From Synergistaceae bacterium (GTDB lineage Bacteria > Synergistota > Synergistia > Synergistales > Synergistaceae), in the NCBI GenBank assembly GCA_031269245.1, contig JAISZL010000093.1:1-34248 (forward strand): DNA of 34,248 nucleotides, given 5' to 3'. Shown here in pieces: positions 1-34,248 of the stretch. Made by a program: the position numbers and the translations under genes. Numbering within the stretch: the first letter of the stretch is position 1; the number at the start of each line of letters is the position of its first letter. The notes below the pieces were generated by a model, which worked only from the letters and a program-made list of their open reading frames with translations, was not told where the DNA came from and ran no database searches.

Positions 1-2
1 AC

Positions 3-110
3 GTTCTTGAAGATCATCTGCTTTCAGAACTTCGAAGGCTTGAAAATAATCCTGACATCACAAAGTCAATTTGTTCTTGGCCTTGGATAATTAACGCCCT
101 TATGAGTTAG
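3..110 (+). CDS. C-terminal fragment of an unidentified protein (cut by window edge)
   Basis: An open frame runs from the window edge to a TAG stop at 108-110, giving about 35 residues with ordinary protein-like composition: a charged helix-like start (LEDHLLSELRRLENN) and a tail containing CSWPWIINALMS. I do not recognise the family. Its last bases overlap the point where the IS66 transposase fragment on the other strand loses similarity, so this may be the gene into which, or next to which, the transposon debris came to rest. It could equally be a chance frame; only the upstream sequence would decide. Confidence 0.25.
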   Translation, partial: VLEDHLLSELRRLENNPDITKSICSWPWIINALMS

Positions 111-876
111 AAATAGAATAATACCCATCGCAATGCGGATAGCAGTCGAATCCCTCCAGGAACCTCCTCGGGTGCGAACTGGACCTGGTCTCCTGATATT
201 CATACAGCACAACCGATATGGCATAGAAAACCCCGGTCATGTAAAACCACATATAGGAATTCGTCCTGGACGCCCCGCAGGGTTCGTGAAGCACCCGCGG
301 CACTGTTTCGTTGGCGTGGAGTATGTCTTCTTCCTCCATGCACGATTTCATGAGTCCGTACAACGGTTTGAGCCAGCGCTAGGAACAATATATCATCCAG
401 TTCGCCATAGTCTGGCGGCTCAGGAGAAACCCATCCGCGACAAAACCTGCCTCCTGGCGATAGAGCGGCGTCGCGTTCACATACTTTTGAATCATGATAT
501 GAGCGGCTGCCGACGGGGAAGCGACGCCGCCCTCTATGACAGGAACGCTTACCTCGTTGTGTTCGCAATTGCGGCAGGCACATGTCTCCCATATATGTTC
601 GACGACTTTTACCCGATCCGGTATTATCTCTATCTCACGCCTTGGCTCGCTGTGTCCCATGACGTGCATCATTTCGCCGCGTTCCGGGCATTTGCGTTCT
701 TCTTCGGGTATGTCGTGAATTACCGTTTCGACCGGAAGCCCCGACAGATCCTCCTCGCGCTTGCCTTCTCTCTTGCGGCGAGTGTAGGTTATCCGCTCCT
801 ATGTCGGTTCCGGTTTGCGGCGATCCGCTTCGTTCTAGGTTTCGTCGAAAACAGGTGACGGGCTATTTGGCGCCTA
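100..876 (-). pseudogene. IS66-family transposase (TnpC), internal fragment with nonsense codons
   Basis: Reading the minus strand in one frame from about 876 down to 100 gives a near-continuous IS66 TnpC sequence. It has the linker before the zinc-finger domain (ITYTRRKREGKREEDLSGLP), the IS66 zinc-binding region (KCPE..., then ETCACRNCEHNE), the ASPSAAAHIMIQKYV-n-TPLYRQE block, the first catalytic block and a conserved SYMWFY stretch. The frame is interrupted by TAG at 835-837, 799-801 and 379-381, each where relatives usually have glutamate. The first catalytic motif, normally HADET, reads HANET, so the aspartate is lost. The protein stops at a TAA at 100-102 shortly after CDGY, so the final third with the catalytic glutamate is missing, as is the N-terminal coiled coil. 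No tnpA or tnpB and no terminal repeats are visible. It is a dead internal fragment. Confidence 0.85.
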
Positions 877-972
877 CTCATCTTCTATGCGAATCAGCAA
901 TCGGTAGTGCGACCAACTCAATTCGTGCCACAGCGTCGCACGAATGAGGTGATGGTTATTATAGTACCTTAC
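874..972 (-). pseudogene. DUF1016 (YhcG/PDDEXK-type) gene scrap
   Basis: Directly upstream of the IS66 fragment, the same minus-strand frame encodes a run containing HELSWSHYRLLIRIEDE followed by TAG at 874-876. The LSWSHYRLL core is typical of the N-terminal domain of DUF1016/YhcG proteins, which are nuclease-superfamily proteins often found beside restriction systems. Only about 30 residues are recognisable and there is no start codon or nuclease domain. It looks like a leftover from a gene broken by the neighbouring transposon. The match is to one short motif from memory, so the call is tentative. Confidence 0.4.
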
Positions 973-975
973 GAG

Positions 976-1010
976 TGGAATGCCCCAGGGAGACCTTTCG
1001 GGGCATTCCA
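976..1010. other. Perfect 11-bp inverted repeat (hairpin)
   Basis: TGGAATGCCCC at 976-986 is the exact reverse complement of 1000-1010, with a 13-base loop. No T-run follows on either strand, so it is not a typical intrinsic terminator. It lies about 75 bases beyond the stop of the 1055-residue surface protein gene and beside the transposon debris. It could be the 3' end structure of that transcript, the end of a vanished mobile element, or a dispersed palindromic repeat. Confidence 0.55.
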
Positions 1011-1086
1011 CAGCGAGTGAAGTAACCGGTGGCGGGTTATTTGCACTTCGCCATTCTTAAAAAACGCTCAATTTTTTTCAACCCAT

Positions 1087-4000
1087 CTATCTGCCCTTGC
1101 GCCGCCGCACGGCTACCGCCGCCGCCGAAGCGATCAGCGCCGCCGCCGCGCCCGTGTCGCAGCCGCCGCCTGAGCCGCCGTCGCCGTCGGATATCGGCTC
1201 GAACTCAGCGGAGACCTGGAAAGCGCCGGTGACGTTCTCATACGTGTAAATGTAGTAAGTGCCGTCGGAACTTATATCGACGTCATCCAGATCGACCTCG
1301 CCGCCGCCGCCGATGCTGAGGGACTTGAGCCTGTAGCCGATTTTGGGAGTGATTTTAATCGCCGCGTCGCTCCCCGCGAATATTGCGGGCAGAACCCGGC
1401 CAAAGATCTCTATTGTTCCATTTTCCACGTTGGGGTCAACAGTAGCGGTAATGACCTGCAAAGAATTACCGCTATATTTGAATTCGCCGACTGACCTGAG
1501 CCCAGACAGCCCGATTACCTCGTCGAGTGACGGGCAATCGCTGATATCAAGCTCATCCAAGCTCTCGACGCCGGTGATGTCCAGAGTTTCGAGCGACGGG
1601 CAACCAAACGCGTTTATCTCGTCCATAGCCACGGGACCGGATATCTTAACCGACGTGAGGTTGGGATTACCTCCAACTTGCACCGACGAAAGATTCGCCA
1701 GTCCGGTAAAATCGAGTTCGCTCAAATTGGCGCCGGAGCCGTTAAACACCTCGAGGCCGCTCAACGTGCTAAGCCCCGAGAGCGTGACGAGCGCGGGATT
1801 ACCTCCGACTAACAGCTCACTCAACTCCAATAGCCCCGTTACATCAAGAGTCGTGAGGTTATTCCCAGAGCAATCTATCTGAGTCAGCGCGGTCAGCTCT
1901 GAGGCGTCGAGCTTTGTCAAGTTCTTGTTGGGTATGTTAAGCTCGACGACTCTCAAATCGTCCGCGTCTCCGCCCCAGGTGACTCCGTTGGCTATCCATT
2001 CAGGATCCGTGGTGTTATAGGGATACTCGAAGTTTATAGCGGCGAACACCGTGCTGCCAGCGTCATCGGCCTTGATAGCTTTCAGCGCGGCAAGGTCATC
2101 CGCATTATACGCACGAGTTGCATCCTCCATTCCAAGAAGCTTCGTGCGGTAGGGATCATAGAACGTCAAGTCATTGACGTATATAGATGCCTCGCCGCTC
2201 CAAACGGGCACAGCCGCACTGTCATCCAGGAAAGTAGAATCATAGTAGCGGCTGTACGATATATCCTTCGAGTTAACTTCGCCGAAACCCGCTGTGTTGC
2301 CGCTGAATGTGGAGTTGCCCGATAAGGCTGCGACAACACTGGAGTTTAAGGCTCTTACGCCTCCCCCTCCGACCGTCAAGCCGGCGCCATGATATATGTC
2401 CACCGCGCCGCCCGCGTATGTGGCCTTGTTATCAGTGAACACATTGTTATTGCCGCTAATTGTCAGCGAGCCAGAGCCCTTCATCCCTATAGCTCCGCCC
2501 TGGACAGCTTCGTTGCCGTCGAACGTGCTGCCGCCAGTTATCGAGACATTGCCGTTCGTTGAATTAATGGCTCCTCCCGTGCCATTCGGCGCTCTGTTCC
2601 TGCGGAACACGCTGTTGGTGACGGTAAGCTTGGGTAGAACACTCGAACCGTGGTTATTGACGTATATCGCGCCGCCGCCGCCGTTTATGTTGCCGCCGCC
2701 GCCGGCCAAGCAATCGGTGAAGGTCACGTTGTTGATGGTCAGATCGGCGCTGCCCTCGACAAAGACCGCCCCGCCGAGCTTCGCGTTATAAGCGCCTCCG
2801 CTGATCTTGAGGTTTGTAATGCTCGCTTTCGCGTTAGCATTCTCCCCAACGTCAAAGACAGGGTATCCGTTGCCGTCAATCGTGTTGCCGTTGCCGAATA
2901 TCGCGACGTTCTTGTCGATAAACACCGTCGCGCTGGTGTTGACATCCGTCTTGGACGTGGCGCTGGGGTTGTTGGCGTGTTTCGCGTACGCGAAGCTGGA
3001 GGTGATGACCACTATATCGCCGCTATTCGCGCTGCCCGCGGTTAAAGCAACACCCCTGCCGCCAGTCGCGCTATCGTAATCGTAATAGCCCAGCGTCTCC
3101 TTAAGCGTGTTGTGGTTCGCCACAGTTCTCACACCCTGATAAGGGGTAAGTATGCTGCGATTGTCATCAGCAAAGTATGTTGGGGACACGTTTGTTGCAC
3201 CCACGGTGAGTCTGCCCAATTTAGGAGTCAAATTATTTCCTGTCTGTATGATGTCGGTGAACGTCAATGGATAATTTATGCTCACTACGTAATTGTCAGA
3301 TGACGTTCCATCAATCGCATCTGAATTGCCCGAAAAATTTACAGAGGTATTTACTTCGGCAACTATTGGAGTTGCGGCATAGGTGTTGCCGCCAACACCA
3401 AAGATGTGGATGGCCCCGCCTGCTCCATTTATCACACTGTTGCCTGTGAAATCGGAGTTGCCGGTCACACTGAGGGTGCCCCCGGTTCTGAGAGTTATAG
3501 CGCCTCCCTGTAACGTTGCGCTGTTCTGTATGAAATCAGAGCTTACAATCGTTATCGGGATATTCGCATAGATCGCTCCCCCTCGGGTGATAGCGTTGTT
3601 ACCTTGGAAAGTAGTGTTATCCACGGAGATAACGCCATTGTTCTGCACATACAACGCGCCGCCGCCGCCATTGTTGCCCTCCGCGACGCTCTTATTATTG
3701 ATGAAGGCGCAATCCTGAACTTCAAGAGTGCCGCTGCGCACACTGACGCCGCCGCCCCATTCATAAATATCATCACCATGGTGACCTTTGGTCTGTCCAC
3801 CTTCCGCCCCAGTTTGAAAATCTCGCAATGTCAAATTGCGCAACACAATATGACTGCCTGCGGCAGAGTTGAAGCGCAAACCCGTGTTAGGATCACTAAC
3901 GTTTGCAGGTTTGATTGTTTTTCCGCTTCCGTAAAGAGTGAACTTTGTAACTGCTCGAGTCCTGCCATCAGTGCTAATCGTTTCATAGGTTGCACTTGAT

Positions 4001-4254
4001 ACCGCATCATTAATATCAACGTCAAATGAAATATACGCCATAGGAACTGAACTTGCGGCGCCAAAATAATCGCAACTTCTGATAGCCGTATCCAACTCAC
4101 TCCAGGTATCTACGACATACGGATCAGAGTCTGTGCCATTACCGCTTATTGATGCCCATCCGGGGAGGGGGGGGGTAACTATAACCGCCGCCATCAGGAA
4201 TGAGAGGAACACAATTAACTTGTAGTAACTTTTACCGTTCACCGACAGTAACAT
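1087..4254 (-). CDS. Exported surface protein with Pmp-like beta-helix and leucine-rich repeats, Synergist-CTERM-like tail
   Basis: This 1055-residue protein starts at ATG 4252-4254 with AGGTG about nine bases upstream. Residues about 12-34 form a signal peptide (basic start, KLIVFLSFLMAAVIV, ending near GWA). Two blocks (about 140-280 and 480-660) carry repeated GGA(I/L) and F-x-x-N motifs, as in chlamydial Pmp and other right-handed beta-helix proteins. Residues about 775-930 are leucine-rich repeats (pattern L-x-x-L-D-x-S/T-x-x-x-x-L). The end is acidic/glycine-rich, then GGGCDTGAA, an alanine-rich hydrophobic stretch and RRRKGR, which matches the layout of the Synergist-CTERM sorting signal. 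It is probably exported and anchored at the cell surface; adhesion or ligand binding is likely but unproven. A run of nine C residues (4167-4175) sits in the signal-peptide coding region and could allow slippage. The base composition is visibly less GC-rich than the core genes nearby. Confidence 0.88.
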   Translation of the reverse strand: MLLSVNGKSYYKLIVFLSFLMAAVIVTPPLPGWASISGNGTDSDPYVVDTWSELDTAIRSCDYFGAASSVPMAYISFDVDINDAVSSATYETISTDGRTRAVTKFTLYGSGKTIKPANVSDPNTGLRFNSAAGSHIVLRNLTLRDFQTGAEGGQTKGHHGDDIYEWGGGVSVRSGTLEVQDCAFINNKSVAEGNNGGGGALYVQNNGVISVDNTTFQGNNAITRGGAIYANIPITIVSSDFIQNSATLQGGAITLRTGGTLSVTGNSDFTGNSVINGAGGAIHIFGVGGNTYAATPIVAEVNTSVNFSGNSDAIDGTSSDNYVVSINYPLTFTDIIQTGNNLTPKLGRLTVGATNVSPTYFADDNRSILTPYQGVRTVANHNTLKETLGYYDYDSATGGRGVALTAGSANSGDIVVITSSFAYAKHANNPSATSKTDVNTSATVFIDKNVAIFGNGNTIDGNGYPVFDVGENANAKASITNLKISGGAYNAKLGGAVFVEGSADLTINNVTFTDCLAGGGGNINGGGGAIYVNNHGSSVLPKLTVTNSVFRRNRAPNGTGGAINSTNGNVSITGGSTFDGNEAVQGGAIGMKGSGSLTISGNNNVFTDNKATYAGGAVDIYHGAGLTVGGGGVRALNSSVVAALSGNSTFSGNTAGFGEVNSKDISYSRYYDSTFLDDSAAVPVWSGEASIYVNDLTFYDPYRTKLLGMEDATRAYNADDLAALKAIKADDAGSTVFAAINFEYPYNTTDPEWIANGVTWGGDADDLRVVELNIPNKNLTKLDASELTALTQIDCSGNNLTTLDVTGLLELSELLVGGNPALVTLSGLSTLSGLEVFNGSGANLSELDFTGLANLSSVQVGGNPNLTSVKISGPVAMDEINAFGCPSLETLDITGVESLDELDISDCPSLDEVIGLSGLRSVGEFKYSGNSLQVITATVDPNVENGTIEIFGRVLPAIFAGSDAAIKITPKIGYRLKSLSIGGGGEVDLDDVDISSDGTYYIYTYENVTGAFQVSAEFEPISDGDGGSGGGCDTGAAAALIASAAAVAVRRRKGR

Positions 4255-4319
4255 AGTGTATCACACCTAACAATAAAGATTTAGCCGCGCTTTAAATCGC
4301 GCGTCGCGGCCATAATTCA

Positions 4320-4348
4320 ATGTTATGCCGATATAACTATTATGTCAA
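4320..4348 (-). promoter_or_regulatory. Sigma-70-type promoter of the beta-helix surface protein
   Basis: On the minus strand TTGACA (4348-4343, a perfect -35) is followed after exactly 17 bases by TAACAT (4325-4320, four of six -10 positions). Transcription would start near 4313, leaving a leader of about 58 bases before the ATG at 4254. The surrounding DNA is AT-rich compared with the coding regions. The rest of 4349-4473 shows nothing else I can name. Confidence 0.55.
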
Positions 4349-4473
4349 TAGGTTCGAAAAAGGTCGTGGAAAAAGACTTGTATTCGATGAATTCTAAGGC
4401 GATTGACGATAGAAGGTGTCGTTTATCCGTGAATCGCGGTCCATTCACGATGATTTACCATGCCGCGCGGCCT

Positions 4474-5583
4474 TTATTTTAGATCCTGCGAACTTTGCCC
4501 GCCCAGCCGGGAGAGTTTTCTGTACCCGTCGGTCATGACGACGCCGCCGATCGACGTCACCCACATCGCCTCGGCTCCCTTGGCCTCGATCAGGGCGAGC
4601 GCCGCGTCCGGCGGCATGATGAAGGCGGCGGTCGAGAGGATGTCGGCGGTCGTCGAGTCCGGGTGCAGCACCGTGACGGCGCGCATGTTCTCCGCCGGGT
4701 AGAGGGTGGACGGGTCTATGATGTGGTGATACGCGCGGCCGTCGTGCGTGAAGTAGCGCTGGTAGTTCCCGCTGGTCACGACGGAGCCTCGGGGGACTCG
4801 CAGGACGTCCAGCAGATCGGACGTGCCGCCCTCCACCGGGGCGCTCACGCCGATGTTCCACGCGCCGCGCCCGTCTAAGGGAGCCCCTATGGCGGCCACG
4901 TTGCCCCCGGCGTTCAAGAGGCCCGACTCCAGCCCGGAGGCGCGGAGCAGTTCGACCGTCCTCTGCACGGCGAAGCCCTTCGCTATCGCCCCAACGTCAA
5001 GGCGCATACCCTCATGTCGCAGAAAAACCGTCGACGCGTCCCGGTCCACCTCTATGTCGTCGACCGACGTGTACACCGCCGCCGCCGCCAGCTCCGAGCG
5101 GCTGGGGATCGAGATCTTTCGGCCGCCCGAGCCCTCCCGCGCCGCCGTCCGCAGGTCGTGCCATATCGCCAGCACGGGGCCGAGCGCGACGTTGACCGCC
5201 CCACCGGTCTCGCGGCAGGCACTCTTCGCGGCGTCGAGAAGGTCCATTATGGCGGGGTCCACCTTGACGGGGGATTTGCCGGCCCGCTCGTTGATCGTCA
5301 TGATGTTGGCCTCCCCGCCGTATAGGTTGTATATGTCGAACAGCCTGTGGAGGCGCCTCATCTCGTCGTGGGCGATCTTGAAATACCGGGCGAAGCTCTC
5401 CTCGTCGGGGGCGAACGCCGTGAACGTCACCTGCGTGTCGAACGTGTCGTAGAACTCGGACGAGAATTTCGGCGGGCCCTCGTCTTCGCCGCCGCGAGGC
5501 GGGAAAAAAGCGACGGCGGCGATCAGCGCGGCGGCAGCGGCGGCCAGCGCGGCCAAAATCGACAAAAAAGCGCCGCGGCTCAC
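4474..5583 (-). CDS. apbE: FAD:protein FMN transferase (ApbE family)
   Basis: ApbE transfers FMN from FAD to a threonine or serine of extracytoplasmic flavoproteins such as RnfG/RnfD, NqrB/C or FMN-binding-domain reductases. The 369-residue protein has an N-terminal membrane anchor (about residues 5-27) without a lipobox cysteine. Family motifs follow: LDVGAIAKGFAVQR (195-208), NAGGN (224-228), VTSGNYQRYF (269-278), HHIIDPSTLYPA (286-297) and ADILSTAAF (313-321), the last three being the FAD- and magnesium-binding part. Length is normal. Its GTG start overlaps the stop of the Gx transporter gene (GTGA), so the two are translationally coupled. It is the last gene of a three-gene unit with the Gx transporter family and NusG-II proteins. 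No target with an FMN-binding domain is visible in the window. Confidence 0.95.
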   Translation of the reverse strand: MSRGAFLSILAALAAAAAALIAAVAFFPPRGGEDEGPPKFSSEFYDTFDTQVTFTAFAPDEESFARYFKIAHDEMRRLHRLFDIYNLYGGEANIMTINERAGKSPVKVDPAIMDLLDAAKSACRETGGAVNVALGPVLAIWHDLRTAAREGSGGRKISIPSRSELAAAAVYTSVDDIEVDRDASTVFLRHEGMRLDVGAIAKGFAVQRTVELLRASGLESGLLNAGGNVAAIGAPLDGRGAWNIGVSAPVEGGTSDLLDVLRVPRGSVVTSGNYQRYFTHDGRAYHHIIDPSTLYPAENMRAVTVLHPDSTTADILSTAAFIMPPDAALALIEAKGAEAMWVTSIGGVVMTDGYRKLSRLGGQSSQDLK

Positions 5584-6128
5584 GCGCCAGGCGCCTCAGT
5601 GTTCTTAGCAGCTCCGGGCGCGTCCCGCCGGGCGGAGATGTTCTTGAAGACGGGCATCGCGACGCGGAGCAGCACCGCGGTGAGCGCGCCCGCCGGGATG
5701 CCAAGCGCGGTCATCACCGGCAGGTAGACCGGCATCAGGTTCGTGGACACCAGCCACGAGGCGACGGCGATCTGAGCGAGATTGTGAGTCAGCGCCCCCG
5801 CTATGCTGAGTATGAAGTACGAGGCTCCGGGCCATGCGGAGGCGAGCGCGGCTATCGCGCAGAGCGAGCATATCCCCCCGCCGAGGCTCATGAGCCCCGC
5901 GATCGGTCCCCTCATGAAGAGCGTGAACACCGACTTGAGCGCCGCCAGAGCTAACGCCGAACGGCGCCCGACGAAGAAGAGCGCGTACATCGTGACCGCG
6001 TTCGACAGCCCAAAGCGCATGTTGAGCGGCAGGGACGGAAGCATGGACTCGACCGCGGCGAGCATCAGTATCATCGAGAGCATGAGTCCCATCAGCGCAA
6101 TGTCCCGAACGGCGAAAGTTTTCCCCAT
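5580..6128 (-). CDS. Gx transporter family membrane protein (heptaprenyl diphosphate synthase component I-like)
   Basis: The 182-residue protein is almost entirely membrane segments. It begins MGKTFAVRDIALMGLMLS and continues with the family's typical run ESMLPSLP-n-MRFGLSNAVTMYALF, then a glycine-rich S-L-G-G-G-I-C segment. The ATG at 6128-6126 is chosen over a longer frame beginning at 6212 because a purine-rich AGGGGGG lies a few bases before it and similarity starts there. Proteins of this family occur beside ApbE and NusG domain II proteins in Rnf and extracellular electron-transfer loci; some are proposed to move a small molecule such as a flavin or quinone precursor, but the substrate is not established. 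The stop overlaps the apbE start by four bases. Confidence 0.85.
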   Translation of the reverse strand: MGKTFAVRDIALMGLMLSMILMLAAVESMLPSLPLNMRFGLSNAVTMYALFFVGRRSALALAALKSVFTLFMRGPIAGLMSLGGGICSLCAIAALASAWPGASYFILSIAGALTHNLAQIAVASWLVSTNLMPVYLPVMTALGIPAGALTAVLLRVAMPVFKNISARRDAPGAAKNTEAPGA

Positions 6129-6187
6129 AATATATCCCCCCCTACGGGTTCCGGCTGGATTTGAATTCTCACCCCCTGAAACCGCGG

Positions 6188-6213
6188 AAAAAAACGCGGG
6201 CGCTACCCGCACC
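6188..6213 (-). terminator. Terminator-like hairpin between the NusG-II and Gx transporter genes
   Basis: On the minus strand the arms GCGGG (6210-6206) and CCCGC (6200-6196) form a short GC stem, extendable by G-T wobble pairs, followed directly by seven T residues (6194-6188). This is the form of an intrinsic terminator placed inside the presumed operon, after the NusG-II gene and before the Gx transporter start. It may limit read-through into the two downstream genes or act as an attenuator. Confidence 0.5.
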
Positions 6214-6237
6214 CGGCAGGGAACTAGTTCCCTGCCG
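6214..6237. other. 24-bp perfect palindrome beside the terminator-like hairpin
   Basis: Positions 6214-6237 read identically on both strands (arms CGGCAGGGAACT / AGTTCCCTGCCG, no loop). It sits 15 bases after the NusG-II stop codon and just before the T-run hairpin in the direction of transcription. As RNA it would make a very stable stem; as DNA it could be a dimer-protein binding site. On the plus strand it is followed by a C/T-rich stretch, so it might also terminate in that direction. Confidence 0.5.
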
Positions 6238-6252
6238 CCCTTTTCTCTCGAA

Positions 6253-6633
6253 TCAATACGCCGTGGTGTCCAGCGCCTCGCCGAGGCCGGACGTCACCCG
6301 GACCGCCACGCGGTTCGGCAGGCACACCGCCGATTGGCCGGGTATCCTGAGAAATCCAGAGCGGATGCATATCTTGTCGGGGCAGTCCGAGCTGACGAAC
6401 CCGACGGCCCCGTCCCGAACCGCGATCCGAACGGACGGACGCCCGCTCGGGGAATACACGCCGTCACGCCCCAGGTCGATCGCGGCGTCAACGCCGCCGT
6501 CTACCGAGACCTCGGCGTACCCCCCGGCGCCAGACGGCGCCAGGCTCATATACGCGTAATACGCAAAAAGGGGCACGGCCACAGCCAGCAGGATCGCTAT
6601 GTCCCGCGCCGCGAAAAAACGCCTCTCCGTCAC
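6253..6633 (-). CDS. NusG domain II-containing exported protein
   Basis: The 126-residue protein starts at GTG (6633-6631), eight bases after AGGAG. Residues about 10-32 are one membrane segment (DIAILLAVAVPLFAYYAY), so the rest lies outside the cytoplasm. The remainder fits NusG domain II proteins: a beta-rich domain with the conserved VGFVSSDCPDKICIRSGFL segment (C-P-D-K-x-C) and a late PGQSAVCLPNRVAVRV segment. This family is not the transcription factor NusG; members sit beside ApbE and Gx transporter genes. The paired cysteines suggest redox or metal binding, which is inference. It is the first gene of the unit and has its own promoter. Confidence 0.85.
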   Translation of the reverse strand: MTERRFFAARDIAILLAVAVPLFAYYAYMSLAPSGAGGYAEVSVDGGVDAAIDLGRDGVYSPSGRPSVRIAVRDGAVGFVSSDCPDKICIRSGFLRIPGQSAVCLPNRVAVRVTSGLGEALDTTAY

Positions 6634-6707
6634 GGCGGCAACTCCTGTTCATGATCACGAACAAAACCAACTAGCGCCGCTCGCGCATCCGCGAGTCGGA
6701 CCGCACA

Positions 6708-6736
6708 ATATTAGCAGGATATCGTTTTTTTGTCAT
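6708..6736 (-). promoter_or_regulatory. Promoter of the NusG-II / Gx transporter / apbE unit
   Basis: On the minus strand ATGACA (6736-6731, five of six -35 positions) is followed after 17 bases by TAATAT (6713-6708). The start point would be near 6701, giving a leader of about 68 bases that contains a CTCGCG...CGCGAG hairpin (6680-6695). The region between here and the VapC stop at 6817 is AT-rich and holds nothing else I can identify. Confidence 0.5.
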
Positions 6737-6816
6737 TGCGTTTTGGAAAACACTGATTTGATAAATATAGCAGGAAACCACTTGATTCCACGTTTATTTC
6801 GCGGAGAGACAAAATC

Positions 6817-7215
6817 TTACACCCAATTCGTCAGCAACAACCCCTTCAAGCCCTCAAAATGTTTCGTATTATTCGTTACCAACGTACACCCGCGAGAGAT
6901 GGCCTGCGCCGCTATGAGCAAATCAGCATCATCCATCAGCCGGCCTTGACCCTTGCACTCCGAGTAGAGAGAAGCCGCAAGGTCTACGTCTTCGACGGTT
7001 AAAACATCTACGCCCAGTTCAGCGGTCATCAGCTCAAATGCCGCGAGTTTGTTTTTCGCTCCTGCCGCCAGAAGACCGCGTTTGATTTCCAAATAAACGA
7101 TGAGCAATATCACGGATTGGCGGCCGTTTAATTCCCCGCGCCGCCAACGTTTCTTAACGTCTTCATTGCCGCGAAGGATGTACGATATGATATTTGTATC
7201 CAGAGCATAAATCAT
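6817..7215 (-). CDS. vapC: VapC-type PIN-domain ribonuclease toxin
   Basis: The 132-residue protein is a type II toxin, a magnesium-dependent ribonuclease of the PIN family. It opens with MIYALDTNIISYIL, where D6 is the first catalytic acid. E43 (in YLEIKRG) is the second, D98 in DADLLIAA is the third, and the closing LVTNN-x-x-HF motif (112-120) is typical of VapC. All expected acidic residues are present, so the toxin looks active. Its ATG overlaps the stop of the upstream antitoxin frame (ATGA), the normal arrangement. The antitoxin frame is shifted (see 7212-7444), so the toxin's fate depends on whether that shift is real. Confidence 0.92.
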   Translation of the reverse strand: MIYALDTNIISYILRGNEDVKKRWRRGELNGRQSVILLIVYLEIKRGLLAAGAKNKLAAFELMTAELGVDVLTVEDVDLAASLYSECKGQGRLMDDADLLIAAQAISRGCTLVTNNTKHFEGLKGLLLTNWV

Positions 7216-7444
7216 AAATCCACCTCGCGATTGAATTTTACGCGCTCGAATTCTGGTACATTTTCTTCGCTGGCGTCAATGGCCGCGAAAAAATCATCAA
7301 TCGCCGCCAATCGGCGCGTTGTGGCATCATCGTGTTCCCGCTCGTCCAAAATAGTGATAAGAACTCGCCTCCGACCTGACAGGCCAGACATTTGGCCAAT
7401 AGGGGAAAACTCCCTTCTTCATAATAGCCTTCGTATGTCCGCAT
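7212..7444 (-). pseudogene. vapB: VapB-like antitoxin, frameshifted
   Basis: An ATG at 7444-7442, preceded by GAGG, opens MRTYEGYYEEGSF, the start of a common small antitoxin family. After codon 13 the frame drifts into a poor sequence. Shifting by one base at the TTTTCCCC run (7402-7409) restores PIGQMSGLSGRRRV, then ITILDEREHDDATTRRLAA, a glutamate-rich tail, and a stop that overlaps the vapC start by the usual ATGA. The total length is one base short of a 77-residue frame. One base was therefore lost in the homopolymer run, either in nature or in sequencing. The C-terminal half, which in VapB proteins binds the toxin, is intact in the shifted frame. Confidence 0.75.
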
Positions 7445-7572
7445 GGTGAAACCTCGCTTATTTACCCCAGATGTTCTTTTATACGAATTCGCGGTCAACA
7501 GGCTGTTTTTGATGCGGCTCTAGCGGCTGCCCAGACCCGCTTTAACACTTCACCCTTAATAGACCTTTGATT

Positions 7573-7761
7573 TTAAATTGATATGAACAGAGCTTTATAC
7601 GTGGCTTCCAATTTGTCAAGAGTACGGGGCAGTTCAAATCTTGATTTGTCGTTAAGGAACCGCCCCCTCTCCAAAAAATCATCCCGTTTTTCGGCGTCAA
7701 AGCGGCTGATTGGAATTGCGCATTCGGCGAGATCGGATAAAATTATCGTTAAATCAACACT
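7573..7761 (-). pseudogene. Unidentified gene remnant (C-terminal about 62 codons)
   Basis: A minus-strand frame ending at TAA 7575-7573 encodes about 62 residues of plausible protein, containing SVDLTIILSDLAECAIP, then SRFDAEKRDDFLERGRF and LPRTLDKLEATYKALFI. The composition (many D, E, K, R, L and AT-richer codons) differs from the neighbouring genes and from random frames. There is no start codon of its own; the frame runs backward into the lepA gene as a shadow. I do not recognise the family. The rest of 7445-7809 shows only the possible lepA promoter and leader. Confidence 0.3.
7716..7743 (+). promoter_or_regulatory. Possible lepA promoter
   Basis: TTGCGC (7716-7721) and TAAAAT (7738-7743, five of six -10 positions) lie 16 bases apart, about 60 bases before the lepA start. 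The -35 box is poor (three of six), so this is a candidate only. Confidence 0.25.
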
Positions 7762-7809
7762 TTTTAACTGGCTTTGGCTGGTTTTAACGAGCTTCAACGA
7801 GGTGAAGGC

Positions 7810-9625
<1,816 letters not shown>

Positions 9626-9633
<8 letters not shown>

Positions 9634-10744
9634 GGCGGCGAGCGTCTACCTGCACGTCCCGTTCTGCCTCTCCAAGTGCCCCTACTGCGCGTTCGCCAGC
9701 GCGGCGGCGTGTGAGGGCGACTGGGAAATTTATCTGCGCGCCGCCTCCTCGGAGATGGAGCGGCGCGCGCCGGAGGCGGGACCGCTCGAGACGCTCTACG
9801 CCGGAGGGGGGACCCCGTCCGTTCTGTCACCGGGCGCGTGGGGCGGGCTGATCGAATCGATCGAAAAATTTTTCGAGTTCTCCGACGCGCCGGAGGTGAC
9901 GATAGAGGCCAACCCCGGCTCGCTCACGAAGGAACACCTGACGCTGTGGCGCGGCTGGAGAGTAAACCGCGTGAGCCTGGGCGTTCAGAGCCTGGACGAC
10001 GGCGAGCTCGCGGCCTTGGGCAGGCTTCACAGCGCGAGCCAGGCCGCGGAGGCCGCCCTCATGTGCCTGTCCGCCGGGTTCTCCGTCTCGCTCGATCTGA
10101 TGTTCGGCCTGCCGGGCACTCCAGACGATCTGCGCGGCTGGGCCGGGACTCTGCGGCGCGCCGTCGCCCTCGGGCCCCATCACATATCCGTCTACCAGCT
10201 CTGCATCGAACCGGGCACGCCGTTCGGCGCCGCATACGCGGACGCGCCGCGCGCCTCCGACGGCTACGTACCGTACAGATACGCGCAGTGGCTCCTGCCG
10301 AGGCTCGGTTACGAGCAGTACGAGGTGGCGAGCTTCGCCCTGCCCGGGCACGAGAGCGCGCACAACCTCAACTACTGGTACGACGGCAGCTATATCGGCA
10401 TAGGCCCGTCGGCGTGGAGTTGCGTCGGAGGCGTCAGGTCCAAAAACGCCAGCCGCCTCCGCGACTACGCGGAGGCGCTAGCGCAAGGGCACGCGCCAAC
10501 GGACTATGCTGAGCGCATCGAGGGCGAGGCGGCGGCTCGCCAGGCGGCGGTACTGGCCCTGCGGACGAGGCGCGGGATAAACTGGAGGAGGTTCCGGGCC
10601 AGATACGGAGAGGCGTTCGCCGACGCGATCAGGAAGGACCTCGAAAACATCCCCGGCGACCTCGCGTCGACGGACGAGTTCAGCGCGTCCCTCTCGAAAA
10701 AAGGGCTCAGGCTGGGCAACGCCATCTGGGCCAATATAATTTAG
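9626..10744 (+). CDS. hemW: HemW-like radical SAM protein (heme chaperone)
   Basis: HemW is a radical SAM iron-sulfur protein related to coproporphyrinogen dehydrogenase HemN but acting as a heme chaperone. The 372-residue protein has the cluster motif C14-x3-C18-x2-C21 followed by AF, then [11 protein letters not shown] for SAM binding, [15 protein letters not shown] and [13 protein letters not shown]-terminal HemN-like domain follows ([26 protein letters not shown]). Length and motif order fit HemW rather than the longer HemN. The ATG overlaps the lepA stop (ATGAGTGA), with a G-rich site in the lepA tail. No heme biosynthesis genes are nearby; the lepA-hemW order is widely conserved. Confidence 0.92.
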
Positions 10745-10798
10745 GAGGGCTGATTTATCAAGAGCAATGATGTAAAATGCGCCAAGGAGGTGATAAAA

Positions 10799-11356
10799 TT
10801 GACTCAGGTTAAAGTAGCGCTCTTTATGATAGACGATTTCGAGGAGACGGAGGCGGTTTGCACGGTGGATATACTGCGCCGCGCGGGGGTCGAGGTGACC
10901 ACCGTCTCGTTGGGAAGCGGCAGGCGGCTCTTGGGGCGCAGCGGCATTTGCGTGGAGGCCGACGCCATGTTTGACGATATCGTGGGTAACGAGTACGATA
11001 TGCTGGTCATACCGGGCGGCACCGTCGCCTACACGGAGCACTCCGGTCTGGTGGACCTCGTCAGGCGTCAGAACGATCAGGGACTGAAGCTGGCCGCCAT
11101 CTGCGCGGCGCCCGCCGTCCTGGGCACGGCTGGCGTGCTCCGCGACCGGCGCGCGGTAATATACCCCGGCATGGAGAAGTGGCTCGACGGCGCCCTCCCG
11201 GGGAGCGGCATCGTCGAGACGGACGGAAACATCACCACCTCGAAGGGACCGGGCACCGCTGTGTACTTCGCCCTCAGCTTGGTGGAGCAGCTTATGGGCA
11301 AGGCCTCGGCCGACAAGGTGTCGGAGGGGTTTTTGGCGCAAAAATTGATAACATGA
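10799..11356 (+). CDS. DJ-1/PfpI family protein (YajL/ThiJ-like)
   Basis: The 185-residue protein has the DJ-1 layout: KVALFMIDDFEETEAV with the conserved glutamate (E15), DMLVIPGG (67-74) and AAICAAPAVLG with the nucleophile C102. Members are linked to protein or nucleotide deglycation, glyoxalase activity or oxidative-stress protection; which applies here cannot be read from sequence. The start is placed at TTG 10799-10801 because a full AAGGAGGTG at 10784-10792 lies six bases upstream. The GTG at 10790 would lie inside that ribosome-binding site. The gene follows hemW by 54 bases and may be part of the same transcript. Confidence 0.9.
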   Translation: MTQVKVALFMIDDFEETEAVCTVDILRRAGVEVTTVSLGSGRRLLGRSGICVEADAMFDDIVGNEYDMLVIPGGTVAYTEHSGLVDLVRRQNDQGLKLAAICAAPAVLGTAGVLRDRRAVIYPGMEKWLDGALPGSGIVETDGNITTSKGPGTAVYFALSLVEQLMGKASADKVSEGFLAQKLIT

Positions 11357-11399
11357 CTTTAAATATTTCGTTGGTCTGTCAGACCTGGAGGGGTTGGCA

Positions 11400-12041
11400 T
11401 TGAAAAACACGGCGCGCGGCATCCTAATCGCACTCTGTGCCGCGTTATGCCTGTCCTTCGCCGTGCGGTGCGCCTCCATGCTCGTCGCGGCGGACGAGGA
11501 CTGGTACACGTGGTACGAACAGCAAAACGCGCAGCAGGGTGGGGGAGCGCCTCCCGGCGGCGCGGACGGCGGAAACCCTCAGAGCCCGCCCCCCGCGCCG
11601 AATGATCCGTCGGTCGCGGAACCTGCCCCTCAACCCGACATGTCCGCGGAGAACCCCCCCGCCCCCGACCAGCCCGTCGAAACGGGCGGCGGCGAGCCGA
11701 CGTGGGATTACGCGGCCAACGAGACACCGCCCAACGCGCCCGCTCAACCGGCGGAGCAGGCGGGCGCGGACGCGACCAAAGCACCCAGTGACCCTCCGCC
11801 GCCGGAACAGCCGACGGGCGACCAGCCCGCATCCGGCGGAGCCTCGGCGGTCCTGCCGGACCAGATAGACTGGGGCGCGTCGTATGATCCGTACAAAACC
11901 CCGGAGGCCCCGCGGCCCGCGGCACCCGGCGGGACAGCACCGGCGGAACCGGCGGACGGAGGGGAATCCCCGGGACGGGACACTCAGACCGAGCCCGCCC
12001 CGGAGGAGGACGAGGGGTCGGCTAACGGGGACTCTATATAA
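11400..12041 (+). CDS. Exported proline-rich low-complexity protein
   Basis: The 213-residue product starts with MKNTARG and a hydrophobic segment (about residues 6-25, ILIALCAALCLSFAV) that could be a signal peptide or membrane anchor. A short aromatic patch (DEDWYTWYEQQ) follows, then about 160 residues rich in P, A, G, E and D with no recognisable domain, presumably disordered outside the membrane. The start is TTG 11400-11402, chosen for its spacing from GGAGGGG at 11387-11393; a TTG at 11394 is too close. I do not recognise a family. It lies 43 bases after the DJ-1 gene. Confidence 0.72.
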   Translation: MKNTARGILIALCAALCLSFAVRCASMLVAADEDWYTWYEQQNAQQGGGAPPGGADGGNPQSPPPAPNDPSVAEPAPQPDMSAENPPAPDQPVETGGGEPTWDYAANETPPNAPAQPAEQAGADATKAPSDPPPPEQPTGDQPASGGASAVLPDQIDWGASYDPYKTPEAPRPAAPGGTAPAEPADGGESPGRDTQTEPAPEEDEGSANGDSI

Positions 12042-12088
12042 CCTGAATTCCGCATTGAATTAGCGTATACAAGTTTTTGGAGGCGACG

Positions 12089-12217
12089 ATGAGCGGCGCT
12101 GTCGATATTGTCGATGAACCTAAAGGAGGTTCTTTTTTTAGCGTAAACTTCTTGCCTGTTTTTTACTTTCAAAGTTTATCGCCGCGAGAAAATTTAGGGC
12201 TGTGCGGTAGGCACTAA
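12089..12217 (+). CDS. Possible 42-residue small protein
   Basis: ATG 12089-12091 follows GGAGG (12079-12083) by five bases, a good site, and opens a frame starting MSGAVDIVDEPKGGSFF and ending in LGLCGRH before TAA 12215-12217. No family is recognised. The last 19 bases coincide with the direct repeat described separately. It may be a real small gene, the start of a broken one, or a leader frame. Confidence 0.28.
   Translation: MSGAVDIVDEPKGGSFFSVNFLPVFYFQSLSPRENLGLCGRH
12199..12217 (+). repeat. Imperfect 19-bp direct repeat, copy 1
   Basis: GCTGTGCGGTAGGCACTAA here matches 15106-15124 (GCTGTGCGGTAGACGCTAA) at 17 of 19 positions, in the same orientation. The two copies bracket the alkaline phosphatase and YibE/F genes, with copy 1 about 37 bases before the phosphatase start. 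Confidence 0.5.
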
Positions 12218-12253
12218 GCGACAAATTTATTCGATGTGCGGGAGGGACGGAAA

Positions 12254-13838
12254 GTGAATAAGATCGTGAGAAAATTGCGCGTCGTTTTATCTTTGCTGAT
12301 ACTTTTCGCATTGCCGGCGGGGGACGGGAGGGGCGGCGGAAAACCGGGTAAAGTATATTTTCGTGCTCATTGGGGACGGAACGTCAATTCCTCAGAGAAA
12401 CGCGGCGGAGCTTTACCTCGCGAGCCGAAACAGCCCCAAAGATCTGGAATTCGCAGTTTTGCGCGCCGAGGGTAAATTTCCTCGGGGCAACGGTGTCACC
12501 GACTTCAAACCCGCGATCCAGCGCATGTTGATGAGCACCTTCCCCGGTCAGGGGTTTTCAAGCACGTACTCCATCAACTCCCTGATCACGGATTCCTCGT
12601 CCTCCGGGACGGCCATCGCCACAGGGTACAAGACGCGGGACGGCGTCGTCGGAATGGACCCGACTGCGACGGGAAAGTACGTCTCCATGGCGAAAATGGC
12701 CAGAGACAAGGGAATATCGAAGGTCGGCATCGTTTCCACTGTCTCCATCGAACACGCGACGCCGGCGTCTTTCTACGCCTGCTCGCCTCACCGCGATTTA
12801 TACTACGAGATAGCCTTGCAAATTCCTGAAAGCCGTTTCAATTTCTTCGGCGGCGGCGGCTTCAGGCAGCCTCGGGGCGCCAAAAACGACCAGAAGGATA
12901 TCTTCGAGATACTGAAAGAGGCTGGGTACACGGTCTATAACACCCGTGAAGGGTTCGACAAGATAACATCCGGCGACGACAAAGTCCTCACCATCAACCC
13001 CGTGCTGGACGCCGACGCCGCCCTCCCCTACGCGATCGACCGAAAAGAAGGGGAGATCACGTTTGCGGAGTTCATCGCGAAGGGGATAGAGGTCCTCGAC
13101 AATCCCAACGGTTTCTTTTTGATGGCCGAATCCGGCAAGGTCGATTGGGCGTGTCACGCCAATGACGCTCTCGCTGCGGTCGAGGATGTCCTCACCCTTG
13201 ACGAGGCCGTGAAAGTCGCCTACGAGTTCTACGAAAAACACCCCGACGAAACGCTGATCGTCGTCACGGGCGACCACGAAACGGGCGGGATGACGATTGG
13301 GTTCGCGGGGACCGCTTACGACGCGTTTCCGACGAAACTCCAGGCTCAAAAAGGTTCCTATATCGCATTCAACACGGAGTTGGCCGCTTTCAAGAAGGCG
13401 AACCCAGACGCGAAGCTGCGGGACACGCTGCCCCTGGTGGAAAATTTTTTCGGGTTGAAGCGTTACGGCAAGGAGGAAATGGAAAATCTGGATGCGCGCG
13501 CCAAAGCGGGGGACGCCGAAGCCTACGAGCTTTTGGGCATGGCCCTCAAGGACTATGAGATAGCGGACCTGGAAGAGGCGTTCGCCATGACCATGAAAGA
13601 CGGCAGGGAGCGCCCGGTGACCGACGACTCTTATTATCTTTCCTACGGGACTTACGAACCCCTCACCGTGACGCTGACGCACATTTTGAACCACAAGGCC
13701 GGCATCGGCTGGACGACGTACTCGCACACGGGGCTGCCTACGCCCGTCTCCGTCATCGGGGTGGGACACGAGCAGTTCAACGGCTACTACGACAACACGG
13801 ACATCTTCAAAAAAGTCGTAGCGATCGGGCAGCTTTAG
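12254..13838 (+). pseudogene. phoA: Alkaline phosphatase (PhoA family), frameshifted near its N-terminus
   Basis: Alkaline phosphatases are exported zinc/magnesium enzymes that release phosphate from monoesters. GTG 12254, seven bases after GGGAGGG, opens MNKIVRKLRVVLSLLILFALPA, a signal peptide. In the G-rich stretch about 12315-12340 the frame must move forward one base, after which AENRVKYIFVLIGDGTS follows and the rest of the enzyme runs uninterrupted to TAG-free TAG-stop 13836-13838. Motifs: GDGTS (metal aspartate), ITDSSSSGTAIATGYKT with the probable nucleophile serine after the aspartate, VDWACHANDA, VTGDHETGG, and the late YSHTGLPTPVSVIG with DNTDIF. All look functional. If the shift is real, a truncated product could only start at 12363 (GTG) without a signal peptide. 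Confidence 0.85.
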
Positions 13839-13888
13839 AGCCACCGGCTCGGGTTCGATCAAATTTTTGCCGCGCTTTTGCCGCCGCT

Positions 13889-15034
13889 ATGAAGAAGCCG
13901 TTTCACTTTTTCTTTCACGGGGCGCGGAAGGAGGACATCGCGTTTTCGGGCATCGTCCTCCTTCTGTGCGTAGCGCTGTATTTTATTCCCACGGGATTCG
14001 AAGATCGCCTGCCCAAGGATACCGAGCAGGTCGAAGGGCGGATCGCCGCCGTCGACAACTCCCATATGGAACAGCACGGCTTGGTTCTTTCGGGTTCTCA
14101 GGGCGTCGAGGTCGAACTGCTGGAGGGTAAGTGGAAGGGGCGGATCATCCGCACCGGCAATCACTTTCTGGGGAAGATGGAACTCGACAGGGTCTTCGAG
14201 CCCGGCGACCACGCATTGATGAGCATCACGTCCAGCGGCGGCGTCATCACGTGGGGACACACCGCGGACCACTACCGCCTATGGATAGAATTCGTCCTTT
14301 TGATGATTTTTTCGCTTTTTTTGCTTTTCTACGGGGGATTTTTCGGATTTCAAGCGATACTTTCCTTTTTCTTCACAGGGCTGGTGCTGTGGAAACTGAC
14401 CATTCCCCACATGTTGAAGGGAGTGGACCCTGTTCTCCTGAGCTTCGTGATCGTCTGCGTTTTATCCGCGGCCATTCTATTTTTGGTCGCGGGGCTCAAC
14501 AGAAAGGGCGTAGTCGCTTTCATGGGCGCGGTGACTGGTTTGGGAGTGACCGCGCTCATGACTCTCTGTTTCACCCAGCCTTTCAAGATCAGCGGGGCGG
14601 TCCGTCCCTTCTCGGAGACCTTGCTGTATTCTGGATTCACCCACCTCAACATCACACGCATCTTCATCGCCGGTGTCGTCCTCTCCGCTTCGGGGGCCGT
14701 GATGGACCTCGCGATGGACATCTCGGCGGCCATGAGCGAGATCGTCCGGCACAATCCGCGAATCTCGCGCAAAGACCTGTTTTTTTCCGGCAACATCATC
14801 GGGCGGTCCGTCATCGGCACCATGACGACGACGCTTCTCCTCGCCTACAGCGGCGGATACCTTGCTATGCTGATGCTTTTCATGGGGCAGGGGATACCCG
14901 ACGCCAACATACTCAACATGAACTACGTGGCCGCGGAGATTCTGCACACTCTCGTCGGCAGCTTCGGTCTCGTTCTCGTCGCGCCCATCACGACCGTTAT
15001 GGGAACCCTGCTTTACATCCCCCGGCAGGGATAA
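13889..15034 (+). CDS. YibE/F family multi-spanning membrane protein
   Basis: The 381-residue protein has one N-terminal membrane segment (about 20-35), an extracytoplasmic beta-rich domain (about 40-125, EGRIAAVDNSHMEQ to HTADHYRL), then about seven membrane segments. The segments contain family signatures such as SASGAVMDLAMDISAAM-x-E and the late GSFGLVLVAPITTVMGTLLY. YibE/F proteins are widespread in Firmicutes and related bacteria; their function is not known, although a transport role is often supposed. The ATG has no clear ribosome-binding site. It lies 50 bases after the phosphatase, suggesting one transcript, and the two share a somewhat lower GC content than the mre-min genes. Confidence 0.85.
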   Translation: MKKPFHFFFHGARKEDIAFSGIVLLLCVALYFIPTGFEDRLPKDTEQVEGRIAAVDNSHMEQHGLVLSGSQGVEVELLEGKWKGRIIRTGNHFLGKMELDRVFEPGDHALMSITSSGGVITWGHTADHYRLWIEFVLLMIFSLFLLFYGGFFGFQAILSFFFTGLVLWKLTIPHMLKGVDPVLLSFVIVCVLSAAILFLVAGLNRKGVVAFMGAVTGLGVTALMTLCFTQPFKISGAVRPFSETLLYSGFTHLNITRIFIAGVVLSASGAVMDLAMDISAAMSEIVRHNPRISRKDLFFSGNIIGRSVIGTMTTTLLLAYSGGYLAMLMLFMGQGIPDANILNMNYVAAEILHTLVGSFGLVLVAPITTVMGTLLYIPRQG

Positions 15035-15105
15035 AACTGAATACCCGCCAGCTAAAAACGGCGCGCGCGGCAAAAGGCCCCGCACGTATTCCGCTTGAAG
15101 TGATA

Positions 15106-15124
15106 GCTGTGCGGTAGACGCTAA
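15106..15124 (+). repeat. Imperfect 19-bp direct repeat, copy 2
   Basis: This matches copy 1 (12199-12217) at 17 of 19 positions and lies 72 bases after the YibE/F stop and about 110 bases before mreB. The interval 15035-15234 otherwise holds a GC-rich hairpin (15177-15211) and no gene. Confidence 0.5.
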
Positions 15125-15176
15125 ATATATCACAGACATTGTTGAATTTGTGGTACTATTACGAAGTACGGGGCAG

Positions 15177-15211
15177 CAGCCGCGCCGGAGGACGGCGGCG
15201 CGGCGCGGCTG
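15177..15211 (+). other. GC-rich hairpin in the mreB leader
   Basis: CAGCCGCGCC (15177-15186) pairs perfectly with 15202-15211 across a 15-base loop, ending 23 bases before the mreB ATG. It is not followed by a T-run, so it is not a standard terminator. It could shape translation or stability of the long mre-min message. Confidence 0.4.
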
Positions 15212-15234
15212 AACAGGAAAGCGAGGCTATATGG

Positions 15235-16290
15235 ATGTTCAAGTTCTTATCCGGTCTTTTCAGCCGGGATATAGGTATAGATCTTGGCAGCGCCAACACG
15301 GTGGTCTACGTAAAGGGACGCGGAGTCACCATAGACGAGCCGTCAGTGCTCGCGATACGCAAGGTGGGAAACAAGGGAAAGAAGGATATCATAGCGTTCG
15401 GCAATCCAGCCAAGAAGATGATAGGGAAGACCCCCCAGGGCATCGATACGGTACGGCCGCTGTTGCACGGCGTCATAGCGGATTTCGACATGACCGAGAA
15501 GATGGTCGGCTACTACATGTCGTCGGCCAACCAGGGCAGACGCATGATGGCCCATCCACGCGTCGCGATATGCGTACCCGCCTGCGTCACCGAGGTGGAG
15601 AAACGGGCCGTGGTCGACGCCACGCTGGGCGCCGGGGCCAGGGAGGCATTCGTGGTCGAGGAGCCGCTGGCCGCCGCCCTCGGCACTGGCCTGCCGATCA
15701 ACGAGCCGCGCGGCAACATGGTGGTTGACATAGGCGGGGGGACGAGCGAGGTGGCGGTGCTCTCTCTGGGCGGCGTGGTCATCAGCAACTCGCTCCGCTC
15801 CGCCGGCGACGACATCGACAACGCCATAGTCTCCATGATGAGGCAGAACTACACCCTTTCGATAGGCGAGAGCACGGCGGAGGAGGTCAAGATCGCCATA
15901 GGCTCCGTGGTCCCGCTCGACTCCGAACTGGAGATGGAGGTCAAGGGCCGGGACCTGATGGACGGCCTGCCCAAGGTGGTCATGGTCACGTCGGGCGAGG
16001 TGCGCGACGCGATAGAGCCGATAATCTGCCGCATAGAGGACATGCTTCGCTACGCCATAGAACAGACTCCACCGGAACTGGTCAAGGACATAGTGGACCA
16101 GGGGCTGGTGCTCACCGGCGGCAGCTCCCAGCTCAGGGGACTCAGCGCGCGTTTCTCGGACGTGATAAACGTGCCGGTCCACATGGCGGAGTCCCCGCTG
16201 TACTCAGTGGCCTTGGGCCTAGGCAAACTGCTGGAGACGGTGGACCGCGGCGACAAGGTGGCCGTGACCGTCGACCACGCGGCGGTGTAA
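15235..16290 (+). CDS. mreB: Rod shape-determining protein MreB (actin homologue)
   Basis: MreB polymerises under the inner membrane and guides the elongation machinery. The 351-residue product begins with MFKFLSGLFSRDIGIDLG, where a short amphipathic lead precedes the phosphate-1 loop (DLGSANT). The phosphate-2 loop is VVDIGGGTSEVAVLSLGG and the adenosine motif is LTGGSSQLRGL. The ATG at 15235 is taken because GAGG lies eight bases upstream and similarity begins there; a longer frame from 15139 has no support. It heads the cluster and is followed by mreC after 27 bases. Confidence 0.97.
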   Translation: MFKFLSGLFSRDIGIDLGSANTVVYVKGRGVTIDEPSVLAIRKVGNKGKKDIIAFGNPAKKMIGKTPQGIDTVRPLLHGVIADFDMTEKMVGYYMSSANQGRRMMAHPRVAICVPACVTEVEKRAVVDATLGAGAREAFVVEEPLAAALGTGLPINEPRGNMVVDIGGGTSEVAVLSLGGVVISNSLRSAGDDIDNAIVSMMRQNYTLSIGESTAEEVKIAIGSVVPLDSELEMEVKGRDLMDGLPKVVMVTSGEVRDAIEPIICRIEDMLRYAIEQTPPELVKDIVDQGLVLTGGSSQLRGLSARFSDVINVPVHMAESPLYSVALGLGKLLETVDRGDKVAVTVDHAAV

Positions 16291-16317
16291 TCCGGGACAA
16301 AGAAAGGCACTCACCCG

Positions 16318-17094
16318 ATGGTGAGCAAACTTAACCCCGTTCTCGTGAGCTCCCTGCTCGCGATATTTTGCGGACTGATGCTGATGTGGTTCGCCCACAC
16401 GTTCCCCCCGCTCTCAAAGGTCGCGGCCGACGAGGTTGGCGTGTTGCTCTCGTATCCCGAGCGCCCGGCGTTTGAGTTGCGGGCGCTCGTCCAAGCCGCC
16501 GGGAGTTGGGTTAGGGAGCGCCGCGGGCTTCAGGAGCGCAACCGCCGGCTCGAGATGGAGAACCTCGATCTGCGCACCGCGTTGCAGCACGCCGGAGTGG
16601 CGCCCCCGGCGTCGACCTCTGAGCTGATCGGCGCGCGCGTCACGCTTCGCTACCCAGACGCGTGGTGGAAGGAGGTCCGAGTGAACAGGGGGGCCTCCCA
16701 CGGTGTAGCGGTCGGGGCGCCCGCCCTGTCGGACGGCTTCATGATAGGCAGGGTCGTCAGGGTCGGCTCGGACTATTCGTGGATCGAGCTGGTGACGTCT
16801 TCGACGTTTCTTCTGGCAGCCGTCGTCAACGACACGTGGGACTTGGGCGTCATCAACGGGGACGACATGGGCAACGTCTGGCTAATGTTCACGCCCCCGG
16901 ACAAGGAGTTCAGCCGGGGGATGCTGGTCTCGACCGCCCTGGTGGGGGACTATCTGCCTCCGGGCATTCCGGTGGGCATGATATGGGGGGAGGGTGAGCG
17001 GCGCGACGGCTTCCTGCCTCGCCGCATCGCCTCAGGAGCTCATCTGACTCAGCTCTACAACGTGCAGATACTCTCGTTGGGGGCGGGATATTGA
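16318..17094 (+). CDS. mreC: Rod shape-determining protein MreC
   Basis: MreC is a membrane-anchored periplasmic scaffold that activates PBP2-RodA. The 258-residue protein has one N-terminal membrane helix (about 9-27), a coiled-coil (about 60-92, RERRGLQERNRRLEMEN) and then the double beta-barrel domain, with the typical RYPDAWWKEVRVNRGASHGV and GFMIGRVVRVGSDYSWIELVT. Length is normal. AAAGG about a dozen bases upstream is a modest ribosome-binding site. Its stop overlaps the mreD start (TTGA). Confidence 0.92.
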   Translation: MVSKLNPVLVSSLLAIFCGLMLMWFAHTFPPLSKVAADEVGVLLSYPERPAFELRALVQAAGSWVRERRGLQERNRRLEMENLDLRTALQHAGVAPPASTSELIGARVTLRYPDAWWKEVRVNRGASHGVAVGAPALSDGFMIGRVVRVGSDYSWIELVTSSTFLLAAVVNDTWDLGVINGDDMGNVWLMFTPPDKEFSRGMLVSTALVGDYLPPGIPVGMIWGEGERRDGFLPRRIASGAHLTQLYNVQILSLGAGY

Positions 17095-17561
17095 CCGCCT
17101 TCGTCATGGCTTGGCTGCTACAGGACTTGTTGCAGGTGCTGAGCATGGGGTTCATGCTGATGCCCGAGATATACCTCATGACAGCGCTCTACAAGATAGT
17201 GTCGGGCCCCCTGCTGCCGACGCGCGCGGCGGCTTGGATATGGCTCGCGTTTTTTGGGGGAGTGCTGTGGGATCTGCGTTGGGCCGCGTTCCCTGGCATG
17301 AGCGGCCTGATCGGCGCGGTCTCGGTCATCCTGCTTTACCTGATGTGGAACAGGACGCCCGCCGGTGGGAGAAACGCCCCGCTCTTCGCGGCGCTCGCCG
17401 GAGGGACGCACATTATGTCCGGGATTGTCCATTACCTGGCTTGGGCTGTGCCCAGCCACGCCGCGGCGAGGATGTTCCTCATCCAGCAGCTGCTCTGTGT
17501 GCCCCTGCTGGCCGTGCTCTGCACGATGTACGCGTTCAGAAAGAACGATGCGCATGTATAA
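17091..17561 (+). CDS. mreD: Rod shape-determining membrane protein MreD
   Basis: The 156-residue protein is mostly membrane helices (about five), with FFGGVLWDLRWAAFPGMSGLIGAV in the place where MreD proteins carry a G-x-x-x-D-x-x-x-x-x-x-x-G-x-x pattern. Sequence conservation in this family is low, so the assignment rests on topology and on its place between mreC and mrdA. The start is TTG, overlapping the mreC TGA by four bases. Its end overlaps the mrdA start by 14 bases. Confidence 0.85.
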   Translation: MTAFVMAWLLQDLLQVLSMGFMLMPEIYLMTALYKIVSGPLLPTRAAAWIWLAFFGGVLWDLRWAAFPGMSGLIGAVSVILLYLMWNRTPAGGRNAPLFAALAGGTHIMSGIVHYLAWAVPSHAAARMFLIQQLLCVPLLAVLCTMYAFRKNDAHV

Positions 17562-19290
17562 GGCGTTTGACAACTTCGACGTTGACCGCAGGCTTATTTA
17601 CGTGCGAAACATCTTCATATTCTCCCTGTCGCTTCTGGTGGTGGGGCTTGTTTACTTTCAGCTCGTTAAGGGGGACGAGTACGTAAGTCTCGCGTCCAGC
17701 AACAGGCTCCGCATGATACGGCTCCTGCCCCCCAGGGGAAACGTCTACGACGCGAGCGGGGTTCCCCTGGCGGTGAACGTCAGGACATTCGACATGAAGG
17801 CCTATCCCATGGATCTGCGGGAGGAGGAGGATTTCGACGAGGTTGCCGGGGTGTTCGCGCGCCACGGTATACCGATGACGGCGCAAGGGCTCAAGAAGAG
17901 CGTCGAGAAGCAGTACGTCGCGCCGTACCGCGCCATATCCGCGGCGATCAACCTGACGCTGGCCCAGGTATCCGACCTGGTGATGGACCCTACGTTCCCC
18001 AAGAGCCTCTTCCCGTCCCCCGTGTGGAGAAGGATATACCCAGGAGGCCCGTTGGTGGCTCACGTCATGGGCTATGTAGGGGAGATAACGAGGGACGAGC
18101 TGGAGGATCAGAGGGATCTTCATTACCAGGCTGGCGACATAGTCGGCAAGAGCGGGATCGAGTCGATGTACGAGGAGGAGCTGCGCGGGGTCGTGGGCGA
18201 CCAGGTGGTGGAGGTCGATTCACGCGGAAGGCGCCTCCGCGACGTGAACTACAACGACCCGCGGAAGGGCGGCGACATACGGCTCACGCTCGACTTGGCG
18301 GCTCAGAGGGAGGCGTCTCGCCTCATGAACGGACGCCGGGGAGCGATGGTCGTCATGGATGTGAAGGACGGGGGAGTGGTGGTGTTCTTCTCATCCCCCA
18401 CTTACGACCCCAACCCGCTGACGTGGGGCATATCGAACAAGGAGTGGTCGGCCCTCATAAACGACGCCGACCGCCCGATGATGAACAGAGTCAGCGGGGG
18501 CTCGTATCCGCCCGGCTCCGCTTTCAAGGTCGTCACCGCCGCCGGGATACTGATGGAGGGCGTGGCGAACACCAAGTCGACCGTGTTCTGCCCCGGCAGA
18601 TTCGAGCTTGGGCCCCAGACGTTCCGCTGCTGGCGCAGGAGCGGGCATGGGACGGAGGATATAGTGGGCGCGCTCAGGGATTCGTGCGATGTGTTTTTTT
18701 ATCAGATGAGCGTGAGGCTGGGCGCGGACAAGCTCCTCGAGTGGAGCGGCGAGTTCGGCATAGGCGAGCGAACCGGGATAGACCTCCCCGGCGAGTCCAG
18801 GGGTAACATCGCGGGGCGCGAGTGGAAACGCGCGCGCTTCAAGGAGTCGTGGTACCAGGGCGACACCGTCAATTACTCCATCGGCCAGGGTTTTTTGCTG
18901 ATGACGCCCCTGCAGCTCGCCAGGGTTTACGCGGCCTTCGCCAACGGAGGGCGGCTCGTCGTCCCGAGGCTCAACGCGGACAAAAAGCCGGAGTGGCGTG
19001 ACGTGAAGGTCTCGAATGCCAACATGGATATCATCAGGAGGGGGATAAGGGACGTCGTCACGCGCGGCACCGGAAGGGCCGCGGGCGGCTACGGGGTCGA
19101 GATAGCCGGCAAGACCGGCACCGCCCAAAACTCCCGGGATGACGACCACGCGTGGTTCGTCGGCTACGCACCGGCGGATGCCCCCAAATACGTGGCGGCG
19201 GTGCTGGTCGAGGGCGGGGGATCGGGCTCATCCGTGGGCGGACCGCTGGTTGGGCAGATGCTCTCATATTTGCTTGAGTATAATAAATAA
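17548..19290 (+). CDS. mrdA: Penicillin-binding protein 2 (elongation transpeptidase)
   Basis: PBP2 cross-links peptidoglycan during cell elongation as partner of RodA. The 580-residue protein has an N-terminal membrane helix (about 20-42), a pedestal/dimerisation domain starting at LLPPRGNVYDASGVPLAVN, then the transpeptidase domain. The domain has the active-site S324-x-x-K327 (PPGSAFK), S379-C-D381 (the SxD form usual in PBP2) and K522-T-G. GKSGIESMYEEELRG is also typical. The start is ATG 17548 or ATG 17554; neither has a strong site, and the gene overlaps mreD, so coupling is likely. minC follows after 15 bases. Confidence 0.94.
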   Translation: MRMYKAFDNFDVDRRLIYVRNIFIFSLSLLVVGLVYFQLVKGDEYVSLASSNRLRMIRLLPPRGNVYDASGVPLAVNVRTFDMKAYPMDLREEEDFDEVAGVFARHGIPMTAQGLKKSVEKQYVAPYRAISAAINLTLAQVSDLVMDPTFPKSLFPSPVWRRIYPGGPLVAHVMGYVGEITRDELEDQRDLHYQAGDIVGKSGIESMYEEELRGVVGDQVVEVDSRGRRLRDVNYNDPRKGGDIRLTLDLAAQREASRLMNGRRGAMVVMDVKDGGVVVFFSSPTYDPNPLTWGISNKEWSALINDADRPMMNRVSGGSYPPGSAFKVVTAAGILMEGVANTKSTVFCPGRFELGPQTFRCWRRSGHGTEDIVGALRDSCDVFFYQMSVRLGADKLLEWSGEFGIGERTGIDLPGESRGNIAGREWKRARFKESWYQGDTVNYSIGQGFLLMTPLQLARVYAAFANGGRLVVPRLNADKKPEWRDVKVSNANMDIIRRGIRDVVTRGTGRAAGGYGVEIAGKTGTAQNSRDDDHAWFVGYAPADAPKYVAAVLVEGGGSGSSVGGPLVGQMLSYLLEYNK

Positions 19291-19305
19291 AATAGGTGAG
19301 GAAAA

Positions 19306-19989
19306 GTGATAAAATTAAAAGGTATGGCGGATTCGGTGTTAAGATGCGTAATACCGGAGGAGCTTCCCCCCTCCGGCCTCGGCGAAGCGTTCATGGACGT
19401 CATGAATAAGGGGAGGCGGATCCTTCCGGGCGCGCGCCTGATCCTCGACTTTGGGGCACGCCCCTTGCCGGAGCCTCTCATAGGCTCCATCCTCTCCGAC
19501 TTCGTCTGGCCGTCCGGGGTTCATGTGTTGGCGTGGGTCACATACGACGCCGGCTCACAGGAGACGCTGAAGCGCGCCGGCCTGCCGGTCTCGGAGCCCT
19601 CGGCCTCGATCCCGGACAATGCCCGGAGCGCGCCGGCGCTGGTGTTGCACAGGTCCCTGCGCTCGGGGCAGCGAGTCGAGCACCGCGGGGACGTAGTCAT
19701 CACGGGCCACGTCAACGGCGGTGCGGAGGTGATGGCGTCGGGGAACATAACGGCGCTCGGGCGTCTCAAGGGCCTGGTGCACGCCGGATACGAGGGGAAC
19801 GAGCGTGCCGTGGTTGTAGCCAGGTCGATGGAGGCCCTCCAGGTTCGCATCGGGGGGAAGATAGGGTCGCTCGACAGGGGCTCGCAGTGCTGGGGCAGGG
19901 GCGTCATCATCAGCGTCGCGGACGATCGGATCCAGATAGATTACTGGCCTCAGCTGAAGAACGAGACCGGTTGGGGAAACGCTGATTAA
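19306..19989 (+). CDS. minC: Septum site-determining protein MinC
   Basis: MinC inhibits FtsZ assembly away from midcell and is recruited to the membrane by MinD. The 227-residue protein starts at GTG 19306 with GGTGAGG upstream. The N-terminal domain (about 1-105) is divergent, as usual. The C-terminal beta-helix domain is clear: SGQRVEHRGDVVITGHVN, GGAEVMASGNITALG, LKGLVHAGYEGNERAVVVA and a final RIGGKIG. It is directly followed by minD after 51 bases. Confidence 0.92.
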   Translation: MIKLKGMADSVLRCVIPEELPPSGLGEAFMDVMNKGRRILPGARLILDFGARPLPEPLIGSILSDFVWPSGVHVLAWVTYDAGSQETLKRAGLPVSEPSASIPDNARSAPALVLHRSLRSGQRVEHRGDVVITGHVNGGAEVMASGNITALGRLKGLVHAGYEGNERAVVVARSMEALQVRIGGKIGSLDRGSQCWGRGVIISVADDRIQIDYWPQLKNETGWGNAD

Positions 19990-20040
19990 GTGGACAGAGG
20001 GGCATTCGGGCAAATAATTAATCCCTTGGGAGGGGTATGA

Positions 20041-20838
20041 ATGGCGTCACGCGTAATTGTAGTGACATCGGGCAAAGGGGGGGTCGGTAAGACCACGACC
20101 ACGGCCAATGTCGCGGCGGCTCTTGCCGAGATGGGCAGCAAGGTCGTGGCGGTCGACGGCGACGTGGGATTGCGCAACCTCGACGTGGTGATGGGCCTCG
20201 AGAACCGCATCGTATACACGCTGGTAGACGCCATAGACGGCCACTGCCGGCTGAGTCAGGCGGTAATCCGCGACAAAAGGGTGGACAACCTCTTCATGAT
20301 ACCGACGGCTCAGAGCAAGACCAAGGATGCCGTGACTCCTCAGCAGATGATAGATGTATGCGACGAACTCAGGAACGACTACGAATACGTTTTGATCGAC
20401 TGCCCGGCGGGGATAGAGGCTGGTTTCAAAAACGCCGCGGCCGGAGCGGACGAGGCGCTGGTGGTGACGACTCCTGAGGTGTCGGCCGTGAGGGACGCGG
20501 ACAGGATAATAGGGCTCTTGGAGTCCATGGACAAGTCCCCGATTCGCCTCATCGTCAACAGGATACGCAGTGACATGGTGAAGAGGGGGGACATGCTGGG
20601 CGTCTCCGACGTGCTCGACGTGCTGGCGATCGACCTCATAGGGATCGTCCCCGACGACGAGGCCGTCATAACGAGCGCTAACAGCGGGGTGCTGCTCACG
20701 TCGCAGGCATCGCAGGCCTCCCATGCCTTCCGCAACATCGCCTCGCGCATCGCCGGGGTTGATGTGCCGTTCATGAACCTGGACTCGCGGGAGGGCATCG
20801 GGATATTCGGCAAAATCAAGACCATCTTTGGCTTTTAG
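20041..20838 (+). CDS. minD: Septum site-determining ATPase MinD
   Basis: MinD is a deviant Walker ATPase that binds the membrane as an ATP dimer and carries MinC. The 265-residue protein has the deviant P-loop SGKGGVGKTT (10-19), VDGDVGLRNLD (switch I), LIDCPAGIE (switch II) and VTTPEVSAVRDADR. The last residues, GIFGKIKTIFGF, form the amphipathic membrane-targeting helix. GGGAGGGG sits just before the ATG. minE follows after 12 bases, giving the usual minCDE order. Confidence 0.97.
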   Translation: MASRVIVVTSGKGGVGKTTTTANVAAALAEMGSKVVAVDGDVGLRNLDVVMGLENRIVYTLVDAIDGHCRLSQAVIRDKRVDNLFMIPTAQSKTKDAVTPQQMIDVCDELRNDYEYVLIDCPAGIEAGFKNAAAGADEALVVTTPEVSAVRDADRIIGLLESMDKSPIRLIVNRIRSDMVKRGDMLGVSDVLDVLAIDLIGIVPDDEAVITSANSGVLLTSQASQASHAFRNIASRIAGVDVPFMNLDSREGIGIFGKIKTIFGF

Positions 20839-20850
20839 GAGGCGGGGGCA

Positions 20851-21150
20851 ATGAGTTTTATCTCCAATTTTTCGAACTTGTTCGGCATCGGCAGGACGAC
20901 GCGGCATACGAAATCCAGCGATATGGCCAAAAACCGCCTGACCGTCGCCATAGCCCACGACAGGACAGACATATCGCCGGGCATCATGGAGAACATGAGG
21001 CGCGACATAATAGCCGTTTTGAAGAAGTACGTCGAGATCGACGAGGGAAACATCGAACTCGACCTCGAAAACGACAGCGCGAAGGGCTATTTCGCACTGG
21101 TCGCGAGCGTCCCCGTCATGAAGGTGCGGAGAACACACGGAAAACCCTGA
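20851..21150 (+). CDS. minE: Cell division topological factor MinE
   Basis: MinE stimulates MinD ATPase and produces pole-to-pole oscillation or gradients. The 99-residue protein has an amphipathic start (SFISNFSNLFG), the MinD-contact segment RLTVAIAHDR and the topological-specificity domain (RRDIIAVLKKYVEID, then NIELDLEN, and a final VPVMKVRR). The ATG follows a strong GGAGGCGGGGG site. The presence of MinE, not only MinD with DivIVA, implies an oscillating Min system. Confidence 0.94.
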   Translation: MSFISNFSNLFGIGRTTRHTKSSDMAKNRLTVAIAHDRTDISPGIMENMRRDIIAVLKKYVEIDEGNIELDLENDSAKGYFALVASVPVMKVRRTHGKP

Positions 21151-21156
21151 CTTAAC

Positions 21157-22281
21157 ATGCCCTTTGAATTCAACTACAGTTGGGGGGAGATCCGCGGGGG
21201 TCTCGACCGCACGATGCTAGTCACGGTTCTCGTCCTCTTCGCGCTCGGGCTGGCGTCGATATACAGCGCCGGCATCGGGGTCAGGACTTCCACCGTCGTC
21301 TACGTGGTGAAACAGCTGACGTGGGGCGCGGTGAGCGCGGTCGTATACGTTTTCGTGCTGCGCGCCGGGTATCAGGACTTCGTCCGTTACAGCTATTGGA
21401 TGTACGGCGGCACGGTGGCCCTGCTGGTGGTCCTCTCCATGAGCGGCACGATCTCGAAGGGCGCCGTGCGGTGGTTTCAGCTGGGGGCCCTGAACTTCCA
21501 GCCGGCCGAGATGGGCAAGGTCGTCCTGATACTGGCGATGTCGCGGTTCTGCTCGCGCAACACCCCGAACTCCCTGAAAAACCTCTTCATGGCCCTTGCC
21601 GTTTTCGGGGTGAGCGTCGTATTGATACTGCTGCAACCAGACCTGGGAAGCTCCCTCGTCTACGTCGCCGTGATGTTCGCCATGCTCGCGGTGGCCGGCG
21701 CGCCCGGGAGGTATCTCGGCGGAATGGTCCTGGCGGGCCTGGCGGCGGCACCGTTCCTCTGGGGGACGCTGAGGAGCTATCAGAAGCTGAGGCTCGTGGT
21801 CTTCCTGGACCCCTACGTCGATCCGCAGGGCGCCGGATACAACGTCATACAGTCGAGGATAGCCGTGGGCTCCGGCGGCCTGTGGGGGAAGGGCTTTTTG
21901 CACGGTACTCAGGGCAGGCTGCACTTTCTCCCTGAACCTCACACGGATTTCATATTCAGCGTGTTCGCCGAGGAATTCGGGTTCGTCGGGGGGGTCATCG
22001 TCGTGGCGCTCTTCGCGTGTCTCCTCTGGAGGGTGGTCCGCGCGGCGTTCCAAACAAAGGACGTCAGGGGCAAGCTCTTCTGCATAGGCGTCGCCGCGTG
22101 GCTTTGGTTTCAGGTGATGGAGAGCATCGCCATGAGCATGGGACTCGCCCCAATAACGGGCCTGCCTCTGCCGCTCTTCAGCTATGGGGGAAGCTCCCTT
22201 CTGATGACGGCCCTGGCCCTGGCCCTGGTTCAGAGCGTCGCCATATCCCCTGTCAAGGACAGGTTCTCGACTCTGACGTAG
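21157..22281 (+). CDS. rodA: RodA, SEDS peptidoglycan glycosyltransferase
   Basis: RodA polymerises glycan strands from lipid II together with PBP2. The 374-residue protein has about ten membrane helices. SEDS landmarks include the KGAVRWFQLGALNFQPAEMGK segment, LLQPDLGSSLVY with the catalytic aspartate, and the late GLAPITGLPLPLFSYGGSSLL. Length and its place after PBP2 and Min genes favour RodA over FtsW. The ATG is six bases after the minE stop without a clear ribosome-binding site, so coupling is likely. An 85-base gap follows before the next gene. Confidence 0.94.
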   Translation: MPFEFNYSWGEIRGGLDRTMLVTVLVLFALGLASIYSAGIGVRTSTVVYVVKQLTWGAVSAVVYVFVLRAGYQDFVRYSYWMYGGTVALLVVLSMSGTISKGAVRWFQLGALNFQPAEMGKVVLILAMSRFCSRNTPNSLKNLFMALAVFGVSVVLILLQPDLGSSLVYVAVMFAMLAVAGAPGRYLGGMVLAGLAAAPFLWGTLRSYQKLRLVVFLDPYVDPQGAGYNVIQSRIAVGSGGLWGKGFLHGTQGRLHFLPEPHTDFIFSVFAEEFGFVGGVIVVALFACLLWRVVRAAFQTKDVRGKLFCIGVAAWLWFQVMESIAMSMGLAPITGLPLPLFSYGGSSLLMTALALALVQSVAISPVKDRFSTLT

Positions 22282-22366
22282 CTGAAATTGAAAACTCGAT
22301 AAAGATAAGGGCGTGCGCTCTCCTCTTTAATCGAGAAATTTATAGATTGAGGGATATAAGATTAAC

Positions 22367-24160
22367 ATGATTGAGGACGAAATGAGAGGCGGCCTCTGGC
22401 CGCTGTTAGCGGCGGTAAAACGCCCCGGGCGCTATATCGGCGGCGAGTGGGGGGCTTGCGCGGCCGGCGCGGATGCGCGGCGCGCGCGTATCTGCTTGGC
22501 ATACCCCGACGTGTACGAGGTCGGCATGAGCTATCTTGGCTATCAGATTTTGTACTCGATGATCAAGACCCTCGACCACGCCGACGCGGAGAGGGCGTAT
22601 TGCCCGTGGCCCGACATGGAGGCGGCGATGCGCGGGGCGGGCGTTCCCCTGCGCTCTCTGGAGAGCGGGCGAGCGCTGGCGGACTTCGACGCGGTGGGCT
22701 TCACGCTCCAGTACGAGCTCTGCAGCACGAACATACTGACGATGCTGGACCTCGGCGGGATTCCCCTCCTCAGCTCGGAGCGAGGTGACGGCGACCCGCT
22801 GGTGATAGGGGGGGGCGGCGGCGCTTTGGCCCCAGCTCCGCTCGAGATGTTTTTCGACGCCTTCTGCCTCGGGGACGGCGAGGCCGTCGTGCCCGAGCTG
22901 ATGGAGGTGATGAGCGAGCTAAAGGGACGCGCCAGGGACGAGAAGCTCCACGCTCTCTCCCGCATAGATGGGGTATACGTCCCCGGTGAATCAGGCTCAG
23001 GGGCTTCGCGGAGGATAGTCGAAAACCTGGACGACGGTTTCATACACCGCACGATGATAGTGCCTAACATGAAGACGATTCACGACAGGATCGCGGTACA
23101 GGCGTTCAAGGGGTGCACTCGGGGCTGCCGCTTCTGCCAGGCGGGGATGACCGACAGGCCGGTCCGTGAGAGGAGCGCCGCCTCAGTGGCCGGGCAGATA
23201 GAGGATTTGAGGCGGCACACCGGTTGGGACGAGATCGGGATATTATCGCTCGCGACCTGCGATTGGAGCGGCCTTGGAGCGTTGCTCCACATGATCTCGC
23301 CTCTGCTGGAGGAGCACAATATGAAGCTCAGCCTCCCCAGCCTTAGGATGGACTCGTTCTCAGTGGAGCTCGCCTCCAAGCTCGAGGGGATGAGGCACGG
23401 GGGCATCACGCTGGCGCCTGAGGCCGGCAGCGAGCGTCTGAGGGCCGTCATAAACAAGGGCGTGAGCGACGGCGACATCGAGTCCGCCCTTGACGCCGCG
23501 TTCAAGTTCGGCTGGAACAGGGTGAAGCTGTACTTCATGATGGGCCTCCCGACGGAAACGGAAACGGACCTCGACGGAATCATAGACATCGCCGACAGAG
23601 CCGTCCGCCGCGCGAGAGTCCACGGGAGGAGGGGCGACGTGTCGGTGTCCCTGGCGGGCTTCGTGCCCAAGGCGCACACACCGTTCCAGTGGGAGGCCCA
23701 GACGTCCAGGGAGGCGCTGCGGGAGCGGGGCCGGTACGTGAAGGGGAGAGTTCGAGGCAAAAAGATCTCGCTGTCGTACCACGAGCCCGACCAGACGATG
23801 CTGGAGGGGATATACGCGCGGGGCGGCAGGGAGCTTGGCCATGCCACTCTGGAGGCGTGGCGCGGTGGGGCGCGATTCGACGGCTGGACGGAGACCTTCG
23901 ACATGAGGATCTGGGAGGGAGTGTTCCGCCGCCTCGGGATCGACCCTTCGCACGCCACCCGGGCCCGCGCCTTGGATGAGCCCCTGCCGTGGGACATGAT
24001 AGACGTCGGGGTCTCGAAGAGCTTCCTGCTGTCGGAGCGCGCCAGGGCGTTCAGCGGGGAGTTCACGCCGGATTGCCGGGACGGCGCCTGCAACGCCTGC
24101 GGGTGGCACGAAAAATTCGCAGGGCGCCGCGCCGCCCCTGGCGAGCCTTCGGCGCGATAA
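22367..24160 (+). CDS. TIGR03960-type B12-binding-like radical SAM protein
   Basis: The 597-residue protein has an N-terminal B12-binding-like domain (ICLAYPDVYEVGMSYLGYQILY, DAVGFTLQYELCSTNIL), then a radical SAM core with C250-x3-C254-x2-C257 (FKGCTRGCRFCQAG), the late LAPEAGSERLRAVINKG and LYFMMGLPTETETD. It ends with a cysteine cluster (C-R-D-G-A-C-N-A-C-G) typical of this family. The reaction is not known. It is almost always encoded just before a DUF2344 protein, sometimes fused to it, and near RNase E/G, which suggests an RNA-related modification. Here the partner follows after 17 bases. Confidence 0.93.
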   Translation: MIEDEMRGGLWPLLAAVKRPGRYIGGEWGACAAGADARRARICLAYPDVYEVGMSYLGYQILYSMIKTLDHADAERAYCPWPDMEAAMRGAGVPLRSLESGRALADFDAVGFTLQYELCSTNILTMLDLGGIPLLSSERGDGDPLVIGGGGGALAPAPLEMFFDAFCLGDGEAVVPELMEVMSELKGRARDEKLHALSRIDGVYVPGESGSGASRRIVENLDDGFIHRTMIVPNMKTIHDRIAVQAFKGCTRGCRFCQAGMTDRPVRERSAASVAGQIEDLRRHTGWDEIGILSLATCDWSGLGALLHMISPLLEEHNMKLSLPSLRMDSFSVELASKLEGMRHGGITLAPEAGSERLRAVINKGVSDGDIESALDAAFKFGWNRVKLYFMMGLPTETETDLDGIIDIADRAVRRARVHGRRGDVSVSLAGFVPKAHTPFQWEAQTSREALRERGRYVKGRVRGKKISLSYHEPDQTMLEGIYARGGRELGHATLEAWRGGARFDGWTETFDMRIWEGVFRRLGIDPSHATRARALDEPLPWDMIDVGVSKSFLLSERARAFSGEFTPDCRDGACNACGWHEKFAGRRAAPGEPSAR

Positions 24161-24177
24161 CGCGAAGGACGCCCGCC

Positions 24178-24795
24178 ATGCCTCGCATAAGAATACACTT
24201 CTCCAAGAGGGGTTACGCATCCTTCATCTCCCACATGGACCTGCCGGCGCTCTTCAGCAGGGCCGCCGCGCGGGCTGGTTTGAGGATGGAGAGGACGAAT
24301 GGCTTCTCCCCTCACCCAAGGCTGGCCCTCTGCCCGCCCCTGCCGGTGGGGGTGGAGGGCTTGAGCGAGCCGGCCGACTTCTGGTTCGTGGAGTGGGAGC
24401 CGGGCTCGCGCGACGCGTGGAACCGCTCCTTGCCCGACGGGATCGGCATCTCGAGCGCGGTCCCCGTGGACGGGGTGTCGCTGAACAAGCTCTGCTCCGC
24501 CGCGTCGTACATAGTGACTCCTCTCGGGGGAGCGTCCCCGCGAGACGTGACCGGCGTGATAGAAACGACTTTGCGGGAGAACGGAGCGCTTCTTGACGTG
24601 AGCGCGTCCGGGGACGAGGTCCTGGTCTCGTCCTCCGACCTGGAGCGGTGCGGCCCCTCCCGCATGGTCAAAGATCTCGTTTCCGCCCGCCTGATATCGG
24701 GATGGGGGGATCTCCATATGGTTCGCGCCGCCGTGGGGCGGTGGGACCCCGATGGCATGAGAGTCATCCCCTTGACGGAGGAATGTCCGCTATGA
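24178..24795 (+). CDS. DUF2344 (TIGR03936) protein, partner of the radical SAM gene
   Basis: The 205-residue protein begins MPRIRIHFSKRGYASFISHMDL, the classic start of the TIGR03936 family, followed by RAGLRMERTNGFSPHPRL and LPVGVEGLSEPADFW. The ATG at 24178 follows GAAGGA and lies 17 bases after the radical SAM stop; a longer frame from 23989 only overlaps that gene. Its function is unknown; the tight pairing suggests it works with the radical SAM protein as a substrate- or RNA-binding subunit, which is inference. The stop overlaps the next start (ATGA). Confidence 0.92.
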   Translation: MPRIRIHFSKRGYASFISHMDLPALFSRAAARAGLRMERTNGFSPHPRLALCPPLPVGVEGLSEPADFWFVEWEPGSRDAWNRSLPDGIGISSAVPVDGVSLNKLCSAASYIVTPLGGASPRDVTGVIETTLRENGALLDVSASGDEVLVSSSDLERCGPSRMVKDLVSARLISGWGDLHMVRAAVGRWDPDGMRVIPLTEECPL

Positions 24796-26312
24796 ATATG
24801 TATTCAAGTTCGAGAAACGGCGGGAAGAAGCTCGTCGTGAACGTCATAGACCCGGAGGAGATGCGGATCGCCATCCTGGACGAGCGGGGAAGGCTCGACA
24901 GCCTCCATATAGAGCGCATGTTGGAGCGCCAGCGCGCCGGAGAGATATACAAGGCCCGGGTGGACAGCGTCCTGCCGGGCATGAACGCGGCGTTCCTGAG
25001 CTTGGGCGACGGGCGGAACGGGTTCCTGTACCTCAACGACGTGCGCGGCACGACGGTGAAGGCTGGCATGGACATGGTGGTCCAGGTCCTGAAGACCCCG
25101 CGCAGGGGGAAGGGCGCGAGGGTGTCCCCGCGTATATCCCTGGCTGGCAGGTACCTCGTCCTCGTACAGTCCAACGGGGACATCGGGGTGTCTAAGAGGA
25201 TAGGGGACGACGACGAGCGCGCGCGGCTGAGGTCGATCGCGCGCAAACTCAGGCCCGAGGGTTACGGCCTCATCGTCCGCACCGCGGCTGAGTACTGCGA
25301 CGAGGAGAGCCTGGCCCGCGACGCGGCCGAACTGATGGAGGAGTGGAACGAGGTCGAGCACAAGGCCAGAAAGAACTCCGCCCCCTGCCTGCTGCACAGG
25401 GACATCGGCCTCGTGGAGAGGATGCTCAGGGACGAGCTGAACGACGACATAGGCGAGATAATCGTCGACTCGCGGGACGAGTTCGAGAACATAGCCGCGT
25501 TCATTGAGCGCGTCGCGCCGGAGGCCAGACCGGAGCTCTCCCTCTACAGGGGCAATATGCCGGTGTTCGACGTCTACGGCATCGAGCGCGCGATAGACGA
25601 GATGCACGACCGCAAGGTGTGGCTGCCGAGCGGCGCCTATCTGGTCATAGACCAGACGGAGGCACTCACCGTGATCGACGTGAACACAGGCAAGTACATC
25701 GGGTCTAAGGACCTGCGGGACACGGTGTACCACACGAACTTCGAGGCCGCGGAGGAGATAGCCCGCCAGCTGCGCCTGAGGGCCATAGGCGGCATAGTCG
25801 TCATAGATTTCATAGACATGGAGAGCCGCGATGACAGGGTCAAGCTGGTCGAGCAGCTTCAGGAGTTCTTCCGGGACGACAAGTGCAAGGCCAGGGTGTA
25901 CGGGGTCACGGAGCTGGGTCTGGTCGAGATCACGAGGAAGCGCGCCCGATTGGACATGCGCTCGATAATAAGCCGCGGCTGTCCGTTCTGCGGCGGTCTC
26001 GGCTGGGTCGACAAGGAGGAGACCGTCGCGATGAAGGTAAAGCGGTTCCTGCGCAAGTCGATCCTGGGCTCGAACTCCGAGGCGTTCCTGGTCGAGCTGC
26101 ACCCCGCGATAGCGAGGTACATCGCCGACACATACCTCTCTATGTGGGAGGAGGAGTTCGACAAGAGGTTCTACCTCGTCGAGTGCCCGGAGTCCGCGTG
26201 GGACAAGTATCGAATCGACTTCCAGGGGACCCTCTCGAGGGTCGTGCACCGGGTCGACGTGATGGCGCGGCGGGAGGAGCGGGTCGTTGTATATAGCACG
26301 ACTTCAGCTTAG
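24792..26312 (+). CDS. rng: Ribonuclease E/G family endoribonuclease
   Basis: The 506-residue enzyme cleaves single-stranded RNA in decay and rRNA/tRNA maturation. It has the N-terminal S1 domain (GEIYKARVDSVLPGMNAAFLSLG), the 5'-sensor/RNase H-like parts, and the DNase I-like core with the metal aspartates D296 (VIDVNTGKY) and D339 (VVIDFIDM). The zinc-link C397-P-F-C400 joins protomers. There is no long disordered tail as in E. coli RNase E, so it resembles RNase G. The ATG overlaps the DUF2344 stop. The last 26 bases overlap smc. Confidence 0.94.
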   Translation: MNMYSSSRNGGKKLVVNVIDPEEMRIAILDERGRLDSLHIERMLERQRAGEIYKARVDSVLPGMNAAFLSLGDGRNGFLYLNDVRGTTVKAGMDMVVQVLKTPRRGKGARVSPRISLAGRYLVLVQSNGDIGVSKRIGDDDERARLRSIARKLRPEGYGLIVRTAAEYCDEESLARDAAELMEEWNEVEHKARKNSAPCLLHRDIGLVERMLRDELNDDIGEIIVDSRDEFENIAAFIERVAPEARPELSLYRGNMPVFDVYGIERAIDEMHDRKVWLPSGAYLVIDQTEALTVIDVNTGKYIGSKDLRDTVYHTNFEAAEEIARQLRLRAIGGIVVIDFIDMESRDDRVKLVEQLQEFFRDDKCKARVYGVTELGLVEITRKRARLDMRSIISRGCPFCGGLGWVDKEETVAMKVKRFLRKSILGSNSEAFLVELHPAIARYIADTYLSMWEEEFDKRFYLVECPESAWDKYRIDFQGTLSRVVHRVDVMARREERVVVYSTTSA

Positions 26313-29300
26313 GGGCTTCAAGAGCTTCGGCGGCTCGCACGATCTGCCGCTCGCGCCGGGTATGACCGCGATAGTAGGCCCCAACGGCAGCGGGAAGAGC
26401 AACATCCTGGACTCCATGCGCTGGGTTCTGGGCGATTCGCACTCGTCCAAGCTGCGGGTGGCCAAGCAGGGCGGCCTCATCTTCCACGGCTCGGCCTCGT
26501 GCCCGCCGGCCGATGAGGCGTCGGTGGCGATACAGCTCAGGGAGGGCACCAAGGTCTGCTCCATCCGGCGGCGCGTGCTCGAAGCCGGGACGGTCCTCAC
26601 CGTTGACGGTGCCCGCGTGACACTCGCCGAGCTGGACGAGGTCAAGCGGCAGTGGCAGCTGTCGGGGGACAAGTTCGCCTTCATAGGCCAGGGCGACGTG
26701 GCCGAGGTCATACAGCAACGGCCGTCCGCGAGGAGGGTCCTGCTGGAGTCTCTCTTCGGGATAGACGCGTATCGCAGGCGAAGGGAGGATGCGTCAGGCA
26801 GATTGTCCGAGGCCCGAGAGGAGTACGGCAGGCTCAGGACGTTCAGGGCGGAGCTCAACGCCAGGCGCGGCGAGATAGCCCCCGAGGTGGAGCGCGCCCT
26901 TCGCGCGCGTGAACTGCTTGACGCGCTGGAGGAGGCCCGCCGCGGACTCTACTGGGTCAGGCGCTCGCGCAACGAGTCCGAGTCCGCGCGGATAGAGGCC
27001 GAGAAACGATGTCTCGCCGAATCACTCGCCTCTAGGGAGGCGTGGAGGGCCGCGTGGGAGAGGAGCCTCGAGTTGCTCGAGCGCGACATGGCCTCCCTCT
27101 CCCAGACGAGGCAGACCCAGATCCACGCGCTGGACGAGGCCAAAAACGCGCTCGCGGCCTTAACGCGCGCCGCCTACGGCTGCGGAACGTCGCTCGCCTC
27201 GTCCCGCCGCAGGGCAGAGCAGATAAGGTCGGAGCGCGCGGAGCTGGCCATGAGACTGGAGTCCCTGTCGGCGGAGATGAGCGAGTTCAGGTCGGACGGG
27301 CAGGTCCGTGAGCGGACGCTCGCGGACGCGAAAAAGTCCCTGGCCGACGCCGAGGAGAGACGCCGGCGGCACGACGAGGCGGCCAGGCTCGCATCGCGGG
27401 AGAGGGACCGCGTAAACAGGGAGCGCGGAGAGGTGGAGGGTGAGCTCGCCACGCTGAAAGGGCGGATGAGGGCCATAGGAATGGCGCTGAGGGAGCTCGA
27501 TGAGCGAAAGAAACGGGGCGGCGCCGCCACGCTCTCCCCCTCCGATTCGCTCCAGGCCGTCAAGCGCGAGCTTGACGGCTTGGAGCGGCGCCACGCTGAA
27601 CTGCTGGACGAGCAGGAGAGTGCGGCGTCGCTGCACCGCGACGTCTACGCGCGGCTGCAGGAGACGTCGAGCGACCTCCAGAGGAGCCGCAGGGAGTCGT
27701 CGAAGCTGACAAACCGCGTGTCGGAGCTTCAGGAACAGGTCGCGACGGAGGTGTACCCACGCCCGGTCCAGCACGTCGTCTCCGCCGCGAGGCTGGGCCG
27801 GCTCAAGGCGCGGGCTTGCGCCGCGATAGACGCGTTCGAGTGCCCCGAGGAGCTCGCCTCCACTATGGAGGCGTTTCTTGGGGGCAGACAGTTCTGGGTG
27901 TTCGTCGACACGATGGACGAGGCCGGGCTGTGCATCGACCTGCTCAAAAAAAATCAGATGGGCAGGGCAACGTTCCTGCCGTTGGAGAGAGCCCGCCCCA
28001 GGCAGCGCGACGAGATGTGCCGCCTGCCCGCGAGCGGCGTCGTCGGATGGGCGATGAAGCTGATGAAATCCGACGAGCACTGGCGCCCGGCTCTTGAGCA
28101 CATCATGGGCGACCTTATCATCGTGGAGGGCTACGGCGTCGGCCAATTGATCGTCAGAGGAGGCTTCAGGGGCCCGGTGGCGACGCTGGAGGGCGACGTG
28201 TTCCAGCCGGCAGGGACTGTGTCTGGCGGGCGCTCGCAGAAACAGGGCCGCACCATGGAGATAGTGTCCGCCCTCTCGCGCCTGGAGGCGGAGTCATCGT
28301 CGGGCAGGCGCGCGGTGGAGGCGCTGACGCAAAGCCTCGCCCTCCTGGAGGAGGAGGAGGCGTCGGCCTCCGCGCGAAAGGAGGCGGTGTCCGTGGAGAT
28401 ACGCGAACTGGCCTCGGCCCGCAGCGCGCTCGATGCCAAGATGGAGGAAATTCAGAGGGAGCGCGCCAGGGCGAAGAGCGAACGCGAGTCGATGAGGGCC
28501 TCTCTCGGCGAGGGAGCCAGGCGCTACGCGGAGCTCGCGCGGCGAAAGCGGGAGCTCGATGCCGAGACCGTGGCCGACGTGGCGCTCGACCTCGACGCGC
28601 ACCTCTTCAAGGAGACGGAGAGATTGAAGAGCATCATAGCCGTGGAGGAGGAGAAGAGCAGATCCGGCCTCGCCATGAGAGAGAGGATGAGCGGCGAGGT
28701 GCGCTCCCTGACGTCCGCTGTATCCGACCTCGACGAGGAGTTTGCGTCGTGCGAGCGCGACATCATGGCAAACAGGGGCAATCTGTCCAATCTCTCGCGG
28801 CGCTACGCTCAAGCCGCCGCCAACGCCAGGGCCGCGGCCAGGGAGATGGCGGAGTTCGGTGACCGATACGAGGCCATAGCGAGGCGGAGGGCCGCTAAGA
28901 CGGCTCGGCTGGAGTCGGCGAAGTTGGCGGTCCAGGCGGCCTCCGAGGGGTGCGCCGCCGTCCGCGTCAGGGAGGCCGAACTGTCCCGCGAGAGGACGGA
29001 GTTGATCCAGACCTGGGATGAGCAGTACCCCTATCCCGGGGACGACGGCCGCTCCTTCGCCGGCTATGACGCTGACGAGCTGAGGCGGGGCATAAGGGAG
29101 AACGACAGGAGCTTGAAGGCTATGGGGGAGGTTGACATGGGCGTTCTATCCGAGGACAGGAGTCTGAGGGACCGCACCGCGTTCCTGGGCGACCAGCTCG
29201 ACGACGTGGGCCAGGGGATAATTGAGCTCGAACGCCTGATATCGGACGCGGACGAGCAGGCCAGGGGCATATTCTCGAACGCTTTGGAGGAGATCGACAA

Positions 29301-29724
29301 GAAGTTCAACGCGCTGTTCCAGAGGCTCTTCATCGGTGGTGACGCCCGCCTCGAGATGATAGAGGGCGAGTCCCTGTGGGACAGCGGGGTCGACGTGGTG
29401 GCGCGCCCGCCGGGCAAGCACCCGGCGAGCATCGCGCAACTCTCCGGCGGCGAGCAGTCCCTCTCGGCGATAGCCCTGCTCTTCGCGTCCCTGGAGGTCG
29501 CGTCGTGTCCCATAGCGGTGCTGGACGAGGTGGACGCGGCACTGGACGAGGTGAACCTGCGGCGGTTCGCCGACCTGGCCCGGGATGCCTCCAAGGAGCG
29601 CCAGATATTTGTCATGACACACAGGCGGGTGACGATGGAGCGGGCCGACGTGCTGTACGGGGTCACGCTGGCCGAGCCGGGCCTCTCCCAAGTGATTGGC
29701 GTGCGAGTAGAGGATTGGGCATAA
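26287..29724 (+). CDS. smc: Chromosome segregation/condensation protein SMC
   Basis: SMC dimers extrude DNA loops and organise the chromosome with ScpA/ScpB (not in this window). The 1145-residue protein has the Walker A GPNGSGKSN (about residue 33), a first coiled-coil arm (about 165-490), the hinge (about 497-650, ending GDVFQPAGTVSGG), a second arm (about 655-980), the signature LSGGEQSLSA (about 1051) and Walker B PIAVLDEVDAALDE (about 1075). The start is TTG 26287 inside the rng 3' end, eight bases after GGGAGGAG and at the point where conservation begins (MYIARLQLRGFKSF). After the stop lie a T8 run (29755-29762) without a strong stem and about 230 AT-rich bases leading to selB. Confidence 0.95.
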   Translation: MYIARLQLRGFKSFGGSHDLPLAPGMTAIVGPNGSGKSNILDSMRWVLGDSHSSKLRVAKQGGLIFHGSASCPPADEASVAIQLREGTKVCSIRRRVLEAGTVLTVDGARVTLAELDEVKRQWQLSGDKFAFIGQGDVAEVIQQRPSARRVLLESLFGIDAYRRRREDASGRLSEAREEYGRLRTFRAELNARRGEIAPEVERALRARELLDALEEARRGLYWVRRSRNESESARIEAEKRCLAESLASREAWRAAWERSLELLERDMASLSQTRQTQIHALDEAKNALAALTRAAYGCGTSLASSRRRAEQIRSERAELAMRLESLSAEMSEFRSDGQVRERTLADAKKSLADAEERRRRHDEAARLASRERDRVNRERGEVEGELATLKGRMRAIGMALRELDERKKRGGAATLSPSDSLQAVKRELDGLERRHAELLDEQESAASLHRDVYARLQETSSDLQRSRRESSKLTNRVSELQEQVATEVYPRPVQHVVSAARLGRLKARACAAIDAFECPEELASTMEAFLGGRQFWVFVDTMDEAGLCIDLLKKNQMGRATFLPLERARPRQRDEMCRLPASGVVGWAMKLMKSDEHWRPALEHIMGDLIIVEGYGVGQLIVRGGFRGPVATLEGDVFQPAGTVSGGRSQKQGRTMEIVSALSRLEAESSSGRRAVEALTQSLALLEEEEASASARKEAVSVEIRELASARSALDAKMEEIQRERARAKSERESMRASLGEGARRYAELARRKRELDAETVADVALDLDAHLFKETERLKSIIAVEEEKSRSGLAMRERMSGEVRSLTSAVSDLDEEFASCERDIMANRGNLSNLSRRYAQAAANARAAAREMAEFGDRYEAIARRRAAKTARLESAKLAVQAASEGCAAVRVREAELSRERTELIQTWDEQYPYPGDDGRSFAGYDADELRRGIRENDRSLKAMGEVDMGVLSEDRSLRDRTAFLGDQLDDVGQGIIELERLISDADEQARGIFSNALEEIDKKFNALFQRLFIGGDARLEMIEGESLWDSGVDVVARPPGKHPASIAQLSGGEQSLSAIALLFASLEVASCPIAVLDEVDAALDEVNLRRFADLARDASKERQIFVMTHRRVTMERADVLYGVTLAEPGLSQVIGVRVEDWA

Positions 29725-29963
29725 CAAAAGCAAGCGCCGCCGGCATAATAATTCTTTTTTTTGCGTGACCGCCGCGATTTTAGATATTTTCCCTGAACCG
29801 CCTCTCCTAGTGGTGCAATATTTCAAATAAGATTATATACTTATTGATGGTTACATAAATATTAATTTGTTGGAAGGCTGGGGTGGTTCCTTTCACTTCG
29901 CGTCCCTGGCTTTAAGTTGACGTCAAGCCTCCGGCAAGGTCTTTAAGGGAGGGAATGTGTGCT

Positions 29964-31913
29964 ATGGATTTTCACTTCAGGCTAGGCATCGCCGGCCGCG
30001 CGGGACACGGGAAAACGTCGCTCAGGACGGCGCTCTGCGCGTCGGGCGTCAAGTCGTCTGGATCCAGACGCAAGGGCTCCTCCGGGGATTTCGACCATAC
30101 CCCTCTCGTCCTGCCGAGCGGGATGGAGGTCGATGCCGCGGACCTGCCGTCCATGGAGAGCTCCGTCTCCTGGATGGCAGCCGGGGCCTCCTGCTTGGAT
30201 GCCGCGGTGTTCGTGATATCGTGTGACGAGGAGGCGTCTCCGAACGCGGCGGAATATATAAATGTGCTCGGTTTGCTGGGGGTGGAGTCCGGGATAGTGG
30301 TCCTGACCAAGGCCGATCTCGTCGGCCGGGATGCCCTGGCATCGGCGAGGCGCGACGCGGAGGCGCTGGTCAAGGGGACCTTCTTGGAGGGCGCTCCGAT
30401 CGTGCCGGTCTCCGTCGTTGTCAAGAAGGGCCTACCCGAGTTGCTGAAGGCGCTCGACGGTCTTGTCGGGCAGTCGAGGCCGCGCGATCGCTCGGGGGCG
30501 TTCTTCATGCCCATCGACAAGGTGTCGAGCGTGAGGGTTGGCGCTGTGGTGGCGGGCGTCCCATACAGCGGGACCGTGAGGGAGGGCGACTACCTGGAGG
30601 TGATGCCGGCGGGCAGGCTGTCTCGGACGTCCTCCATCTGGGCGAGAGGGAAACGTGTCGGCTCGTCGCGCGCCGGGGAGAGGCTGGAGATCGGGCTCGA
30701 CCTCGTCACCTCGGAGCAGATTAGGAGGGGGGATGTCCTCTGCGAGAAGGGGCGCTTCGCTCAGACGGAGTGCCTGGAGGCGGCCCTTGGCATTCTGCCG
30801 TCCGCCGCGGAGCCCATAGCCCACATGCAGAGGGTTCGCCTTCTCGTGGGGAGTTTTGACGTGGTGGCGAGGGTGTCCGTCCTGTCGGACGTCGCGCGAG
30901 GCGTGGAGCCAGGGAGGAACCGGGTGGTTCAGTTGCTGCCGGAGTCCAGGATAGCGGCTCGGGTGGGCGAGCGATTTGTCGTCCTGTCCGGCGCGCCGCC
31001 CAGGGCGGCGGGCGGCGGGCGCATCCTGATACCGTGCGCCATGCGACCGCACAGCGGGGAGGAGAGGGCTGTTCATGAGGACGTCCTGAACAACCTCGCC
31101 GCGAACTGGAGCGATCAGGCCATGCTGTCGGCAATGGTGCGCGAGAGGGAGTGCATCGACGTGGAGGAGCTGCATCATCTCTCTCAGATCGAGCGGACGG
31201 AGTTCTATCGGCTGCTCTCGCGCCTGAAGGACGACGATGGGCCGTCCGGCGTGGTGCCGCTCGGCGCGTCCGAGGGGATCATTCTGTCGAGGAGCGCGGG
31301 GGCCCGCATCGCCCAGTCCGTGGCGTCCAGCCTCGGCGCTTTCCACGAGGCGCGCCCGGAGCTCGCCGGAGCGGATATCGACGACCTCAGGTCCAACGTC
31401 TTCGGCGACGGCGGATCTTCGTCACCGGAGTCGAAGGTGTTCGGCGATTTTCTCGAGGTCATGCTCTCGCTGGGCGAGATAGCCCGGACGATGGCGGGCG
31501 GCGGGGTGAGGTATCGCCTGCCCGATTTCGAACCGAGGTGCGATGGGGCGTTCGCCGAACTGGTCGCCAGGCTGCGCGCCGTGATGGAGGATTCCGGCTG
31601 TGAGCTGGCGGAGACGGTGACGCTGGCCTCCGCGCTGGGGGCAAAACCCGTGGACGTCACGCGCGCGCTGGGCTACCTGAGGGAAAATGACGGCGTAGAG
31701 GTGATCGGCGACGGGTTGCTGCTCCCGAGGGACGTCGCGGAGAGGGCTCTTGAGGCAATCACGTCCATGCGCGGGGAGATCTCGGCGTCCGCGCTCATGG
31801 GCGGCTTAGGCATCAGCCGAAGGGCGAGCGCGGCGATCCTCGCTTTCTTCGACTCGAAGGGCGTCACGCGGCTCTCCGGGAACAAAAGAGTCTTGCGGAA
31901 GATGCGCGGGTGA
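29964..31913 (+). CDS. selB: SelB-like selenocysteine-specific elongation factor with degenerate GTPase domain
   Basis: SelB carries Sec-tRNA to UGA codons marked by a SECIS hairpin. The 649-residue protein keeps the order: GTPase domain (1-180), EF-Tu-like beta-barrels 2 and 3 (about 185-370, with FFMPIDKVSSVRVGAVVAGVPYSGTV), then winged-helix domains (about 385-649). P-loop GRAGHGKT (11-18) and TKAD (115-118) are present. However, the switch I segment normally ending GITI is replaced by KGSSGDFDHT, and the DxPGHE motif reads DLPSME (60-65), so the glycine and catalytic histidine are gone. ATG 29964 is preferred to ATG 29955, which lies one base after the GGGAGGG site. No selA or tRNA-Sec is in the window. 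It could be a SelB paralogue with another role. Confidence 0.8.
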   Translation: MDFHFRLGIAGRAGHGKTSLRTALCASGVKSSGSRRKGSSGDFDHTPLVLPSGMEVDAADLPSMESSVSWMAAGASCLDAAVFVISCDEEASPNAAEYINVLGLLGVESGIVVLTKADLVGRDALASARRDAEALVKGTFLEGAPIVPVSVVVKKGLPELLKALDGLVGQSRPRDRSGAFFMPIDKVSSVRVGAVVAGVPYSGTVREGDYLEVMPAGRLSRTSSIWARGKRVGSSRAGERLEIGLDLVTSEQIRRGDVLCEKGRFAQTECLEAALGILPSAAEPIAHMQRVRLLVGSFDVVARVSVLSDVARGVEPGRNRVVQLLPESRIAARVGERFVVLSGAPPRAAGGGRILIPCAMRPHSGEERAVHEDVLNNLAANWSDQAMLSAMVRERECIDVEELHHLSQIERTEFYRLLSRLKDDDGPSGVVPLGASEGIILSRSAGARIAQSVASSLGAFHEARPELAGADIDDLRSNVFGDGGSSSPESKVFGDFLEVMLSLGEIARTMAGGGVRYRLPDFEPRCDGAFAELVARLRAVMEDSGCELAETVTLASALGAKPVDVTRALGYLRENDGVEVIGDGLLLPRDVAERALEAITSMRGEISASALMGGLGISRRASAAILAFFDSKGVTRLSGNKRVLRKMRG

Positions 31914-31953
31914 GTCCGTTGGAAATGCGTAATTTGGCTGGGCGGGCGAGTTA

Positions 31954-31982
31954 TTGAGTTATGTTTATAAATATGTTATGAT
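31954..31982 (+). promoter_or_regulatory. Promoter of veg-ispE-purR
   Basis: TTGAGT (31954-31959, four of six) and TATGAT (31977-31982, five of six) are 17 bases apart, about 35 bases before the veg start. The surrounding 40 bases are strongly AT-rich against a GC-rich background. The -10 box lies inside the palindrome at 31971-31989. Confidence 0.55.
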
Positions 31983-31989
31983 AACATAT
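31971..31989. promoter_or_regulatory. Operator-like 19-bp palindrome over the veg promoter
   Basis: ATATGTTATGATAACATAT is a perfect inverted repeat with nine-base arms and one central base, covering the -10 box and the likely start point of the veg promoter. This is the position of a repressor operator. It does not resemble the B. subtilis PurBox (CGAA core), so PurR autoregulation through the known site is not indicated; the regulator is unknown. Confidence 0.5.
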
Positions 31990-32015
31990 AGTCGAGATTT
32001 TGGGGAGTGATTAAT

Positions 32016-32252
32016 TTGCCTTACACTTTAAGCGCCATTCGAGAACAAGTTACTCAGTACAGGGGGTCGCGGGTTTTTTACAGAGCGGCGAACGGCAGGA
32101 GAAAGGCGGAAGCCCGGCAGGGCGTCATAATCGAAGCGTACCCCAGTCTTTTCACCTTATACGTCGAGTCACAGAACAGCACTGTTTCCTTCAGCTACGC
32201 TGACATTCTCACAAAAGAAGTCGAATTGAGGCTAATGCCGGCGGACGAATGA
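32016..32252 (+). CDS. veg: Veg family protein
   Basis: The 78-residue protein matches Veg: MPYTLSAIREQV start, ANGRRKAEARQGVIIEAYPSLF in the middle and VSFSYADILTKEVEL at the end. In B. subtilis Veg stimulates biofilm matrix genes and is strongly transcribed; the biochemical role is unclear. The start is TTG 32016, eight bases after GGGGAG (32002-32007); the GTG at 32007 overlaps that site. Veg upstream of ispE and purR is the same order as in Bacillus and Clostridia. Confidence 0.92.
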   Translation: MPYTLSAIREQVTQYRGSRVFYRAANGRRKAEARQGVIIEAYPSLFTLYVESQNSTVSFSYADILTKEVELRLMPADE

Positions 32253-32318
32253 GCCCACGCGCATGAGCCCATTACCTCAATAGCCTCGGCACGCGGGATC
32301 TTGCGGCATCTCGCTGCG

Positions 32319-33215
32319 ATGTTGTTCACAGAGACGTGTTCCATAAAGATCAACCTCACGCTTCGCGTGCTTGGCGCGCGCGAGGATGGCTATCATGACA
32401 TATACTCGCTCTTCTGGCGCCTCAGGTCCCCGGAGGCGCTGGAGATATCCGTCCCATCCCCCGATGACGAGCTTCGAGTGACGGGCGCCGACATTCCAGG
32501 GGAGAACATCCTGTCCAGGGTCCAGAGGCACATCCGCGGCGTTTGCGGGGATGGTTCGTTCCCGGGGGTGAGCATGAGGCTTCACAAGCTCCTGCCCGTG
32601 GGGAGCGGGGTGGGGGCTGGCAGCGGCAACGCGGCGGCACTCCTGAGGTGGTTCGGGCGCGTCCGCCACGCCACGAGCCTAGGCGGAGATGTGCCCGGCA
32701 TGGCCAGCTTGGGCGCGGACGTGGCGTTTCTCGCCAGCGGCCGTGATTTGGCGCTGGCACATGGGGTTGGGGATCTGCTGGATGGGCTGGATGGCTCTCT
32801 CCCTCTCTCCGCCGTGATATGTTTCCCGGAGTGGGCCAGCTATACAGCTCGGGCCTACGCGTCGCTCGACGCATACAGACGAGCCCGCGGCATGGGGCCG
32901 CCTATGGATGAGGTGCGGTCCCGCGTGGAGGCTCTGTCGGTTTTAAATTCACTCCGCAATGAAAATAAACTTGGGATACTCCCAAATGATTTTATTTCAT
33001 GTTTATCGGAATATGAATCGTGTTACAATACTCTTTATGAGGTATTCGATAAAAATGGTTCCATCGCTTGGGGGTTGTGCGGCAGCGGTTCCGCGTGCTT
33101 TGCCCTGTTTCGGCGGAAGGACGCGGGGTTTGCGATTCCGGGTTTGACGGAGGCGCTTTCGAGAGAGGAGTCTTCGCGTTTTCAATGGCTCAGGCAAATT
33201 CTGGTCGTGGAGTGA
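32319..33215 (+). CDS. ispE: 4-diphosphocytidyl-2-C-methyl-D-erythritol kinase (IspE)
   Basis: IspE phosphorylates CDP-methylerythritol in the MEP isoprenoid pathway. The 298-residue GHMP kinase has the substrate motif SIKINLTLRVLGAREDGYHDI near the N-terminus, the ATP loop LLPVGSGVGAGSGNAAALL (about 91-109; relatives often have GGGSSDAA), LGADVAFL with the catalytic aspartate, and the late WGLCGSGSACFALF. The start is uncertain: ATG 32319 is taken, but TTG 32301 is in frame and neither has a clear ribosome-binding site. Codons in 32940-33065 are much AT-richer than the rest. The stop overlaps the region just before purR. Confidence 0.93.
   Translation: MLFTETCSIKINLTLRVLGAREDGYHDIYSLFWRLRSPEALEISVPSPDDELRVTGADIPGENILSRVQRHIRGVCGDGSFPGVSMRLHKLLPVGSGVGAGSGNAAALLRWFGRVRHATSLGGDVPGMASLGADVAFLASGRDLALAHGVGDLLDGLDGSLPLSAVICFPEWASYTARAYASLDAYRRARGMGPPMDEVRSRVEALSVLNSLRNENKLGILPNDFISCLSEYESCYNTLYEVFDKNGSIAWGLCGSGSACFALFRRKDAGFAIPGLTEALSREESSRFQWLRQILVVE
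33002..33029 (+). promoter_or_regulatory. Possible internal promoter for purR
   Basis: Within the AT-rich part of ispE, TTTATC (33002-33007) and TACAAT (33024-33029, five of six) lie 16 bases apart, about 190 bases before purR. The -35 box is weak, so this is only a candidate. Confidence 0.25.
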
Positions 33216-33220
33216 TGAAT

Positions 33221-34018
33221 ATGCGGGTGAAAAGAACTGAACGCCTTATACGAATTGCGTCGAGACTGTTGCTTCGCCCGTCCAGATCGCTCTCCCTCAC
33301 CGAGGCGGCCGCGGGTTTTAAAGTTTCCAAAACCCTGATCAGCGATGACATAGAGATAATATCGGAGGCACTCGCGAGCGAGGGCGTGGGTTCCATAGCG
33401 ACCGGCAGGGGGCGCAGCGGCGGGGCTTATTTCATGCCGGAGCCCTCCGGCGACCGCAGGCGGCACAAACTTCAAGGCTTGGCGGAGTTGTTGTCGGTGC
33501 CGGAGCGCCTTCTGCCAGGGGGCCTCGTGTACTATACCGATCTTCTCTTCGACCCCGATTGGGCGTCATTCCTCGGATTTGCCACGGCGTCCCTGTTCAG
33601 CGAGAACAAGCCGGCGGTGGTCTTGACCTCCGAGGTGAAGGGGATCCCCGTAGCTTTCTTCACCGCTTACGCGCTCGGCGTGCCGCTGGCGGTGTGCCGC
33701 TTCCGCAACCGTCCGAGCGACGGCCCGGCTGTCGGCGTCCACTTCCCGACCGCGAGCGGCGACGTCAGAACTATGTACCTTGGCACCCGCGTCATCTCCC
33801 CGTCGAGCAGGGTGCTCATCGTCGACGACTTCATGAGGGGCGGCAGCACCGCCGCCGGAATGCTTCTCATGGCCCGCGAGTTCGACGCGTCAGTGGTGGG
33901 AGTCGGCGTGTTCATCGCCTCGTCGGAGCCCGCCAGAAAATCCGTGACGGATTACCGCTCGCTGCTGGAGCTGTCGGTGTCCGAGGGGACGCCGAAGCTG
34001 TCGGTGTCCGAGACATAG
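33221..34018 (+). CDS. purR: PurR-type purine operon regulator (winged helix plus PRTase domain)
   Basis: The 265-residue protein has the Gram-positive-type PurR layout: an N-terminal winged helix (MRVKRTERLIRIASRLLLRP, FKVSKTLISDDIEII) and a phosphoribosyltransferase-like effector domain ending in the PRPP loop VLIVDDFMRGGSTAAGM (about 198-214). In B. subtilis PurR binds pur promoters and is released by PRPP. The start is ATG 33221, eight bases after GGAG; ATG 33215, which overlaps the ispE stop, is too close to that site. The C-terminus is made of a duplicated segment (LSVSEGTPK then LSVSET). No pur biosynthetic genes are in the window. Confidence 0.92.
   Translation: MRVKRTERLIRIASRLLLRPSRSLSLTEAAAGFKVSKTLISDDIEIISEALASEGVGSIATGRGRSGGAYFMPEPSGDRRRHKLQGLAELLSVPERLLPGGLVYYTDLLFDPDWASFLGFATASLFSENKPAVVLTSEVKGIPVAFFTAYALGVPLAVCRFRNRPSDGPAVGVHFPTASGDVRTMYLGTRVISPSSRVLIVDDFMRGGSTAAGMLLMAREFDASVVGVGVFIASSEPARKSVTDYRSLLELSVSEGTPKLSVSET
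33970..34012 (+). repeat. Tandem duplication at the 3' end of purR
   Basis: The 16 bases GCTGTCGGTGTCCGAG occur at 33970-33985 and again at 33997-34012, 27 bases apart, so nine codons separate the copies in frame. The second copy is followed by ACA and the TAG stop. This looks like a recent in-frame duplication of the coding end, close to the IS5-like element. Confidence 0.8.
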
Positions 34019-34044
34019 GCTTTATCTTTTACCTTAGAACCTGC

Positions 34045-34248
34045 CTAATATCTTTTCAATAGCAAAGACACAAACGCCAGTTTAACCATATTCAGTGATG
34101 TTTCAATGAGACGTTCGCGGTTTTTCCACATTCGTCCGCATTTATCAAGCCAACCAAAGCTTCTCTCTACAATCCATCTTTTGGGCATTATCACGAACTT
34201 ACGCGATTCTGGCCGTTTAGCAATTTCTACTTCCGCATCTGTCATCTC
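34045..34248 (-). CDS. IS5-family transposase, C-terminal part (runs off the window)
   Basis: A minus-strand frame from the window edge to TAG 34047-34045 encodes the end of an IS5-family DDE transposase. It shows the motif PKRWIVERSFGWLDKC, whose glutamate is the last catalytic residue, then RLIETSLNMVKLAFVSLLLKRY, the usual C-terminal helix. The frame is intact within the window. The element's end is probably near 34035, where TTAGAACCTGCC lies just outside the stop and could be the start of the terminal repeat; the other end is outside. The insertion lies directly after purR. Confidence 0.85.
   Translation of the reverse strand, partial: EMTDAEVEIAKRPESRKFVIMPKRWIVERSFGWLDKCGRMWKNRERLIETSLNMVKLAFVSLLLKRY

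Follow-up and report, generated by a model that had tools for sequence, protein, structure and literature searches.

SelB has been treated as a signature gene of bacterial selenocysteine (Sec) decoding (PMC1794560, PMC1780047). The window analyzed here, a stretch of 34,248 nucleotides of contig JAISZL010000093.1 from a Synergistaceae bacterium (assembly GCA_031269245.1), encodes a SelB homolog, referred to as pSelB, in which the switch motifs of the GTPase domain are replaced. The question raised by this locus is whether the protein is still a Sec factor, a decaying relic or a protein with another role. The reading favored here, at a probability of roughly 0.6, is that of a SelB-derived pseudo-GTPase without a switch that would bind RNA or aminoacyl-tRNA and would no longer act as a Sec factor.

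Identification of pSelB as a full-length SelB homolog

The gene was delimited as follows:

29955-31913, + strand: open reading frame containing the pSelB reading frame
29964..31913, + strand: pSelB, candidate SelB-homologous pseudo-GTPase of 649 amino acids (open reading frame, TIGR00475 match, dN/dS of about 0.18 against the ortholog)

ATG 29964 is a likelier start codon than ATG 29955, since the Shine-Dalgarno-like sequence AAGGGAGG is too near the latter (1-2 nt, compared with about 10 nt for ATG 29964) and since the homology of the ortholog found in congener G104 (L004; 59% identical to pSelB) starts at the same Met. The match to TIGR00475 (selB) had an E-value of 1.2e-41 and a score of 143.2 bits, which is under the equivalog cut-off of 242.25. 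Among domain models, EF-Tu domain 2 (PF03144, 2.8e-08) and SelB-wing_3 (PF09107, 2.3e-06) scored over cut-off, and SelB beta-barrel (PF25461, 6.7e-05) and SelB-wing_2 (PF09106) scored below it. The best solved relative was E. coli SelB 5lzb (aligned with 5lzb_z). An hhalign comparison with canonical Synergistota SelBs aligned 642 columns at a probability of 100%, indicating that pSelB is homologous to SelB from end to end. The AlphaFold model, built from two input sequences, was unusable (mean pLDDT 33.6, pTM 0.26), and the case for intact barrel folding therefore rests on sequence profiles.

Loss of the switch motifs from the G domain

The following features were located in the G domain:

29964..30476, + strand: G domain, residues 1-171, switch motifs gone (comparison of near-invariant columns)
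29994-30017, + strand: P-loop GRAGHGKT (canonical GHIDHGKT), GxxxxGKT kept, H12 and D14 lost
30045-30107, + strand: former switch I stretch GVKSSGSRRKGSSGDFDHTPL (alignment with Synergistota SelBs, hhalign)
30141-30158, + strand: former G3/switch II, DLPSME instead of DVPGHE (alignment, hhalign)
30306-30317, + strand: G4 TKAD (TKSD in the ortholog), TKxD kept (alignment)

The original prediction had proposed that the P-loop and TKAD remain, that DxPGHE reads DLPSME and that switch I gave way to a Gly/Ser-rich stretch. The two retained motifs were confirmed at the positions listed, and both replacements were borne out by the alignment and echoed in the ortholog. The switch I motif RG[IM]TI[ED]LGF corresponds in pSelB to the Ser/Gly-rich, basic sequence SSGSRRKGSSGDF; the two orthologs read KGSSG and RVSAV, with Ser or Ala at T40, so that the Mg-binding Thr is absent. 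This former switch I drifts freely, with 6 of 21 residues identical between the orthologs. At switch II, DLP is kept, and Ser replaces the glycine (G63S) and Met the catalytic histidine (H64M). The segment now forms part of a conserved motif, DxxDLPS[MF]ESSxxWMxxG, with 13 of 18 residues identical between the orthologs. The alignment with Synergistota SelBs settled whether DLPSME might align elsewhere: it lines up with DVPGHE and can be taken as its equivalent, because the neighboring blocks are anchored on either side and because of the 642-column hhalign alignment at 100%. Over the 50 near-invariant columns of the G domain, 21 were kept, 20 were lost in both orthologs and 9 in one.

In the human factor eEFSec, UGA read-through was found to require Thr48 (switch I) as well as His96 and Asp92 (DxxGH), and the phosphates are contacted by Gly95 of switch II (PMC5059743). 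Of these four residues, pSelB keeps the equivalent of the Asp and has replacements for those of Thr48, Gly95 and His96. Given the need for such residues in eEFSec (PMC5059743), pSelB should no longer switch between GTP and GDP forms or hydrolyze GTP. Nucleotide binding may survive via the P-loop and TKxD, and there may be an unusual mechanism of hydrolysis.

Distribution in the Synergistota

Canonical G motifs were present in the approximately 50 Synergistota SelBs that were read, the exceptions being pSelB and its one ortholog; the others have GH[IV]DHGKT, RG[IMV]TI[ED]LGF and DVPGH. The ortholog shows the same motif losses, with GQTGHGKT, KHRVSAVDFEF and DLPSFE, and was also the sole match in a pattern scan of genome contigs (L056 = JAISRE010000009.1, Synergistaceae bacterium isolate Kf353_bin45). 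Since a protein of 59% identity has the same replacements and other Synergistota SelBs are canonical, the loss of the switch motifs cannot be ascribed to a sequencing error or to a single aberrant gene. Among the 188 Synergistota genomes searched, pSelB members were found only in the window genome and in G104, corresponding to 2 of the 11 members of the genus; the remaining genomes had far lower-scoring matches, at the level of canonical SelB, or no SelB. Both genomes with pSelB are draft assemblies, with a completeness of 96.7% for the window genome and 86% for G104. No report of a bacterial SelB without switch motifs was found in the open-access papers searched.

A divergent SelB of another kind was observed in some members of genus g17, which are order-level relatives. 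It forms a separate clade, is 27-29% identical to pSelB and has the canonical DVPGHE (L066, G008:C2:296000-298600; L065, G134:C9; L064, G147:C58). It is additional to the main SelB in G008 and also in G134, where SelB genes number three.

Selection, shift of constraint and origin

pSelB and its ortholog were aligned over 649 codons with no gap or stop, at a dS of 1.81 and a dN of 0.32 (omega of about 0.18). For the adjoining genes, the same comparison yielded dN/dS values of 0.242/2.02 (IspE) and 0.164/1.43 (SMC). These data indicate that pSelB is maintained by purifying selection and is not decaying, in line with the earlier view that simple decay does not explain the gene.

As a baseline for the distribution of constraint, 76 canonical SelB pairs of about equal overall identity were used; these are not mutually independent, and the values given here therefore compare ranges without amounting to a formal test. 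The G domain was 0.52 identical in the pSelB pair and 0.75 on average in the canonical pairs (minimum 0.70), and the ratio of G-domain to whole-protein identity was 0.88 compared with 1.20-1.37. Winged helices 1-2, in contrast, were 0.56 identical in the pSelB pair and 0.37 on average in the canonical pairs (maximum 0.49). Canonical pairs are most alike in the G domain and least alike in winged helices 1-2, whereas in the pSelB pair identity peaks in domain 2 (0.75) and is lowest in the G domain. Constraint has shifted away from the G domain and toward domain 2 and winged helices 1-2.

A maximum-likelihood tree placed pSelB with the canonical SelBs of G152 (L043, same genus) and G162 (L086, same family), two genomes with Sec genes, at a support of 100/100; its exact sister within this group was weakly supported (87/45). 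Long-branch effects were checked: without L043, and before L086 was added, pSelB had no settled place, and with L086 the support was 100/100. This grouping with canonical Synergistaceae SelBs took in no archaeal rows. Descent of pSelB from a bacterial SelB is strongly suggested by the sequences, the gene being either the old selB, moved beside smc, or a duplicate. The pSelB stem measures 1.65 changes per site and the tips 0.35 and 0.45. A long stem with ordinary tips fits neofunctionalization, that is, fast change after the loss of a role followed by renewed constraint.

Domain 2, the barrels and the winged helices

The remainder of the protein is composed of the following features:

30477..30749, + strand: domain 2 barrel, residues 172-262 (PF03144, 2.8e-08)
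30513..30521, + strand: I-D185-K186, Sec-pocket site (aligned with Asp180-Arg181 of E. coli SelB, 5lzb_z)
30681-30683, + strand: R240, equivalent of E. coli Arg236, kept (alignment)
30750..31034, + strand: domain 3 barrel, residues 263-357 (PF25461, 6.7e-05, below cut-off; hhalign)
31035..31520, + strand: winged helices 1-2, residues 358-519 (56% identical between orthologs)
31521..31910, + strand: winged helices 3-4, residues 520-649, the SECIS-binding end in SelB (PF09107 over cut-off)

Domain 2 is the part of pSelB most conserved between the orthologs (75%), and 21 of 23 residues are identical in the stretch that bears the pocket. Both orthologs keep the equivalent of Asp180 in the Sec pocket and have Lys in place of Arg181. 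Four residues that are near-invariant in domain 2 of SelB, T197, T199, R223 and H228, are all replaced. In winged helices 3-4, SR[KR], T[RK] and [KR]R are kept and are carried by wing 4. The barrels and winged helices had been described as intact, which holds at the level of sequence in view of the end-to-end homology, with SelB-wing_3 and EF-Tu domain 2 matched over cut-off and SelB beta-barrel and SelB-wing_2 below it. An exception is the Sec pocket, which is altered by the change of Arg181 to Lys.

Absence of a selenocysteine system

In the window genome and in G104, selA was not found, neither selD nor tRNA-Sec was detected over cut-off, and grdA, for the glycine-reductase selenoprotein GrdA, was absent. 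A second, canonical selB was sought in the window genome and none was found. Several weaker candidates were rejected: the selD matches in G000 and G104 were below cut-off and were attributed to relatives with an AIRS domain, a window-genome match to the tRNA-Sec model (45 bits) corresponds to tRNA-Ser(UGA), and the next homolog in the same genome (C78) reads as CysN-like, with DTPGHE. In the congener G152, selA, selB and selD are consecutive and adjoin tRNA-Sec, the whole forming a single cluster of about 7 kb, and a UGA-containing grdA is located on another contig. pSelB is not part of a sel operon. The searches indicate that the Sec system has been lost from both genomes that possess pSelB. 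A departure from Sec decoding, one of the two options originally put forward, agrees with these results, and it is very probable, judging from the sequences, that pSelB is a pseudo-GTPase that has left this process.

A full selD over cut-off, with no in-frame UGA, was observed in other genomes without selA over cut-off. Two of these belong to the same genus (G141:C83:21779-22687 and G155:C174:1893-2798) and three to the same family (G139, G161 and G163). Such orphan SelD proteins suggest a use of selenium other than for Sec.

Gene neighborhood

The order RNaseG-SMC-pSelB-Veg-IspE is common to both pSelB genomes, which also share an upstream feature:

29725..29963, + strand: intergenic region before pSelB, AT-rich block (pairwise alignment with the ortholog)

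The block GTGCAATAT...ATATACTTATTGA...TACATAAATA is strongly conserved between the window (29725-29963) and L051:4567-4792, and is probably pSelB's own promoter or regulatory site. Congeners were examined for traces of pSelB in the interval from SMC to Veg, and none were found; a permease is present there in G110 and other genes elsewhere.

The gene 3' of smc varies across nearly all genus members examined and may encode a permease, sugar-type transport functions, an iron-type ABC transporter or another protein (loci compared: L061, G152:C250; L060, G151; L059, G078; L058, G110). The site appears to be a spot prone to insertion or rearrangement. At the other end of the window, positions 1087-4254 of the - strand contain an open reading frame of 1055 amino acids whose N terminus resembles a signal sequence and which may encode a surface protein.

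Relation to known systems

pSelB is homologous to bacterial SelB (TIGR00475; the G152 and G162 proteins) throughout domains 1-3 and the winged helices, and has GxxxxGKT and TKxD in common with it. It differs by the loss of the switch I motif and of DxxGH, by Lys in place of Arg181, by its sub-equivalog score and by the lack of selA, selD, tRNA-Sec and a sel operon. CysN is a working GTPase, and the CysN-like protein of the window genome has DTPGHE where pSelB has DLPSME. CysN/NodQ is a relative of translational GTPases with functions outside translation (PMC1780047).

Archaeal aSelBL, which has disrupted G2 and G3 motifs and whose hosts do not decode Sec (PMC3037878), is the nearest precedent for pSelB. 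In the aSelBL protein MM1309, the switch regions form domain-domain contacts, and the protein was shown to bind and protect Cys-tRNA-Cys (PMC4329189). Like these proteins, pSelB is derived from SelB, has disrupted G2 and G3 motifs, has lost the His, occurs without Sec decoding and partly keeps the charges of the Sec pocket. However, aSelBL has been reported from archaea only and has no C-terminal extension, whereas pSelB is bacterial and keeps the winged helices; it apparently arose apart from aSelBL, from a bacterial SelB. Another parallel is Tsr1 (PMC4895721), which has the architecture of a translational GTPase without its active-site residues and is kept for a non-catalytic role. Tsr1 is, in contrast, a eukaryotic ribosome-assembly factor of another lineage that has also lost the GTP-binding residues, whereas pSelB keeps the P-loop and TKxD.

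Proposed role and alternative explanations

It is proposed that a Synergistaceae ancestor had a SelB whose role ended when the lineage lost selenocysteine (selA, selD, tRNA-Sec and GrdA), and that this SelB was kept and remodeled into a pseudo-GTPase, changing in a burst along the stem branch and then coming under ordinary purifying selection. The G domain would now be a structural piece that perhaps holds nucleotide and does not switch, and the former switch II might make new inter-domain contacts, by analogy with MM1309. RNA would be bound by the winged helices and by domain 2, whose aminoacyl pocket is retained in part (Asp185, Lys186 and Arg240). The bound RNA would most likely be an aminoacyl-tRNA, an mRNA hairpin or both, with no GTP clock involved and with domains 1-3 as a locked body. 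The protein could serve as a guardian or regulator of tRNA or RNA instead of as a canonical elongation factor. The chance that pSelB binds RNA or tRNA without switching is judged to be even or slightly better, and confidence in any particular RNA partner is low. Somewhat below even odds are given to the full scenario, in which a bacterial SelB, after the loss of Sec, was neofunctionalized into a GTP-independent RNA- or aminoacyl-tRNA-binding factor in parallel to aSelBL, kept the SECIS-binding winged helices and may control specific mRNAs via hairpins unrelated to selenium.

That pSelB is a pseudogene, left without a function by the loss of the Sec system and now drifting toward decay, is highly improbable. 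The missing Sec system, the drift of switch I and the retention of the gene in so few members of the genus would agree with this, but the gene is of full length, without indels or stops even though synonymous sites are near saturation, winged helices 1-2 and domain 2 are constrained at least as in functional SelBs, the upstream block is conserved, and the GC3 of 0.848 is like that of the neighboring SMC (0.860). A comparably small chance is accorded to the other option of the original prediction, a nucleotide-insensitive Sec-tRNA carrier in bacteria that still decode Sec, with the Sec operon in an assembly gap. At the completeness of these drafts a single gap could hide a cluster such as that of G152; however, an independent absence in both genomes would be needed (a rough chance of 0.03 x 0.14 = 0.005), and grdA, which lies on a separate contig in G152, is also missing. 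Moreover, the equivalents of eEFSec Thr48 and His96, needed for UGA read-through (PMC5059743), are lost, and Lys stands at the pocket position of His230, where other bacterial SelBs have Arg. This option found no support because no tRNA-Sec was detected; on present evidence, neither genome would be able to make Sec-tRNA.

Two further possibilities are narrower forms of the favored reading. pSelB may be a switch-less guardian or carrier of a canonical aminoacyl-tRNA (e.g., Cys), convergent with aSelBL, and its winged helices may now serve to contact the ribosome or RNA. The kept equivalents of Asp180 and Arg236, the positive charge preserved by the change of Arg181 to Lys, the near-identity of the pocket-bearing stretch and the binding of Cys-tRNA-Cys by MM1309 (PMC4329189) argue for it, but the replacement of T197, T199, R223 and H228 does not, and in EF-Tu the switch regions also touch the tRNA acceptor, so that tRNA binding may be gone in pSelB; this form is considered tentative and, by itself, unlikely. 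Slightly more doubtful is a regulator that binds mRNA hairpins, in which tRNA binding was lost, the SECIS-binding winged helices are the working part and domains 1-3 act as a scaffold. It would account for the constraint on winged helices 1-2, which exceeds that in canonical SelBs, for the residues kept in wing 4 and for the SelB-wing_3 match, but the most conserved part of pSelB is domain 2 and not the winged helices.

Implications

A switch-less pseudo-GTPase derived from SelB, the reading preferred here, bears on genome annotation. As a SelB-type protein is present in these genomes without the Sec trait, annotation by SelB alone would wrongly call the use of Sec. The canonical SelBs of a congener and a family member and their switch-less relative form a before-and-after set on how a translational GTPase loses its clock. 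pSelB also bears on the role of such domains without a GTP clock, a question that was raised, and not settled, for archaeal aSelBL. In two related Synergistaceae bacteria, machinery of the genetic code appears to have been put to new use.
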